Assembly: GCA_963169235.1 (NCBI GenBank) | Contig: CAUJCX010000035.1 | Coordinates: forward strand, 62,001-126,000 | Length of the DNA: 64,000 bases | Source of the DNA: Actinomycetota bacterium | GTDB lineage: Bacteria; Actinomycetota; Thermoleophilia; Miltoncostaeales; Miltoncostaeaceae | Direction: 5' to 3' | Shown: piece by piece, positions 1 through 64,000 of the stretch | Layout of the letters: each line of letters opens with the position of its first letter | Numbering within the stretch: the first letter of the stretch is position 1 | Program-made: the position numbers and the translations under genes | The notes under the pieces: model-generated | The model's database searches: none | Told to the model about the DNA's origin: nothing | The model's input: the letters and a program-made list of their open reading frames with translations, nothing else

Positions 1-325
1 CGGCGAACACCGCCACGAGGCCCTCAGCCCAGCCGGGCTCCGGCGTCGCGTCGTCGTCCACGAACGCGATCACGCTGCCGTGGCTGGCCTCGACACCGGC
101 GTTGCGGGCGTCCGACAGGCCGGGGGCGCCCGCGTTCTCCACCACGCTCACGTCCCCCCGGGCCGCCACCTCGTCGCGTAGCCGAGGATTGTGGTCCACC
201 ACGACGACGATCTCGTCCGGGGTGCGGGTCTGAGAGGCGAGGGCGTCGAGGCCCTCCATCAGCACGTCACGGCGATCGTCCGAGTAGCAGCACACCACCA
301 CGGAGAGGGTCAGCGGGACGGGCAA
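1..325 (-). CDS. Glycosyltransferase family 2, N-terminal part (runs off the window)
   Basis: Reading the minus strand from a TTG at 325 gives an open frame to the window edge. It begins MPVPLTLSVVVCCYSDD and contains EIVVVVDHN, GLSDARNAG and a terminal FVDDDA. This is the GT-A nucleotide-binding half of a family 2 glycosyltransferase; the DDD is the metal and sugar-nucleotide binding motif. A GGAAGGA purine run lies about 10 nt before the TTG, and no ATG or GTG is available in frame near the conserved start, which is why I chose TTG. The acceptor-binding half is outside the window, so the sugar cannot be guessed. It diverges from tlyA with only 45 bp between starts. The context with a second GT2 and a flippase suggests surface polysaccharide work. 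Confidence 0.8.
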   Translation of the reverse strand, partial: MPVPLTLSVVVCCYSDDRRDVLMEGLDALASQTRTPDEIVVVVDHNPRLRDEVAARGDVSVVENAGAPGLSDARNAGVEASHGSVIAFVDDDATPEPGWAEGLVAVFA

Positions 326-358
326 TGCGGCGGTGTCCTTCCGGTGGGTGGCGGCGGC

Positions 359-364
359 TATCCT
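359..364 (+). promoter_or_regulatory. Putative -10 box of tlyA (TATCCT), leaderless start
   Basis: TATCCT ends 6 nt before the GTG of tlyA at 371, which would put the transcription start on or next to the start codon. No Shine-Dalgarno sequence precedes the GTG. The same arrangement recurs at many gene starts in this window. Confidence 0.5.
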
Positions 365-370
365 CTGCGG

Positions 371-1174
371 GTGACGCGCACCCGACTCGACGCCCTGCTG
401 GTGCAACGCGGGCTGTCCGCGACCCGGTCGCGTGCGCAGGCAGAGATCATGGCGGGCCGCGTGATGGTAGACGGCGCGCGCGCCCACAAGCCTGGGCAGC
501 AGGTGCCGCCCGACGCCGTGCTCCAGGTGGAAGAGGGGCGCCGGTTCGTCTCGAGGGCAGGCGACAAGCTGGCGAACGCGCTCGACCGCGCCGAAGTGGA
601 CGTGACGGGGATGCGGGCGCTCGATGTCGGGGCGTCGACGGGCGGCTTCACCGATTGCCTGCTGCAACGCGGTGCGGCCGGCGTGATCGCCGTCGACGTG
701 GGCTACGGGCAGCTGGCGTGGTCGCTGCGCCAAGACCCCCGGGTGACGGTGCTCGAGCGCACGAACGCGCGCCATCTGACGCGCGATCAGCTTCCGTACC
801 CACCCGATTTCGTCACCGTTGACGTCTCGTTCATCTCGGTGGCCCTCGTCTGGCCCGCGGTCGTGGCATGCTGCGCCGATGCATGGAGGGCCTGCCTGAT
901 GGTGAAGCCACAGTTCGAGGTGGGGCGCGGCGACGTCGGGTCCGGCGGCGTGGTGCGCGACCACGATGCCCGGCGGCGGGCCGTCGAGCGCATCGGCGAC
1001 GTGATCGAGGCACGCGGTGGCGTGGTGCTCGACGCGGCGGACTCCGGGCTGGCGGGGCCGAAGGGCAACCGCGAGGTGTTCCTGATCGCCGCGTCTTCCG
1101 CCGATGCGGCGCCGCGCGATGGCGACTGGCGCGCCCGCGTGGCGGACGCCGTGGCGGAAGGGGCGGCGCGATGA
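371..1174 (+). CDS. tlyA: TlyA family rRNA (cytidine-2'-O)-methyltransferase
   Basis: 267 aa, the family's usual size. An S4 RNA-binding domain covers about residues 1-60 (RLDALLVQRG, SRSRAQAEI-type core). It is followed by an FtsJ/RrmJ-type SAM methyltransferase domain with SRAGDKL at 61-67, the SAM loop DVGASTGGFTD at 85-95, DVSFIS at 151-156 and KPQFE at 179-183. In characterised members these supply the catalytic lysines, aspartate and glutamate. TlyA of mycobacteria 2'-O-methylates cytidines in 16S and 23S rRNA and confers capreomycin susceptibility; the old 'hemolysin A' name is a misnomer. I start at GTG 371 because the reading frame further upstream does not resemble the S4 domain and overlaps the divergent gene. 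Its stop overlaps nadK by ATGA, indicating translational coupling. Confidence 0.93.
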   Translation: MTRTRLDALLVQRGLSATRSRAQAEIMAGRVMVDGARAHKPGQQVPPDAVLQVEEGRRFVSRAGDKLANALDRAEVDVTGMRALDVGASTGGFTDCLLQRGAAGVIAVDVGYGQLAWSLRQDPRVTVLERTNARHLTRDQLPYPPDFVTVDVSFISVALVWPAVVACCADAWRACLMVKPQFEVGRGDVGSGGVVRDHDARRRAVERIGDVIEARGGVVLDAADSGLAGPKGNREVFLIAASSADAAPRDGDWRARVADAVAEGAAR

Positions 1175-2070
1175 GCGACGGGCCCGCCGGCGGCGCGATC
1201 CGGCTCGAGCAGGCCCCCGGGCGGGTGGAACGCGTGCTGTTCCTGACGCACCGGGCCCCGGAGGCCACCAGCGGCGCCGTCCCCACCGTGCTCTCCATCA
1301 TCGAGGAGCAGGGCGTCGAGGTGATCGTTCCGCCCACCGAGGTGCTGAAGCACGACGCGCTGGCCAAGTACCGCTCCAGCGAGGGCGTGTCACTGCGCGG
1401 CGACGGGCGCGACCTCATCCTGGTGCTCGGGGGCGACGGATCGATGCTGCGGGCGCTGGCCCGGGAGGCCGGTTCGGGCGCCCCGGTGATGGGCATCAAC
1501 TACGGCCGCGTCGGCTTCCTGTGTTCCATCGAACGCATGGACCTCGAGAACGGCCTGCGGCGGGCCCTGGGGGGCGAGTACCTCATCATCGGCCTGCCGT
1601 CGCTGTCGGTCGACTGGGCCGACGGCCAGGTGAACGCGGTGAACGATCTGGCCATCGTCCGCGGCGGCGAGTCGCGCATCGCCGATCTGTCGTTCGCCAT
1701 CGACGGTGAACGCGTGTCGAACGTGCGCTGCGACGGTGCGGTCATCTCCACCCCGGTGGGGTCCACCGCCTACAACCTTGCGGCGGGCGGCCCGACGGTC
1801 AGCTGGCGCGTGCGGTGCTTCGTGCTGTCGTTCCTGGCCGGCCACCACCTCGACACCCGCCCCATGATCATCGCGCCCGAGGAGAGCCTGGTGCTCACCA
1901 ACTCGGCGATCTGGGGCACGTGCGACCTGCTGGCCGACGGTGTGAAGGTGGGGGCGCTTGCCCCCGGTCGCCAGGTGGCGGTGGGCCTGGGCGGCGCCGA
2001 GGTGCGCCTGGGCATCTTCGCCGAGAACGCGTTCTTCGCCCGCTACCGGGAGAAGTTCGGGCGGGGATGA
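1171..2070 (+). CDS. nadK: NAD kinase
   Basis: 299 aa. Phosphorylates NAD to NADP in the cytoplasm using ATP or polyphosphate. Family hallmarks are visible: GGDGS at 87-91 (usually GGDGT), the GINYGRVGFL loop at 108-117, an NDLAI equivalent of the conserved NE motif, and the CDG-x-ISTPVGSTAY diacylglycerol-kinase-like loop. The first 20 residues are an unconserved tail. The ATG overlaps the tlyA stop and its own stop overlaps recN (ATGA both times), so tlyA-nadK-recN is one coupled operon. The segment after GGPTVSW is slightly divergent from the usual PH-S-RP stretch (AGHHLDTRP) but the histidine and RP are kept, so I expect an active enzyme. Confidence 0.95.
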   Translation: MSDGPAGGAIRLEQAPGRVERVLFLTHRAPEATSGAVPTVLSIIEEQGVEVIVPPTEVLKHDALAKYRSSEGVSLRGDGRDLILVLGGDGSMLRALAREAGSGAPVMGINYGRVGFLCSIERMDLENGLRRALGGEYLIIGLPSLSVDWADGQVNAVNDLAIVRGGESRIADLSFAIDGERVSNVRCDGAVISTPVGSTAYNLAAGGPTVSWRVRCFVLSFLAGHHLDTRPMIIAPEESLVLTNSAIWGTCDLLADGVKVGALAPGRQVAVGLGGAEVRLGIFAENAFFARYREKFGRG

Positions 2071-3746
2071 TCCGGCGTCTGGAGATCTCGGGCCTCGTCG
2101 TGATCGAGCACGCGGCGCTCGACCTGGCACCCGGCCTCACCGCGGTCACAGGCGAGACAGGGGCCGGCAAGAGCGTGTTCATGCAGGCGCTGGGGCTGCT
2201 GGCGGGCGACGCCACCGACCCCGGCCTGGTGCGGCCGGGGCACGCGCACGCCCTGGTGCAGGCCACCATCGGGCTCCCCGCCGGGTTCTGGGACGCGCTG
2301 CCGCCCGATGATCCCGCGTCCGGGCTTCGCGAGCTGGCCGACGACGAGTCCGAGGTGGTGGTCGCGCGCCGCATTCCCGCCGAGGGCCGGGCGCGGGCGT
2401 CGCTCGACGGCCAGGTGGCGTCCCGCGAGGCCGTGGGGGCACTGGTGCGGCACGCCGTGAGGTTCTCGGGCCAGGGCGAGCAGTACCAGCTGGTATCGCC
2501 GCGGGTGCAGTTGGGCATCGTCGACGCGTTCGCGGGACCCACCGCGATCGCCGACGCGCGCAGCCTGCGCACCCTGCGCGACCGCCTGGCCGACATCGAG
2601 CGCCGTCAGGCCGAGGTCGCCCGCAGACGCGCGGACACGCAGGGGCACCTCGACGCGCTCACCGCGCTGGTGGGCGACGTGGACGCGCTGGCGGGCACGC
2701 CGGACGAGCTCACCGAGCTGCGCCGCCGCCGCGACCGCATGCGCAACGCGGACGCCCTGCGCCTCGCCGCCGGTTCGTCGGCCGAGGCGCTGTCGCCGGC
2801 CGGGGGCGACGGCGGCGCCCGCGACCAGGTGGGCCAGGCGCTCGGCGCGCTGGAGCCCTACGCCGATGGCGACGCCGACCTGGCGGGCATCGTCGAGCAG
2901 CTCGTCACCGCGTCCGAGCTGGTGCAGGATGCGGGCAGCGCGTTGCGCGCGTACGTCGACGGCATCGACGCCGACCCGGTCCGCCTGGAGGCGGTCGAGG
3001 ATCGCATCTCCGCGTACGTCGAGGTGGAACGCCGCCACGGCGCCGACGTCGGCACGCTGATCGGTCGGGCCGACGCCGCGCGGGCCGAGCTGGACGCCGC
3101 CCGTGCCGATCTGTCCGACACCGCCCTCGCCGAGCAGCACGCGGCCGTGCTGGCAGAGGCGCGCGCCGTCGCCGATCGCCTCCACACGGTCCGCGCCAAC
3201 GCCGTGCCCAAGCTCAGCCGCGCCGTCGACGCCGAGCTGGCCGGCCTGGCGATGGGGGAGGCCGCGCTGCGGGTGGAGCTCACGCGCGACGACCAGCCGG
3301 TGCCCGCCGACGGATGCGTGTTCTGGTTCCGCGCCAACCCCGGCCTTCCCGAGTCGCGGCTGGCCGACGCCGCGTCCGGGGGTGAGCTGTCGCGCGTGCT
3401 GCTGGCCCTCCACGCCGTGGCCCGCGACGCCGACGGGTCGACGTGGGTGTTCGACGAGATCGACGCCGGCATCGGCGGCACCACCGCGTCGGCCGTGGCG
3501 GCCCGCCTGGCGCGGATGGGGGAGGCCACGCAGGTGCTGGTCATCACCCACCTGCCGGCGGTCGCCGCCGCCGCCGCCGCGCGCCTGCGGCTGGTGAAGT
3601 CGGTCACGGGCGGCACCACCACCACGGCGGTCGAGCCGCTGGAGGGGGACGCGGTCGAGGACGAGCTGGTGCGCATGCTGGGCGGCGAGGCGGGCGGCAC
3701 GCGGGAGCACGCGCGCGAGCTCCTGCAGCGGTGGGCCCATGCCTGA
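2067..3746 (+). CDS. recN: DNA repair protein RecN
   Basis: 559 aa SMC-like ATPase that acts in double-strand break repair. The N-terminal Walker A is GETGAGKS at 29-36. A long alanine/arginine-rich coiled-coil hinge region occupies roughly 150-400. The C-terminal ABC signature ASGGELSR lies near 435 and Walker B WVFDEIDAGIGG near 460, followed by an ITHLPAVA switch region. Length matches the family. The start ATG overlaps the nadK stop. In many bacteria recN is SOS-induced, but here I see no LexA-type box of its own; it is read from the tlyA promoter. The end overlaps the following glycosyltransferase by 8 nt. Confidence 0.95.
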   Translation: MIRRLEISGLVVIEHAALDLAPGLTAVTGETGAGKSVFMQALGLLAGDATDPGLVRPGHAHALVQATIGLPAGFWDALPPDDPASGLRELADDESEVVVARRIPAEGRARASLDGQVASREAVGALVRHAVRFSGQGEQYQLVSPRVQLGIVDAFAGPTAIADARSLRTLRDRLADIERRQAEVARRRADTQGHLDALTALVGDVDALAGTPDELTELRRRRDRMRNADALRLAAGSSAEALSPAGGDGGARDQVGQALGALEPYADGDADLAGIVEQLVTASELVQDAGSALRAYVDGIDADPVRLEAVEDRISAYVEVERRHGADVGTLIGRADAARAELDAARADLSDTALAEQHAAVLAEARAVADRLHTVRANAVPKLSRAVDAELAGLAMGEAALRVELTRDDQPVPADGCVFWFRANPGLPESRLADAASGGELSRVLLALHAVARDADGSTWVFDEIDAGIGGTTASAVAARLARMGEATQVLVITHLPAVAAAAAARLRLVKSVTGGTTTTAVEPLEGDAVEDELVRMLGGEAGGTREHARELLQRWAHA

Positions 3747-4659
3747 CGCCCCCGTCGGGGCCGCGTCCACGTCACCGCTGCCCCTTTCGGTGGTGATCTC
3801 CACCCGCAACCGTCCTCGGCAGGTGCTGGCGACGCTTGGCAGCCTGATGGCCGGGCAGCGGCGCCCCGCGGACATCGTGGTGGTGGACCAAAGCGACGCG
3901 GACGACCCCGGCGTCGCGGCGTTCGTCGCCGGTCATGCGGGCATCCGGCGTATCCTCACGCCCGCCCGCGGCTTGTCGCGGGGGCGCAACGAGGGCATGG
4001 CGGCGACGCGCTGCCCATTGGTCGCCCTGATCGACGACGACGTCGACGCCCCCCCGGGCTGGGCCGAGGCGATGGTGGCGGCGCTGCGCCAGGAGGGGCC
4101 CGGCACCCTGGTCTCCGGGCGCGTGCTGCCGGGTGCCCCGCCCGGTGATGCGGACGGCTGGGTACCGTCCACCAAGACGTCCCTGGCACCCGAGCACCAC
4201 ACGGCGCCGACCGGCGTGGACGTGCTGTGGGGCAACCATTTCGGGCTCTGGCGCGACGCGATCGGCCGCGTCGGGCCGTTCGACACGCGCCTTGGCCCGG
4301 GCGGCCCGTGGGCCAGCGCCGACGACAACGACTATGGCTATCGCGCGCTGCGCGCGGGGCTGGCGGTCGCATACCGGCCGGACGTCACGCTGACCCACGT
4401 CGCGTGGCGCTCCGGGCGTGAGCTGTACAGCGTCCAGTGGGACTACGGTCGGGGCCAGGGAGGGTTTTACGCGAAGCATGCGCACTGGGGGAACCCGTTG
4501 ATGCTGCGCCGCCTGCTGCGCGACGCTGCCCACGACCTTGCGGGGATCGCGCGCTACGGCGCGCGCGGCGACCGCTGGGCGGCGTCGTACGCGCTGCACC
4601 TCGCGGGCCTCGTGGGCGGGTTCGTGCAGTGGCGCGTGCGGCGTCCGGTGGCGACGTGA
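3739..4659 (+). CDS. Glycosyltransferase family 2
   Basis: 306 aa. GT-A fold: LSVVISTRNRP near 16-26, a VVVDQSD strand, GLSRGRNEG at 78-86 and IDDDVD at 98-103 as the metal-binding DxD-type site. GPFDTRLGPGGP and the later DDNDYGYR segment match the acceptor region of GT2 enzymes. It has no signal peptide and at most a peripheral C-terminal hydrophobic stretch (LHLAGLVGGFVQW). It overlaps recN by 8 nt and the methyltransferase by GTGA, so surface-polysaccharide genes have been appended to a DNA-repair operon. The sugar donor and acceptor cannot be told from sequence. Confidence 0.88.
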   Translation: MPDAPVGAASTSPLPLSVVISTRNRPRQVLATLGSLMAGQRRPADIVVVDQSDADDPGVAAFVAGHAGIRRILTPARGLSRGRNEGMAATRCPLVALIDDDVDAPPGWAEAMVAALRQEGPGTLVSGRVLPGAPPGDADGWVPSTKTSLAPEHHTAPTGVDVLWGNHFGLWRDAIGRVGPFDTRLGPGGPWASADDNDYGYRALRAGLAVAYRPDVTLTHVAWRSGRELYSVQWDYGRGQGGFYAKHAHWGNPLMLRRLLRDAAHDLAGIARYGARGDRWAASYALHLAGLVGGFVQWRVRRPVAT

Positions 4660-5372
4660 GGCGGGCCGCGGGCGGGGCGCTGCGACGGCTCGCGGGTGCG
4701 GCGCGTCGGCGCGTGTCGCCCCGTCATCCCCATTGGGGCAATCTGCGCCGGCGCGATCCGTTCTGCGCCCACTGGGGATACACGCGGGGAACCCCTGTCG
4801 ACCGCGTGTACATCGAGAGCTTTCTGGAGCTCCACCGCAGCGACATCCGCGGGGACGTCGCCGAGATGATGTCCGGGGACTACTCCCGCCGGTTCGGCGC
4901 GCCGGACGTGCGCGTGCACGTGGTCGACGTGGACCCTCGCAACGCCGCCGCCACGGTGCGTGCCGACCTGTGCGCCCGGGACGCGCTGCCCCCGGGCTCC
5001 TTCGATGCCTGGGTACTCACCCAGACCCTCCAGTTCGTCCCCGACCCGGAGGCGGCCCTCGCCAACGTCCGGCGCAGCCTGCGGCCGGGTGGCGTGGCGC
5101 TCATCACGGTGCCCTGCGCGTCGCCACTGGCGGCGACGGGGGCGCCCAGCGGAGACCTGTGGCGTCTGACCCCGGCGGGACTCGGCGCGCTCTGCCGGCG
5201 GGCCATGCCCGGCGCGAGGGTGGACGTGCGTGGGTGGGGCACCCTGACGGCGATGACGGCCTTCCTGCTGGGCCTCGCGGCGGAGGACCTGCGCCCCGGC
5301 GACCTGGGCCCATCCGACCCGCGCTACCCCCTCATCGCCTCCGCCGTGGTGCGCACGCCGCCCGCGGACTGA
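4656..5372 (+). CDS. Class I SAM-dependent methyltransferase, polysaccharide-cluster type
   Basis: 238 aa, starting at GTG 4656 which overlaps the preceding stop. It belongs to the Methyltransf_11-like group common in glycan loci. The features are WGNLRRRDPF at 28-37, the GTPVDRVYIESFL segment at 45-57, IRGDVAEMMSGDYSRRFG at 64-81 where the SAM glycine loop should lie, FDAWVLTQTLQFV at 116-128 and LRPGG at 142-146. The classical ExGxG loop is poorly kept (EMMSGDY), which is also true of this subfamily in general. It probably O- or C-methylates a sugar or a lipid-linked glycan intermediate; the substrate is not inferable. It is convergent with the flippase gene, with 3 nt between stops. Confidence 0.8.
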   Translation: MRRAAGGALRRLAGAARRRVSPRHPHWGNLRRRDPFCAHWGYTRGTPVDRVYIESFLELHRSDIRGDVAEMMSGDYSRRFGAPDVRVHVVDVDPRNAAATVRADLCARDALPPGSFDAWVLTQTLQFVPDPEAALANVRRSLRPGGVALITVPCASPLAATGAPSGDLWRLTPAGLGALCRRAMPGARVDVRGWGTLTAMTAFLLGLAAEDLRPGDLGPSDPRYPLIASAVVRTPPAD

Positions 5373-5375
5373 CGT

Positions 5376-6934
5376 TCAGCGGGTGCCGGTCCGCCGGCGG
5401 ACGGTGCGCACCACGTTGAGCACCATGCTCCGCTCCGTCCGTGCTCCGGGCGACGCGAGGAAGGTCGCGGCGAACACCGCGCTGACGGCCAGCGCCGACG
5501 CGGCGACGCTGAGGAGCGTCGGCGTGCCCATCAGCCACCGCGCACCCGCGGCGACGCCCGCGGCCGCGAGCGCCGGCACCACGAACGGCAGCACGGACTC
5601 CCGCAGGACGTCGGTGACGCGGCATCCCAGCGCCCTCAGGGTCAGCGGCGTGACGACGAACGCGACCTCGGCGACCGTCGGGATCAGGGTGCCGACCGCG
5701 ACGCCGGTCGCGCCGTAGGGGCCGACGAGGGCGAGGGAGAGCACCAGGTTCATCACCCCCGACGCCGCGGTGGCGGCGGCAAGCAGCCGGTGCCGGTTCA
5801 TGCCTTGGAGCACGGCGGCGGCGGGCCACAGCGTCGTATCGAGGAGGCCTGCGAGCACGAGGATCTGCACTACCAGCGTGCCGGTGGCGTGCTCGCTTCC
5901 GACCCACACGGTGAGGATCGGCCCGGCGAACACGGCGACGACGATCCCGAGGGGGATGAACAGCGCCAACGAGACCCTCAGCCCCACCAGGTACACGGCG
6001 GTGAGGCGGTCCTCTGCCACCGCGTGCGTGCTGGACGCGATGGGCAGGAGCGTCTTGGTGAACTGCGCGCTCACCAGCTGCGGCACGTCGCTGAGGCGGC
6101 GCGCCACGGCGTACGGCGTCACGTCCGCAACCGGCATGCGCGCGCCGATGACGATCTCGTCGGTCTTGCCGTGCAACTGGCCGACGGCCTGCCCCACGAA
6201 CAGCGACCAGCTGTATGACAGCAGGCGCATGGCCTCGCGCCACGTCACCCATCGGACGTTCAGCGCAAGGCCCGGGAGAGCGCGCCGCACCAGGACGACG
6301 GCGGGAACCTGGGTCAGCACCGTGATGGGTACCGCGACGGCGGCGAGCCACAGGATGCCCGCATCACGCGCGATCACCACGACCGCCGCGAGCGCCCCCA
6401 GGAGGGTCCCCGTGACCGCGATGAGGTTGGCGAGGCCGAAGCGCTGCACCCCGCGCAGGATCGCGTTGGTGAGCACGGCCGGGATCGCGACGGCCACGGC
6501 CAGGCCGACCACGCGCGTGAGGTCGACGGCGACGTCGCGCTGCGCGGCCGGCACGTTCAGCACGGACGGCACCCACGGCGCCAGCGCAACGAAGAGCACC
6601 AGCGCGCAGAGGCCCAGGCCGAGGTACAGCGCGGCGGCGGTCGACACCATCCGTCCGAGGGCGTCGTGGTCGCCGCGGGCACGGTATTCGGCGACGTACT
6701 TGGTGACGGCGGCCGCGATCCCCAGGTCCAGCAGCGCCCCGTACCCGGCCATGGCGCCCAGCACGGCCCACAGGCCGTACAGCCCGGCGCCCAGGTAACC
6801 CAGGATGACCGGGGTCATGATGAAGCCCGTCGCCATCATCACCGCGGTTCCACCCACGTTCGCCACCGTGTTCACCGCCGTGCGGCGGCGCACCCCCGGA
6901 TCGTCGTGCGGCGCCGCGTCGTCGCGGGGCTCGC

Positions 6935-6938
<4 letters not shown>
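5376..6938 (-). CDS. Oligosaccharide flippase (Wzx/MATE-like, MOP superfamily)
   Basis: 520 aa with about 12-14 hydrophobic segments evenly spread. The N-terminus has the typical AVNTVANVGGTAVMMATGF followed by a GLYGLWAVLG turn, as in Wzx/RfbX-type exporters. It probably moves a lipid-linked glycan across the inner membrane. I start at GTG 6938, whose GTGA overlaps the stop of the upstream glycosyltransferase/deacetylase, rather than 30 nt earlier, because the sequence before it is only proline/alanine. A charged tail (RTVRRRTGTR) follows the last helix. Together with the upstream gene it forms a two-gene minus-strand transcription unit. Confidence 0.88.
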
Positions 6939-11601
<4,663 letters not shown>

Positions 11602-11605
<4 letters not shown>

Positions 11606-12168
11606 CCAGCCACCGGGGGGCCCAGGGGCAGTCGCCCGAGGGCGTGCTGCCGCCGCCGACGTCGTCGCGCGGGGTGTTCGACGGTGAGATCGTGCGCCTG
11701 CGCATCAGCCAGTACACGCGGGACGACGGCACCGTGGTGACCCGCGAGGTGCTCGACCACAACGGCGCGGTCGCGATGATCCCCATCGAGGACGACCACG
11801 TGCTGATGGTGCGCCAGCCCCGCGAGGCGATCGAGGAGGTCATGCTCGAGCTGCCCGCCGGCAAGCTCGACCGGCCGGACGAGGACCCGCAGGCCGCGGC
11901 CGCCCGCGAGCTGGCCGAGGAGGTGGGGCGCAAGGCCGCCACGTGGAACTACCTCGGCGGGTTCTACATGGCGCCCGCCATGCTCACCGAGTTCATCCAC
12001 CTGTACCTGTGCACCGACCTGACGCCCTTCTCGCTGGAGGCCGACGAGGACGAGCGCATCGAGGTGGTGCGGGTGCCGCTGGCCGCGGTGCCCACCATGA
12101 TCGACCGCACCCGCGACGCCAAGACCCTCATCGGGCTGTTGCGGCTGGCCCGCTTCCTGGGCATCTGA
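11602..12168 (+). CDS. NUDIX hydrolase, ADP-ribose pyrophosphatase type
   Basis: 188 aa from GTG 11602 (GTGA overlap). The Nudix box runs from G87 to G109 with E94, R102, E103, E106 and E107 in the G-x5-E-x7-REL-x-EE-x-G spacing. The strand before it (MIPIEDDHVLMVRQPRE) and YLGGFYMAPAMLTEF after it match ADP-ribose/NADH pyrophosphatases of the NudF group, which clear free ADP-ribose. Third gene of the pyrG operon, which ends 91 bp before uppP. Confidence 0.88.
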
Positions 12169-12223
12169 GCGGGCCTCGGAGAACGCTGTGCCACCGTTCA
12201 CCCGGCGCTAACAGCCGCCGGGG

Positions 12224-12229
12224 TAGGCT
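12224..12229 (+). promoter_or_regulatory. Putative -10 box of uppP (TAGGCT)
   Basis: TAGGCT with a leader of about 24 nt that carries an AAGGAG ribosome binding site before the GTG at 12260. It contrasts with the leaderless starts elsewhere. Confidence 0.45.
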
Positions 12230-12259
12230 CCCGGCGCCTCGCGATCGCCAAGGAGTCTC

Positions 12260-13264
12260 GTGAACCAGCACCCCGGCAGCAGCACCAACCCGGACCACGT
12301 CGCCCCCGTCGTCCCGGGGGCACCCGAGGTCGACGCACCCCCCGCGACGTCCCGGGCCACGCTGCTGGGCCTGGCGGGCATCGCGATCGCCACCGTGCTG
12401 GCGATCGCGTTCAGCATCCCCAAGTCGGGCGACACGCTGCTGTCGATCCCCGAGGCGATCCTCCTGGGCATCGTCGAGGGGCTGACGGAGTTCCTGCCCA
12501 TCTCGTCCACCGGGCACCTGCTGGTCACCAACTCGCTGCTGGGCCTCGACGCGACGCCCGCGGCGAAGGAGGCGGCCGACGCGTACGCCATCGCCATCCA
12601 GGCTGGCGCCATCGTCGCCGTGCTGGGCTTGTACCGGCGCCGCATCGCCAACGCGCTGGCGTCCATCGCGGGACGCGGGGCGGACCCCGTCGCGGGGCGC
12701 CGCCTGCTGGTGGCGCTGGTGCTCGGCTTCCTGCCGGCCGCGGTCGTGGGCCTGGCGACGAAGGACCTCATCACCGAGCACCTGTTCGGCCCGTGGCCGG
12801 TGATCGCCGCCTGGGTGGTGGGCGGCGTCGTCATCCTGATGTGGCGCAAGATGAACGAGAACGGCCGGGCGCTCGAGATCATCACGTGGCGCGACGGCCT
12901 CATCATCGGCTGCGCGCAGGTGCTGTCGCTGTGGCCGGGCACCAGCCGCAGCCTCGTCGTCATCCTCGCGGCCCTCGCCGTGGGCCTCAGCCTGGCCGCG
13001 TCGGTGGAGTTCGCGTTCCTGCTGGGGCTCGTCACGCTGGGCGCGGCCACCCTGTACGAGGCGCTCAAGCAGGGCAGCACGATCGTCGACCAGTTCGGCG
13101 TGGCGGCCCCCATCGTGGGCTTCATCGCTGCGTTCGTCACCGCGGCCGCGTCCGTGATCTGGATGGTGGACTACGTACAGCGCAGAGGTCTGCGCATCTT
13201 CGGGTGGTACCGCCTCGCGGCGGCGGCCGTCGTGGCCGTGCTGGCGCTGACGGTCATGAACTGA
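12260..13264 (+). CDS. uppP: Undecaprenyl-diphosphatase (bacitracin resistance protein BacA/UppP)
   Basis: 334 aa membrane enzyme that recycles undecaprenyl pyrophosphate to the monophosphate carrier for peptidoglycan and polysaccharide synthesis. The first signature EGLTEFLPISSTGH lies at 73-86 and the second, LWPGTSRS, near 228; the catalytic glutamate, serine and arginine are present. It is longer than the usual 265-285 aa: about 60 residues with an extra hydrophobic segment (ATLLGLAGIAIATVLAIAF, broken by nothing charged) precede the family core. Start is GTG with AAGGAG upstream. The stop overlaps the next ATG. Confidence 0.93.
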   Translation: MNQHPGSSTNPDHVAPVVPGAPEVDAPPATSRATLLGLAGIAIATVLAIAFSIPKSGDTLLSIPEAILLGIVEGLTEFLPISSTGHLLVTNSLLGLDATPAAKEAADAYAIAIQAGAIVAVLGLYRRRIANALASIAGRGADPVAGRRLLVALVLGFLPAAVVGLATKDLITEHLFGPWPVIAAWVVGGVVILMWRKMNENGRALEIITWRDGLIIGCAQVLSLWPGTSRSLVVILAALAVGLSLAASVEFAFLLGLVTLGAATLYEALKQGSTIVDQFGVAAPIVGFIAAFVTAAASVIWMVDYVQRRGLRIFGWYRLAAAAVVAVLALTVMN

Positions 13265-13581
13265 TGGCCGGGCGCCGCGCGGTGTGGGCGGCGCTCACCG
13301 TGGTGGGCGGCGCGTTACCCCTCGCCGTGTTCGCCGCGTGGGTGGTCGACCACGGCGCCGACCTGCCCCTTGCGTGGCGCTCCATCACCGGCAGCCCCAT
13401 CGCGCTCATGGCCTGGGCCGACGTCGCGATCACCGTCGTGGCGATCACCGTGCTCGCCGCCCGCCGTGTCGCCGCCGGCGCCGCGCGGTTCTGGTGGGTG
13501 ATCGCCGGGTCGTGGGTGCTCGGCGCGTCGTTCGGCCTGCCGCTGTACCTGTGGCTGCGGGAGGACGCGCCGCGGCCGTGA
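13264..13581 (+). CDS. Small membrane protein, DUF2834-like
   Basis: 105 aa with three hydrophobic segments and a C-terminal FGLPLYLWLRE that matches the end motif of DUF2834 proteins. ALMAWADVAITVV in the middle matches their Asp-containing helix. No function is established for the family. The ATG overlaps the uppP stop (TGATG), so it is co-translated with uppP. Confidence 0.7.
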   Translation: MAGRRAVWAALTVVGGALPLAVFAAWVVDHGADLPLAWRSITGSPIALMAWADVAITVVAITVLAARRVAAGAARFWWVIAGSWVLGASFGLPLYLWLREDAPRP

Positions 13582-13598
13582 CGTCCCGCCAGGGGGGG

Positions 13599-13612
13599 CG
13601 AACATATGTCCG
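13599..13612 (+). promoter_or_regulatory. SOS box (LexA operator) upstream of the UvrD-like helicase
   Basis: CGAACATATGTCCG matches the Gram-positive LexA consensus CGAAC-N4-GTTCG with one mismatch in the right arm. It sits about 11 nt before the TAGTGT -10 box, that is over the -35 region, where a repressor would block polymerase. The ATAT centre is striking in such GC-rich DNA. Confidence 0.75.
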
Positions 13613-13622
13613 CTTCGGGCGG

Positions 13623-13628
13623 TAGTGT
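13623..13628 (+). promoter_or_regulatory. Putative -10 box of the helicase gene (TAGTGT), leaderless
   Basis: TAGTGT ends 7 nt before ATG 13636, so I take 13636 and not the in-frame ATG at 13606, which lies inside the SOS box. Confidence 0.5.
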
Positions 13629-13635
13629 GTGGGCG

Positions 13636-15708
13636 ATGGGATACCCCCGGCATCAGAAGGCACCCGCGGTGCTGCCGTCGCACGAGCAGGCCAAGCTCGA
13701 CCGGGACGCGTACGCGCCGCGCGCGGCGCTGGTGGCCGACCCGGCCGGGCGCACCGTGTACCGCCTGCGACCGCGGCCGCATGCGGGCGCCCTGTCCGAA
13801 CGCCTGGCCGCGACGCTCGACGCCGAGCAGGCGCACGCGGTGCGCGCGGCCACGGGCCGCACGCTGATCCTGGCGGCCGCGGGCACGGGCAAGACCCGGG
13901 TCATCACCTCGATCGTGGCGCACCTCACCGAGACGGGGGTCGAGCCGCGCAACGTGCTGCTGGTCACGTTCACCCGCCGCGCGGCCCGCGAGATGACGCT
14001 GCGCGCGCAGGCCATCGCCGGGCGCGACCTGTCCGAGATGACCGCCGGCACGTTCCACTCCGTCTGCCAGCGCATCCTGCGGCGCCACGGGCCCCTGGTG
14101 GGGCTGCCGTCCAAGTTCACCATCCTCGACGGCGAAGACCAGGCCGACCTGGTGCGCATCGCCCGCGACGAGGCGCTGGCCGACCGCAAGGACCGCGCGT
14201 CGCTGCCGCGTCCCGAGTGGATCGCCCAGACCCTCAGCCTGGCCGACGAATCCGGGCGCCCGCTGCCGGCGGTCATCGTCGAGCAGAACCCGCGCCTGGC
14301 CGACCGGGTCGACGATCTCGTGACCATCTGCCAGGCGTACACCCGCGCCAAACGCGAGGCCGGAGCCGTCGACTACGCCGACCTGCTCACGCTGACCGTG
14401 CGCCTGCTGCACGAGCACCCCGACGTGCGCGCACGCCTGGCCGCCGACTTCCGCTGGGTGCTGGTGGACGAGCTCCACGACGTCAACGCGCCCCAGGCCG
14501 CCATCGTCGAGGCGCTCGGTGAGGCCGGGTCGCGCGTGATCGCGGTGGCCGACCCCGACCAGTCCATCTACGCGTGGCGCGGCGCCGACCCGGCCGTGGT
14601 GCAGCGGTTCGCCGACGTCCCGGGCACCACGGTGGTGCCGCTGGGACGCAACTACCGCTCCACGCCCCAGGTGGTGGCCCTGGCGCAGGAGTGCCTGCCC
14701 GAGGGCAACCGCTGGAACAAACGCATGGTGGCGCACCGCGACGCCCCGGGGGCCCCGCCCGTGGTGGCGCACTGCATGTCGGTGGCCGAGGAGGCCGCGT
14801 TCGTCACGCAGCGCATCGCCGACCTCATCACCGAGGGGCGCGAGCCGGGCGAGATCGGCGTGCTGTACCGCGCCCACCACCACAGCATCGACCTGCAGAT
14901 GGCGCTGGCGCAATCGGGCGTCGAGTTCGAGCTCTACTCCGGCGCCCGCTTCGTCGAGAGCGCCCACGTCAAGGACGTGCTGGCCCTCGTCCGCGTGCGC
15001 CACAACGCCCGCGACGCACTGGCGTGGCATCGCCTCCTGCGGCTGTTCCCCGGGGTCGGCGAGCGCTCCGCCACGGTCGCCACGCGGCGCGCGGTCACCG
15101 GGGGCGACACCGCCGGCGCGCTCGCCGCCATCGGCAAGGGCGCGACGCCGGCGTTGTCCGCGGCCCTCGCCGCGCTCACGCCGCTCGCGGCCCTCGAGCG
15201 CCCCGAGGACCTGGTGCTCGACATGGCGAGGGCCGACTGGTTCCGCGACAGCCTGCAGCGGCGGTTCCCCAACTGGCAGGACCGCGAGAGCGACATCGCG
15301 CGCGTCGCCGAGCTGGCGGCGCGGCGCTCGGGCATCGAGTCGTTCCTGACCGACATGCAGCTGGCCGAGCGGGTCGAGGTGGACGAGGACGTGTCCGGTC
15401 CCGCCAAGCGGGTGGCGCTGTCCAGCGTCCACCAGGCGAAGGGGCTCGAGTGGCCCGTGGTGTTCGTGCTGCAGGTGGAGGCGGGCTCGTTCCCGTCGTC
15501 GTGGGCGCTGTCCGAGGGGCGCCTCGATGAGGAGGAGCGCCTGTTCTACGTGGCCCTCACCCGGGCCCGCGACGAGCTGTACCTGTGCCGTCCCATCCAG
15601 GCCAAGCGCCCGTGGGACACGGGGGCCGACCGGGTGGTGCTGAACGCGGGTCTCGGCTTCCTCGACCGCGACCTGGGCGGCCTCGTCGACGAATGGTCGG
15701 TGAGGTAG
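13636..15708 (+). CDS. UvrD/PcrA-family (SF1A) DNA helicase
   Basis: 690 aa. A 3'-5' helicase-type ATPase. The Walker A is AAAGTGKT at 80-87. Motif Ia is TFTRRAAREM, motif II is VLVDELHD near 275-282, motif III is ADPDQSIYAWRGA, motif IV/V is SVHQAKGLEW and motif VI is YVALTRARDEL near 638. Motif II has histidine where nearly all relatives have glutamine (DEFQD). The start at ATG 13636 is set by the -10 box. About 50 unconserved residues precede the helicase core, and the C-terminus stops soon after motif VI, without the PcrA tail. An SOS box covers the promoter, so induction after DNA damage is likely. Role: repair or recombination helicase; UvrD versus PcrA versus AdnB-like assignment is uncertain. 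Confidence 0.88.
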   Translation: MGYPRHQKAPAVLPSHEQAKLDRDAYAPRAALVADPAGRTVYRLRPRPHAGALSERLAATLDAEQAHAVRAATGRTLILAAAGTGKTRVITSIVAHLTETGVEPRNVLLVTFTRRAAREMTLRAQAIAGRDLSEMTAGTFHSVCQRILRRHGPLVGLPSKFTILDGEDQADLVRIARDEALADRKDRASLPRPEWIAQTLSLADESGRPLPAVIVEQNPRLADRVDDLVTICQAYTRAKREAGAVDYADLLTLTVRLLHEHPDVRARLAADFRWVLVDELHDVNAPQAAIVEALGEAGSRVIAVADPDQSIYAWRGADPAVVQRFADVPGTTVVPLGRNYRSTPQVVALAQECLPEGNRWNKRMVAHRDAPGAPPVVAHCMSVAEEAAFVTQRIADLITEGREPGEIGVLYRAHHHSIDLQMALAQSGVEFELYSGARFVESAHVKDVLALVRVRHNARDALAWHRLLRLFPGVGERSATVATRRAVTGGDTAGALAAIGKGATPALSAALAALTPLAALERPEDLVLDMARADWFRDSLQRRFPNWQDRESDIARVAELAARRSGIESFLTDMQLAERVEVDEDVSGPAKRVALSSVHQAKGLEWPVVFVLQVEAGSFPSSWALSEGRLDEEERLFYVALTRARDELYLCRPIQAKRPWDTGADRVVLNAGLGFLDRDLGGLVDEWSVR

Positions 15709-15722
15709 CGCATCGGGGGTGG

Positions 15723-15739
15723 GGGCACCGCCGGTGCCC
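15723..15739. terminator. Hairpin between convergent genes
   Basis: GGGCACC-GCC-GGTGCCC, a perfect 7-bp stem 15 nt after the helicase stop and 22 nt from the stop of the opposing excalibur gene. No U-tract, as usual in high-GC actinobacteria. Confidence 0.5.
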
Positions 15740-15760
15740 GGCGCCTGCCTGGCGCTCCCG

Positions 15761-16054
15761 TCAGGCCTTCTCGCAGGCGACCCCGTCCTTGACGCGGTCG
15801 AGACCCCGGTTGGAGGACATCGCGGTGCGGAAGAGGATGTCCGAGACGGTGAACGTCGTCACCGGAGGGGTGCGCCCCCTCACGCGGTCGCGGGCGTTGG
15901 TGCCGCCGAGACCGTGCGGGTACTTCTTGTGGAGCTCCGTGCAATTCTTCGTCCACGCCGGTCCGCGTGCCGCGGTGGCGGGCGAGGCGGTCGTGCCCGC
16001 GAGGCAGACGGCTGCGGCGCATACGGCAAGACCGGGACGTCGTGATGACCTCAC
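15761..16054 (-). CDS. Secreted excalibur calcium-binding domain protein
   Basis: 97 aa from GTG 16054. An N-terminal signal peptide (RSSRRPG charged start, LAVCAAAVCLAG core, a likely SPATAA-type cleavage) is followed by an excalibur domain with KNCTELHKKYPHG and a final GLDRVKDGVACEK. The Asp-x-Asp-x-Asp-Gly-x-x-Cys-type loop is kept as DRVKDGVACE. Excalibur domains are extracellular modules thought to bind calcium. A CATGCT box ends 6 nt before the GTG, suggesting a leaderless mRNA. The longer frame upstream is not conserved. Confidence 0.82.
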   Translation of the reverse strand: MRSSRRPGLAVCAAAVCLAGTTASPATAARGPAWTKNCTELHKKYPHGLGGTNARDRVRGRTPPVTTFTVSDILFRTAMSSNRGLDRVKDGVACEKA

Positions 16055-16187
16055 GTGAAAAGCATGGCAGAGACGCACGCCTTCGGGTGCGGTCCGTGAC
16101 ACCCGCCGCGCGGCGCGCCGTCGCGGCGGGCGGTGCGGACGGTGATCCCGGCGTCCTCCACCGCGGCCGCGGCGGCATCGTCGACGC

Positions 16188-17033
16188 ATGGCGGGTGGGG
16201 TAGCCGCCGTGGTGGTCGGTGACGACGGCGCCACGCTGGCCCTCGTGCGCCAGGTGGACCACCAGCTGCAGTGCCGCGACATGGCGCGGGCCTGGGGCGC
16301 ACCGGGGTTCGCGCGCATCGACCACTGGGATTCCGTGGTGACGGCGGCCGCGCGGCACGACGACGGCTAGCGCGCACCGGACGAGGCGCCCGCCGTGGAC
16401 GACGATGGCCGCCCCGTCGACTTCCCCGACGTGGCCCGCGACCTCCACGCCGCGTTCTACGAGGATGGCATCGCCGACGTCTGCGCCGACGACGCGCGCG
16501 CCGGCCTGGTGTGCTGCCTGCACGGACGGGGGCTGTACGAGAAGCGCCTTGGCCTCGACGGGCCGATCCCCGACCGCGAAACGCGTCCCGCCGTCGAACG
16601 GGCCTTCATCACGCGCCAGCTCGACCGCCAGCGGGCTCTGGAGGACGCGCTCGGCTCCGGGGCGGACGCGTGGGCGCAGGATGCGTTCTTCCTGCTGCAG
16701 GCGTGGGACGCGCTCAGCCTGTACCTGGTGTGGACGGGCCTCCGACGCGGCGAGCCGTGGAGCCTGGCCAGGGTGCCGCGGGGGCCGGGAGCGGGGGCGG
16801 CCACGCTCGGCGTCGCGACGGTGGACGCGGTGACGGCGGCGGTCGACCCGTGGCCGTTCGACGTGGACGTGGTGGACGTACCGGTGGACGTCGTCACCGT
16901 CCCGGCGCGGCCGTACCCGTCGTCCGAGGCTCTGACGCGGGAGATCGCCGCGTCGGCGCCCTGCCGCGTGGCGTACCGGCTGGTGCCGGGAACCGCCGGG
17001 GCAGCGGGTCGCCGCCCTCCCCGGCACGCCTGA
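16188..17033 (+). pseudogene. DUF3891 family gene interrupted by one in-frame TAG
   Basis: One frame from ATG 16188 to 17033 encodes a DUF3891-like protein of about 280 codons, broken only by TAG at 16368-16370. Before the stop: LVRQVDHQLQCRDMARAWG and ARHDDG; after it: DDDGRPVDFPDV, GLVCCLHGRGLYEKRLG and FFLLQAWDALSLYLVW. In intact DUF3891 proteins the H-D-D/N-G motif is followed by tryptophan, so the stop sits exactly where TGG is expected: one G-to-A change. The function of the family is unknown. The downstream part could restart at a GTG near 16395, but that product would lack the histidine-bearing N-terminus. Codon use after the stop is still typical, so the event looks recent or is a sequencing error. 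Confidence 0.82.
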
Positions 17034-17042
17034 GGCCGCGTG

Positions 17043-17068
17043 CGGGGCGGCGGCGCACCGCCGCCCCG
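17043..17068. terminator. Strong bidirectional hairpin
   Basis: A perfect 11-bp stem (CGGGGCGGCGG / CCGCCGCCCCG) with loop CGCA, placed between the convergent ends of the DUF3891 gene and dodecin. Probably terminates both. Confidence 0.6.
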
Positions 17069-17078
17069 AGCGACGCGA

Positions 17079-17291
17079 TCAGTCGGGGTCGTACTTGAAC
17101 GATACGGACAGCTTGACGCGGAAGCTCTCGGCCTTGCCGTCGTCACCGATCACGATGTCCTGCTCGACCACCTCGGCGACACGAAGGTCGCGCAAGGTCC
17201 TGGCCGCCGTCTCGATGGCGCCGGCGGCGGCGGCCTCCCACGACGTCTCGTCGGTGCCGACGATCTCAACGACCTTGTACACGCTGCCCAT
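17079..17291 (-). CDS. Dodecin (flavin-storage protein)
   Basis: 70 aa, typical dodecin length. VYKVVEIVGTDETSWEAAA at 4-22 and KLSVSFKYDPD at the C-terminus are family signatures; the tryptophan at 18 is the residue that stacks on the flavin isoalloxazine ring. Dodecins form hollow dodecamers that bind riboflavin or FMN and buffer free flavin in the cytoplasm. ATG start with a GGGAG box 8 nt upstream. Single-gene unit, convergent with the DUF3891 gene. Confidence 0.92.
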   Translation of the reverse strand: MGSVYKVVEIVGTDETSWEAAAAGAIETAARTLRDLRVAEVVEQDIVIGDDGKAESFRVKLSVSFKYDPD

Positions 17292-17419
17292 GGTTTTCTC
17301 CCGGGTTCGCGGAACTGTCCACGGAGTATCCCGGGCGCGGTGACGGTCGGCAAGCCCGTGCCGTCCTGAGGCGTGTGCAAGTCTGGTGGAAAGCGCCTCC
17401 CGGCCGACAAGGTGAGTCC

Positions 17420-17653
17420 GTGACGCCCGTCCTGCTGTTCCTCATCGCCGCGCTCTTGCCGTGGACCGTGCACCTCGCGCCGCCCCGCCAGCGGCCGCTG
17501 GCCCTCGTGATGATGGTCGCGGTGCTGATGCTCTTCGGCATCTTCGTCAAGAACCCGCTGACCGCGCTGGAGTTCTGGGGCGGCATCGTGGCGGGCGTCG
17601 TCACCATCGTCGCCTACGGCATGTTCGGCACGGGCGGCCGACGGACCCGCTGA
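17420..17653 (+). CDS. Small two-helix membrane protein, unknown
   Basis: 77 aa from GTG 17420, preceded by AAGGTGAG. It has an N-terminal hydrophobic segment VLLFLIAALLPW, a second long one (VMMVAVLMLFGIFV) and a third GGIVAGVVTIVAYGMF, with RTR at the end. No motif that I recognise. The GC-codon pattern and RBS support it being translated. The opposing gene ends 33 nt downstream. Confidence 0.6.
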   Translation: MTPVLLFLIAALLPWTVHLAPPRQRPLALVMMVAVLMLFGIFVKNPLTALEFWGGIVAGVVTIVAYGMFGTGGRRTR

Positions 17654-17686
17654 CCGGCGCACTCCGCGGGGGAGCGCGCGGCGCCA

Positions 17687-19141
17687 CTACTTGTCGGCGG
17701 GCTCCAGGTACTGGTCGATCACCTGCTGGGCCAGCGCCTGGTTGTCGGTGAGCACCACGCCCGAGCGCAGCGCGACGATGCCGCGCGCCTGCTGCTTGTT
17801 GAGCACCAGCGCGACGCCGAGGGCGATCTGGGCCTCGCCGTACGCCGCGTCGAGCGCCACGGCGTCGCGCGCCGGCTCCAGCGCCTCGCCGTCCTTGTCG
17901 TCGCGCACCAGGGAGAACGACTGGAACGCCGCCGACGTGGCGTCGCTGTCGTCGATGCGGCGCGCCTGCGCGAACGCCTGGGTGGCGGCGGTGTTGCGCC
18001 CCTGCTGGCTGAGGATGGTGGCCTTGGCCGTGGCGGCCTCCGCCATCCGCGGATCCTTCTTGAGCGCGCGGTTGTAAAAGCCCAGCGCCTTCTTCGGCTG
18101 CTTGAGGCGCTCCTGGATGCGGCCCTGCACCATCTGGCCGGGCGCCGACCGCTGCCAGGCGCGCGGCCAGGCGGCGACCAGCTTCTGGGCGGGAGCCGCC
18201 TTGCCCATGCGCGCGAGGTACATCGCCTGCGCGATGTTCGGGGTCATCACCTTGGGCGCGCGGCGCACGGCCACGGCCTGGACGGCCGTCAGGTCGGGCA
18301 CCGGGGTCCAGTCGGGCGCGAACGTGACCTGGAACGTGGTGCTCTTCGTGCCCCGCCGCACCTCCACCGGCACCGGCGTGCTGGCGGGCAGCGCCCGCAG
18401 CGCGGTCTGGTACTCACCCGTGGTCAGGGTGGGGAGGGAGTTGATCGCCACGATCACGTCACCGCGGCGCATGCCCGACTTCACCGAGTCGCCGCGCGGC
18501 GCGACGGCGGTGACCAGCTGGCCGCCGCGCGCGGGGATGCCCAGCGACCGGGCCAGCGGACGCCACAGCGGCAGCGTGTCCATGTCGAGCCGCCCGCGGG
18601 GGGTGGTGGTGGCCAGCACGATGGGCTTCTGCATCACGTTGGACTTGCGGCTCTGCGCGTCGGACGCCTGCAGGCGGATGCGGTACGTGCCGGCCGGCAG
18701 CTGGTAGCGCTGCTCGGATGTCGCCTCAATGAGCATGTAGACGCGACCCGCGGTCGTGGCGTCCGCCGTGACCGTGCGTACGAGCGTGTCGCCCTTCACG
18801 GCGAACACCTGCGCGGTGAGCGTGGACGGGGTCGTCACCCGGACGCCCAAGAGAAACCGCGCGTGCCCCTGGCGGGCCGTCACCTTCGCCGGCAGCTTGA
18901 GGTTGCGCAGCACGGGCGGGCCGGCGGCGACAGGCGCGGCGGTCGTCGTGGCGTCCGTGGTCGTCGCCGCCGGCGTGGCCGCGGCGGGGGGCGTGGACGT
19001 CGTGGTGGCCGCGGTGGTCGTGGCGGGTACGACGGGGACGACGGCCTGGGCCGGTGTGACCGGCGCTGCGACGGCGACGCCCGTGCCGATCGTTCCCAGG
19101 GCGCCGACGACCACGGCCAGGGAGAACGTGGGTCGGATCAT
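17687..19141 (-). CDS. Exported PDZ and TPR repeat protein
   Basis: 484 aa from ATG 19141. Signal peptide MIRPTFSLAVVVGALGTIGTG is followed by a Thr/Ala/Pro-rich low-complexity stretch (about 35-75). A beta-rich segment (about 75-190) comes next, then a PDZ-like domain (about 200-270) with VKSGMRRGDVIVAINSLP. Tetratricopeptide-like helices follow (about 330-470): KKALGFYNRALKKDPRMAEAATAK and similar pairs. It is probably a periplasmic or cell-wall scaffold; no protease triad is present. TAGGGT at 19149-19154 ends 7 nt before the ATG, diverging from the promoter of the next gene within 39 bp. Confidence 0.75.
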   Translation of the reverse strand: MIRPTFSLAVVVGALGTIGTGVAVAAPVTPAQAVVPVVPATTTAATTTSTPPAAATPAATTTDATTTAAPVAAGPPVLRNLKLPAKVTARQGHARFLLGVRVTTPSTLTAQVFAVKGDTLVRTVTADATTAGRVYMLIEATSEQRYQLPAGTYRIRLQASDAQSRKSNVMQKPIVLATTTPRGRLDMDTLPLWRPLARSLGIPARGGQLVTAVAPRGDSVKSGMRRGDVIVAINSLPTLTTGEYQTALRALPASTPVPVEVRRGTKSTTFQVTFAPDWTPVPDLTAVQAVAVRRAPKVMTPNIAQAMYLARMGKAAPAQKLVAAWPRAWQRSAPGQMVQGRIQERLKQPKKALGFYNRALKKDPRMAEAATAKATILSQQGRNTAATQAFAQARRIDDSDATSAAFQSFSLVRDDKDGEALEPARDAVALDAAYGEAQIALGVALVLNKQQARGIVALRSGVVLTDNQALAQQVIDQYLEPADK

Positions 19142-19148
19142 CCGGGCG

Positions 19149-19154
19149 ACCCTA
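19149..19154 (-). promoter_or_regulatory. Putative -10 box (TAGGGT) of the PDZ/TPR gene, leaderless
   Basis: On the minus strand TAGGGT ends 7 nt before ATG 19141. Only 11 bp separate it from the plus-strand box at 19166-19171, so the two divergent promoters must share or compete for upstream contacts. Confidence 0.45.
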
Positions 19155-19165
19155 CCACGCCCCTG

Positions 19166-19171
19166 TAGCAT
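19166..19171 (+). promoter_or_regulatory. Putative -10 box (TAGCAT) of the thymidine-phosphorylase-like gene
   Basis: TAGCAT ends 9 nt before ATG 19181. No Shine-Dalgarno sequence is seen between them. Confidence 0.45.
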
Positions 19172-19180
19172 CGCCGGTTC

Positions 19181-20443
19181 ATGGCGTCGCGCATTGCCCC
19201 CCTGGAGTTCCTCGAGCGTTTCGCGGGCGGGGAACCGCTCGACGGCGATGCGACGCGTGGGTTCGTCGGCGACTGGGTGGGCCACGGGGTGCCCGACGCC
19301 CAGATGGCTGCGTGGATGGGCGTCGTGGCGCACCGTGGCCTCGGCGACGCCGCGCGCTACGCGCTGACGACAGAGCTGATCGCGTCGGGCGACCGCCTCG
19401 ACCTCGGGGGCCTGGGGCGCACGGCGGCGCTGGTCAGCACGGGCGCGCTGGGGGACGCCGTGCGCCTCGTCGCGGCGCCCACCCTGGCGGCCCTCGGTAT
19501 CCCCGTGCTGTGCGACGCGGAGCGCGCCGTGGGGTGCGTCGGAGGGCTCGCGGAGCAGCTCGGGGCGCTTCCCGGCTATCGCGAACCCGGCGACGTCGCC
19601 GACGTGGTCGCCGGCCTCACCTCCGGCGGCTACGTCCTCGCGAGCCGCCTCCCCGTCGTGCCGGCGGCGACGCGCCTGGCGGCCCTCGCCGACGTGACCG
19701 CGGCCGGCCGCATCCCGTCGCTGATCGCCGCGTCGGTGACGGCGCGCGCCCTGGCGCTGGGCACGCCTGTGGCGTGCGTGCACGTCACGTACGGCGACGC
19801 CGCCCTGGTGCCCGACCACGAGGGGGCGCGGGAGGTGGCGGCCACCGCGGAGGCGTTCGGCCGGGCGTGGGGGAGGCGCATCGTGTGCGTGCTCACCGAG
19901 ATGTCCACGCCGCTCGCCCCCGCGCTGGGGCATCGCCTGCTGGTGCACGAGGCCGCCCGCGTGCTGCGTGGCGGGGGCTCACCCGCGCTGCGGTCCGCCG
20001 CGCTCGACGTGGTCGCGGCGGTCGCGTCGGCCTCGGGGCTCGAGGGCGACGCCCGCGAGGGCGCCGGCCGGGCCCTGGCGGACGGACGCGCCAAGGCGGC
20101 GGCCGTCGCCTGGGGCGAGCGGCACGGCGTCGCGTCCGACGTGCTCACCGGCGCCACGGCCACGGGACTGGCGCCCCAGGTGCGCGAGGTGGCCGCCGGG
20201 CGGGACGGTGTGGTCGGCATCGCGTCGGTACTGCGCCTGGGCGAGGCCGTGCGCCGCCTCGGAGCCGGACGGCTGCACGCCGATCAGGCGGTGGACGGCG
20301 GCGTGGGCGTCGCGTTCACGGTGCCGCCGGGCGAGCAGGCCGAGGCGGGCGAGACCGTCGTCCACGTCTACGGCCGCGACGCGTACCTCACCGACCGCGC
20401 GGCGGAGGAGGTCTCGGCGCAGGTGACGGTGGGCGATGCCTGA
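19181..20443 (+). CDS. Thymidine/pyrimidine phosphorylase homologue lacking the active-site residues
   Basis: 420 aa, collinear with DeoA/Pdp enzymes: helical N-terminal bundle, nucleotide domain and a C-terminal PYNP_C-like domain (LHADQAVDGGVGVAFTVPPGEQAEAGE). The enzymes' phosphate loop KHSTGGVGD is LVSTGALGD here. SGRGLGHTGGT is replaced by DAERAVGCVGGL, and the pyrimidine-binding stretch with Arg, Ser and Lys (R171, S186, K190 in E. coli) reads LADVTAAGRIPSLIAASVTARA. MDVKVGSGAF becomes VHVTYGDAAL. The fold is probably kept but phosphorolysis is unlikely. It overlaps mutM by 8 nt, so it is co-expressed with a base-excision repair enzyme. Function unknown. Confidence 0.75.
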   Translation: MASRIAPLEFLERFAGGEPLDGDATRGFVGDWVGHGVPDAQMAAWMGVVAHRGLGDAARYALTTELIASGDRLDLGGLGRTAALVSTGALGDAVRLVAAPTLAALGIPVLCDAERAVGCVGGLAEQLGALPGYREPGDVADVVAGLTSGGYVLASRLPVVPAATRLAALADVTAAGRIPSLIAASVTARALALGTPVACVHVTYGDAALVPDHEGAREVAATAEAFGRAWGRRIVCVLTEMSTPLAPALGHRLLVHEAARVLRGGGSPALRSAALDVVAAVASASGLEGDAREGAGRALADGRAKAAAVAWGERHGVASDVLTGATATGLAPQVREVAAGRDGVVGIASVLRLGEAVRRLGAGRLHADQAVDGGVGVAFTVPPGEQAEAGETVVHVYGRDAYLTDRAAEEVSAQVTVGDA

Positions 20444-21275
20444 GCTACCCGAGGTGGAGACCGTGCGGCGGCAGCTGTCGCGCCACCTCCCGGGCCGCAT
20501 CGTCGTCGCCGTCGACGTGCGCGATCCCCTGCTGACCGCACCCGCGCACCCGGATGAGCTGGGACTGCTGGTCGGGCGCGAGATCCGGCGCCTGGGCCGT
20601 CGCGGCAAGTACCTGATGGTGCACCTGGACGACGGCGCGGTACTGGTGGTGCACCTGCGCATGACCGGCGCGCTGCGGTGGCACCCCCCGGGCGACGACG
20701 TGGAGGGCCTGCGCTTCCTGCGGGCCGTCGTCACCCTCGATGACGGCGCGCACGTCACGTTCTGCGACCAGCGCCGCTTCGGCCGCATGGTGCTGCTCGC
20801 CCCGGGCGGCGACCCCGAGGCGTACTGGCGCGGCCGGGTGGGCGTGGAGCCACTGTCCGCCCACTTCGACTCCGCGGCGCTCGGCGCCGCCCTGCGCGGC
20901 CGGCGTACGCCGGTGAAGGCGGCGCTGCTCAACCAGGCGCTGGTCGCCGGGGTGGGCAACATCTACGCCGACGAGGCGCTGTTCGAGGCGGGCGTCCACC
21001 CCGAGACGCCCGCCGGCCGCCTCAGCCGCGCCCGGGTGGCGGCCCTGGCCGACGCGGTCGCGCGGGTGCTCGCTCGCGGGCTCGACGCCGGGGGTGCGAC
21101 CATCCGTGACTACAGCGACGCGGAAGGCGGTGCGGGGTCGATGCAGGATCTCCTCAACGTGCACGTACGCGAGGGGCTGCCGTGCCCGCGGTGCGGCACG
21201 ACGATCGTGAAGACGCGCGTGGCCCAGCGCGGCACCTATCTGTGTCCCTCGTGCCAGCGCAAGGGGCGGCGATGA
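20436..21275 (+). CDS. mutM: Formamidopyrimidine-DNA glycosylase
   Basis: 279 aa. Removes oxidised purines such as 8-oxoguanine and nicks the abasic site. MPELPEVETV at the N-terminus carries the catalytic Pro2 and Glu3; GRRGKYL contains the conserved lysine. The helix-two-turn-helix has NQALVAGVGNIYADEALF, and the zinc finger cysteines are C250, C253, C270 and C273. All catalytic elements are intact. It overlaps the thymidine-phosphorylase homologue upstream and the P1 peptidase downstream (ATGA). Confidence 0.96.
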   Translation: MPELPEVETVRRQLSRHLPGRIVVAVDVRDPLLTAPAHPDELGLLVGREIRRLGRRGKYLMVHLDDGAVLVVHLRMTGALRWHPPGDDVEGLRFLRAVVTLDDGAHVTFCDQRRFGRMVLLAPGGDPEAYWRGRVGVEPLSAHFDSAALGAALRGRRTPVKAALLNQALVAGVGNIYADEALFEAGVHPETPAGRLSRARVAALADAVARVLARGLDAGGATIRDYSDAEGGAGSMQDLLNVHVREGLPCPRCGTTIVKTRVAQRGTYLCPSCQRKGRR

Positions 21276-22228
21276 CCGCGCACGTCGCCGGTGTCGACGT
21301 CGGTCATTGGACCGATATCGAAGCGGGAACCGGCTGTACGGTGATCATTCCACCGCGCGGGACGGTGGCGGGGGTCGACGTGCGGGGCGGGGGAGCCAGC
21401 ACCCGCGAGGGGGCCCTGCTGGAGCCGCTGTCCAACGTGCCGGGCCCCACCGCCCTGCTGCTCACCGGCGGCAGCGCCCTGGGCCTGGATGCGGCCGCCG
21501 GCGTCACCCGCTGGTGCCTCGAGAACGGCCTGGGCCACGACGTCGCGGTGGCGACGGTCCCCATCGTCGCGGCCGCCGTGGTCTTCGACCTGGGCATCAG
21601 CGGGGGGAAGCGCACCCCCGGGCCGGACGACGCCTACGCGGCGTGCCGCGCCGCGGGACCCATCACCGGCGCGCAGGGCTGCGTCGGGGCGGGTACGGGC
21701 GCGACGGTCGGCAAGTACTTCGGCCACGACGGCTGGTGCAAGGGCGGACTGGGCGTGGCGTCCGCGTCCACCTACGAGGGCACCACCGTGACGGCCATCG
21801 TGGTGGTGAACGCGTTCGGCGACGTGGTCGACGAGCAGGGCGCGGTGCTGGCAGGGGCGTGGCGGGACGGGCAGGGGTTCGTCGGCACGGCGCGCTACGC
21901 GCGGCGGCATCCCCCCACGCATCCGCGCATCGCGCCCAGCAACACGACCCTGGCGTGCGTCGTCACCGATGCCGCGCTCGACAAGGCCGGGGCGGCGCAG
22001 CTGGCGCGCATGGGGTCGGCCGGTGTGTGCCGCGCCATCACACCGGTCAACACGTCGCTCGACGGCGACGTCACCTACGCGCTCGCCACGGGGGCCCGGC
22101 CGGGGACGGCGCTCGCGTGCGGGCTCGTCGCCGCCGCGGTGGTGGAGGAGGCCGTGCGCGGAGCGGTGACCGCGGCGGTCAGCGTCCGGGGCGTGCCGAC
22201 GGGCGCCGAGCGCCGGGCCGCGGGCTAG
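21272..22228 (+). CDS. P1 family peptidase (S58, DmpA-like)
   Basis: 318 aa from ATG 21272. The N-terminal GVDVGHWTDIEAGTGCTVI, the LLTGGSALGLDAAAGV segment, and NTTLACVVTDAALDKAGAAQLARM match P1/DmpA aminopeptidases. These are Ntn-type enzymes that self-cleave before a Ser/Thr nucleophile, here probably in the SNTTLACVVTDA segment. TPVNTSLDGDVTYAL supplies the conserved oxyanion region. Substrates in this subgroup are mostly unknown (D-amino acid or beta-peptides in DmpA and BapA). Third gene of the mutM operon; its TAG stop overlaps the opposing glutaredoxin stop in a CTAG. Confidence 0.88.
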   Translation: MTAHVAGVDVGHWTDIEAGTGCTVIIPPRGTVAGVDVRGGGASTREGALLEPLSNVPGPTALLLTGGSALGLDAAAGVTRWCLENGLGHDVAVATVPIVAAAVVFDLGISGGKRTPGPDDAYAACRAAGPITGAQGCVGAGTGATVGKYFGHDGWCKGGLGVASASTYEGTTVTAIVVVNAFGDVVDEQGAVLAGAWRDGQGFVGTARYARRHPPTHPRIAPSNTTLACVVTDAALDKAGAAQLARMGSAGVCRAITPVNTSLDGDVTYALATGARPGTALACGLVAAAVVEEAVRGAVTAAVSVRGVPTGAERRAAG

Positions 22229-22488
22229 TCGGACGCGGAGGCGAGCAGGCGATCGAGGTCGCCCGAGCGGTCGGCGGCGGACAGCTCGTCCCATCCGCCC
22301 ACGACGTGCCCGTCGATGATGATCTGGGGCACCGTGCGCCGGCCCGTCAACTCGGCCAGCTTCTGGCGGCTGTCGGGATCGAGGTCGACCATGATCTCCT
22401 CGAAGCCCACGCCCTTCTTGGTGAGCAGGGCCTTCGCGCGGGTGCAGTACGGGCAGACCTGCCCCGTGTAGACGATGACTTCAGCCAT
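22225..22488 (-). CDS. grxC: Glutaredoxin 3 type
   Basis: 87 aa. CPYC redox motif at 12-15, cis-proline in RTVPQIIIDG, and GGWDEL glutathione-binding end. It reduces disulfides with glutathione or a substitute thiol; glutathione itself is uncommon in Actinobacteria, so a different thiol partner is possible. The gene starts at ATG 22488, 7 nt after a TACCGT box, so it is probably leaderless. The longer upstream frame overlaps the recO start and is not conserved. Confidence 0.9.
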   Translation of the reverse strand: MAEVIVYTGQVCPYCTRAKALLTKKGVGFEEIMVDLDPDSRQKLAELTGRRTVPQIIIDGHVVGGWDELSAADRSGDLDRLLASASD

Positions 22489-22495
22489 GCACCGC

Positions 22496-22501
22496 ACGGT
22501 A
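22496..22501 (-). promoter_or_regulatory. Putative -10 box (TACCGT) of the glutaredoxin gene, leaderless
   Basis: On the minus strand TACCGT ends 7 nt before ATG 22488. Confidence 0.4.
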
Positions 22502-22564
22502 GCACCCGGTTGCGCCGGGCCGGTGGGGCCACGTCCGCCGCTCCCGCTGCCACACTCCCTGTTC

Positions 22565-23299
22565 ATGGGGATCGTCGAGACGGACGCTGTGGTGCTGCGC
22601 ACCATCCGCTACGGGGAGGCCGACGCGGTGCTGAGCGTCTACACCCGTGAGCGGGGACGGGTGTCGGCGATGGCCAAGGGGCTGCGCAAGCCCACGTCGC
22701 GGCTGGCCGGGCGCGTGCAGCCCGGCGTGTGGTCGCAACTGACCCTGCACGAGGGGCGCGGCGACATGTACGCGCTGCGCGGGGCCCAGGTGGTGCGCAC
22801 CCATGCCGGCCTGTGGACCGACGCGCGGCGCCTGGCCGCCGCCGGATGCGTGCTGGAGGCCGCACTGCGGGTGCTGCCCGAGGAGGAGGGCGACGAGGAC
22901 GCGTTCGGCCTGCTGGTGCGGGCGCTGGGCACGCTGGCCGCGGCGGACGACGCCGGCCTGCCGCCGCACCTGCATCCCGTCGTGCTGGGGTTCGGGGCCA
23001 AGCTGCTGGTGCTCAGCGGGCTGCTGCCCCACCTGAGCGCGTGCGTGGCGTGCGGGGCCCCGCCGCCCCTGGGGCGCTTCTCGGCGCGGGCGGGGGGGAC
23101 GCTGTGCGCGGCGTGCGGGCCCGGCATCCGCTTCGACGAGCCCGGGCGCGCGCTGCTGGTGACGCTGCTGGGCTCACCGCTGCGCGCGATCGCCGAGCTG
23201 CGGCCCGACTCGGACGCGGCGCTCGACACCGAGCGGGTCATCGGCGCCGTGCTCTCCGAACACCTGGGCGTCGGGCTGCGGTCGGCGACGCCGTCGTAG
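22565..23299 (+). CDS. recO: DNA repair protein RecO
   Basis: 244 aa. RecF-pathway mediator that loads RecA on SSB-coated DNA. The N-terminal OB fold has [22 protein letters not shown] and the [13 protein letters not shown]-like turn. The helical C-terminal half has the zinc-binding cysteines in ACVACGAP and CAACGPG. Length and motifs are standard. I start at ATG 22565; CACACT ends 8 nt before it. Confidence 0.93.
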
Positions 23300-23390
23300 C
23301 GCGCTCCCGGGGCGGGATCAGGGACGATTCCCCCGCATGGCCGGGACGTCCCCACCTGCGCGCGCCGGGTGCCGACCCCGGGCATGCGGG

Positions 23391-23396
23391 TATGCT
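23391..23396 (+). promoter_or_regulatory. Putative -10 box (TATGCT) of glyQ-glyS
   Basis: TATGCT with a predicted leader of about 63 nt before the glyQ GTG; GATGGGGGG serves as ribosome binding site. I looked for a T-box specifier and antiterminator bulge in the leader and did not see one. Confidence 0.45.
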
Positions 23397-23465
23397 CGGA
23401 GGACCTCGTGCGAGCGGCCGTGCACGGACGGGGCCATCCGGCCGGCGATGGGGGGTTGCTTCTCA

Positions 23466-24335
23466 GTGGCGTTGACGTTTCAGGAAGTCATCCTCCGATT
23501 GCACGCGTACTGGGGCGAGAAGGGGTGCCTCATCTGGAACCCGTACCACACCGAGGTGGGCGCGGGCACGTTCAACCCCGCCACGCTGCTGCGCAGCCTC
23601 GGCCCGCGCCCCTGGAACTGCGCGTACGTCGAGCCCAGCATCCGTCCCACCGACGGCCGCTACGGCGAGAACCCGTTCCGGCTGCAGCACTACTTCCAGT
23701 ACCAGGTGCTGATGAAGCCGTCGCCGGACGACGTGCAGGACCTGTATCTGGGCTCGCTGACCGCCCTCGGCATCCGTCCCGCCGAGCACGACATCCGGTT
23801 CGTCGAGGACGACTGGGAGGGGCCCACCCTCGGCGCCTGGGGCCTCGGCTGGGAGGTGTGGATGGACGGCATGGAGATCACGCAGTTCACGTACTTCCAG
23901 CAGGCGGGCGGCATCGACCTGACGCCCATCTCGGTGGAGCTCACGTACGGCCTCGAGCGCATCGCGATGTACCTTCAGGACGTCGCCTCGGTGTACGACC
24001 TCGAGTGGGCGCACGGCGTCACGTACGGCGACGTGTACCAGGAGAACGAGCGCCAGTGGAGCGCGTACAACTTCGAGCACGCCGACACGGCCGCGCTGTT
24101 CCAGCGTTTCGCCCAGCATGAGGCCGAGTGCCAGGCGTGCCTCGACGCCGGCCTCGTGCTGCCGGCGTACGACCACGTGCTGAAGTGCAGCCACTCGTTC
24201 AACCTGCTGGACGCGCGCGGCGTGGTCAGCGTAACCGAGCGCGGCAGCTACATCTGGCGGGTGAGGGCGCTGGCGGCCAAGGTGGCCGAGGCGTACCTGG
24301 CCGCCGAGACCGCGGCGGCGGAGGTCACGGCGTGA
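23466..24335 (+). CDS. glyQ: Glycine-tRNA ligase, alpha subunit
   Basis: 289 aa. Catalytic subunit of the alpha2-beta2 glycyl-tRNA synthetase that charges tRNA-Gly. Class II motifs: [20 protein letters not shown], the motif 2 region with [17 protein letters not shown], and [17 protein letters not shown] as motif 3. Near-identical spacing to bacterial GlyQ. GTG 23466 is the start that gives the canonical [12 protein letters not shown]-terminus. The heterotetrameric form is unusual in classical Actinomycetia, which use the dimeric enzyme, and helps place the genome in a deeper lineage. Coupled to glyS by GTGA. Confidence 0.96.
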
Positions 24336-26431
24336 GCGACCTGCTGCTGGAGATCGGTTGTGAGGAACTGCCGGCGAGCGCGTGCCGCGAGGCGCTGGCG
24401 CAGGTGCCCGGCCTGGCCGCGAAGGCCCTGGAGGCCGCGCGCCTGACGCACGGCGACATCGCCGTGTACGTGGCGCCGCGCCGCATCGCCGTGGTGGCCA
24501 CCGGCCTGCCCGATGCCCGCGAGGCCCGCCGCATCGAGAACCGCGGCCCGGCCCGGCAGGCGGCGTTCGGCGCGGACGGCGCGCCCACGAAGGCCGCCGA
24601 GGGCTTCGCCCGCGGACAGGGCGTCGACGTCACGGCCCTGGAGGTGCGCGACGTCGACGGCCGCGAGTTCGTGTTCGCCGTGCGCGACGAGCCCGCGACC
24701 CCGGCCGCCGACCTGGTGCCCGACATCGCGGAGGCCGTCATCGGCGGCATCCGGTTCGGCAAGAACATGCGCTGGGGCGACGGCACCGGCCTGCGCTTCT
24801 CGCGCCCCGTGCGGTGGATCGTGGCGACGTTCGCGGGCACCCCCGTCACGTTCACGCGCTTCGGGCTGGTTGCGGGCGCCGTCAGCCAGGGACACCGCTT
24901 CCTCGGCGCGCCCGTGACGCTGGGCGAGGCCGGCGGGTACCGGGACGCCCTGCGGGCCCAGAACGTCATCGCCGACCAGGACGAGCGGCGCCGTGTGATC
25001 ACCGAGGGCCTCGACGCCGCCGCCGCGGCGGAGGGCGCGCGCTGGGAGGATCCGCTGCGCAAGCTCGACGAGGTGCTGTACCTGGTGGAGGCGCCCAGCG
25101 TGATCGTGGGCGACATCCTCCCCGAGCACATGGACCTGCCCGAGAACGTGCTGGTGACGGCGATGCAGAGCCACCAGCGCTACTTCCCGCTGCGGCGTCC
25201 CGACGGGTCGCTGGCGCCGCGGTTCCTGGCGGTGTCCAACGGCGATCCGGCCCACGCCGACGTCATCGCCCGCGGCAACGCCGGCGTGCTCGACGCGCGG
25301 CTGCAGGACGCGTCGTTCAGCTGGGGCCGCGATCGCGAGGCGGGCCTCGCCGCGCTGGACGCCCGCCTCGACGCGATCGTCTTCCACGCCAAGCTCGGCA
25401 GCATGGCCCAGAAGCGCGACCGCCTGGCCGCGGCGGCCGAGGCCATCGCGGCCGCCGCCGGGCTGGACGACCCGCAGGTGCGCGAGGCGCGGCGCGCCGG
25501 CGAGCTGGCCAAGGTCGACCAGGGCGCCGTGCTGGTGGCCGAGTTCAGCGACCTGCAGGGCTACGTGGGCGCCCAGTACGCGGCGCTGGAGGGCGAGCCC
25601 CAGTCGGTCGCCGACGCCGTGCGCGACCACTACCTGCCGGAGGGCCCCGACTCGCCGCTGCCGGCGAGCGACGTGGGCTGCGCGGTGGCGCTGGCCGAGA
25701 AGCTCGACAACCTCACGGGCGCGTTCCTGGTGGGGGAGATCCCCACCAGCTCCAAGGACCCGTACGCGCTGCGCCGGGCCGCGGCGGGCGTCGTGCGCAC
25801 GCTGCTCGACCGCGGCTGGCACGTGCCGCTGCGGCCGCTCTACACGGCGACCGCCGACGCGCTGAGCGCGCAAGGGGCCGACGTGGACGGCGACCGCGAG
25901 GGCGCGTTCGCCGCGCTCGACGCGTTCGTCGCCGACCGGCTGGCGTACCACCTGCGGGGCGAGGGCGTGGGCGCCGAGCCCGTGGCGGCCGCCGTCGCGG
26001 CCGGTGGCGACGACGTCGCGGCGACGGCCGCCTGGGCGCGTCAGATCGCCGCGCACACGGGCGACGATGCCTTCCAGAAGGCCTGGACGGCGTCCACCCG
26101 CTTGTCGCGCATCGCGGCGAAGGCGCCGGCCGAGGCGGACGCCGCTGACGTCTCCGCGCTGGACGACCCGGGCGAGCGCGCCCTGGCCGACGCGACGCAC
26201 GCGGCCGTCCCCGGCGTCGACCGGGCGGTGGCGGCGGGCGACCTGGGCGCGGCCCTGGCGGCGCTCGGCCCGCTCGCCGACGCGGTGGACCGCTTCTTCA
26301 CGGACGTCATGGTGAACGCGGACGACTCCGCGGCCCGGGCGCGCCGCTACGCGCTGGTCCGCAACGCCGCCGACGCGTTCGGGCGGGTCGCCGACTTCTC
26401 ACGCATCACCCAGGCCGCCACCGCGGCCTGA
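24332..26431 (+). CDS. glyS: Glycine-tRNA ligase, beta subunit
   Basis: 699 aa, the usual size. It begins [14 protein letters not shown], the signature of GlyS, and contains [35 protein letters not shown] and the [17 protein letters not shown] segment. The C-terminal anticodon-binding-like helical domain covers the last 120 residues. The beta subunit binds tRNA-Gly and, by its HD-like region, orients the 3' end. Together with glyQ it forms a two-gene operon; ppdK follows 53 bp later on its own ribosome binding site. Confidence 0.96.
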
Positions 26432-26484
26432 CCTGCGGCGTTCCGCCGGGCAGGCACCCTCGTGACATCGACAAAGGGGTTGGA

Positions 26485-29151
<2,667 letters not shown>

Positions 29152-29206
29152 CACCCGGACGGTGGGCGCGGCCACGTGCCGCGTCCACCTCCACCTTCCG
29201 CACGGT

Positions 29207-29845
29207 ATGACGACGCCCCGCTTCACCCGCACGGTCATCGTGCTGCGCCACGGCCAATCGGTCGCCAACGCGGATGGCGTGTGGCAGGGGCAACTGGACG
29301 CCCCGCTGTCGCCCGTGGGGCGGGCGCAGGCCGAGGCCGCCGCGGCCGTGCTGGTGGCCGCGTACGACGTGAGGCGCGTGATCGCGTCCGACCTGGCGCG
29401 CGCCGCCGACACGGGGGCGGCCGTCGCGGCGGCGGCCGGGGTGCCGCTGGAGACCGACCCCGGCCTGCGTGAGGTGGACGCGGGACAGTGGACGGGGATG
29501 CGGACGGCCGACGTCGCCGCGGAGAACTCGGGCCTGTTCGACCGGCTCCGGGCCGGCGAGGACGTGCGCCGCGGAGGCGACGGTGAGACGGTGGCCGACG
29601 CCGTCGCCCGCGCCGTGCCCGTGGTGCGCACGGCGCTGGCGGGCCTCGACCGCGGGGCCCTGGTGATCGCGACGCACGGGGCCACGGGCCGCGGCCTCAC
29701 CGAGGCCCTGGCGGGGCTCGATCCGTCCGTCCACTGGAGGGCGTTCGGCCGCCTGGGCAACGCGTCATGGGCACAGCTCGACGACGACGGTTCCGGGGGC
29801 TGGTGGCTGGTGGGGTGGGATGTGAGCGTGAGCCCGTCGGGGTGA
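29207..29845 (+). CDS. Histidine phosphatase superfamily protein (phosphoglycerate mutase-like)
   Basis: 212 aa. VLRHGQS at 12-18 carries the phospho-accepting histidine. ASDLARAADTG, EVDAGQWTGM and ATHGATGR supply the remaining catalytic residues. It resembles GpmB/CobC-type acid phosphatases rather than true glycolytic mutases, being short and lacking the mutase insert. The substrate is unknown. The C-terminus (GGWWLVGWDVSVSPSG) is typical of actinobacterial members that also occur fused to RNase H. Transcribed after ppdK with a 55-bp gap. Confidence 0.82.
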   Translation: MTTPRFTRTVIVLRHGQSVANADGVWQGQLDAPLSPVGRAQAEAAAAVLVAAYDVRRVIASDLARAADTGAAVAAAAGVPLETDPGLREVDAGQWTGMRTADVAAENSGLFDRLRAGEDVRRGGDGETVADAVARAVPVVRTALAGLDRGALVIATHGATGRGLTEALAGLDPSVHWRAFGRLGNASWAQLDDDGSGGWWLVGWDVSVSPSG

Positions 29846-29880
29846 GCACCGTCGTGGTGCCGGCGCACGGGCTTTCGCGC

Positions 29881-30495
29881 TTACCGCGCGGGACGCTGCC
29901 CCGAAGTCAGCACCTGCGTCCGGGTGATCGTCGGATGGCCCTTACCCGTCGCCTCAAGGGCGAACCGGGCAACATCCGGGCCCACGTCGTAGCCGAACAC
30001 GCCGTTCACGACCTTTACCGGCACCCCGTTGACCGTCGCCGCGTCGTACCCGGGCGGCAGCTGGACAGACACCTGGTGACTGCCGTCCGCGCGGTCCGCC
30101 CACATGATGTTCGGGGAGTCGAGTGGCTTTGCCGCGTTCCCGCACGACTCGAAGCCCTCGTTTTCATTGAGCACCACGATCAGGCACTCGTCACCCGCTG
30201 ACTGCGTGCTGGGCCCGGACAGGAACGTCTGGCCCGCGCTGTCCGCCACGAATCGCAGCGTGGAGGCGTCCACCCGCATCGACGGCATCATCCGCACGGT
30301 GCCCGAGGGCGTCTGCACCTGCCAGCGCGGCTGCCCGTCGGCAGCGATGGTGTTCGTGGCGGCGACAGGCGCCGGCGCGCCCGCGACGCCGCTGCGCTCG
30401 GACGGGCGCAAGGCGTCCACGGCCAGGGCCGTGCCTGCGATCGCGAGAAGCGCGGCCGCGGGCACGATGACACGGTGCTGGGAGAAGATCGTCAT
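29881..30495 (-). CDS. Membrane-anchored exported protein, unknown
   Basis: 204 aa from ATG 30495. One N-terminal transmembrane or signal segment (VIVPAAALLAIAGTALAV) precedes an extracytoplasmic domain with two cysteines (GDECLIVV and FESCGNAA) spaced for a disulfide. I do not recognise the domain. GAGGACATCACC before the ATG gives a ribosome binding site, and the ATG overlaps the stop of the small exported protein upstream (ATGA). The two products are therefore made together and may interact outside the membrane. Confidence 0.65.
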   Translation of the reverse strand: MTIFSQHRVIVPAAALLAIAGTALAVDALRPSERSGVAGAPAPVAATNTIAADGQPRWQVQTPSGTVRMMPSMRVDASTLRFVADSAGQTFLSGPSTQSAGDECLIVVLNENEGFESCGNAAKPLDSPNIMWADRADGSHQVSVQLPPGYDAATVNGVPVKVVNGVFGYDVGPDVARFALEATGKGHPTITRTQVLTSGQRPAR

Positions 30496-30716
30496 GGTGA
30501 TGTCCTCTGGCTTCGGGTCGTTATCGGATCGCGTAACGGCGGACGTTCGCACCCCCGGTAGACAGGCTCACGCACTTCGCGAGACTTCCCGAGCCAGCGT
30601 GTCCATAGGGATTCGCGACTCGGGAAGTCACACCACGTCCAGGCTCCTGCCTGCGCGGTCGTCGCGGTGAGGGCAGTCGCTGCGACCATCGCGATGCATG
30701 CGGTGAGTACTCGCAT
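30492..30716 (-). CDS. Small secreted protein, unknown
   Basis: 74 aa from ATG 30716. Clear Sec signal peptide (MRVLTACIAMVAATALTATT, then AQA as cleavage site) and a 51-residue basic mature part with two cysteines, rich in Arg, Trp and Pro. The stop overlaps the next start (ATGA), which supports it being a real translated gene although it is short and the mature part matches nothing I know. Upstream frames reaching 30800 lack a signal-like start. The gap between its start and the next plus-strand gene (31022) holds a purine-rich GGGGGTATG ribosome binding site and otherwise only a TAGGGT box at 30948. Confidence 0.55.
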   Translation of the reverse strand: MRVLTACIAMVAATALTATTAQAGAWTWCDFPSRESLWTRWLGKSREVREPVYRGCERPPLRDPITTRSQRTSP

Positions 30717-30947
30717 GTTCATACCGTCATACCCCCGTCTGGTCGCTGGCGATGACATTCCGTGAGCGATGAGAGCTGCCTCGGGGCGACCGTAATTCAT
30801 TCCCCCTCAGGAAAAGAGGAGGCAAGCACTCCCACGGCCGCGTGATGTGCGTTCGGGCACGGGGACGTGGTGCGTGTGCCGTCCGGCGTTCGAGGGCGGC
30901 AAGACGAAACCCGGTGACAGAAGGAGTACCGCGGTGGCCCGGCGGTC

Positions 30948-30953
30948 TAGGGT
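30948..30953 (+). promoter_or_regulatory. Putative -10 box (TAGGGT) of the double-VOC gene
   Basis: TAGGGT about 68 nt before GTG 31022, implying a leader of about 62 nt with GGAGG near its end. No -35 match at the right distance, so weak. Confidence 0.3.
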
Positions 30954-31021
30954 GCAGGGAGCGACCGCTGGTCGGGGTGGACACATGCGCCCAGAGCAAA
31001 GACATTCACCGGAGGTACGCC

Positions 31022-31834
31022 GTGCCCGTACGTGACGATCCCTGGCCCGACGGCGCGCCGTGCTGGGTCGACTGCCAGGTGGACGATCCCGCCGCCGCGC
31101 GCGACTTCTACGCCGGCCTGTTCGGCTGGCAGATCACCGAGCTGCCCCCGGAAGCCGGCGGCTACATGATGGTCGCGCGCGACGGGCACACCATCGGCGG
31201 CATCGGTCCCGCGGGCCCCGGCGGCCCTCCCCCCGGGTGGGTGACGTACTTCGCTACGGCCGACGTCGAGGACGCCGTCCACGAGGTCACCCGGGCGGGC
31301 GGCAGCGTGATCGCACCGCCGATGGACGTCTTCACGGCCGGTCGCCTGGCGGCCGTCGCCGACCCCGCGGGTGCGCGCTTCGCCCTGTGGCAGCCGGGCG
31401 ACCGGCCCGGGGCCGACGCGTGGGGCGAGCCGGGCATGTGGTGCTGGAACGAGCTGCACACGCGGGAGTACGCCGCCGAGCAGGACTTCTACGCCACCGT
31501 CTTCGGCTGGCGGTTCGGCGAGATCGGCGACGGCGACACGTTCATCTACTCGGCGTTCACCGCCGCCGGGGAGGACGCGGCGTGCGGCGGCGCGTGCGAC
31601 GACGCCGCGATGGGCCTGCCGGCAGGCACGCCGTCGCACTGGCTCACCTGGTTCTGCGTCGACGATGCCGACGAGGCCGCGCGCCGCACGGCCGAGCTGG
31701 GCGGCACCGTCAGCGTCGCGCCGGGCGACAGCCCGTTCGGGCGGATGGTGGTGGTGACGGGGGCCTGCGGAGAGCTGGTGGGGCTCATCGACCCCGCGAC
31801 GACGGTGGGGGAGCCCCCGGTACCGCCGTCCTGA
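31022..31834 (+). CDS. Double VOC (glyoxalase/extradiol dioxygenase fold) protein
   Basis: 270 aa with two vicinal-oxygen-chelate modules in tandem, about 10-120 and 138-260. Both open with a WxDxxVDDPAAARDFYAGLFGW-like segment, and both end with the DPxGARFALWQ / GELVGLIDP strand. Such two-module proteins are common in actinobacteria as 'glyoxalase/bleomycin resistance protein', often near anti-sigma or antibiotic genes, with unknown substrates. GTG start with CCGGAGG 7 nt upstream. A second, very short frame from GTG 30934 with AAGGAG runs into this gene and is probably not functional. Confidence 0.82.
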   Translation: MPVRDDPWPDGAPCWVDCQVDDPAAARDFYAGLFGWQITELPPEAGGYMMVARDGHTIGGIGPAGPGGPPPGWVTYFATADVEDAVHEVTRAGGSVIAPPMDVFTAGRLAAVADPAGARFALWQPGDRPGADAWGEPGMWCWNELHTREYAAEQDFYATVFGWRFGEIGDGDTFIYSAFTAAGEDAACGGACDDAAMGLPAGTPSHWLTWFCVDDADEAARRTAELGGTVSVAPGDSPFGRMVVVTGACGELVGLIDPATTVGEPPVPPS

Positions 31835-31867
31835 CGAGCGCGCGGACCGGGACCGGGCCCGGCGCGA

Positions 31868-32068
31868 TCAGCCGATCGCGTCGAGCTCGGTGCCGGCGGC
31901 CACGCGGGCCAGGCGCACGCGGCCGGCCTCGAACATTCCGCCACGGTCGCGCTCGGCGACGGCGGTGGCCAGCTGGGCGGCGTCCGACGGCGATGCCGCG
32001 CCCACCAGCAGGGTGACGGTGAGGGGGGACGCACCGCGGCGGCGGACGGTCACGGAATATGCGCTCAA
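31868..32068 (-). CDS. Small hypothetical protein
   Basis: 66 aa from TTG 32068, with GAAAGGA 6 nt upstream. It opens LSAYSVTVRRRG and ends RVRLARVAAGTELDAIG. Codon positions show the strong third-base GC of real genes here. No family recognised; no membrane segment. The stretch between this gene and the next plus-strand start (32069-32356) holds only the TATGGT box described next. Confidence 0.45.
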   Translation of the reverse strand: MSAYSVTVRRRGASPLTVTLLVGAASPSDAAQLATAVAERDRGGMFEAGRVRLARVAAGTELDAIG

Positions 32069-32344
32069 AGAGGGTCCTTTCGAGGGGGACGAGGTGTGTT
32101 CTTCGGACGTGGTAGCAACCGCCTGTACTTTGAGACCAACCTCACGCACTGCCCGGGCGGCGGCACCGGGAACGCCGTCATCGCCTTGCCCAGGCCGATG
32201 TCGCCTGCGCGAGGCACCCCGCGCGGCCACATCCTCCGAGGTGCGGCTTAACCGGTCGTTCGCATCTCGGCGCCCCCGAGGTCGTGGTGAGGCGCGTCCG
32301 CGCCCGTCGGGCCCGCCTCGTCCCGGCGCGGGGCGTCCCGGCGG

Positions 32345-32350
32345 TATGGT
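32345..32350 (+). promoter_or_regulatory. Putative -10 box (TATGGT), leaderless
   Basis: TATGGT ends 6 nt before ATG 32357. No ribosome binding site lies between. Confidence 0.5.
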
Positions 32351-32356
32351 GCGCAC

Positions 32357-33052
32357 ATGGCGGGAGAGCTCGCGGCGGCGCTGATCGCCGACATGGTGGA
32401 CAACCGGCCGCGGCTGGAGAACCTGATGCAGCAGGAGGGCTCCCGTGTGCTGCACGAGGAGTTCATGCTGGCCGAGCAGGGGACGCTGCCCGACCGCCAC
32501 AGCCGCCTCACCGGCGCCCGCCGCGCCGGCGCCCGCGCGTGGTTGCGCCACCTGGCGGCCTCGCTCGCCTCGGTGTGGGACGGCGGCCCCCCGGACTTCC
32601 AGCAGCAGCTGGAGCGCCAGGTGCAGGGCGCCCGCGAGCGGCTGGAGCAGCTGGAGCTCGAGGAGTACGCCGCGCTCGAGCGCGAGGGCTTGTCGGGTGA
32701 CGCCGAGGCCGACGCGCGGCGCGTCACGCTGAGCGCCCACGTGCGGGTGTTCGCCGAGGCCGTCGGCGCCGTCGCCGTGCCGCAGGGGCTCGACGGCCCC
32801 GCGTTCGGGCGGCGCGTCACCGACATCCTCCGGCGCAGCGGTGCGCGCCGCCGCGACATCGAGCGGCAGGCGTTCGAGGCGTGGACCGGCAGCCCCATGG
32901 AAGGCGTGATGGAGGGCACCCGGGCCACGGCCGCGCCACCCGAACCGGAGGTGGTGCGCACGCTCGAAGCGGCGGCCGTCTGGTCGTTCGTCCACGTCAC
33001 CGCCGACGCCCTGGGCGAACTGCTCGGCGACCCCACGGAAGGAGACGCATGA
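32357..33052 (+). CDS. Conserved-looking helical protein, unknown
   Basis: 231 aa, predicted almost entirely helical and charged, with a central heptad-like stretch QQQLERQVQGARERLEQLEL near 76-95. No signal peptide or membrane segment, so cytoplasmic. I do not recognise a family. It is the first gene of a two-gene operon with the MBL-like protein (ATGA overlap at 33049). Confidence 0.7.
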   Translation: MAGELAAALIADMVDNRPRLENLMQQEGSRVLHEEFMLAEQGTLPDRHSRLTGARRAGARAWLRHLAASLASVWDGGPPDFQQQLERQVQGARERLEQLELEEYAALEREGLSGDAEADARRVTLSAHVRVFAEAVGAVAVPQGLDGPAFGRRVTDILRRSGARRRDIERQAFEAWTGSPMEGVMEGTRATAAPPEPEVVRTLEAAAVWSFVHVTADALGELLGDPTEGDA

Positions 33053-33693
33053 GCACCGGCGGCTTCGTCGCGGTGGACGACATCGGCCACTGGTGCCGGG
33101 GCTGGCTCGCGCCCACCCCGGGCTTCATGCAGCGGGCGTCGCACGTGCTGATCGACCGCGAGGGCGTGGCGTGGATCATCGATCCCGTCGACTGCCCGCT
33201 CCTGGACGACGCCGTGGGCGACCACACCGTCGCCGGCGTTGTCCAGCTGATGGAACGGCACAACCGCGACAGCGAGGCCGTGGCCGCCCGCCTGGACGTG
33301 CCCCTCCTGCGCGTGCCGGACACGGGGGAGGGCACGCCGTTCACCGTGATCCCGGTGGTGGACGCCGCCCGCATCGGCTGGCACGAGGTGGCGCTGTGGT
33401 GGCCGGAGCGCGACACGATGGTCGTGGCGGACGCGCTGGGCACCACCGGCTACCACTGCCGTCCGGGGGAGCGGGTCGGCGTGCACCCCATCCTGCGCGT
33501 GGCGCGGCCGCCGTGGCGCCTGGCGGGCTATCCGGTGCGGCACCTGGTGTGCGGCCACGGGGCCGGCGTCCACGGCGAGGGCACCGGCGTCGCCATCGAC
33601 GCCGCCGTCAGGGGCGCGCGGCGCGGCGTGCCCGCGCTGGCCGGCCGTATCGCGCGTGAGGCCGTCGGTGCCTTGACCTCGCGCCGGCGCTAG
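33049..33693 (+). CDS. Metallo-beta-lactamase-fold-like protein without the usual metal motif
   Basis: 214 aa. The order of strands and the segments VLIDREGVAWIIDPVD, ALWWPERDTMVVADALG and HLVCGHGAGVHG match MBL-fold hydrolases. Where HxHxDH should be, however, it reads LMERHNRDSEA, so only a single histidine remains. A metal-free or single-metal relative is likely; no activity can be predicted. The ATG overlaps the previous stop. Its TAG abuts the opposing chelatase stop in CTAGCTAG. Confidence 0.6.
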   Translation: MSTGGFVAVDDIGHWCRGWLAPTPGFMQRASHVLIDREGVAWIIDPVDCPLLDDAVGDHTVAGVVQLMERHNRDSEAVAARLDVPLLRVPDTGEGTPFTVIPVVDAARIGWHEVALWWPERDTMVVADALGTTGYHCRPGERVGVHPILRVARPPWRLAGYPVRHLVCGHGAGVHGEGTGVAIDAAVRGARRGVPALAGRIAREAVGALTSRRR

Positions 33694-34170
33694 CTAGGCC
33701 ACGCGGTCGGCCACCGGGTTCGCGTCCACCGCGCAGCGGCCGGTGCCCGCGCACGCCTCGCACTCGTCGGCGGCGCCGGCCACGCGGGCCAGGCAGTGCG
33801 CCGTGCGGGCCGCGACGGCCTGCGCCATCAAAGGGTGCAGGCCCAGCGGCGCCGTCACCATGAACGGGGTCCCCGGGTGGTGGGACGCCGCCTCGGCGGC
33901 CAGCGCCGGGATGTCCTCGTCCCAGTGCTTGCCGGGAAGCAGGAAGTACGGGCTGATGACCACCATCTGGGCCCCCCGCGCGACGCACGTGGCGAACGCC
34001 GTGCGGATGGAGGGTTCGGCCAGCTCCATGTGGGCGGGCTCGACGATGGGGTACGGCACGATCTCGGCCACCATGGCGGCCATCGACTCGAGCATGGTGT
34101 TGGACTCGTCGCGCCGGGACCCGTGGTCGACGACGATGAGCCCGATCCGCGGTTCGTTCGGGTGTGACAT
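33694..34170 (-). CDS. CbiX/SirB-type sirohydrochlorin chelatase-like protein
   Basis: 158 aa. VVDHGSRRDESN near 13-24 with the metal-coordinating His16, EPAHMELAEPSI with His47, and SPYFLLPGKHWDEDIP at 73-88 are hallmarks of the single-domain CbiX/SirB chelatases. These insert cobalt or iron into sirohydrochlorin for cobalamin or siroheme. The C-terminus adds a cysteine cluster CEACAGTGRC that small chelatases often lack and that could bind an iron-sulfur cluster or metal. No other tetrapyrrole genes are nearby. ATG 34170 gives the family N-terminus. Confidence 0.83.
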   Translation of the reverse strand: MSHPNEPRIGLIVVDHGSRRDESNTMLESMAAMVAEIVPYPIVEPAHMELAEPSIRTAFATCVARGAQMVVISPYFLLPGKHWDEDIPALAAEAASHHPGTPFMVTAPLGLHPLMAQAVAARTAHCLARVAGAADECEACAGTGRCAVDANPVADRVA

Positions 34171-34217
34171 GGCCCACATCGTACGCGGCGACGGGGGTCA
34201 CCCGGGCGGGCCGGGTG

Positions 34218-34223
34218 TACCAT
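34218..34223 (+). promoter_or_regulatory. Putative -10 box (TACCAT) of the hypothetical-dgt-dnaG-rpoD operon
   Basis: TACCAT ends 9 nt before ATG 34233, which opens a 10-codon frame coupled to the first real gene. Confidence 0.45.
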
Positions 34224-34232
34224 CCCCCGACG

Positions 34233-34265
34233 ATGAACCGCGACGTCCGGCAGGCGGCCGCATGA
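34233..34265 (+). CDS. Possible 10-aa leader peptide
   Basis: ATG 34233 opens MNRDVRQAAA, and its TGA overlaps the ATG of the next gene (ATGA at 34262-34265). With the -10 box 9 nt upstream it would be the first codons of a leaderless transcript and could deliver ribosomes to a gene that lacks a ribosome binding site. No attenuation-type codon run. Confidence 0.35.
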   Translation: MNRDVRQAAA

Positions 34266-34987
34266 ACAACCCCTACCGCTTGGCGGGTCTCGCCGACCTC
34301 GTCGGGCTGTTGCTCGACGGATGGCAGGTGTCCCGCCTCCACTACGCCGATCGCTGCTCCCTGGAGGGAGCGCGGGACGGCGCCGCGGCGTTCGTCGGGC
34401 TGTCGCGCGGCGACGAGCGCGACCACCTGTTCCTGGTGGACGACGGCCGCACGCTGTCGCACCGGGCCGTCATCCGCCAGTTCCGCGACCACCCCACCGT
34501 GTGGAAGCGCACCGTCGCCGGTCCCGAGGAGCTCATGGGCACCATCCCCGAGGCGCCTCCGCAGCCCGCGCACGAGTGGGGCGCGGTGCCCGAGCCGTTC
34601 CCCGACGCGCTCGAGCTGTCGCCCGGCAACCTGCGGGCCGTGCAGCCCGTGCAGCAGGTGCAGTGCGCGTCCGGCGTCAGCATCGCCCTCACGTGCCTGG
34701 AGCGCTTCACCGACGGCGCGCGCCTGCACTTCGTGTGCCACGCGCCGCATGCGGCGGCGTGGGCCGAGATGACGCTCGGCGACGTGGTCGCCGTCGACGA
34801 GGACGCCCGCATGTATCGCGTCGCCGTGGGTGCGCTGACCCAGCACGGCACCCGCTTCTCGGGCACGCTCTACGTCGCGCCGCCGCCGTCGGCGGGCACG
34901 CGCCACCTCACGGTCACCGTCGGGGCGTTCGGGCGCGACGCCGACCGCGTGCTGGGGCCCTGGGTCTTCCCGATCGTGATCGAGTGA
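34262..34987 (+). CDS. Hypothetical protein preceding dgt
   Basis: 241 aa, cytoplasmic by sequence. The N-terminal half is helix/strand mixed (NPYRLAGLADLVGLLLDGW). The C-terminal half is beta-rich with FVCHAPHAAAWAEMTL and FSGTLYVAPPPSAGTR. No family recognised. The stop overlaps the GTG of the dNTP triphosphohydrolase (GTGA), so it heads the dgt-dnaG-rpoD operon. Confidence 0.65.
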   Translation: MNNPYRLAGLADLVGLLLDGWQVSRLHYADRCSLEGARDGAAAFVGLSRGDERDHLFLVDDGRTLSHRAVIRQFRDHPTVWKRTVAGPEELMGTIPEAPPQPAHEWGAVPEPFPDALELSPGNLRAVQPVQQVQCASGVSIALTCLERFTDGARLHFVCHAPHAAAWAEMTLGDVVAVDEDARMYRVAVGALTQHGTRFSGTLYVAPPPSAGTRHLTVTVGAFGRDADRVLGPWVFPIVIE

Positions 34988-35988
34988 GCCGCGCCGGGCA
35001 CACGCCGGCGCGCGTCGACCGTGAGGCGTGGCTCGACCCCCGCGCCGTGCGTTCCGAGGACGCCGTCCGCGACGTGCCCGAGGAGCCGTGCCCGTTCCGC
35101 TCGGCGTTCCAGCGCGACCGTGACCGCATCCTGCATTCCAAGGCGTTTCGCCGCCTGAAGCACAAGACCCAGGTGTTCCTGGCGCCCGAGGGCGACCACT
35201 ACCGCACCCGGCTCACCCACACCCTCGAGGTGAGCGCCCTGTCGCGCACGGTCGCGCGGGCGCTCGGGCTCAACGAAGACCTGGTCGAGGCCATCGCGAT
35301 GGGCCACGACCTGGGCCACGCGCCGTTCGGGCACACGGGCGAGCATGCGCTCGACGACCTGCTGCGCCAGCGCTTCGACCGGCGCTACCACCACAACCAG
35401 CAAAGCGTGCGGGTGGTGGAGCGCCTCGAGCGCGGCGGTCGCGGCCTCAACCTCACCGCGCAGGTGCGCGACGGCATGCTGCACCACACGGGCTCGGGGC
35501 TTCCGCGCAGCCTCGAGGGGCAGGTGGTGCGGCTGGTCGACCGCATCGCGTACGTCAACCACGACATCGAGGACGCCATCAGCGCGGGGGTGCTGAGCGC
35601 AGACGACCTGCCGGCCCCCGAGATCGCCGTGCTGGGCGACACCACCACCCGGCGGCTCACGCTGCTGGTGGCCGACATCGTCGAGCACAGCAGCGACGGC
35701 GACGTTATCCGGCAGTCCCCCGAGGTCGGCCAGGCGTTCCTGTCGCTGCGCAAGTTCATGTTCCAGAACGTGTACCTGGCGTCGCCGGCCAACGACGAGT
35801 CCGAGCGCGCCCGCGGGGTGGTGCAGTCGCTGTTCACGTGGTTCCACGACCACCCGGAGGCCCTGCCGCCCACGCCCGCCGCCGACGACCTGGTGCAGCG
35901 GGTCACCGACCACGTGGCCGGCATGACCGACCGCTACGCCCTGCGCGTGTACCGCGACGTGTTCATGCCCCGCGAGGGGCCCCTGTGA
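34984..35988 (+). CDS. dgt: dNTP triphosphohydrolase (dGTPase-like HD protein)
   Basis: 334 aa from GTG 34984. HD-domain enzyme releasing triphosphate from deoxynucleotides. RDRDRILHSKAFRRLKHKTQV at 44-64, H79 in THTLEV, the HD pair H108-D109 in MGHDLGHAPFGH, and DIEDAI with a late aspartate complete the metal site. Length fits the short actinobacterial Dgt, which lies directly before dnaG in many Gram-positive genomes. Probably controls dNTP pools during replication. Followed by dnaG after 10 bp. Confidence 0.92.
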   Translation: MSRAGHTPARVDREAWLDPRAVRSEDAVRDVPEEPCPFRSAFQRDRDRILHSKAFRRLKHKTQVFLAPEGDHYRTRLTHTLEVSALSRTVARALGLNEDLVEAIAMGHDLGHAPFGHTGEHALDDLLRQRFDRRYHHNQQSVRVVERLERGGRGLNLTAQVRDGMLHHTGSGLPRSLEGQVVRLVDRIAYVNHDIEDAISAGVLSADDLPAPEIAVLGDTTTRRLTLLVADIVEHSSDGDVIRQSPEVGQAFLSLRKFMFQNVYLASPANDESERARGVVQSLFTWFHDHPEALPPTPAADDLVQRVTDHVAGMTDRYALRVYRDVFMPREGPL

Positions 35989-35998
35989 GGCGCACGCC

Positions 35999-37747
35999 GT
36001 GCCGCTGATCGCCCAGGAGAGCGTGCGCGAGGTGATGGACGCCGTCGACCTGGCGGAGCTGTTGCGCAGCCGCACCACGCTGACGAAGCGCGGGGGGCGC
36101 TGGGTGGGGCGGTGCCCGTTCCACGAGGAGCGCACGCCGTCGTTCGGCATCATCCCGCCCGACAACCGCTACTACTACTGCCACGGCTGCGGCGCCAAGG
36201 GCTCGGCCATCGACTGGATGATGGCCAAGGAGGGCGCGGCCACGTACCCGGACGCGCTGGAGGCGCTGGCCGAGCGCTTCGGCGTCACCCTGCGGTACGA
36301 CGAGACCACGCCCGAGGACGAGGCCCGGCGGCGGCGGGACGCCCGTCGCCTCGAGCTGCTGGCCCGGGCGGCGGCGTTCTACCGGGAGTACCTGTGGAAG
36401 GCCCCGGAAGCGGCGGTGGCGCGCGACTACCTCGAGCGGCGCGGCTTCGACGAGGCGCTGGTGCGCAGCTTCGACATCGGCTTCGCCCCGTCGTCGGGCG
36501 ACGGGCTGGCGCAACGGGCCGCGGCCCAGGGCTTCCGGCCCGAGGAGATGATGGAGGCGGGCCTGGGGCGGGAGCGCCGCGGGCGGCTGGCCGACTTCTT
36601 CGTCAACCGCATCACGTTCCCCATCGCCGACGCCCGCGGACGCGTGATGGGCTTCGGCGCCCGCACGCTCGATCCCGCCCAGCGCGCCAAGTACGTCAAC
36701 AGCCCGGAGGGGCCGCGGTTCCAGAAGCGGCGGCTGCTGCACGGCCTGCACCTGGCGCGCGCCCAGGCCGCCAAGGCGGGCGTGGTGGTGGTGGTGGAGG
36801 GCTACACCGACGTGCTGGCGTTCGCCAAGGCGGGGGTGACCAACGTGGTGGCGTGCATGGGCACGTCGCTCACCATCGACCAGGTACGCGAGATGAAGCG
36901 CGTGGCCGAGCGCATCGCGCTGTGCTTCGACGCCGACGCCGCGGGGCAGAAGGCCGCGTGGCGCAGCGCCGAGGCCGCGGCCGAGCACATCATGAGCCTC
37001 GACGCGATCGCGGTACCGGGGGGCGGCGACCCGGGCGACCTGGCCCGCAGCCCGGAGGGCGCGGCCACGTTGATTTCGTCATACGAGAATCGCAGACCCC
37101 TGGTAGGATCGCTCATCGAGGCGCGGGCGTCACGCGCAGGCGAGTCTCCCTCCGCACGCGAGGAGGCGTTCAACGACATCGCCGAGCTCATGCGCAGCGT
37201 CCCCGACTCGGTACAAAAAGACGAGGAGGTGAGGTTGGCGACCGGCCTGCTGCGGTTGTCGTCCCACATGGGGGAGCGTCTCGTCGACGCGTCGCGCTTC
37301 GAAGCGGCTGCGTCCGACTCGGCCCCTGCGCCTGTCGCCGTGCCGGTGCTCGACCACGAAACCGCCCGTGAGCGGGACTTCCTGGCCCGGGCCGTGGCGT
37401 CTCCCGAGCTGGCGGCCGACATCCTGGCGGAGGTGCCCCAGGCCGCGTTCGCCGAGGCGTCCCACCGCGAGGCGTTCGGCCTGCTGCAGCGCGGCGTCGC
37501 CCCCGAGGCGTGGCCCGAGCCCCTGGATCAGCTGGCGCTGGCGCTGCGCATCGAGGCGGCGGGGCACGGCGACGACGTGCCCGCCGAGGTGCACCGCGCC
37601 GCCCTGCGGGAGGCCGGTCTGCGCGTGCAGCTTCCCGCCCTCGAGCGCCGGGCGGCCGCCCGCCGCGCCGCCGGCGACGAGGCCGGGCGCCTGGAGGTGC
37701 TGGCACTCATCCGTCGCCTGCGCCAAGCCCTGCGGGGGGCGGAATGA
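35999..37747 (+). CDS. dnaG: DNA primase
   Basis: 582 aa. The zinc ribbon has C39, H42, C61 and C64 (CPFHEE, YYCHGCG). The RNA-polymerase core has [13 protein letters not shown], Toprim [12 protein letters not shown] near 264-275 and [12 protein letters not shown] near 303-314. The C-terminal helicase-binding domain ends at [11 protein letters not shown]. It synthesises RNA primers at the fork. GTG start. Near codon 357-372 a patch of AT-rich DNA (37070-37110) interrupts the otherwise uniform GC and holds a promoter-like box, probably serving rpoD. Overlaps rpoD by ATGA. Confidence 0.96.
37104..37109 (+). promoter_or_regulatory. Possible internal promoter in dnaG for rpoD (TAGGAT)
   Basis: TAGGAT inside dnaG, 34 nt after a TTGATT, in the most AT-rich stretch of the gene. 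The spacing to TTGATT is too long for one sigma-70 promoter, so only the -10 is proposed. In E. coli an rpoD promoter also lies within dnaG. Confidence 0.35.
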
Positions 37748-38820
37748 CCGCCGATCACCACCCCAACCTCGACAGCCTCGAGGCCGTGCAGGTGGCCGCG
37801 CTGCTGCGCGAAGGGCAGGAGGTGGGCGCCGTGTCGCTCACCCGCATCGCGGAGGTGGTCGAGGAGGCCGACCTCACCGGCGACCAGCAGGAGCGGCTGT
37901 TCCAGGTCATGGGCGAGCTGGGCATCGAGATCGTCAACGATCCCGGCGGGGCGCCGTCCGCGCCCGAGCCGGCGGCGCACGACGCGCGCACGGGATCGGG
38001 CGACTCCGTGCGGGCCTACCTGCGCCAGATCGGCAAGGTGCCGCTCTTGACCGCCGCGGAGGAGGTGTCGCTGGCCAAGCGCATCGAGCGCAACGACCCC
38101 GGTGCCCGCGAGGCGCTCATCGAGGCCAACCTGCGCCTGGTGGTGTCGGTGGCCAAGCACTACATGGGCCGCGGGGTGTCGTTCCTCGACCTCATCCAGG
38201 AGGGCAACCTGGGCCTCATGCGCGCGGTCGAGAAGTTCGACTTCCGCAAGGGCTACAAGTTCTCGACGTACGCGACGTGGTGGATCCGTCAGGCCGTCAC
38301 GCGCTGCATCGCCGACCAGGCCCGCACGGTGCGCGTGCCGGTGCACATGGTCGAGACCATCAACCGGCTGTCCCGCGTACAGCGCCAGCTGCTGCAGGAA
38401 TTGGGGCGCGAGCCGACGGTCCCCGAGATCGCGGTCGAGATGGGGGTCACCGAGGACAAGGTGCGAGAGATCCAGAAGGTGGCGCAGGAGCCCGTGTCGC
38501 TGGGCGCACCGGTGGGCGAGGAGGACGACGCCGAGCTGGGCGATCTGATCCCCGACAAGGCCATGCCCGGGCCGTCCGACGCGCTCTCGGGCATCCTGCG
38601 CCGCGAGGAACTGTGGGGAGTGCTCGACAGCCTGTCGGCCCGCGAGCGCAAGGTGCTCGAGCTGCGGTACGGGCTGAAGGGGGAGGACCCGCGCACGCTC
38701 GAGGAGGTGGGGCGCCGGTTCGGCGTCACCCGCGAGCGCATCCGGCAGATCGAGGTGCGCACGCTCGCGAAGCTGAAGGACGCCGACCACAGCCAGCGGC
38801 TGCGGGAGTTCCTCGACTAG
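37744..38820 (+). CDS. rpoD: Primary RNA polymerase sigma factor (sigma-70, RpoD)
   Basis: 358 aa. Region 1.2 is [21 protein letters not shown]. Region 2 has the [14 protein letters not shown] and [17 protein letters not shown] segments, with 2.4 [13 protein letters not shown]. Region 3 follows, and 4.2 is the [17 protein letters not shown] helix-turn-helix. The long acidic region 1.1 of many primary sigmas is reduced to a short N-terminal domain ([17 protein letters not shown]). It directs polymerase to housekeeping promoters, consistent with the TANNNT boxes seen here. ATG 37744 overlaps the dnaG stop. Confidence 0.95.
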
Positions 38821-39308
38821 GAGCCGGCGGCGGGCGGCGCCACGATGGCGACGGCCTTGGCGGTGTGGCGGCGCCCGTTCGCGGTGATGACGGTCGTCGC
38901 GGTGAGACGCATGCCCTCGACGCTCTCGGGCGCGCGCGCGGGCGGGCCCATCCAGCGCACGTCGGGCGCCGTGCCGCCGATCATGGCCGCCCGCTGCGCC
39001 CACACGATCAGCCGCGCGAGTGAGAGCGCTCCGGTGCTGACGCCGTCGGTGCGGCCGCGGTGGCGCACGTACGCCGTGTGCGCGGCCAGGATGGCGGCCA
39101 GCGACACGGGGTCGGGATCGCCCTCGCCGTCGAGCTCCACGCGCTCGAGCGCGACGTCGGCGCGGGAGGGATCAAGCGCCGTCAGGCCCGGGGCGAGGTT
39201 CGTGAGCGCCGGCAGCACGCCCAGGCCCAGGGCCTGGGCGGCCGCCAGCAACTCCGGGTCGAGCGCCTCGATCGCCTGTCGCGCCTCGTCGGGCAGCCCC
39301 AGGGTCAC
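38817..39308 (-). CDS. Hypothetical protein
   Basis: 163 aa, GTG start. The N-terminus is helical ([21 protein letters not shown]). The C-terminus resembles short beta strands ([27 protein letters not shown]). No family recognised; a secretion-chaperone or general-secretion-like fold cannot be argued. Its stop overlaps the rpoD stop, so the two genes are convergent with no room for a terminator. Confidence 0.55.
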
Positions 39309-39320
39309 GGGCGAAGGACG

Positions 39321-39473
39321 CTAGTGGGCTGCGCCGGCGGGGGCGTCGCCCGGCACCTGCGGCTCCACCGGTGCCTCGGTGAAGACGAACTCGTCGGGCT
39401 CGCCGCCCAGGCGGTCCTTCAGCAGCCAGTACACGAGCGCCCCGACGGAGACGAGCAACAGCAGTTTCTTCAT
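39321..39473 (-). CDS. Small single-pass membrane protein, 50 aa
   Basis: ATG 39473 to TAG 39321. MKKLLLLVSVGALVYWLLKD is one N-terminal helix, followed by an acidic, proline-rich tail EPDEFVFTEAPVEPQVPG. AAGGAACC lies 7 nt before the ATG. The tail pattern DEFxFTE recurs in small anchored proteins of related actinobacteria in my memory, but I cannot name a family. It may be co-transcribed with the gene at 38817-39308. Confidence 0.6.
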   Translation of the reverse strand: MKKLLLLVSVGALVYWLLKDRLGGEPDEFVFTEAPVEPQVPGDAPAGAAH

Positions 39474-39524
39474 CGGTGCGGTTCCTTGGATCGGTGTACG
39501 AGGTGATGGGGAGGGTATCCGACG

Positions 39525-39541
39525 GCGCCGCCGCGCGGCGC
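39525..39541 (-). terminator. Hairpin downstream of the quinone oxidoreductase gene
   Basis: GCGCCGC-CGC-GCGGCGC, a perfect 7-bp stem 15 nt beyond the stop at 39556. No U-tract. Confidence 0.4.
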
Positions 39542-39555
39542 GATCGCGGGTCGTG

Positions 39556-40554
39556 TCACGCGTCCTCGAAGCCGTCGTCGGTGACGGCCAGCACCACCTT
39601 GCCGATGGTGTCGTTGGCGGCCAGCATGCGGTGCGCGTCGGCGGCGCGGCGCAGCGGCAGCATGTCGTGCACGCGCGGGCGCAGGGTGCCGTCGGCCAGC
39701 AGCGGCAATCCCCAGTCGGAGAAGCGGGCCACCAACTCGGCCTTCTGCGCCACGGGCCGGCCGCGCAGGGTGCTCGCCGACACCGTGATGCGCCGCACCA
39801 TCAGCTGTGCCATGTCCATCTCGGTGCGCGTGCCGCCCACCAGGCCGATGAGGGCGATGCGGCCGTCGTAGGCCGTCGCGGCGACGGTGTCGCGCCAGTA
39901 CGACGCCCCCACCAGGTCGATGACCAGGTCGGCCCCGTGGCCGTCGGTGATCTCGACGACGGCCTTGCTCACGCCGTCGGGGCTGGGGATCAACACGTGG
40001 TCGGCGGCGTCCTCGAGTGCCTCGGCCTTCGCCTGCGTGCGCGTCGTGGCGATGGTGCGGGCACCCAAGGCGCGGGCGACGTCCAGGGCGGCCAAACCGA
40101 CCCCGCTGGCGCCGGCGTGCACCAGCACCCACGACCCCTCGCCGACGCGGGGAGCCTGGTCGATGGCCTGCCAGGCGGTGAGGTACACCTCGGGCACGGA
40201 CGCGGCCACGATCCAGTCCATGCCCGGGGGCACCCGCATCAGCTGCCCGGCGGGCACGGCGACCTTCTCGGCATAGCCGCCGCCGCTCAGGAGCGCCATC
40301 GCGCGGTCGCCCACGCTCCAGCCCGAGACGCCCGGGCCGACCTCGGTCACGACCCCGGCGGCCTCGAGGCCCAGGATGGGGCTCGCGCCCCGCGGCGGCG
40401 GGTACTGGCCCAGGCACTGCATCAGGTCGGCGCGGTTCACCGCCGTGGCCTTCACGCCGAGTACCACCTCGCCGGGGCCGGCCACGGGGTCGGGCGCGGT
40501 GACGAGGGCCAGCACCTCGGGCCCGCCCGGATGGGTGATCTCGATGCACCTCAT
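39556..40554 (-). CDS. NAD(P)H quinone oxidoreductase (zinc-independent MDR, PIG3-like)
   Basis: 332 aa. Medium-chain dehydrogenase/reductase without catalytic zinc: ATAVNRADLMQCLGQYPPP near 36-54, ILGLEAAGVV, and the Rossmann loop VHAGASGVGLAALDVARALG near 145-164. It reduces quinones with NADPH. The RxDxxQxxGxYPPP signature matches the PIG3/p53-inducible and QOR group. The ATG overlaps the stop of the SRPBCC gene upstream (ATGA), so the pair is one operon. Confidence 0.9.
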   Translation of the reverse strand: MRCIEITHPGGPEVLALVTAPDPVAGPGEVVLGVKATAVNRADLMQCLGQYPPPRGASPILGLEAAGVVTEVGPGVSGWSVGDRAMALLSGGGYAEKVAVPAGQLMRVPPGMDWIVAASVPEVYLTAWQAIDQAPRVGEGSWVLVHAGASGVGLAALDVARALGARTIATTRTQAKAEALEDAADHVLIPSPDGVSKAVVEITDGHGADLVIDLVGASYWRDTVAATAYDGRIALIGLVGGTRTEMDMAQLMVRRITVSASTLRGRPVAQKAELVARFSDWGLPLLADGTLRPRVHDMLPLRRAADAHRMLAANDTIGKVVLAVTDDGFEDA

Positions 40555-41024
40555 GCGCCGCCTCCGGCGAAGTGGCGGGCGGTGCGGCGGTGGCGCCCCC
40601 GGAACACCAGCCGCAGGGCGGCCGCGGTGAACGCGCCGATGGCGAGGTCACCCGCGCGTCCGCCCCGCACGGCGTAGGTCACGCGATCGGTCATCAGGGT
40701 CCCGTCCCCGGTGGGCTCGAAGCGGTGTTCGTGGCGCCAGCGGGCGAACGGGCTGCGTACGGCTACGTCCACCATCAGGCGTCCGGGGATGATCTCGTCG
40801 ACGCGGATGCGCCAGCCGCGCCCCAGGGGGACGCGGCCCGCCACGACGCTCATCTCGGCCTCGGCGCCCTCGGTCAGCGGCACGGTGTCCGCCTGCACCC
40901 GCACGCGCGTGCCGGGCGGGGAGACCGCCGACGCGTTGGCCGGATCGAGGTGGAACGCGAACACCCGCTCGGGCGGGGCGTCCACCGAGACCGAGCGGCA
41001 CATGTGGCGGAGGGGCGCGGGCAC
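40551..41024 (-). CDS. SRPBCC (START-like) domain protein
   Basis: 157 aa. The SRPBCC helix-grip fold shows in SVSVDAPPERVFAFHLDPAN, RMRVDEIIPGRLMVDV-type strands and the RHEHRFEPTGDGTLMTDRVTYAV segment. Such proteins bind hydrophobic ligands or act as cyclases and lipid carriers; a polyketide cyclase label would overreach. The C-terminus is arginine-rich. GTG start at 41024, 6 nt after TAGGAT. Confidence 0.78.
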   Translation of the reverse strand: MPAPLRHMCRSVSVDAPPERVFAFHLDPANASAVSPPGTRVRVQADTVPLTEGAEAEMSVVAGRVPLGRGWRIRVDEIIPGRLMVDVAVRSPFARWRHEHRFEPTGDGTLMTDRVTYAVRGGRAGDLAIGAFTAAALRLVFRGRHRRTARHFAGGGA

Positions 41025-41030
41025 CCGGCG

Positions 41031-41036
41031 ATCCTA
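41031..41036 (-). promoter_or_regulatory. Putative -10 box (TAGGAT) of the SRPBCC-quinone reductase operon, leaderless
   Basis: TAGGAT on the minus strand ends 6 nt before GTG 41024. Confidence 0.5.
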
Positions 41037-41097
41037 GTGCGGCGCGCACCCCGTGCGACGGTTGGTGGCCTCGCCGGGGACATCACGGGCGGTCGCG

Positions 41098-41115
41098 ACT
41101 GCAAGGAATTGCAGT
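41098..41115. repeat. Perfect inverted repeat, AT-rich (ACTGCAA-GGAA-TTGCAGT)
   Basis: 7-bp arms around GGAA, about 62 bp upstream of the minus-strand TAGGAT box. Could be an operator for the SRPBCC operon or the first hairpin of the structured region that follows. Confidence 0.6.
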
Positions 41116-41139
41116 ATTCGGACCGTTGGTTAGCCGCGC

Positions 41140-41490
41140 AACCCCCCGCCCGGCGGGGGAAACGCTCGTGCCGTCGCCGTAATGTCCAGATCGCTCGGAC
41201 GATGACGTCGAATCGCCCGAGTTGCACGTGGGGTCACGGCCCGCCGTAGAGGCGGCGGGTCGTGGCGTGCGCCCCGGTGGGAAGGGGCGGCACGATGCCG
41301 TCGATTCTCCACCATTGTCGGCGCCCCCCGGATGAAGCCTGAGTAAGAACCGGCAAAGCAGTGTGAAAAGCCGACCAAATCCGCCGGAACGGCGTCCCCC
41401 GCCAGGCGACGGCGGTGCCGGGGACGCATCGATCCGTCCGTGCGCGGGGTCCGCGCACGTCGCGGGGGCGCTCCGTGCGGAGCCGAGGGG
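41140..41490. other. Hairpin-dense non-coding region (candidate structured RNA)
   Basis: The 617-bp gap between the SRPBCC start and tRNA-Leu has no convincing gene on either strand. It contains at least six strong stems: 41143-41159 (8 bp), 41240-41259 (CCCGCCG/CGGCGGG), 41382-41394 (CGCCG-GAA-CGGCG), 41392-41427 (two-part stem with GCGTCCCC/GGGGACGC), 41439-41459 (9 bp) and 41470-41483 (6 bp). Between them lies an A-rich, comparatively AT-rich segment at 41340-41385. TAATGT at 41180-41185 may be a plus-strand -10 box. I could not match the layout to RNase P RNA, tmRNA, SRP RNA or 6S RNA. From 41490 to 41642 I see nothing recognisable. Confidence 0.4.
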
Positions 41491-41642
41491 CGGCGGTCTC
41501 GTGCGCGCCAGTGCCTGCGCCAGTCAGGTCGATATCTGCGCCCGACGACGCGGTCGACCGACGCGGACGGGCCTCCGGCGTGCGCGGCGACCACGTCCCG
41601 TGAGCTGGCGAAAGCGCCTGCAAAACGCGGGGTTTCAGGGGA

Positions 41643-41725
41643 TAGGGACGGGGGGAGTCGAACCCCCACAGCCTCTCGGCTAGCGGTGTTTGAGACCGCC
41701 GCGTCTACCGTTCCGCCACGTCCCC
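41643..41725 (-). tRNA. tRNA-Leu (anticodon CAA)
   Basis: 83 nt on the minus strand. The acceptor stem GGGGACG pairs with CGTCCCT, discriminator A73. The anticodon stem GCGGT/ACCGC carries loop CTCAAAC, giving anticodon CAA for codon UUG. A long type II variable arm (GCTAGCCGAGAGGC region) and a GGGGG-TTCGACT-CCCCC T-arm follow. CCA is not encoded. UUG is a rare codon in this genome but is used as a start codon at several genes. Confidence 0.95.
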
Positions 41726-41746
41726 AGGCGTCGTGCGCCGCACATG

Positions 41747-42895
41747 CTAGCCGTGCGTGTGCGGCGGCGCGACGGGGCCGGCCCGGTCCCCGTCGACCCA
41801 GAGCGCCTCCACGGGGGCGGCGGTGCCGCCGAAGTGGGCCCGGGCGGCGGCGTCGCCCTCGTCGTCGAGGTCCTCGGGGTGGCGGCCTTCGAGGTGGAAG
41901 CTGTCGACGAACGCCACGGTCGTGAGATCGGGCAGCACGAACCACGAGTACGCCTGGAACGGCTCGGCTGCCGGGTTGCGCATCACCAGCCCCGTGCCGT
42001 TGAGCGGCCGGTACGGGCCACGCAGGTGGTCGGCGACGAAGCCGTAGAGCCCGTTGGGTCCCCACACTCCCGGCGCGAACGTGCGCGCCTGCGTGGAGAA
42101 GAACAGGTACCAGCGCCCGTCGCGGCGCACGACATGGGGCCGCTCGAGCTCGTTGTTGACGTCTGCGGCGGTGATCAGCGGGTCCTCCGCCGTCCAGCCG
42201 CCGGCCCCGTCGGACCGCGCGATGCCGACCGCCCCGTTGAACGCCGACGCGCCCACCGAGCCCGTGAACAGCAGCGTCGGGGTGCCGTCGGTGTCCCGCA
42301 CGCGGAACGGGTCGCGGAACGCCTTGATGAAGCCGGGGGCGCCGTCGGGATCGTCGGCGGGCCGGTACACGACGCCGTCCGCGCTCAGCACCTCGCGATG
42401 CGGGCTCCACGGGCCCCATCGCGCGCCCTGCGGCGCGGCCTCCAGCGGTGCACAGGTCTGGACGATGCGCTGGTCGAACGGCGGGCGGCCCGCGCCGCCG
42501 ACGGCCGTGTAGAGCACGTCGAGCGTGCCGTCGTGCAGCACGCCCCCGGCAGCCCACTCGCGGGAGCCCGGGGACGCGCCGTCGGGGAACAGCACGCCGA
42601 GATCGCTCCACGCCGCGCCTCGGCGCGACAGCAGGCGCAGCCGGGCCAGGTCGTGCCGCGTCCCGGGGTGGCCGACGGCCGGTGCGCCGATGGCGATCCA
42701 AAGCTGGACGCCGTCCAATTGGGCGACGTCGCCGTCGGGCGTGCGCACGGGCCCGAGGTCCCACACGTCGACGTCGGGTGCGATGCGACGCACGTCGTCC
42801 GGGGTGATGACGCGCGCGGCGTCTCCCGCATCGGCACGGGGGATGCCGGCCACGTGGTCGGCGGTCCACGCGACGGTGCGGACGGTGCGCGTCAT
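41747..42895 (-). CDS. Glycoside hydrolase family 68 protein (levansucrase/beta-fructofuranosidase-like)
   Basis: 382 aa. Five-bladed propeller sequence with the GH68 landmarks in order: VWDLGPV near 43-49 (nucleophile Asp), REWAAGGVLHDGTLDVLYT (EWSGSA-like), FRDPF (RDP motif, transition-state Asp), NNELERPHVV (acid/base Glu) and GPYRPLNGTGLV. All three catalytic acids are kept. GH68 enzymes cleave sucrose and transfer fructose to water or fructan. They are normally exported; here there is no signal peptide, so activity would be cytoplasmic. The ATG overlaps the stop of the GH32-like gene (ATGA). I cannot tell hydrolysis from polymerisation. Confidence 0.85.
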   Translation of the reverse strand: MTRTVRTVAWTADHVAGIPRADAGDAARVITPDDVRRIAPDVDVWDLGPVRTPDGDVAQLDGVQLWIAIGAPAVGHPGTRHDLARLRLLSRRGAAWSDLGVLFPDGASPGSREWAAGGVLHDGTLDVLYTAVGGAGRPPFDQRIVQTCAPLEAAPQGARWGPWSPHREVLSADGVVYRPADDPDGAPGFIKAFRDPFRVRDTDGTPTLLFTGSVGASAFNGAVGIARSDGAGGWTAEDPLITAADVNNELERPHVVRRDGRWYLFFSTQARTFAPGVWGPNGLYGFVADHLRGPYRPLNGTGLVMRNPAAEPFQAYSWFVLPDLTTVAFVDSFHLEGRHPEDLDDEGDAAARAHFGGTAAPVEALWVDGDRAGPVAPPHTHG

Positions 42896-43839
42896 TCCTC
42901 GTGCCCCACCACGAGCAGGTCACCGTCGCGGCGCACGCTGCGCGGCTCGCACAGCACCCCGCGGAACGGGCCTCCGTCGACCGCGCCCTCCCAGCCGAGG
43001 AAGTGCTGCCGGCCGCCGAACGGCACGATCTTGCCCGCGTACGGGGCGTTGGTCTCGTCGGCCTCCAGCACGTGGAGCGTGGCGGCCGCGAACGGCCCCA
43101 GCGGGGACGCCGCCGACAGCGCCCACGTGCCGGTGCCGGGGTGCGGGGCCGCATCGGGCAGGCGAGTGCCCGGGTCGGAGCCGAACAGCAGGAACCAGCG
43201 GTCGTCCCAGGCGATGAGCTGCGGCACCTCCATCTGACCGAACCCCATCGGTGCGGTCACCGGCGGCAGCACGTCCCAGGCGACCAGGTCGTCGGACACG
43301 GCGTGGCCCACGACGGCCCGGCCCCGCGCGGCGCCCGTGCGCGCCCGGGCGGTGACGTACGCGTGCCAGCGATCGTCGGGGCCGCGGAACACCCACGGGT
43401 CGCGCCACGCCTGGTCGAACCAGGCGTCACGGTCGAGCAGTTCGTACCAGCGTGCGTCGGCCTCCAGCACGGGCGGCCCGTGGCGCTCCCACGTGACCAG
43501 GTCGCGGGACGTCGCCAGCCCGATGCGCTGCACCAGGCCGTCGTCGGCATGGGACGTGCCCGTGTACAGCATGTGCCACGTGCCGTCGTGGCGCACGATG
43601 CTGCCCGTCCACGTGCTGCGGTCGTCGAACGCGGCCTGCGGTGACGGCGCCAGCGCGTCGGGCAGGAGTTCCCAGCCGTGCAGGTCGTCCGTGACGGCAT
43701 GCCCGATGGTGACGTTCCAGTGCCGCAGGTCCGGGTCGCCCAGCGACGTCGGCGCTTGCAGGAAGAACACGTGCAGGCGGCCGTCGTGCTCGACCGTCCA
43801 GAAGTCCCACAGCCACTTGTCGGGCACGCGTAGCGTCAC
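42892..43839 (-). CDS. GH32-like beta-fructosidase family protein
   Basis: 315 aa from GTG 43839. WLWDFW near the N-terminus stands where GH32 enzymes have the WMNDPNG nucleophile. WTGSIV, a YTGTSHADDG loop, WRDPWVF (RDP motif) and QMEVPQL with the acid/base glutamate (EC-like) follow. It lacks the C-terminal beta-sandwich of invertases and has no signal peptide. Substrate sucrose or a fructoside is likely. A start 36 nt upstream is possible, but TACGCT at 43848-43853 ends 8 nt before GTG 43839. Confidence 0.78.
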   Translation of the reverse strand: MTLRVPDKWLWDFWTVEHDGRLHVFFLQAPTSLGDPDLRHWNVTIGHAVTDDLHGWELLPDALAPSPQAAFDDRSTWTGSIVRHDGTWHMLYTGTSHADDGLVQRIGLATSRDLVTWERHGPPVLEADARWYELLDRDAWFDQAWRDPWVFRGPDDRWHAYVTARARTGAARGRAVVGHAVSDDLVAWDVLPPVTAPMGFGQMEVPQLIAWDDRWFLLFGSDPGTRLPDAAPHPGTGTWALSAASPLGPFAAATLHVLEADETNAPYAGKIVPFGGRQHFLGWEGAVDGGPFRGVLCEPRSVRRDGDLLVVGHEE

Positions 43840-43847
43840 GGGCGCCG

Positions 43848-43853
43848 AGCGTA
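43848..43853 (-). promoter_or_regulatory. Putative -10 box (TACGCT) of the GH32/GH68 operon, leaderless
   Basis: Minus-strand TACGCT ends 8 nt before GTG 43839. Confidence 0.4.
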
Positions 43854-43885
43854 GCGGACGACGCCGCCCGGGCAAGGGCGCGCGA

Positions 43886-43914
43886 CCGCGGCGCCACGCG
43901 ATGTGGTGCCGCGG
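43886..43914 (-). terminator. Terminator hairpin after malic enzyme
   Basis: A 12-bp stem (CCGCGGCGCCAC / GTGGTGCCGCGG, one G-T pair) with loop GCGAT, 18 nt beyond the malic enzyme stop and ahead of the next operon's promoter. Confidence 0.6.
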
Positions 43915-43932
43915 CCGCGCCGTGCGGACGTC

Positions 43933-45345
43933 CTATTCGCGACCGGCGAGCCCCTCGGCCTCGGCGCACGCCACCGTCGCCGCCGCGACGGCCGGCGCGA
44001 CGCCCGGGTGGAACACGCTGGGGATGATGTAGTCCTCGCGCAGCTCGTCGTCGGCGACGCACGCCGCGATGGCCTCGGCCGCGGCCACCTTCATGCCCTC
44101 CGAGATCGCGCGCGCCTTGCAGTCGAGCGCCCCGCGGAAGATGCCGGGGAACGCCAGCACGTTGTTGATCTGGTTGGGGTAGTCCGACCGCCCGGTGGCC
44201 ATCACGCGCACGTACGGGCCGGCCACCTCGGGCATGATCTCCGGCGTGGGGTTGGCCATCGCGAACACGATGGGGTCCTTGTCCATGGTCTTCAGCTGCT
44301 CGACCTTGAACGTGTCGGGGCCGGAGAGACCCACGAACATGTTGGCGCCCTTGATCGCCTCGGTCAGGCTGCCCCGGATGCCCTCGGGATTGGTGTTGTC
44401 GGCGTACCAGTCCTTCATGAAGTTCATGTTCTCGGTGCGGCCCTTGTAGATGGCGCCGCGCGTGTCGCAGCCGATGATGTTGCGGACGCCCGCGTTCATC
44501 AGGATCTTGGAGCACGCCACGCCGGACGCGCCGACGCCCGACACGACCACCTTCAGGTCCTCCAGCTTCTGCCCGGTGATCTTCACCGCGTTCAGCAGCG
44601 CGGCCAGCAGCACGATGGCCGTGCCGTGCTGGTCGTCGTGGAACACGGGGATGTCGAGCTCGGCCTTCAGGGTGTCCTCGATCTCGAAGCACGCGGGCGC
44701 GCCGATGTCCTCGAGGTTGATGCCGCCGAACACCGGGGCGATGGCCTTGCAGATGCGGATGATCTGCTGGGGGTCCTTGGAGTCGACGCAGATGGGGTAC
44801 GAGTCGACGTCGCCGAACTCCTTGAACAGCACCGACTTGCCCTCCATCACCGGCATGCCCGCGGCGGCGCCGATGTCGCCCAGGCCCAGCACCGCGGTGC
44901 CGTTGGTGATGACGGCCACCATGTTGCGCTTGATGGTGTAGTCGAACAGCTTGGTGCGGTCCTCGCTGATGGCCCGGCACGTCTCGGAGGCGCCCGCACC
45001 CGTCGTCTCGTCGAGATCGCTCTCGTCGTCCAGCGGCACGCGCACGTCGAGCTCGACCTTGCCGCCCTCGTGCATGCGGAACGTGCGGTCCCAGCTGTCG
45101 TCGAGCGTCACGCCGGGCACGTCCTTGGCGGCCGCGACGATCTGATCGGCGTGCTCGAGGCTGGAGGCGTTCACCGCGACGTCTCGTACGTCGGAACCCG
45201 TGTCGCTGGAGACGAGGCTGACCTCGCTCACGTCGCCGCCCGCCGCGCCGATGGCACGGCCCAGGCGGCTGAGGGCGCCCGGGTCGGCGGTGTCCAGCGT
45301 GACCCGCAGGTTGACCGAGTACTGCGCGCTCGGGGTGACTGCCAC
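43933..45345 (-). CDS. NAD(P)-dependent malic enzyme with N-terminal ACT domain
   Basis: 470 aa. Oxidative decarboxylation of malate to pyruvate. N-terminal ACT domain (about 5-80; SVNLRVTLDTADPGALSRLG) suggests allosteric control by a small metabolite, perhaps an amino acid. The core has KRNMVAVITNGTAVLGLGDIG, KSVLFKEFGDVDSYPI, FHDDQHGTAIV with catalytic residues, and the Rossmann loop VSGVGASGVACSKI. It is of the short bacterial (MaeA-like) type without a phosphotransacetylase tail. GTG 45345 has AGGAGG 7 nt upstream. Together with ppdK it can turn malate into phosphoenolpyruvate. Confidence 0.94.
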   Translation of the reverse strand: MAVTPSAQYSVNLRVTLDTADPGALSRLGRAIGAAGGDVSEVSLVSSDTGSDVRDVAVNASSLEHADQIVAAAKDVPGVTLDDSWDRTFRMHEGGKVELDVRVPLDDESDLDETTGAGASETCRAISEDRTKLFDYTIKRNMVAVITNGTAVLGLGDIGAAAGMPVMEGKSVLFKEFGDVDSYPICVDSKDPQQIIRICKAIAPVFGGINLEDIGAPACFEIEDTLKAELDIPVFHDDQHGTAIVLLAALLNAVKITGQKLEDLKVVVSGVGASGVACSKILMNAGVRNIIGCDTRGAIYKGRTENMNFMKDWYADNTNPEGIRGSLTEAIKGANMFVGLSGPDTFKVEQLKTMDKDPIVFAMANPTPEIMPEVAGPYVRVMATGRSDYPNQINNVLAFPGIFRGALDCKARAISEGMKVAAAEAIAACVADDELREDYIIPSVFHPGVAPAVAAATVACAEAEGLAGRE

Positions 45346-45376
45346 GTGTTCCTCCTGGAGGATTTTCCGGTGGTCA

Positions 45377-45382
45377 AGTGTA
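45377..45382 (-). promoter_or_regulatory. Putative -10 box (TACACT) of the malic enzyme gene
   Basis: Minus-strand TACACT with a leader of about 25 nt containing AGGAGG before GTG 45345. Confidence 0.45.
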
Positions 45383-45468
45383 GTCGCGCGTCCCGGCGCC
45401 GCGCCGCCGCCGCGGGCCGTGAGGGGACGTTTGGCGCGGAGGGCGGGGACGAACCCCCGCGGGTGAGG

Positions 45469-45474
45469 TAGCGT
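45469..45474 (+). promoter_or_regulatory. Putative -10 box (TAGCGT), leaderless
   Basis: TAGCGT ends 7 nt before ATG 45482. Confidence 0.45.
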
Positions 45475-45481
45475 CGACGGC

Positions 45482-45886
45482 ATGACCGGCTCGCTGCCAC
45501 GACGCATGCTCGTCCTCGCCGTGGCCGGCGCCCTCGCCGGCCACGCGGCGGCGCCGGCGGGGGCGGCCGAGTTCCATACGCCGTCCGGCAACATCCGCTG
45601 CACCATGTCGGGCGGCCCGCAGGCGTCGGTGCAGTGCTGGGTGTTCTCGCGGGCGTGCCGGGCACACGGCGGGACGTTCGCGTACTCGTGGGCCATGGGC
45701 GCGACGCGCCGTCCGACGCGGTTCTGCCCGGGCGACGTCGTGGCCGCCGGGCGCGTGCTGCCGTACGGGCGCAGCGTCCGCCGCGGCGTGATGTCGTGTA
45801 CGTCCCGCGTGCGCGGCCTCACGTGCACCCACCGGCGGACGGGGCACGGCTTCTTCCTCAGCCGCGAGCGGCAACGCATCTTCTGA
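45482..45886 (+). CDS. Exported DUF6636-like protein
   Basis: 134 aa. Signal peptide (RRMLVLAVAGALAGHAAA, cleavage near AGAAE) followed by FHTPSGNIRCTMS near 31-43, five spaced cysteines and a C-terminal TGHGFFLSRERQRIF. This FHTPSGNIxC opening and TGHGFxLSR ending are, as I recall, the DUF6636 pattern of actinobacterial secreted proteins. Disulfide-stabilised, function unknown. Single gene. Confidence 0.72.
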   Translation: MTGSLPRRMLVLAVAGALAGHAAAPAGAAEFHTPSGNIRCTMSGGPQASVQCWVFSRACRAHGGTFAYSWAMGATRRPTRFCPGDVVAAGRVLPYGRSVRRGVMSCTSRVRGLTCTHRRTGHGFFLSRERQRIF

Positions 45887-45909
45887 GGGGTCCCGCGGAC
45901 GCTCCGCAC

Positions 45910-45915
45910 TAGACT
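45910..45915 (+). promoter_or_regulatory. Putative -10 box (TAGACT) of polA, leaderless
   Basis: TAGACT ends 6 nt before GTG 45922. Confidence 0.5.
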
Positions 45916-45921
45916 GCGGGC

Positions 45922-48555
45922 GTGGAGGATTCCGAGTTGACAGACGAGGTCGGCGCCCCGGACGAGGCGCAGGCCCAGGAGGCCGACGCGGCCGCGGGCC
46001 CGCTGCTGCTGATCGACGGCAACAGCCTGGCGTACCGGGCGTTCTTCGCCCTGCCCGACAGCATCGCCACCGCCGACGGGTTCCCCACCAACGCGTTGTA
46101 CGGCCTCGCGGCGATGATGGTGAAGGTGCTGGCCGACGAGCGGCCGGGCCGGGCCATCGTCGCGTGGGACCCGAAGGGCCCGACGTTCCGCCACGAGCAG
46201 TACACCGAGTACAAGGCGGGCCGCTCCGCCACCCCCGACCTGCTGCGCGAGCAGAAGCCGCGCTTCCCCGGGCTCATGGAGGCGTTCGGGTTCGTCAACG
46301 TGGAGGCCGCGGGGTTCGAGGCGGACGACGTCATCGGCACGCTCGCCCGGCAGGCGTCCGACCTCGGGGAGCCGGTGCTGATCCTCACGGGCGACCGCGA
46401 CGCGCTGCAACTGGTGGACGCGTCCGTGCACGTGCTCGCCACCGGGCGCGGCGTCACCGACACCACGCGCTACACGCCGGCCAAGGTGGAGGAGCGCTAC
46501 GGCGTCACCCCGGAGCAGATGGTCGACTTCCGCGGCATCGTGGGGGACACCAGCGACAACCTGCCCGGCGTGAAGGGCATCGGTGAGAAGGGCGCCGCGC
46601 AGCTCATCCAGAAGTACGGCTCGCTGGACGAGGTGCTCGCGCACGCCGAGGACCAGACCCCCAAGCGGCGCGAGTCGCTGATCGCCCACGCCGACGACGC
46701 CCGCCGCAGCCGCGACCTGGCCCGCATCGTGTGCGACGTGCCGCTCGACCTGGAGCTCGGGGAGGTCCCGCCGCTGCGCTTCGGGCCCGACGAGCTGGGC
46801 CGTCTGAGCACCGTGTTCACCGAGCTGGAGTTCACGTCGCTCATCCGCCGCCTGTCCGACATCTCGGACGACGCCGTGCCCGTTCCGGCGGCGCCCGCGG
46901 TCACCCGGCGGACCGTCGTGGCCACCGAGACCGACGCCGCGTCGCTGGCGTTCCACCTGGCCGGGGCCGAGGAAGCCGGCCTCGTCGTACGGGACGGGCG
47001 CTTCGCGCTGGCCACGGCGGGGGCCGAGGTGTGGGTGGGGGACGCGGGCGAGGGCTTCGGCCCGCACCTGGCGGCCGCCGTCGCGCCGCTGGCGCTCGAC
47101 TGCCACGACGCCAAGGCGCTACCGGCCGACGCGTGGGACGCCGGTGTGCGGGCCGCGCACGACACCATGGTGGCCGGGTACGTGGTCGAAGCCCGGCGCC
47201 GGGGCTACCCGCTGCAGGAGCTTGCCGCCGAGGCGGGCGTCGGCGTGGACGCCGGGGACGACGCGGCGGCGGCCGACGCGGCGCTCACGCTCGACCTGGC
47301 CGCCCGCCAGCGGCAGCGCATGGACGAGCGGGGCCTGCGGACGCTGTTCGACGACATCGAGATGCCGCTCGTCGCGGTGCTGGCCGACATGGAGCGCGCG
47401 GGCGTGCTGCTGGACGTCGTGCGGCTGGGAGAGATCGCGGCGCGGGTGCGCGATCAGGTCGACGAGCTGCGCGACCGCATCTGGGCCGAGGCGGGGGAGG
47501 AGTTCGTCATCGACTCGCCCAAGCAGCTCGGGCACATCCTGTTCGAGGTGCTGGGGCTGCCCACGTTCCGCAAGGGCAAGACCGGGTACAGCACCGACCG
47601 CCAGGTGCTGAAGCTGCTCGAGCCCAAGCACCCCATCATCGGCCTCATCGGTCAGTACCGCGAGCTGACCAAGCTCGACAACACGTACCTGGCCGCGTTG
47701 CCGGTGCTGGTGGGCGACGACGGCCGCCTGCACACCACGTTCAACCAGGCGGTGGCCGAGACGGGCCGGCTGTCGTCCACCAATCCCAACCTCCAGAACA
47801 TCCCCATCCGCACGCCGCTGGGCCGGGAGATCCGCGACGCGTTCGTGGCCCCCGACGGGCACGTGCTGGTGAGTTGCGACTACAGCCAGGTCGAGCTGCG
47901 CATCCTCGCCCACGCGTCGGGCGAGCCCACGCTGGCCGACGCGTTCCGCCGCGGGGAGGACGTGCACCGGGCCACGGCCGCGGAGGTGTTCGGCATGGTC
48001 CCCGCCGACGTCGACCGCACCACGCGCGACCGGGCCAAGGCCGTCAACTTCGGCATCGTCTACGGCATCTCCGACTTCGGGCTGTCCGAGCAGCTGGGCA
48101 TCCCGCGGGCCGACGCGAAGGCCTACATCGAGACGTACCTGGCCCGCTACCCGCGGGTGCGGAGCTTCATCGACAGCACCGTCGCGGCCGCCGCGCAGGA
48201 CGGCTACGTCACCACGCTCCTGGGCCGCACGCGGGCGATCCCCGAGCTCACCGGCCGCACGGTGCAGCAGCGCCAGCTGGGCGAGCGCCTCGCCGTCAAC
48301 ACCGTCATCCAGGGCACCGCGGCCGACATCATCAAGGTGGCGATGATCCGGGCCCATGCGGCGCTCGTCGACCAGGGGCTGCGCGCGCGCCTGATCCTGC
48401 AGATCCACGACGAGCTGGTGTTCGAGGTACCCGAGGACGAGCGGGAGGCGGTGATCACGCTGGCCCGCGACGCGATGGTGGGGGCGTACCCGCTCGACCC
48501 GCCGCTGGCCGTCGACGTGGGCGTCGGGCCCACGTGGAGGGAGGCCAAGGCGTGA
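45922..48555 (+). CDS. polA: DNA polymerase I
   Basis: 877 aa. The 5'-3' exonuclease domain (about 20-310) has LLLIDGNSLAYRAFF, EADDVIGTLA and GVKGIGEKGAAQL. The middle proofreading domain (about 330-480) has lost the DxE metal site (VVRDGRFALATAGAE) and should be inactive, as in Taq and many actinobacterial enzymes. The polymerase domain (about 500-877) has SSTNPNLQNIPIR, motif A SCDYSQVELRILAH, the O helix RDRAKAVNFGIVYG and motif C IHDELVFEV. It fills gaps in repair and removes RNA primers. GTG start. Stop overlaps the J-like gene. Confidence 0.96.
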   Translation: MEDSELTDEVGAPDEAQAQEADAAAGPLLLIDGNSLAYRAFFALPDSIATADGFPTNALYGLAAMMVKVLADERPGRAIVAWDPKGPTFRHEQYTEYKAGRSATPDLLREQKPRFPGLMEAFGFVNVEAAGFEADDVIGTLARQASDLGEPVLILTGDRDALQLVDASVHVLATGRGVTDTTRYTPAKVEERYGVTPEQMVDFRGIVGDTSDNLPGVKGIGEKGAAQLIQKYGSLDEVLAHAEDQTPKRRESLIAHADDARRSRDLARIVCDVPLDLELGEVPPLRFGPDELGRLSTVFTELEFTSLIRRLSDISDDAVPVPAAPAVTRRTVVATETDAASLAFHLAGAEEAGLVVRDGRFALATAGAEVWVGDAGEGFGPHLAAAVAPLALDCHDAKALPADAWDAGVRAAHDTMVAGYVVEARRRGYPLQELAAEAGVGVDAGDDAAAADAALTLDLAARQRQRMDERGLRTLFDDIEMPLVAVLADMERAGVLLDVVRLGEIAARVRDQVDELRDRIWAEAGEEFVIDSPKQLGHILFEVLGLPTFRKGKTGYSTDRQVLKLLEPKHPIIGLIGQYRELTKLDNTYLAALPVLVGDDGRLHTTFNQAVAETGRLSSTNPNLQNIPIRTPLGREIRDAFVAPDGHVLVSCDYSQVELRILAHASGEPTLADAFRRGEDVHRATAAEVFGMVPADVDRTTRDRAKAVNFGIVYGISDFGLSEQLGIPRADAKAYIETYLARYPRVRSFIDSTVAAAAQDGYVTTLLGRTRAIPELTGRTVQQRQLGERLAVNTVIQGTAADIIKVAMIRAHAALVDQGLRARLILQIHDELVFEVPEDEREAVITLARDAMVGAYPLDPPLAVDVGVGPTWREAKA

Positions 48556-48767
48556 CCGGGGACGCCTCGCACTACGACGTGCTCGAGGTGGCGCCGCACG
48601 CCCGCCCGGCCGTCATCGACGCCGCGTTCGCCGTGCTGCGCGAGGCGGCGTGCGCCGACGACTCGCCGGCCGGCGCCGCGCTGCTGGTGCGGCTGAACCG
48701 GGCGCATCACACGCTGATCGACCCGGCGCGGCGACGGGTCTACGACGCAGGGCCGGGGCGCCCGTGA
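48552..48767 (+). CDS. J-domain-like small protein lacking HPD
   Basis: 71 aa from GTG 48552 (GTGA overlap with polA). HYDVLEVAPHARPAVIDAAF at the start and LIDPARRRVYDA at the end match helices I and IV of DnaJ domains. The HPD tripeptide that stimulates DnaK is missing (replaced by ADDSPAGA), so it is unlikely to act as a normal Hsp40. It lies between polA and a DUF4395/thioredoxin gene in one coupled operon. Confidence 0.6.
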   Translation: MTGDASHYDVLEVAPHARPAVIDAAFAVLREAACADDSPAGAALLVRLNRAHHTLIDPARRRVYDAGPGRP

Positions 48768-49453
48768 GGGGCGGTGCCACGGAGCACCCCCTGACGCAGC
48801 GGTTCCTGCACGGCGTCACCGGGCTGATGGCCGTGGAGGCCATGGCGCTGCAGCAGCGTCCCGTCGTCGTCGTGGCGGCGGTGATGGCGTTCGCGAGCGG
48901 CGTGCTGCCCGGGGCCGCCGCACCCATCGACCGCCTCATCGGGCGGCCCGACGTGGTGAAGCCGGCGGAGCCGTCGCGCATCACGCGCGCCGTCGTGGGG
49001 CTTTCGCTCGGGCTCGGCGCCACGCTGCTGTACGCCGGTCAGTCGATCGCCGGCTGGATCGTGGTCGCCATCGTGGCCGCCGCCGCCTTACTGGCGGCGC
49101 TGTCCGGCTTCTGCGTCGGGTGCGCCACGTACGGGTGGGTGCTGCGCCGGATGCGGTCCCGAGGGGGCCGGCGCGACGTGCGCGCCGACCTCGGCCTGGA
49201 CGGCGACGGGCCGTGGGTCGTGCTGGTCACCGCCCCCGGCTGCGACCGCTGCGAACCGGTGGCGCGCGCGCTGCAGTCGATGACCGACCGGGAGGTCACC
49301 GTGGTCGACCTGGCCCGCCGCCCGCGGGCCGTGCGGGCCGGGGTGCTCACCATCCCCGCCGCGCTGGCCGTCGCGGACGACGGCACGCTGCTGGCGGCCC
49401 ACAGCGGCTGGCTCGAGGCGGACGAACTGCGCGAGGTGGCGGACGCCGTCTGA
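48764..49453 (+). CDS. DUF4395 membrane domain fused to a thioredoxin-like domain
   Basis: 229 aa from GTG 48764. The N-terminal part (about 10-130) has HPLTQRFLHGVTGLMAVEAM, two to three helices and a GFCVGCATYGW motif typical of DUF4395 and of vitamin-K-reductase-like thiol membrane proteins. The C-terminal part (about 145-229) is a short thioredoxin fold with TAPGCDRCEPVARAL; CxxC with Asp-Arg, and IPAALAV with the cis-proline. Probably a membrane thiol oxidoreductase. Third gene of the polA operon. Confidence 0.68.
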   Translation: MRGGATEHPLTQRFLHGVTGLMAVEAMALQQRPVVVVAAVMAFASGVLPGAAAPIDRLIGRPDVVKPAEPSRITRAVVGLSLGLGATLLYAGQSIAGWIVVAIVAAAALLAALSGFCVGCATYGWVLRRMRSRGGRRDVRADLGLDGDGPWVVLVTAPGCDRCEPVARALQSMTDREVTVVDLARRPRAVRAGVLTIPAALAVADDGTLLAAHSGWLEADELREVADAV

Positions 49454-49493
49454 GCGGCCGCGGCCGGGGTGACCGGCACCGGACCGGCGGCGG

Positions 49494-49850
49494 TCAGCGG
49501 TCCCAGAGGGTGGCGGCCAGCACGAGGCACGCGTAGGCGCACACACCCACCGCCAGCCACGGCCCGAGCAGGCGCGCCGGCAGCGCCCGCCCGTCGCGCA
49601 TCGCCTGCTCGTAGCGGCGCAGGCGGACGGCGGCGTCGCCGACCAGCGCGCCCCCGCCGACGATCGGCGGCGTGGCCACCGCCCAGCGCCACGCCTCGTG
49701 ATGGAACGGGATCCCCTTCGCGGCGATGAGCCCGCCGGCGATCAGGGCCACCGACGTGCGCACCCACGCCAGGAACGTGCGCTCGTTCGCCAGCGAGAAC
49801 CGGTAGTCGGGAGGGGCGTCCGTGCCTCGCGGGTCGTCGGAGTGCACCAC
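49494..49850 (-). CDS. YidH-like DUF202 membrane protein
   Basis: 118 aa with three hydrophobic segments. RFSLANERTFLAWVRTSVALIAGG near 17-40 is the DUF202 signature. Family function unknown; members sit in the inner membrane. GTG 49850 lies 5 nt after the stop of the GGDEF gene, so it is transcribed with it. Confidence 0.82.
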   Translation of the reverse strand: MVHSDDPRGTDAPPDYRFSLANERTFLAWVRTSVALIAGGLIAAKGIPFHHEAWRWAVATPPIVGGGALVGDAAVRLRRYEQAMRDGRALPARLLGPWLAVGVCAYACLVLAATLWDR

Positions 49851-49855
49851 CGACG

Positions 49856-51409
49856 TCAGGACGCGCGGGCGCCCGCCAGGGCGCTCGCCACCTGTCCCCG
49901 CCCGGCGCGCTTGGCGGCGCCGAGCGCGGAGTCCGCCCGGGCGATGGCGGCCACGGGATCGGCGTCGTCCTCCTCCACCAGCGCCAGGCCCACGCTCGCC
50001 CCCGCGTCCACGTCGGCGTCCCCCAGGCGGTACGGGCCGCGCAGCGCCGCGGCGACGGCGTCGGCGACGGCACGAGCCTCGTCGGCGTCGCTCACGCCGG
50101 GCAGCGCCACCACGAACTCGTCCCCACCGACCCGGGCGACGGTGTCGGTGGCGCGGACGGCCGTCCGGATGCGGGCGGCCACCTCCACCAGCAGGTGGTC
50201 GCCCGCCGCGTGGCCGTGCGTGTCGTTGATCGCCTTGAAGCCGTCCATGTCGATGAACAGCACGCCGACGGCTCCGCCGTCGCGCCGGGCCTGGCGCATG
50301 GCCATGTCGAGCCGGTCCTCGAGCAGTCGCCGGTTGGGCAGGTCGGTGAGCGCGTCATGCGTGGCCCAGTGCGTCAGCCTCACCTCGGCCTGCCGCGAGG
50401 CGCGCTCGGCCCGTTCCAACTGGTGCACCAGGGCGATGAGGCGCACCGTCACCAGCACCCCGGCGCTGCCGAGCACGCCGATCACGAGCCATGCCGGGGT
50501 CTCGACCCCCGCCCGCCACGAGAGCATGGCGGTGACGGGGCCGATCGCGAGCGTGGCCGACACGATCAACGCGCGGGCGACGGCCCCTCGCCACGGCACG
50601 TGGGAGCCGTCGCCGATCGCCGGCGTGGCCAGCAGGTCGCCCCGGCAGGCGGCGGCCGCGCCCAGGACCCCGAACGCGGTGGCGAACGTGATGTCGGCCA
50701 CGCCCGGGTCGGTGAGGCTGAGCACGTCGGCCACCCCGTACATGACGTCGGCCAGCGTGTAGAGCACGGTGAACGCCACGATCAGCCATGCCACGCGACC
50801 CGCCGACGGCGCGGCCAGCACGTACCAGAACACCAAGGCCAGGAGGACGCAGTCGAACAGCGGGTAGGCCGCCAGCACCAGGCGTTCGAACAGCGGATCG
50901 TCGCTGGCGCCGGGTGACACCACGAAGAACTGCCACGACGCGAAGCCCGACACCACCAGGAAGCCGGCCACGTCGGGCAGGCTCGCGCGCGCCGCGCGGG
51001 GGGCGGTGCGCCGCACCAGCATCCCGACGGCCGCGCCCATCAGCGCGTACGACGCCAGGTAGATCGAGTCCGGGCCAAGTGAGGCCGCACCCGGGTCTCC
51101 CCCCAGCGCATCGAGCGCGGTCCACAGCCCCTCGGCGAGGGCGTTCAACGCAGCCCCGCCGGCGAGGAGCCCCCAGATGGGACGCGACGCCCGGGAGGCC
51201 GCGCTCGCGCGCACGGCCAGTAGCACCGCCGCGACGGCGATCAGCAGCACGCCGGCGACGTTGCCGAGCGTCCCGTTGCCTGTCCACAGCTTCACCACGC
51301 CGACGAGCACCGTGGCGCCCAGGATCCCCACCACCGTGGACGGGCGGCCGAGCCAGGCGGTGCGGGCGGGGCGGAGCGGCCCCTCTGTGGGTGCAGGCTG
51401 GTCTGTCAT
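49856..51409 (-). CDS. Membrane-bound GGDEF diguanylate cyclase
   Basis: 517 aa. About nine or ten hydrophobic segments (30-320) form a membrane sensor. A short coiled linker with QLERAERASRQAEVRLTHWA follows, then the GGDEF domain (about 345-510) with DLPNRRLLEDRLD, DGFKAINDTHGHAAGDHLL and an intact RVGGDEFVVALP active site. RATD five residues before GGDEF is the inhibitory c-di-GMP I-site. No EAL domain. It makes c-di-GMP in response to an unknown signal and probably influences surface or motility functions. ATG 51409 is favoured over an upstream frame with no membrane segment. Confidence 0.88.
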   Translation of the reverse strand: MTDQPAPTEGPLRPARTAWLGRPSTVVGILGATVLVGVVKLWTGNGTLGNVAGVLLIAVAAVLLAVRASAASRASRPIWGLLAGGAALNALAEGLWTALDALGGDPGAASLGPDSIYLASYALMGAAVGMLVRRTAPRAARASLPDVAGFLVVSGFASWQFFVVSPGASDDPLFERLVLAAYPLFDCVLLALVFWYVLAAPSAGRVAWLIVAFTVLYTLADVMYGVADVLSLTDPGVADITFATAFGVLGAAAACRGDLLATPAIGDGSHVPWRGAVARALIVSATLAIGPVTAMLSWRAGVETPAWLVIGVLGSAGVLVTVRLIALVHQLERAERASRQAEVRLTHWATHDALTDLPNRRLLEDRLDMAMRQARRDGGAVGVLFIDMDGFKAINDTHGHAAGDHLLVEVAARIRTAVRATDTVARVGGDEFVVALPGVSDADEARAVADAVAAALRGPYRLGDADVDAGASVGLALVEEDDADPVAAIARADSALGAAKRAGRGQVASALAGARAS

Positions 51410-51502
51410 GGCAGTCGGGTGAAACTCACACACGCGGTCGAGAATCGCACGCCGGAGGGGGGCGGCGCACCGCACGGGATGGCGCGGACGCGTGGGCCGT
51501 CA

Positions 51503-51508
51503 TATAGT
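51503..51508 (+). promoter_or_regulatory. Putative -10 box (TATAGT) of rpsA
   Basis: TATAGT is the most consensus-like -10 in the window, fitting a highly expressed gene. The predicted leader is about 65 nt, has a GC-rich hairpin (51518-51536 region) and no strong Shine-Dalgarno sequence. That is usual for S1, which can be autoregulated. Confidence 0.5.
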
Positions 51509-51579
51509 GGGGGTTCGCTGCGCGCGCAGTGCGCTCGCTGCTGCCCTTCATCCAGACGAAAGAAACGACGACCGCACAC

Positions 51580-53091
51580 ATGTCCACCACTGATATCGGC
51601 CACGACGAGCCAGACATCGACGTCAACGCGAGGGTTTTCGTACTTCAGGGCCCCGAGTACGTCGAGGTCGACGGGGAGATGATCCCCAACTACGACGAGA
51701 CCATCCCGCTTTTCGATGAGGGCGACGTCGTCTCCGGACGCGTCGTACGCATCGACAAGGACGAGGTCCTCGTCGACATCGGCTACAAGAGCGAAGGGGT
51801 CATCCCCACCTCCGAGCTGAGCATCCGCAAGTCGGTGAACCCCGCCGACGAGGTGCAGCTGGGGGAGCTCGTCGACGCCCTGGTCATGACCAAGGAAGAC
51901 CAGGACGGCCGGCTGATCCTCAGCAAGAAGCGCGCCCGCTTCGAGAAGGCGTGGAAGCGCATCGAGGCGGCCGCCGCCGACGGCCAGAACGTCGAGGGCA
52001 CGGTGATCGAGGTCGTCAAGGGTGGTCTCATCCTCGACCTCGGGGTGCGCGGCTTCCTGCCGGCGTCCCTGGTGGACATCCGCCGCGTCCAGGACCTGGA
52101 CGAGTTCCTGGGCCGCAAGCTCGAGTGCAAGGTCATCGAGCTCAACCGCAACCGCAACAACGTGGTGCTGTCGCGGCGCGCCGTGCTGGAGGACGAGCGG
52201 CGCGAGGTGCGCCAGAAGATCCTCGACGAGCTGCAGCCCGGCCAGGTGGTCGAGGGCGTCATCAGCAACATCGTCGACTTCGGCGCGTTCGTCGACCTCG
52301 AGGGCATCGACGGCCTCATCCACATCAGCGAGCTGTCGTGGAGCCACGTCAACCACCCGTCCGAGGTGCTGGCGATCGGCGACAAGGTCAACGTCAAGGT
52401 GCTCGACATCGACCGCGACCGGCAGCGCATCTCGCTGGGCCTCAAGCAGACCCAGGCCGACCCGTGGCAGAGCGTCATCGACGCGTACGACGTGGGCGAC
52501 GTGGTCGAGGGCAAGGTCACCAAGGTGGTCACGTTCGGCGCGTTCGTCGAGATCCACCCCGGCGTCGAGGGCCTGGTGCACATCTCGGAGCTGGCCGCGC
52601 ACCACGTGGAGAACCCGCGTGAGGTCGTGAGCCAGGGCGAGACCCTGTCGGTGCGCATCATCGAGGTCGACGCCGAGCGCCGCCGCCTGTCGCTGTCGCT
52701 CAAGCGCGTCGGTGACGACGAGCAGGTGCACGCCGCGGAAGGCGAGGGCGAGGAGGTCGAGGGCTACTACGACGTGGACGGCAACTTCCACCCCGGCCCG
52801 CCCCCCGGCTACTACGACGACGAGGGCGTCTACCACGAGTACGAGACCGAGGGCGGCGACGCCGCGGAGGCCGAGTACGTCGAGGGCGACGCCGAGGTCC
52901 CGGCCGGCGAGGTCGTGGCCGAGGAGGTCGTGGTCGACGAGGTCCCGGTCGAGGAGGTCGTGGTCGAGGAGGCTCCGGCGGAGGACGTCGTCGTGGAGGA
53001 TGTCGTGGAGGAGGCCCCCGCGGCGGACGCGACCGACGCGGACGCCCCGGCACCGGCCGCCGACGAGGCCGAGGGCGACGCCCCGGCCTGA
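51580..53091 (+). CDS. rpsA: 30S ribosomal protein S1
   Basis: 503 aa. Four S1 OB-fold repeats (about 45-115, 125-200, 215-285, 300-372), each with the GxVxxIxxxGxFVxL...GLxHxSE-type core, e.g. GVISNIVDFGAFVDLEGIDGL. It binds mRNA and recruits it to the 30S subunit. The C-terminal 120 residues are not RNA-binding: a tyrosine/proline segment (YYDVDGNFHPGPPPGYYDD) leads into an acidic EEVVVDEVPVEEVVVEE-type repeat. ATG 51580 is chosen because translation upstream is unlike S1. Confidence 0.96.
   Translation: MSTTDIGHDEPDIDVNARVFVLQGPEYVEVDGEMIPNYDETIPLFDEGDVVSGRVVRIDKDEVLVDIGYKSEGVIPTSELSIRKSVNPADEVQLGELVDALVMTKEDQDGRLILSKKRARFEKAWKRIEAAAADGQNVEGTVIEVVKGGLILDLGVRGFLPASLVDIRRVQDLDEFLGRKLECKVIELNRNRNNVVLSRRAVLEDERREVRQKILDELQPGQVVEGVISNIVDFGAFVDLEGIDGLIHISELSWSHVNHPSEVLAIGDKVNVKVLDIDRDRQRISLGLKQTQADPWQSVIDAYDVGDVVEGKVTKVVTFGAFVEIHPGVEGLVHISELAAHHVENPREVVSQGETLSVRIIEVDAERRRLSLSLKRVGDDEQVHAAEGEGEEVEGYYDVDGNFHPGPPPGYYDDEGVYHEYETEGGDAAEAEYVEGDAEVPAGEVVAEEVVVDEVPVEEVVVEEAPAEDVVVEDVVEEAPAADATDADAPAPAADEAEGDAPA
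52903..53014 (+). repeat. Degenerate tandem repeat in the 3' end of rpsA
   Basis: About seven imperfect copies of a 15-18 bp unit (GAGGTCGTGG(T/C)CGAGGAG type) encoding the acidic E-V-V-V-x-E-x tail. A likely site of slippage. Confidence 0.6.
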
Positions 53092-53140
53092 CGCATCCGG
53101 GCGCCCGCCCTCGGGTGAGCGCCCGCCCCGCCCGTGCTGC

Positions 53141-53725
53141 CTGGGACTCACCGGCGGCATCGGGGCGGGAAAGTCCGAGGCCCTCGCGGCGTTCCGTGCC
53201 GCGGGGGCACTCGTGCTGTCCAGCGACGAGCTGGTGCACCAGCTGTACCGGCGGCCCGACGTCACGGCCGAGGTGGTCGCGCGGTTCGGTGACGACGTGC
53301 TGGACGCGGCGGGCGCCGTCGACCGCACGCGGCTGGGGCCACGGGCGTTCGCCGAGCCCGGCGGCATCGCGTTCCTCGAGCGCGTGCTTCATCCGCGCAT
53401 CGCCGGCGAGCGGCACGCGTGGATGCAACGCGGGGCCGCGTCGGACGCACCGCTGATGGTGTGCGAGGTGCCGTTGCTCTACGAGGTGGGCGCCGCGGAC
53501 GAGTTCGACGCCGTCGTGGTGGTGACGGCCTCCGAGGACGTGCGCCGGGCCCGGGTGGAGGCGCGGGGGCAGGACTTCGACGAGCGCGCCGGGCGCCAGT
53601 GGCCCGAGGAGCGCAAGGTGGAGGCCGCGGACGAGGTGTTCGTCAACGACGGTGACCTCGGCGCGCTGCGCGTGTGGGCGGCGGACGTGGTGCGCCGGTA
53701 CGGGCGGCCGCCCGCGCCCGCCTAA
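53141..53725 (+). CDS. coaE: Dephospho-CoA kinase, start codon abnormal
   Basis: 194 aa if started at CTG 53141. Phosphorylates dephospho-CoA in the last step of CoA synthesis. GLTGGIGAGKS is the Walker A; SSDELVHQLY, HPRIAGERHAW, CEVPLLYEVG and DFDERAGRQ follow the family order. The C-terminus is complete. No ATG, GTG or TTG exists in this frame between the rpsA stop and Walker A. A GTG at 53115 is one nucleotide out of frame and would need a single-base change. CTG 53141 would place the P-loop at the normal distance. Essential enzyme, so translation must occur somehow, or the sequence carries an indel. Confidence 0.85.
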   Translation: MGLTGGIGAGKSEALAAFRAAGALVLSSDELVHQLYRRPDVTAEVVARFGDDVLDAAGAVDRTRLGPRAFAEPGGIAFLERVLHPRIAGERHAWMQRGAASDAPLMVCEVPLLYEVGAADEFDAVVVVTASEDVRRARVEARGQDFDERAGRQWPEERKVEAADEVFVNDGDLGALRVWAADVVRRYGRPPAPA

Positions 53726-54156
53726 AGGCCTTCGGCCTGCAACACGCGCCGCAGCGCGTCCTCCACGGCGCGGCGCTCCGGCGGCGTCAGCACGGCCAGC
53801 ATCTCGTCGGCCACGAGGGTGCGCCTGCGCGCGACCTCGGCGTACGCGTCCTGCCCGGCGTCCGTCACCCGCACCAGGCACGCCCGGCGGTCGGCGGGGT
53901 CCGGCGCCCGGCACACGAGACCGCGGGCCTCCAGCGCGTCCACCACGTCGGTGGCCGAGCGGGGGGAGATGCGCAGGCGCTCGGCCAGGGCGCCGGGGCG
54001 GACGCCGTCGCGGCGCACCACGATGCCCAGCGCCCTGGCCTCGTGGGGTGAGGGGCCGGCCAGGTCGGCCGCGCGCCAGCGGTGGCGCATGCGGCGCGCC
54101 ACGGTCATCAGCAGCTCGGCCAGAGTCTCGTCGGCTGGGGGGGCTCCGCGGTCCAT
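53722..54156 (-). CDS. MarR family transcriptional regulator
   Basis: 144 aa from ATG 54156. Winged helix: HEARALGIVVRRDGVRPGALAERLRISPRSATDVVDALEARGLV, then RVTDAGQDAYAEVARRR. It binds DNA as a dimer. It diverges from the ABC exporter and the intergenic region contains a palindrome of MarR type at 54177-54189, so it probably represses both itself and the exporter until an (unknown) drug-like ligand binds. CATACT ends 6 nt before the ATG. Its stop overlaps the coaE stop. Confidence 0.87.
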   Translation of the reverse strand: MDRGAPPADETLAELLMTVARRMRHRWRAADLAGPSPHEARALGIVVRRDGVRPGALAERLRISPRSATDVVDALEARGLVCRAPDPADRRACLVRVTDAGQDAYAEVARRRTLVADEMLAVLTPPERRAVEDALRRVLQAEGL

Positions 54157-54176
54157 GTTTGGAGTATGGCACATAA

Positions 54177-54189
54177 TGAGGTAACCTCA
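54177..54189. promoter_or_regulatory. MarR operator palindrome (TGAGGT-A-ACCTCA)
   Basis: Perfect 6-bp arms around one base. It overlaps the plus-strand TAACCT -10 box (54182-54187) and lies 21 bp upstream of the MarR ATG, so a bound dimer could block both directions. Confidence 0.7.
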
Positions 54190-54197
54190 CCATCTGT

Positions 54198-56042
54198 ATG
54201 AGCGAGATGCGACCCACCACCAGCGGCGTCACCGGCCGGCCCACCCGCGCCAGCGGCCAGGACCGCGCCCAGCTTCACCAGCACCCGGTGTGCCTTGGCC
54301 GCGTGCTGGCGCTGTTCCGCCCTCACGCCGGCACCGTCGCCGCCGTCATGGGCATCATCGCCGCGATCGCCCTGCTGGGCATGGCCCAGCCGTTTCTGCT
54401 GCGCGAGGTGATCGACCAGGCCATTCCGCGCCAGGACGTGCGGCTGTTGGTGTGGGCGGTCGGCGCGATGGTGGCCCTCACGATCGTGGCGCAGCTGCTG
54501 GGCGTGGTGCAGACTTGGCTGGCGGCCGCGGTGGGGCAGCGCGTGATGCACCAGCTGCGCACGGCCTTGTTCGACCACCTCCAGTCGCAGTCGCTGGGCT
54601 TCTTCACCCGCACGCGCGGGGGAGAGGTGCAGTCGCGCCTGGTCAACGACATCAGCGCGATGCAGGGCGTGCTCACCGGCACCGCCACGTCCATCGCGTC
54701 CAACGTCACGACGGTGGTGGCGACCGCCGTGGCGATGGCGGCGCTGAGCTGGCGCCTGAGCCTGCTGACCCTCGTGGTGGTGCCGCCCGCGGTGTGGACC
54801 ACGCGACGGGTGGCCCTGGTGCGGCGCGACATCATCGCCCAGCGTCAGCGCACGATGGCGCGCCTGCACGGCCAGGTGGAGGACGGGCTGTCGGTGAGCG
54901 CCATCCGCCTCTCGAAGACCCTGGGCGGTGCGGCGCACGCATCCCGGCGGTTCGACGCGACGTCCCGCGAGCTCATCGGCCTGGAGCTGCGCTCGCAGAT
55001 GGCCGGGCGCTGGCGCATGGCCACCATGCAGACGCTGTTCGCGCTGATCCCGGCCGCCATCTACCTGGTGGCCGGGCTGCCGGCCACGTCGGGCGGCATG
55101 ACCATCGGCACGCTGATCGCGTTCACCGCGCTGCAGGCGGGCGTCTTCATGCCGATGATGGGCCTGCTGAACATCGGGGCCCAGTGGGTGTCGTCGATGG
55201 CCCTGTTCAGCCGCATCTTCGAGTACCTCGACCTGGTGCCCGACGTCCCCGAGCCCCCGCGTCCGGTGCACATCGATGTGGCCCACGCTCCGGGCGAGGT
55301 CGTGCTGGACGATGTCCACCTGCGCTACCCGGGCACCGCCCGCCCGGCGGTGGAGGGCGTGTCGCTGCGCATCGCTCCGGGCCACAGCCTGGCGCTGGTG
55401 GGGGCCACCGGATCGGGCAAGAGCACGGTGGCGAACCTGGTGGCGCGCCTGGTGGACCCCGACGCGGGATCGGTGCGCATCGACGGCGTCGATGTGCGCG
55501 ACCTGCGCCGGGAGGACCTGAGCGCCCTCGTGGGCGTCGTGTCGCAGGAGAGCTACCTGGCGCACGCGAGCATCCGCGACAACCTGCTGGCCGCCCGCCC
55601 CGATGCCACCGACGCCGAGCTGCACGAGGCGCTGGAGACCGCCCGCGCCGCCGACCTGGTGGCCGGGCTCCCCGACGGCCTCGACACCATCGTCGGCGCC
55701 CGTGGCCTGCGCTTCTCGGGTGGCGAGGTGCAACGCCTCGCGATCGCCCGCACCCTCCTGCGCAACCCGCCCGTGCTGGTGCTCGACGAGGCCACCAGCG
55801 CGCTCGACACCGTGACCGAGCACGCGGTCCAGCAGGGGCTCGATCGGCTGTCCGAGGGGCGGACGACGCTGGTGATCGCCCACCGGCTGTCGACCGTGCG
55901 GAACGCGGACGAGATCGCGGTGATGGACGGCGGCCGGGTGGTCGAGTGGGGCACCCACGACGAACTGATGGCCGCCGACGGCGCGTACCGCGCGTTGGTG
56001 GAGCGCGACGCGCGGTCCGTGCCTGTGCCCGCCGCCGTGTGA
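54198..56042 (+). CDS. ABC exporter, fused permease and ATPase
   Basis: 614 aa half-transporter. Six transmembrane helices (about 45-330) are followed by a nucleotide-binding domain. Its motifs are Walker A GATGSGKST near 403, Q-loop VSQESYL, signature FSGGEVQRLAIARTLL (usually LSGGQ), Walker B VLVLDEATSALD and switch AHRLST. It works as a homodimer or with a partner and, given the MarR neighbour, probably exports drugs or lipids. The ATG lies about 4 nt after the expected transcription start. Two hairpins follow the stop. Confidence 0.92.
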   Translation: MSEMRPTTSGVTGRPTRASGQDRAQLHQHPVCLGRVLALFRPHAGTVAAVMGIIAAIALLGMAQPFLLREVIDQAIPRQDVRLLVWAVGAMVALTIVAQLLGVVQTWLAAAVGQRVMHQLRTALFDHLQSQSLGFFTRTRGGEVQSRLVNDISAMQGVLTGTATSIASNVTTVVATAVAMAALSWRLSLLTLVVVPPAVWTTRRVALVRRDIIAQRQRTMARLHGQVEDGLSVSAIRLSKTLGGAAHASRRFDATSRELIGLELRSQMAGRWRMATMQTLFALIPAAIYLVAGLPATSGGMTIGTLIAFTALQAGVFMPMMGLLNIGAQWVSSMALFSRIFEYLDLVPDVPEPPRPVHIDVAHAPGEVVLDDVHLRYPGTARPAVEGVSLRIAPGHSLALVGATGSGKSTVANLVARLVDPDAGSVRIDGVDVRDLRREDLSALVGVVSQESYLAHASIRDNLLAARPDATDAELHEALETARAADLVAGLPDGLDTIVGARGLRFSGGEVQRLAIARTLLRNPPVLVLDEATSALDTVTEHAVQQGLDRLSEGRTTLVIAHRLSTVRNADEIAVMDGGRVVEWGTHDELMAADGAYRALVERDARSVPVPAAV

Positions 56043-56079
56043 CAGCCGTGTGTCACCGCGCCCCCCAGGTCGGGGCGCG
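56039..56079 (+). terminator. Tandem hairpins after the ABC exporter
   Basis: GTGACA/TGTCAC (56039-56056) overlaps the stop codon. CGCGCCCC/GGGGCGCG with a 7-nt loop (56057-56079) follows directly. Confidence 0.55.
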
Positions 56080-56147
56080 GGGCTGGTTTCCTTCGTCGGT
56101 CCGCGTTACCCCGCACGCCGCGCGTGCCCACGGTGAGGACGTCGCGA

Positions 56148-56831
56148 GTGCCCGTTTCGTGCGTGTTGTTCGACTTCGGCGGAACCCTGTTCGGCCACGC
56201 ACCGCTGGCCGCGACGGCGCGCGCGTGCGCGGTGCACCTGGGGCACCCCTTGGACGAGGCGCAGGCCGGGGCGGTGGCGCGCGACATCGACCGGGCCGCC
56301 CACCTGCCCGCGGAGGTCGCGCGTGGCCGCGACCTCGACGCCGGCGTGTGGAACGCGCGCTGGATGGCGCTGTACGCGCGCGCCGACGGGCGCGTACCCG
56401 GGCTGGGGGGCGCGCTGATGGCCCACATGCACGACCCGCTGGCGTGGCGCCCGTACGCAGGTGCCATCGCGACGCTGCGGCGGCTGGCCGACGCGGATGT
56501 CGCGGTCGGCGTGGTGTCGAACACCGGCTGGGATGTCCGCGACGCGCTGCGCGCGCACGGGGCGCTGCGCTACGTGGACCACGTGGCGCTGTCGTGCGAG
56601 GTGGGGGTGGCCAAGCCGGACCCCGCCATCTTCGTGGGCGCGTGCGAGGCGCTGGGCCGCGCGCCGGGCGAGACCCTCATGGTGGGCGATGACCCCCGCG
56701 CCGACGGCGGCGCCGCGGCTGCGGGTCTGCGGGTGCTGCTGCTGCCGGCCACCCCGGCCGGGGGCGACAACGGCATCGCGTCGGTGCTGAGGTTCGCGGG
56801 CGTGACACCGCGTGATGCGGTCTACGCCTGA
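56148..56831 (+). CDS. HAD superfamily hydrolase
   Basis: 227 aa from GTG 56148, with a GAGGA box about 10 nt upstream. Motif I CVLFDFGGTL near 5-14 (Asp nucleophile; the second Asp is Gly, as in several phosphoglycolate-phosphatase-like groups). Motif II is GVVSNTGWD, motif III has the lysine of VAKPDPAIF, and motif IV is MVGDDPRADG. The helical cap lies between about 20 and 100. Substrate unknown. Confidence 0.83.
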   Translation: MPVSCVLFDFGGTLFGHAPLAATARACAVHLGHPLDEAQAGAVARDIDRAAHLPAEVARGRDLDAGVWNARWMALYARADGRVPGLGGALMAHMHDPLAWRPYAGAIATLRRLADADVAVGVVSNTGWDVRDALRAHGALRYVDHVALSCEVGVAKPDPAIFVGACEALGRAPGETLMVGDDPRADGGAAAAGLRVLLLPATPAGGDNGIASVLRFAGVTPRDAVYA

Positions 56832-56847
56832 GGAGCCTCGTGCCGGC

Positions 56848-57630
56848 TCACGCCCCGCCCGGCGCGGCCGGCGCGGCCGACGGGGGCGTGCGTCCGAAGA
56901 TCGCCGTGCACTCGGGGATGCCGAGCACCTGGTAGGCCGCCGACACGACGGCGTGGTCACGCGCCATCTCGGCCAGCCACGTGCCGCGCGTGGCGGCGGT
57001 GCCCCCGTGGTTGGCGTCGATGGCGGCCTTGAACGTCGCCGTGGCGGCCGCCTGGCGCTGGTACGCCGCGACGAGCACGCCGTGGACGGTCTGCAGGGCG
57101 GGTGGTGCGGGGACGGCGGCCACGCGCTGCGACCAGGTGGGCAGTACCCGCGTCATCTGGACGACCAGGCGGCCCCCCTCCATCCTGTCGACCGGCCGGA
57201 CGAACCCCGCCCGGTCGCGGCGTTCGACCGCGCAGATCGCGGCCATCCGGCGCCGGTAGCCGGCGAGCGTGGTGCGCGCCGCCGGGGTGCTGACGGCCGC
57301 GGGAGCGTCGCCCGTCGCCGCGGCGGCGGGGGGCGGGGAGCCGCCCGGTAGCGCGTCCGCCAGCCGGTCCCGCTGGTTCGCGGCCACCGCGCCGACGGCC
57401 AGCACGGCGACGAGCGCGGCGACGCCCACGCGCTGCCGCACGGGCGCCGTCCGCCCGGCCTTCGTGGGTCGCCGCGCCGCGACGCCACGCCCGGCCGGGG
57501 CGGACGGCGCCCGGTGGGCGTCCCGGGGCATCGCGCTGCCCCCGCACCCGCACGGGCCGGGAACGCGCAGCGCGGTACACCCGCAGCCGTCGCACGTGGT
57601 GAGCCTGCGACCCGCAGCGGGGGTGCTCAC
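56848..57630 (-). CDS. Membrane-anchored protein with N-terminal cysteine cluster, unknown
   Basis: 260 aa from GTG 57630, which overlaps the stop of the paralogous gene upstream. A cytoplasmic zinc-ribbon-like cluster (C13, C16, C18, C27, C29) is followed by a basic stretch, one transmembrane helix (about 68-85), a Pro/Ala linker and a helical exported domain. That domain contains RRRMAAICAVERRDRAGF and, near the end, LGIPECTAIFG. The two extracytoplasmic cysteines are shared with the next protein and could form a disulfide. No known family. Confidence 0.6.
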   Translation of the reverse strand: MSTPAAGRRLTTCDGCGCTALRVPGPCGCGGSAMPRDAHRAPSAPAGRGVAARRPTKAGRTAPVRQRVGVAALVAVLAVGAVAANQRDRLADALPGGSPPPAAAATGDAPAAVSTPAARTTLAGYRRRMAAICAVERRDRAGFVRPVDRMEGGRLVVQMTRVLPTWSQRVAAVPAPPALQTVHGVLVAAYQRQAAATATFKAAIDANHGGTAATRGTWLAEMARDHAVVSAAYQVLGIPECTAIFGRTPPSAAPAAPGGA

Positions 57631-58193
57631 GAGACACCCTTGCTCACGCACTCCGGCACGCCCATGAGGCGCATCGCGTTGTCGCCTTGCTCACCCGCCG
57701 CTTTCAGCTCGGTCAGCCACCACTCGATGTCGCTGCGCTGCAGCCCGTCTGAGGCGATGCGCGTGCGCATCCACCCGTTGGCGCGCAGCGCGCGCTGCAG
57801 CGACACCGCCTGGGCACGATGGAGGTCGTCCCACTCCGCGGGCGGGCGCATGGCCGCCCATTCGGCGCGCTGCCGCGTGATCTCCACGTGCACGGCTTCC
57901 ACGATGTAGGCGAAATCCGCCTCCGACGGCGTGGGGAGAAAGCCGGCCTTGTCGCGCACGGACGCGGCCTGGCACTGGGCCGTCGCGCGGGCACGGAAGG
58001 CCTGCTTCGACAGGCGGGGGCCGGCGGTCGTGGGGGTTGCCGGCGCGCCGTCGACGGACGCCTGTCCAGCGTCGCCGCGCGCCAGTAGGGGAACGGCCAC
58101 CGGTCCGCGCACGGCGAACCAGCCGCCCACCACCACCAGCAGGACGACCAGGGCGGTGAGGCGCCACCGAGCCGGGGAGGCGGGGAGGCGCAT
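57627..58193 (-). CDS. Membrane-anchored protein, paralogue of the previous gene
   Basis: 188 aa from ATG 58193 (a GTG directly before it could also be used). One N-terminal helix (WRLTALVVLLVVVGGWFAV), a short linker, then a helical domain with RARATAQCQAASVRDKAGFLPTPSEADF and a final LMGVPECVSKG. The pattern C ... KAGF ... MGVPEC mirrors the downstream gene. It lacks the cytoplasmic zinc-ribbon-like part. No known family. Confidence 0.6.
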   Translation of the reverse strand: MRLPASPARWRLTALVVLLVVVGGWFAVRGPVAVPLLARGDAGQASVDGAPATPTTAGPRLSKQAFRARATAQCQAASVRDKAGFLPTPSEADFAYIVEAVHVEITRQRAEWAAMRPPAEWDDLHRAQAVSLQRALRANGWMRTRIASDGLQRSDIEWWLTELKAAGEQGDNAMRLMGVPECVSKGVS

Positions 58194-58375
58194 CACGGGG
58201 CGTGAAGGGGTGAGGGGATGCTCGGGCTCCGGGCGGGGGGCGTCCTTACCCCTATCGTCCGCGCCGGGCCGGTCCTACACCCCTTTCAGTTGTTCTCACA
58301 TGGTGCGCAGCATCGGATTGATTGTCGGCACGCGCAACGAAGCGGATGCGTGTGCCGACGTGGGCGGGGATGGCG

Positions 58376-58774
58376 TCAGCCGGTGCGGGAGCCGGTCTCG
58401 ATCATCTCGATGCGGTAGCCGTCCGGGTCGCGCACGAAGCAGATGCGCGAGCCGCCCGGGCGGGACGCGTACGGCGGCTTCTCGGCGTGGATGTCGTACC
58501 CCGCCAGCCGCGCGAGCTCCTCGTCCAGATCGGGGATGGCCAGGGCGATGTGGCCGTAGCCGGTACCCACGTCGTAGGGCGTGTCGTGGCCGTCGTTGAG
58601 GGTCAGCTCCAGCCGATCGCCGTCGCCGGGCAGGCCCAGGAAGATCACCGTGGCCGTGTCGCCGCCCACGCGTTTGCGCCCGCGCTCCTCGAAGCCCAGC
58701 GCCGCGTAGAACGCCAGGCTGCGTTCCTCGTCGAGGATGCGGACCATGGTGTGCAGCAGCTCGGTGGCGGGCAT
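58376..58774 (-). CDS. VOC family protein, lactoylglutathione lyase-like
   Basis: 132 aa. LHTMVRILDEERSLAFYAALGF near 7-28, FLGLPGDGDRLELTLN, GYGHIALAIPDLDEE with the metal-binding His75, and DPDGYRIEMIE with the metal-binding Glu match glyoxalase I. The first His (H8) and Glu (E56) are also present, so all four metal ligands are in place. Substrate thiol in an actinobacterium might be mycothiol or other rather than glutathione. TATACA and AAAGG precede the ATG. Confidence 0.85.
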   Translation of the reverse strand: MPATELLHTMVRILDEERSLAFYAALGFEERGRKRVGGDTATVIFLGLPGDGDRLELTLNDGHDTPYDVGTGYGHIALAIPDLDEELARLAGYDIHAEKPPYASRPGGSRICFVRDPDGYRIEMIETGSRTG

Positions 58775-58824
58775 GGCGGCCTTTCGTCGGAGACGGCGTC
58801 CGCTGTATACACCCCCGCGACCGT

Positions 58825-58838
58825 GGCGGGTGCCCGCC
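58825..58838 (-). terminator. Hairpin downstream of the metzincin gene
   Basis: GGCGGG-TG-CCCGCC directly beyond the stop at 58842; tight loop. Confidence 0.35.
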
Positions 58839-58841
58839 CGG

Positions 58842-60998
58842 TCAGCGCAGGGCGCCGCTGACCACGAGGCCCAGCCGGCCGTGACGCGGCAGGCGCACCG
58901 TGTACGTGCGGCTGCGGACCCCGGCCGCGGTGAAGGCCACCACGGTGACCGTGCGCGGGCGGGCCATCGTGCGCGGCGGCACGCGGCGCACGCCGAGCGT
59001 CCCGTTGCGGACACCCAGGGTCGCCCGGCCGAGCTTCACGACGATGCGCGTGACCGTGCCCGATCCCCGGTCGGCGCGCAGCGTGCAGCCGCTGCGGCGG
59101 CACTGCAGCCGCAGCCGTCCCGACAGCGTGGGCGGCGCCTTCGTGGCCGCCTTGGTGGGCGCGGGAGGCGTGAGCGCCGGCACGGCCGCGACCGAGGCCT
59201 CCGACGACGATTTCGCGCCGCTGATGCTCTCGATGTCCACCCGGTACGTGGCGGCGCCGCGCTGCGCCCGGTCGGTGTACGTCTGCGGCGACGCGGTGGG
59301 CGCCAACACGTCCAGCGCCACCCCGTTGCGGAAGATGCTCGCCCGGCGCACTCCCGCCGCGTCGTCGATGGCGGGCACCGCGATGCGCACGTCGGCGTTG
59401 TTCGCGCCCATGCGGGTGGCGGTGACGGGGGCGGTGAAGCGCGGGGCCTGGAGGGCGTTCAGCGGCACCGCGGCGGACGGCGCGCTCTCGTTGCGGTTGA
59501 GGTCGCGGGCCACGACGGTGACCGAGTGCGCGCCCTCCGTCAGCCCGCTGAGGGTGCTGGTGGTGGTCGTCGTCGTGGCGGCCACCGTGCCGTCCACCAG
59601 TACGCGGTAGTCCTTCACCGCGACGTTGTCGGTGGACGCGGTCCAGGTGACCTCTGCTGAAGAGCGGCCGCTCATGCGCGCGGTGACGCCGCCCGGCGTC
59701 GACGGCGCGACCTCGTCGGGCAGAGGCGTGATGGCGACGGAGGCACCGAACCCTGACGGGGTGCCGGTGAGCGTGACCGACGCGCCGCTGGTGCCGAGCG
59801 CCACGGTTGTGCCGGGCACCAGGGCGGCGTCGCGGATGTCGGCGGTCGCCGGGGCCGCGTCCACCACGAACGTGCCGTTGAGAGTGCGCCCGTCGGGTTT
59901 CGTGAAGCCGGCCTGGTCGCGCACGTAGACGGTGACGCCGGAGCCGCCGTACGCGGCCAGGGGCGCGTCGAAGCCCGTGACGGTGCGGTACTCGACGCTG
60001 GCGGTGGCGGTCGCCGAGATGGGGAACTCCACCCGGCGCGGGTTGGCGGCGGCGAACGTGGGCACGGGGTCGAGCGACACGGTGGTGGGGCGTCCGGCGA
60101 AGCCGGGGTCGCCCATCCATCCCATCGCCTCGCGGTCCTGGGCCGAGAACGTGGGGCCGGGCGTCCCGGTGCCGCGCCCCATCGTGGAGAACGTGTCCCC
60201 GTACTCCGTCGGGGTGCACTTCGCCACGGCCGAGAACGCGACCGGTGTTCCACCGGCCGAGCACGCCAGCGAGTTGGCGTGGTACAGGCCGATGTTGTGG
60301 CCCAGCTCGTGGGCCAGCACCTTGGGGGCCGAGCCGTCGGTGATCCACGAGTACGGCCCGCCGACGCTGGCGAGGCCCGACCATCCGCACGTGGCGTTGG
60401 GGTCGGGGAACGACACCATCAGGTGGGTGTATCCGGTGGTGGAGACGCCGTTCGCGCTGAGCGCCGACCGGGCGTCGGCCAGCAGCGCGTCTTCGTCGCA
60501 GCTGGGGTTGGCGGGCGTCGCATACGGCCCCACCACGGTGCCGGTGAGCGACAGGCCCGCCGGGGCCTGCGCGTTGAGGTAGGCCGCCACCGAGCCCGAG
60601 TCGGTGAACAGGCGGCCCGAGAGCTCGGCCTGCGTCACTTCCTGGGTCGTGCCCGCGGGCGTGATGATGACGGCCAGGAGGGTCATGGCCTTCGGCGCCG
60701 CGGCGGGGGCGAGGCCGGGCGCGGGTGCGGCGGCCGTCACGGTGCCGTCCGCCGCCATGGTGACGCGGGCGGGCATGCCGGAGACCGCGTGCAGCTGGTC
60801 GGCGGCCGCGGCGTCGGCGGGAACCAGGGAGTGCCGGGTGCCGTCGAAGGACAGCAGCTCGCTGACGACGTCCGCATCGCCGGGGACGTCCGCCACCCGG
60901 GTGTCGACGGTGCCGGCCAGGGTCGTGGCACCTGCCGCCAGGGCGGGCACGCACGCGGCCAGGCACAGCGCGGCGGGGAGGAACAGGCGTCGACGCAT
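58842..60998 (-). CDS. Secreted metzincin-type metalloprotease with fibronectin III domain
   Basis: 718 aa. A signal peptide ([21 protein letters not shown]) is followed by a prodomain, then a catalytic domain with the zinc motif [11 protein letters not shown] near 234 and a Met-turn FSTMGRG near 275. This defines a metzincin, most like the gametolysin (M11) group. A beta-rich region follows, then a fibronectin type III domain near 420-510 ([33 protein letters not shown]). A basic C-terminal domain with a cysteine pair ([11 protein letters not shown]) may anchor it to the wall. Extracellular; substrate unknown. Confidence 0.86.
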
Positions 60999-61063
60999 CC
61001 TCGTTCTGTCATCGGCACCGGGCGACGGCGCCTCGAGGGGCCCCGACCGGATGCGTCGCGCGG

Positions 61064-61077
61064 CGAACGCCCGTTCG
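61064..61077 (+). promoter_or_regulatory. SOS box (LexA operator) of uvrB, perfect match
   Basis: CGAACGCCCGTTCG equals the Gram-positive consensus CGAAC-N4-GTTCG exactly. It ends one base before the TACACT -10 box of uvrB, so LexA binding would cover the promoter. Confidence 0.85.
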
Positions 61078-61078
61078 G

Positions 61079-61084
61079 TACACT
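61079..61084 (+). promoter_or_regulatory. Putative -10 box (TACACT) of uvrB, leaderless
   Basis: TACACT ends 6 nt before GTG 61091. Confidence 0.55.
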
Positions 61085-61090
61085 CGGCGC

Positions 61091-63097
61091 GTGCCCGCGA
61101 CCGTCTACGAACTCCACGAGGGCTTCGTCCCCACGGGGGACCAGCCCCAGGCCATCGACGAGCTGGTCGAGGGCGTCGACCGCGGCGAGCGCTTCCAGAC
61201 GCTCCTGGGCGTCACCGGCTCGGGCAAGACATTCACGATGGCCAACGTCATCGCCCGCACGGGGCGTCCGGCGCTGATCATCGCCCACAACAAGACGCTC
61301 GCGGCCCAGCTGTGCAACGAGATGCGCGAGTTCCTGCCGTCGGCGTCGGTCGAGTACTTCGTCAGCTACTACGACTACTACCAGCCCGAGGCGTACATCG
61401 CGGCCAGCGACACGTACATCGAGAAGGACTCGTCCATCAACGACGAGATCGACCGGCTGCGCCACGCCGCCACCGCGTCCATGCTGGCCCGGCGCGACGT
61501 GGTGGTGGTGGCCTCGGTCAGCTGCATCTACGGCATCGGCTCGCCGCAGACGTACCGCGACCGCATCGTGCTGCTGAACGAGGGCGACGAGTACCCGCGC
61601 GAGAAGCTGTTCCGCGACCTCGTGGCCGTGCAGTACCAGCGCAACGACACGGTGCTCGAGCGCGGCCGCTTCCGCGTGCGCGGCGACATGATCGAGATCC
61701 AGCAGCCGTCGTCCAACACCGCCACGCGCATCAGCCTGTTCGGCGATGAGGTGGAGAGCATCACCGACTTCGACCCGCTCACCGGTGAGGTGACGGGTAC
61801 GCCCAAGCACGTCGGCGTGTTCCCGGCGACGCACTACGTGACGCCCGAGGACACCATCGACCGTGCGGTGTCCGAGATCCGCACCGAGCTCGAGCAGCAG
61901 GTCGCGATGTTCGAGGCGCAGGGCAAGCTGGTGGAGGCGCACCGCCTGCGGCAGCGCACCGAGTACGACATGGAGATGATGCGCGAGCTGGGCTTCTGCT
62001 CGGGCATCGAGAACTACTCCCGCATCCTCGACGGCCGCGAGCCCGGGTCGGCTCCCTGGACCCTCGTCGACTTCTTCGACCGCGACTTCCTGTGCTTCAT
62101 CGACGAGTCGCACAACACCATGGGCCAGCTGCGCGGCATGTACGAGGGCGACCGTTCACGCAAGAACGCGCTGATCGACCACGGCTTCCGCCTGCCGTCG
62201 GCCGCCGACAACCGCCCGTTGCGGTTCGACGAGTTCCTCGAGCGCGTCAACCAGGTGGTGTTCGTGTCGGCGACGCCGGGGGAGTTCGAGCGGGCCTCGT
62301 CCGGCCACGTGGTCGAGCAGATCATCCGTCCCACGGGGCTGGTGGACCCGGCCGTCGAGGTGCGCCCGACCCGCGACCAGATCGACGACCTGCTGGGCGA
62401 GATCCGGGCGCGGGCACAGCGCGACGAGCGCGTGCTGGTGACCACGCTCACCAAGCGCATGGCCGAGGACCTCACCGAGTACTTGGCCGAGCACGGCGTG
62501 CGGGCCCGCTACCTGCACTCCGAGATCGACACGGTGGAGCGCATCAAGATCGTCCGCGAGCTGCGGCTGGGCGACTTCGACGTGCTGGTGGGCGTCAACC
62601 TCTTGCGCGAGGGCCTCGACCTGCCCGAGGTGACGCTGGTGGCCATCCTGGACGCCGACAAGGAGGGCTTCCTCCGCGGTACCACGTCGCTCATCCAGAC
62701 CATCGGCCGCGCGGCCCGAAACGTGGCCGGGCGGGTGATCATGTACGCCGACAACCACACCCAGGCGATGGACACGGCGATCGACGAGACCGAGCGCCGT
62801 CGCGGCATCCAGATGGCGTACAACGCCGAGCACGGCATCGAGCCGAAGACCATCGTGAAGGGCGTCAGCGACATCGTGCAGCTCTTGGGGCTCACCGAGA
62901 CCACGCCGGGACGCGGCCGGCGCTCGCGCAAGCCCACGGCCCGCGTGGCCGAGGCGTCGGCGTCGGACCTCGAGACGATGGTGGTGGAGCTGGAGACCCG
63001 GATGTTCGCGGCGGCCGACGCGCTCAAGTTCGAGGAGGCCGCGCACCTGCGGGACGAGATCGCGGAGATCCGCGACGAGATCGAGCGCCGGGGATAG
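61091..63097 (+). CDS. uvrB: Excinuclease ABC subunit B
   Basis: 668 aa. DNA damage-verifying helicase of nucleotide excision repair, partner of UvrA and UvrC. Walker A GVTGSGKT near 37-44, the beta-hairpin region [20 protein letters not shown] near 95-115, motif II FIDESH, motif [11 protein letters not shown] and the C-terminal UVR motif ([13 protein letters not shown]) that binds UvrC. GTG start with a leaderless promoter under a perfect SOS box. A hairpin follows the stop. Confidence 0.97.
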
Positions 63098-63113
63098 ACG
63101 CGACGGCACGCGC

Positions 63114-63143
63114 GGTGCGGGGGCGACGCGCGCCCGCCGCACC
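63114..63143. terminator. Hairpin between convergent uvrB and the nitroreductase-family gene
   Basis: GGTGCGG+GGGC / GCCC+CCGCACC, an 11-bp stem with one bulged G and a 7-nt loop. Confidence 0.55.
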
Positions 63144-63160
63144 GGCGTGAGAGCAGGTGG

Positions 63161-63613
63161 TCAGGCCCGCGGTGAGGCCAGGAGCACCGGGATGGTGCGG
63201 TCGGTCTTCTGCTGGTACTTGGCGTACGGCGGGAAGACGTCGACGGCGCGGTCCCACCACGTCTGCCGCTCGTCGCCCGACAGCTCGCGGATGTCGTACT
63301 CGGACGGCTCGGGGCCGTCCTGCAGGCGCACCAGCGGCATCTTCTTGAGGTTGTGGTACCAGCCCGGGTTCTCGGGCGTGCCGCCCTTGGAGGCGACGAT
63401 GGCGTAGTCGCCGTCGTGCTCCACGCGCATCACGGGGAACTTGCGCACCTTGCCGGACTTCGCGCCCACCGTGGTCACCACGATGACCGGGATGCCCGTG
63501 TCCATCAGGGTCGCGGCCTCCGTGCCCCCCGAGGCCTCGTACTTCTCGACCTGCTCACGCACCCAGTCCTGCGAGGGCGGCTCGTACTCGCCGTCGAACG
63601 GTGACGCTGCCAT
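63161..63613 (-). CDS. Deazaflavin (F420)-dependent nitroreductase family protein
   Basis: 150 aa. The Ddn/PNPOx split-barrel signature is clear: [26 protein letters not shown] near 45-70, [15 protein letters not shown] near 74-88 and a C-terminal ARRVFPPYAxYQxKTxRxIPV-like end. Mycobacterial Ddn uses reduced F420 to reduce quinones and nitroimidazoles; the cofactor here is inferred from the family. ATG with GGAGG 7 nt upstream. Confidence 0.9.
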
Positions 63614-63751
63614 CGGTGACCTCCACGTGGGGTACGGGTCCGTATCGTAATCCGAAGGGGGGTGGCACCGCATTCTCTGTGACGGGCGCCGGGCGCGTCG
63701 GCCGCTCGCCCGTGGCAGCATTCCGGGCCCCGTGACGCGAGAGGAGACCCC

Positions 63752-64000
63752 ATGCCGACCCTCACCGTGCAGGTGCAAACGACGCTCGACGGCTACATGG
63801 CCGGACCCCAGGGCGAGATGGACTGGATGACGTTTCCCTGGAGCGACGACGTCGGCGCGTACATCGGTGACCTCATGGCCCCCGTGGACCACATCCTGCT
63901 GGGCCGCCACCTGGCGGAGGGCTTCATCCCGCACTGGGCCGCCGGGCCCGAGGGGGAGCCGCAGGAGGCCATCGACTTCATGAACGACACGCCCAAGACC
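63752..64000 (+). CDS. Dihydrofolate reductase family protein, N-terminal part (runs off the window)
   Basis: 83 codons to the window end from ATG 63752, with GAGGAGA 6 nt upstream. [20 protein letters not shown] and [13 protein letters not shown] match the RibD C-terminal/YyaP-type DHFR-fold proteins, which bind NADPH but whose substrate is usually unknown. The C-terminal half is missing. Confidence 0.8.

Follow-up and report, generated by a model that had tools for sequence, protein, structure and literature searches.

The closest described relatives of the protein considered here are the pyrimidine-nucleoside phosphorylases (PyNP) and thymidine phosphorylases of the NP-II type (TIGR02644, DeoA/Pdp; structures 1brw and 2dsj), which have a three-domain fold including the PYNP_C domain. 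Residue positions are given here in E. coli numbering. Roles at the pyrimidine site are described for Arg171, Ser186, Lys190 and His85 in the accessible part of PMC5238616, and the set R171, S186, K190, H85 and Y168 is drawn from the accessible parts of PMC5238616 and PMC8347464. The other relative of interest is YbiB of E. coli, from the TrpD2 family. According to the part of PMC10123104 available to us, YbiB shares the superfamily fold, lacks the catalytic function, consists of two domains with positively charged grooves, binds nucleic acids, and belongs to a LexA-regulated operon with dinG. No paper joining pyrimidine nucleoside phosphorylase with pseudoenzyme was found in the open-licence literature, where nothing related appeared for thymidine phosphorylase, mutM and operon either; judged from open-licence papers only, the degenerate, mutM-linked PyNP lineage presented below is not in print.

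The window, that is, the whole stretch of 64,000 nucleotides that was analysed, contains at 19181-20443 on the plus strand an ATG-TGA frame of 420 codons with a codon-position GC of 0.836/0.576/0.940, which matches the expectation for a coding frame in this DNA. Its product is a real thymidine/pyrimidine-nucleoside phosphorylase homologue. TIGR02644 matches residues 21-416 (E 2e-59) with 201.5 bits, below the curated cut-off of 409.05, so that the homology is full-length while the score falls short of the curated family. PYNP_C, at residues 349-416 (E 1.3e-11), is the sole Pfam domain over its cut-off, two further domains scoring slightly under theirs, and the best solved relative is PDB 2dsj (E 5.9e-40). 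These matches bear out the preliminary description, which had recognised an open frame of 420 codons of the DeoA/Pdp family. The genes of the locus are the following:

17687..19144, minus strand: divergent upstream gene for a PDZ/TPR protein; G010 has one upstream of its canonical copy as well
19181..20443, plus strand: protein of the PyNP/thymidine-phosphorylase fold, 420 aa, which has lost the catalytic motifs (2 of 10 core residues kept)
20436..20443, plus strand: overlap of the PyNP-like gene and mutM, 8 nt, ATGCCTGA
20436..21275, plus strand: mutM, formamidopyrimidine-DNA glycosylase, passing the NCBIfam equivalog cut-off (NF002211, 292 bits, cut-off 212)
21272..22228, plus strand: S58 peptidase-family gene, third of the unit, also 3' of mutM in most family loci

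In three loci of another family (f3; L016, L019 and L027), no such S58 gene was observed behind mutM.

Ligand residues were scored as the number kept at ten core positions, all of which are invariant in the 22 canonical rows compared (identity 1.000). The protein of the window scores 2 of 10. The alignment gives the substitutions K84 to L, H85 to V, S113 to A, T120 to V, T123 to L, Y168 to A, R171 to A, D203 to H and K205 to T, and the conservative replacement of K190 by Arg (R189). The segments concerned are listed below, with one stretch of the C-terminal domain:

19421..19456, plus strand: phosphate loop, residues 81-92, where TAALVSTGALGD replaces VDKHSTGGVGD (K84 to L, H85 to V, S86 kept; from the alignment)
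19514..19549, plus strand: second ligand loop, residues 112-123, where DAERAVGCVGGL replaces (M)SGRGLGHTGGT (S113 to A, T120 to V, T123 to L)
19679..19747, plus strand: pyrimidine site, residues 167-189 (Y168 to A167, R171 to A170, S186 kept as S185, K190 to R189)
19778..19807, plus strand: residues 200-209, where VHVTYGDAAL replaces LDVKVGSGAF
20252..20308, plus strand: C-terminal domain stretch R358..G376, RRLGAGRLHADQAVDGGVG

In the phosphate site, which we take to consist of K84, S86, S113 and T123, S86 alone is kept, and at the pyrimidine site S186 alone. The preliminary description had every signature loop replaced. Most of these losses are confirmed, but S86 with the STG..GD turn of the phosphate loop and S186 are retained, and the score is not zero. 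From these residues, phosphorolysis has very probably been lost. That the protein is an ordinary PyNP with unusual residues would agree with the fold and with the presence of S86, S186 and an arginine at 190; it is extremely improbable given the joint loss of K84, S113, T123, Y168 and R171 from a core that canonical enzymes leave unchanged, and given a canonical copy in the same genome. In the C-terminal stretch, R358, G361, G363, Q369, D372 and G376 are invariant across 34 linked copies (PyNP-type genes adjoining mutM), and Q369 is absent in all 22 canonical rows.

An AlphaFold2 model computed from 11 sequences has a mean pLDDT of 88.7 and a pTM of 0.89. The ten other rows of the alignment, two proteins from Bacillota/Clostridia genomes and eight from viral-collection contigs, have mostly canonical motifs and may pull the model toward the canonical fold. 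An earlier model from three sequences was poor (pLDDT 45.4) and was left unused. The nearest chains are PyNPs and thymidine phosphorylases, and 1brw_A superimposes with Z 45.3, TM 0.89 and an rmsd of 2.7 Å over 415 residues, so that the predicted three-domain fold agrees with solved PyNPs over its whole length, as the preliminary description had supposed of the overall fold. AMP phosphorylase (4ga4/4ga5) shares the fold and the superfamily (Z 41.3 and 36.8), but at only 19-20% identity and with a weak TIGR03327 match (61.8 bits, cut-off 535). With anthranilate phosphoribosyltransferase TrpD the fold is common to the first two domains (Z about 24, model residues 3-319), whereas the aligned range includes no PYNP_C part and the identity is about 17%. 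No YbiB entry is among the 50 structure matches listed, which says nothing on relationship. To judge from its PYNP_C domain, set against the two-domain TrpD2 monomer, the protein falls outside the TrpD2 family; it arose from a PyNP, separately from YbiB. It resembles YbiB, as presented in the accessible part of PMC10123104, as a superfamily member without catalytic function kept for another role, and differs in its additional domain and in its net charge of -11. By analogy, YbiB is the best precedent for a non-catalytic binding protein.

Orthologues were sought in 61 genomes, the window's own (G000) and 60 relatives, of which 47 gave a match. A MutM-type match is present in 42/42 genomes of the family and a linked phosphorylase-like gene in 37; G007, G015, G027 and G064 yielded neither a linked copy nor an orthologous mutM. 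Thirty-five linked copies are full-length, after leaving out two partial ones at contig ends (G021, G032) and a fragment (G014). Two of these score 10/10 (G010, G016), five score 6-9 (G012, 9; G004, 8; G013 and G023, 7; G020, 6), and 28 score 0-4. By comparison, all ten full-length unlinked copies of the family score 10 of 10, including that of the window's genome (G000:C18). The TIGR02644 cut-off is passed in 12/42 genomes, by the ten unlinked copies and by the linked copies of G010 and G016. Orthologues with canonical motifs, which the preliminary description would have taken as a refutation, thus exist in part: G010 and G016, of the same family and locus, keep the canonical set. Twenty-eight columns are invariant across 34 linked sequences. 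The conserved residues specific to the family are mostly already present in intact copies, and therefore need not mark a new function.

Lysine is nearly missing from the 28 degenerate linked copies, the window's included, with 0-4 residues per about 420 (mean 0.22%), compared with 3-12 for the MutM proteins of these genomes (1.56%) and 8-9 for the canonical copies of the family. Only 3 of 40 ORFs of the window are equally poor in lysine, all of them shorter. This scarcity is probably due to Lys-to-Arg drift after the catalytic lysines were freed.

The losses took place in several lineages. On the ML tree, a loss-only count gives 4 losses of K84, 7 of S113, 7 of T123, 4 of R171 and 5 of K190, and unordered (Fitch) parsimony 3, 5, 5, 4 and 4 changes, respectively. 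K84 was thus lost at least four times under the loss-only count; the exact counts are soft because several long branches meet in the tree (G005 with G011; G002 with the genus of the window). K84 is missing from each of the five partly degenerate copies, and most of the pyrimidine site is present in them. The exception among degenerate copies is G011, with K84 kept and the pyrimidine site lost. Across the 28 degenerate rows, 16 of which come from one genus and so are not independent, K84 is kept in 1, S113 in 1, S86 in 24 and R171 in 23, and position 190 is Arg in 25. K84 is replaced mostly by aliphatic residues, S113 and Y168 mostly by Gly or Ala.

In the 36 family loci where it could be measured, the PyNP-like gene and mutM are always on the same strand. 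The frames overlap in 34 of them, by 8 nt in 13 and by 1 nt in 21; in the remaining two they are separated by 2 and 9 nt. From this arrangement, the two genes are probably translationally coupled. Such tight overlap would also be expected of a relic leader frame, open only since the ribosomes finishing it start mutM, with selection acting on translation and not on the protein. The rate of evolution agrees with this to some extent: the mean identity of degenerate copies is lower than that of mutM, both in genus g9 (0.677 vs 0.775) and outside it (0.431 vs 0.597), while canonical f3 copies show the reverse (0.703 vs 0.630). Drift of the core columns outside g9, described below, points the same way. 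Against it, NG86 dN/dS is 0.082-0.167 in 12/13 close degenerate pairs, values far below 1 have for the most part already been observed in g9, and a remnant kept only as a frame is expected to shorten, which is not observed. Together, the low dN/dS, the 28 invariant columns and the full-length fold indicate that the amino acids are selected, and we consider a leader-frame relic quite unlikely.

The dN/dS values of the degenerate pairs are close to those of mutM and of canonical unlinked copies (0.070-0.297, 4 pairs); at 0.08-0.17 in 12 pairs, they support the proposal that the frame is under selection and not decaying. The only close pair that includes the window's gene, G000/G001, is 53% identical and has a dN/dS of 0.467, compared with mutM at 0.330 and the canonical copy at 0.297; the gene is constrained but relaxed, not neutral, with dS uncertain at this GC. 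A pseudogene was rejected on the grounds of the low dN/dS (0.08-0.17 in 12/13 degenerate pairs, 0.467 in the window's own) and of a broken frame in G012 alone out of the 35 full-length linked copies. Retention of a function at the protein level is well supported across the family, and less firmly so for the window's gene, which has one distant pair. The linked copy of G012 itself (L073, minus strand near 8280-8320; score 9/10, deoB present) is split by a frame break in a one-contig assembly, and may be a real pseudogene or show a sequencing error.

Whether the altered motifs are themselves conserved depends on the lineage to which the copies belong. Those of g9 show higher conservation at the ten core columns than at the remainder (0.858 vs 0.670, a value reached in 95 of 5000 random draws), whereas in the 12 degenerate rows outside g9 they are less so (0.290 vs 0.428; 4742 of 5000 draws). 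Between G000 and G001, 22 of 32 motif columns agree, against 53% identity overall. The drift outside g9 speaks against a common new ligand. The conserved cleft of g9 could belong to a changed enzyme, catalysing another reaction (on a different nucleoside, a hydrolysis, or a transfer without inorganic phosphate). The frequent R171 and Arg190 of the degenerate rows would suit such a cleft, and the superfamily includes phosphoribosyltransferases (accessible part of PMC10123104), with TrpD among the structure matches. However, no conserved polar or acidic set fit for catalysis arose in parallel, the replacements being mostly aliphatic at K84 and Gly or Ala at S113 and Y168, and R171 is a further point of difference between the protein of the window and that of its congener. 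A change of reaction is unlikely.

The age of the link with mutM was examined outside the family, in 257 genomes, of which 127 gave a match, weak ones included. The 45 loci examined were picked by best score and family spread, not at random. Their phosphorylases score 10/10 in 44 cases and 9/10 in one. The next gene downstream on the same strand is mutM in 22/45, within 83 nt in 17 of them, the flanks being often about 1.5 kb, so that the absence of mutM there is uninformative; the frames overlap in three loci, by 8 nt in two genomes and by 1 nt in one. Four further families of the class (f3, f8, f11 and f12) have a canonical phosphorylase directly upstream of mutM and in its orientation, and one locus, L099, has the order deoB-type gene, canonical PyNP, mutM and recO-like gene (the recO label comes from the look of the gene start only). 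With the same adjacency found elsewhere for PyNPs with canonical motifs, the mutM synteny and coupling are older than the motif loss. A scan of viral contigs with the linked-copy alignment gave zero relatives, and with canonical copies it gave nine canonical-type PyNP genes on IMG/VR contigs (L186-L194).

The overlap with mutM had been taken as a hint of a repair-linked or regulatory role. This is not borne out, as the canonical copies of f3, f8, f11 and f12 share the adjacency: since the arrangement was inherited from catalytic-type enzymes, the coupling is no evidence of a repair role, and an argument from coupling alone was rejected. A partner of MutM, which would contact it, handle its product or regulate it, nevertheless has in its favour the constancy of the same-strand, mostly overlapping arrangement and the example of YbiB, a non-catalytic relative that binds nucleic acid and belongs to a LexA-regulated operon (PMC10123104, accessible part). 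Here, no LexA-like box with at most one mismatch lies between 16607 and 28186; the nearest matches are at 16596 and 28186, and 21 matches were counted for 13.1 expected. SOS control of the locus was rejected for lack of such a site near the gene. The net charge is also unlike that of a nucleic-acid-binding surface, although a groove would not be apparent from net charge. Such a partnership is distinctly improbable, while a MutM-specific role of some kind is possible but unsupported.

The genomic context of the pathway has changed as well. In the family, deoC is over its cut-off in 37/42 genomes and deoB in two only, G010 (linked copy at 10) and G012 (linked copy at 9); none was found in G016, whose linked copy scores 10/10. 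In G010, deoB immediately follows a DUF3891 gene, of which the window has a homologue (49% identical over 175 aa) without deoB following. This homologue, at 16209-17033 on the plus strand, has an in-frame stop at about 16368, directly after HDDG, where that of G010 continues; the gene is broken or starts late, or the sequence is in error.

A canonical PyNP is encoded elsewhere in 10 family genomes. A true deoA/pdp was thus found in the genome of the window, G000:C18, next to genes for a Bmp-type binding protein, an ABC ATPase, a permease, an adenosine deaminase, a PfkB kinase, an Indigoidine_A-family protein and an aldehyde dehydrogenase, with deoC on the same contig. By its gene content this is a neighbourhood of nucleoside uptake and breakdown. 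No canonical PyNP was found in 19/28 genomes with a degenerate copy (the 16 of g9, G002, G003 and G005), and genomes without one include assemblies that are 97-99% complete (G002, G005, G009, G018). A second, canonical copy accompanies 9/28 degenerate and 0/7 non-degenerate linked copies, a difference that is not significant (Fisher p 0.15). The genome of the window also has a distant MutM/Nei-type gene and a second deoC lying back to back (G000:C3:45347-46919), a pair that recurs in several family genomes.

We consider it likely that the gene belongs to a pseudoenzyme-like PyNP lineage, parallel to YbiB/TrpD2, which goes back to an ancestral deoB/PyNP/mutM locus and is maintained by purifying selection, now probably acting in binding or as a scaffold and not in catalysis. 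The gene order shows vertical descent from an ordinary PyNP in this neighbourhood. The deoB step vanished from nearly all genomes of the family, and in some, including the window's, a second canonical PyNP near nucleoside-uptake genes covers the reaction. Subsequently, several lineages lost the residues that bind phosphate from the mutM-linked copy, the protein being kept just ahead of MutM, probably coupled to it, with its three-domain fold and under purifying selection. What it does at present, the weakest step, would most likely be binding or protein contact: the hinge cleft might hold a nucleobase-like ligand without phosphate, or the dimer surface might serve as a scaffold. A re-purposed ligand site would fit the conserved altered cleft of g9, and in the other lineages the fold is kept and the cleft has drifted. 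A more specific extension is quite doubtful. It would have a family-wide, non-catalytic class derived from PyNP, independent of YbiB, turn from nucleoside breakdown to the part of a sensor or scaffold for an operon of base-excision repair, where the g9 cleft, rebuilt as a conserved hydrophobic pocket with two flanking arginines, ties MutM output or activity to a nucleobase ligand.

For annotation, the family is a warning. By homology, 28/35 linked copies could be named thymidine phosphorylase, and in the 19 genomes that have a degenerate copy but yielded no canonical PyNP, salvage of pyrimidine nucleosides would be predicted in error. At the same time, one family presents here, at one locus and in one operon, a graded series of a well-studied enzyme that runs from intact through partly to fully degenerate, so that the sequence of steps by which the chemistry was lost, and the reason why the protein stays, can be tested directly.

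Follow-up and report, generated by a model that had tools for sequence, protein, structure and literature searches.

A conserved hairpin pair beside tRNA-Leu(CAA) in an uncultured Thermoleophilia genus as a candidate small RNA gene

We analysed a stretch of 64,000 nucleotides, denoted as the window, from a genome of 2.9 Mb, and we propose with moderate confidence that the gap between an SRPBCC gene and tRNA-Leu(CAA) contains a plus-strand gene of about 80 nt for a structured small RNA, which would have its own promoter and be divergent from the SRPBCC gene. The preliminary description of this DNA had suggested a possible structured RNA across the hairpin-dense region of about 400 bp at 41098-41490. 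This suggestion is supported for about 80 nt of the plus strand (41190/41193-41271) and not for the region as a whole.

The gap and its conserved core

The gap covers 41025-41639, and both of its flanking genes are on the minus strand. The preliminary description had stated that the region has no gene on either strand, and no convincing protein gene was found within 41025-41639. A quinone-oxidoreductase-like gene (QOR) adjoins the SRPBCC gene beyond the gap on the minus strand. The oxidoreductase gene comes directly after tRNA-Leu in several other family genomes, so that the SRPBCC gene together with the gap is a feature of the genus. The sole congener available for comparison was the sister species Thermoleophilia bacterium MAG HKST-UBA59 (G001, JAGQUM010000047.1). 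The main features of the locus are as follows.

40551-41024, minus strand: SRPBCC gene (Pfam Polyketide_cyc2), downstream of the gap on that strand
41098-41115, strand unassigned: AT-rich inverted repeat, not conserved in the sister species
41193..41222, plus strand: hairpin 2, with a fully conserved loop GACGUCGA, from folding and the two-species consensus
41224..41270, plus strand: hairpin 3, with a 12-13 bp stem, a GCACG/CGUGC base and a one-sided internal loop UGGGGU
41277-41490: A-rich stretch plus additional GC hairpins, which do not align with the sister species, function unsupported
41640-41726, minus strand: tRNA-Leu(CAA), upstream of the gap on that strand

When the two gaps were aligned, the tRNA-Leu(CAA)–SRPBCC gap of the sister species was found to retain only the part matching window positions 41098-41276, and identity was near background outside about 41098 to 41276. 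In 41145-41164 and 41185-41264, 16-20 of 20 bases are identical. Hairpins 2 and 3 (about 41190-41272) form the core of this conservation, with 77 of the 82 aligned bases identical (94%), and hairpin 3 by itself retains 45 of its 47 bases. Between the same two genomes, fourfold-site identity is 54-59% and protein identity is 67% for QOR, 49% for SRPBCC and 77% for the RpoD part, while tRNA-Leu (86%) and 6S RNA (85%) fall below the core and SRP RNA (100%) lies above it. Assuming 0.6 as the neutral identity, 77 identities in 82 would arise by chance with a probability of about 3e-12, a value which takes the sites as independent and applies to a block picked after looking. The preliminary description had named a lack of conservation in relatives as a refuting result; the single relative found to carry the core shows strong conservation of it.

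The rest of the region was compared with the same alignment. Its density of hairpins, as previously described, was confirmed: 41098-41490 contains four perfect hairpins with arms of at least 7 bp against a mean of 0.70 per window of the same size, and four or more are reached by 0.3% of such windows; with arms of at least 6, there are five against 2.07 on average. The count of at least six strong GC stems is reached only if imperfect stems are included. The AT-rich inverted repeat is real (ACTGCAA-GGAA-TTGCAGT at 41098-41115), and the A-rich segment is present (about 41340-41385), but neither of these features, both used as evidence in the preliminary description, is conserved in the sister species; they are outside the strongly conserved part, as are the stems to the right of 41276. 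Folding of the whole region was mildly better than that of shuffled sequences (z of -1.8 on the plus and -3.2 on the minus strand) and about 1.4-1.6 standard deviations better than that of other stretches of the window with the same GC content.

Promoter, structure and strand of the predicted RNA

In the preliminary description, a plus-strand TAATGT box was said to precede most stems. The 64 kb contain a single TAATGT on either strand, at 41180, in front of one hairpin, and this single box is probably a promoter element. The features that bear on the start and extent of the predicted RNA are listed below.

41031..41036, minus strand: -10-like box TAGGAT of the SRPBCC gene (TAGGCT in the sister species), 6-7 bases before the start codon in both species
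41142..41159: conserved palindrome CCCCCG(Y)...CGGGGG, located directly 5' of the -35 region, with which it overlaps
41155..41162, plus strand: conserved GGGGGAAA, candidate -35 or activator region, identical in both species, not a -35 consensus
41180..41185, plus strand: -10 box TAATGT (TACTGT in the sister species), conserved at the aligned position, the only plus-strand TANNNT of the gap
41193..41271, plus strand: predicted small RNA of about 79 nt, with its start at 41192-41193 from the -10 box and its 3' end placed at hairpin 3 or shortly beyond it

In M. tuberculosis, 73% of primary start sites have the motif TANNNT as their -10 element (PMC3898074). The motif is rare in the window, with 0.045 (plus strand) and 0.031 (minus strand) per 100 nt, and the gap has one on each strand. 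Within this window, TANNNT is located 6-7 nt before start codons more often than at other distances, as expected of leaderless genes. Considering this distance for the box at 41180, the plus-strand start is placed at 41192-41193, the first base of hairpin 2; a start upstream of the CCCCC palindrome was dropped when the -10 box was recognised. A consensus -35 was not found upstream of the box, and a simple promoter and terminator scan of the region found nothing. The spacer between GGGGGAAA and the -10 box is 17 nt in both species and its sequence has diverged; the 6S promoters of both genomes likewise have conserved boxes and a diverged spacer. In a search for a regulon with the promoter motif, GGGAAA-N15-CGTANTGT occurred once in each of the two genomes, with no further sites. 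The palindrome at 41142-41159 is a possible operator.

The 6S RNA gene itself (G000:C37:28679-28835 in the window's genome) scores above the Rfam cut-off in five of the six family genomes examined, and in the two genus members it has a conserved TANNNT-type -10 (TACCCT) upstream.

For the plus strand of 41190-41273, folding gives -50.2 kcal/mol (z of -4.2), and for its sister homologue -50.9 kcal/mol (z of -4.8); in neither species was any of 200 shuffles as stable. The minus strand of the core is 8-12 kcal/mol less stable (-42.3 and -39.1 kcal/mol, z of -3.6 and -3.3). The consensus structure has 29 pairs, and on the plus strand each of them is formed in the two species alike. Four pairs differ between the species (G.U/G-C, U-A/U.G, G.U/A-U and C-G/U.G), each by a one-sided, compatible change, and none of the changes in this alignment of only two sequences is two-sided. 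When these pairs are read on the minus strand, the changes become A.C mismatches and the pairs are lost. Considering that the chance probability of four changes being one-sided in this way is about 1/16, the strand argument is supportive, not conclusive. The CCCCC arm could also be paired at long range with the GGGGU internal loop; such a pairing can be drawn on either strand, and it was set aside.

These results bear directly on the alternative that the core is a structured element of the minus strand, either in the trailer of the tRNA-Leu transcript, as a hairpin for termination or processing, or as the 5' leader of SRPBCC. The orientation of tRNA-Leu and SRPBCC, both on the minus strand, and the folding of the hairpins on that strand as well are in its favor. 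However, the four stem changes break pairs there, the element lacks a U-tract, and the distance from the tRNA to the core varies between the two genomes (about 370 and 217 nt) while the position of the core is fixed. In the case of the leader, the SRPBCC gene has a conserved, leaderless-type promoter box of its own, TAGG(A/C)T, only a few bases ahead of the start codon, so the conserved core does not appear to be its 5' UTR; for the same 6-7 base distance, a riboswitch-like, cis-regulatory SRPBCC leader was considered and is probably not what the core represents. Taken together, we regard a minus-strand element as improbable, even though it is the best of the alternatives.

Only slightly less probable is that the core acts as DNA, with the palindromes serving as operators in a regulatory region that proteins bind between two divergent promoters. 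Palindromes are indeed present in this intergenic location, and one lies beside the -35 region (41142-41159). The conserved block, on the other hand, extends over 80 nt with stems and loops equally conserved, which exceeds the usual length of an operator, and it lies downstream of the -10 box and not over it; changes that only exchange wobble pairs also favor RNA.

For the predicted plus-strand RNA, conservation ends at the 3' foot of hairpin 3, which makes this hairpin a candidate terminator. A U-tract, which is common but not required in the terminators of bacterial small RNA genes, is not present after it. The need for a U-tract in mycobacterial termination is disputed, at least in work cited by PMC12288462, and by analogy termination of this kind may also operate in Thermoleophilia.

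Distribution of the core and integration at tRNA-Leu

The covariance search proposed along with the preliminary description did not place the core in any family: with Rfam 15 at curated thresholds, only tRNA-Leu was found in the window, and at a permissive threshold nothing in the gap came near a gathering score, with the same result for the sister species. Covariance model R1, applied to 42 family genomes (the family and the order are the same genome set in this search), found only the two genus members and none of the other 40. Over 399 genomes of the class, R1 again found only these two, in a search whose sensitivity was limited by the few candidates scored per genome. Weak R1 matches of 18-26 bits were rejected, as the architecture was not shared. 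A DNA search of the family with the whole region gave scattered short GC-rich matches beyond the two genus members. DNA searches of samples from the class and the phylum returned nothing but short GC-rich hits near 40 bits, and none of these exceeded 20 bits on rescoring with R1. In a pattern scan of genome contigs, the sister species was the sole real match, and six others failed the R1 model. The core is present as a single copy in each of the two genomes and therefore is not a repeat family such as REP elements, which the preliminary description had named as a refuting match.

tRNA-Leu(CAA) is an integration site in the Miltoncostaeaceae family. Second, partial copies of tRNA-Leu are located 3.6-4.9 kb downstream in two family genomes, G002 (locus L105, G002:C1:5900-11300) and G003 (locus L104, G003:C205:6600-11000), and G002 has a tyrosine integrase between its two copies. 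In the window, a direct repeat ACTGGCGCAGGCACTGGCGC is found on the minus strand at 41505-41524, about 116 nt past the 3' end of tRNA-Leu, where 0.02 would be expected in the window at up to two mismatches. The motif is at a similar place in G003 (L104), which suggests a putative integrase arm-site scar; in viral contigs, it was not seen near an integrase or a tRNA. Adjoining tRNA-Leu in the window are a GH68 (levansucrase/invertase) gene at 41747-42895 (minus) and an ORF at 42892-43875 (minus) that is weakly similar to it, neither of which was found in the fetched locus of the sister species.

Based on this use of tRNA-Leu and the arm-site-like repeats common to the window and G003, the core could derive from a mobile element that integrated at tRNA-Leu, either as what remains of it or as one of its non-coding parts. 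We consider this quite unlikely: the two species share the position of the core, its conservation greatly exceeds the neutral level, and the viral contig, plasmid and phage collections queried gave no copy. In addition, the overlap of QOR and SRPBCC leaves no attR, and a second tRNA end is lacking in the window. A short plus-strand protein gene is very improbable, since the conserved ATG at 41202 opens a 15-codon frame inside the predicted RNA but a one-base insertion in the sister shifts it to a different, longer peptide, indels between the two species disrupt any reading frame in the conserved part, and no ribosome-binding site is at the usual distance.

Proposed function and comparison with known RNAs

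For the small RNA gene, we infer transcription, both RNA ends and the mode of action from the sequence as follows. Transcription would start from the -10 box TAATGT at 41180 on the plus strand, at a predicted position of about 41193, and the predicted RNA would consist of a 5' hairpin that presents the fixed GACGUCGA loop, followed by a long 3' hairpin, which probably serves as the terminator as well. Considering that no plus-strand gene lies downstream and that the RNA does not overlap with its neighbours, it would most likely act in trans, with the exposed 8-nt loop pairing with target mRNAs or the RNA binding a protein. About half of the confidence we place in the RNA gene goes to base-pairing in trans as its mode. 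The loop is partly self-complementary in addition to being exposed in the predicted structure, and it could pair loop-to-loop.

A broader reading, which we offer only tentatively, is that the core represents a new family of structured RNAs of about 80 nt in an uncultured Thermoleophilia genus. Such a family would be as constrained as 6S RNA, would have arisen or persisted in this genus alone and would regulate genes via the GACGUCGA loop. The genus-only distribution is odd for a core so conserved; it suggests that an RNA under strong constraint can be limited to a single genus, so that family libraries miss it. A literature search found no small-RNA study of Thermoleophilia, and if the core is transcribed, it would add a new RNA family to this class. 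The approach, which combines one sister genome, a strand test based on wobble-only changes and a -10 box, is applicable to other gaps.

Compared with known systems, the core looks like a new small-RNA family and not a new kind of thing. The 6S RNA (RF00013) and the bacterial small SRP RNA (RF00169) are also small, structured and similarly strongly conserved between the two genomes, but the core has neither architecture, and it is ruled out as this genome's 6S or SRP RNA because both are encoded elsewhere, on other contigs in both genomes. The SRP RNAs (G000:C40:2976-3074 and G001:C63:14759-14857) are identical at 99 of 99 positions between genomes whose compared proteins are 49-77% identical. 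The actinobacterial 6C RNA (RF01066) has two adjacent GC-rich hairpins like the core; however, its model matches the core at 20.2 bits against a gathering score of 47 bits and on the wrong, minus strand, the core lacks the C-runs of the 6C loops, and the sister species gives no 6C match. REP and related palindromic repeats are GC-rich intergenic palindromes as here, from which the core differs in having one copy per genome. The closest resemblance in kind is to independently transcribed, trans-acting bacterial small RNAs, since the core is intergenic and single-copy, is preceded by a predicted -10 box, and would fold into short GC-rich stem-loops of which one exposes a conserved loop; in contrast with known members, the core is without an Rfam match or a U-tract terminator and was found in two genomes only.
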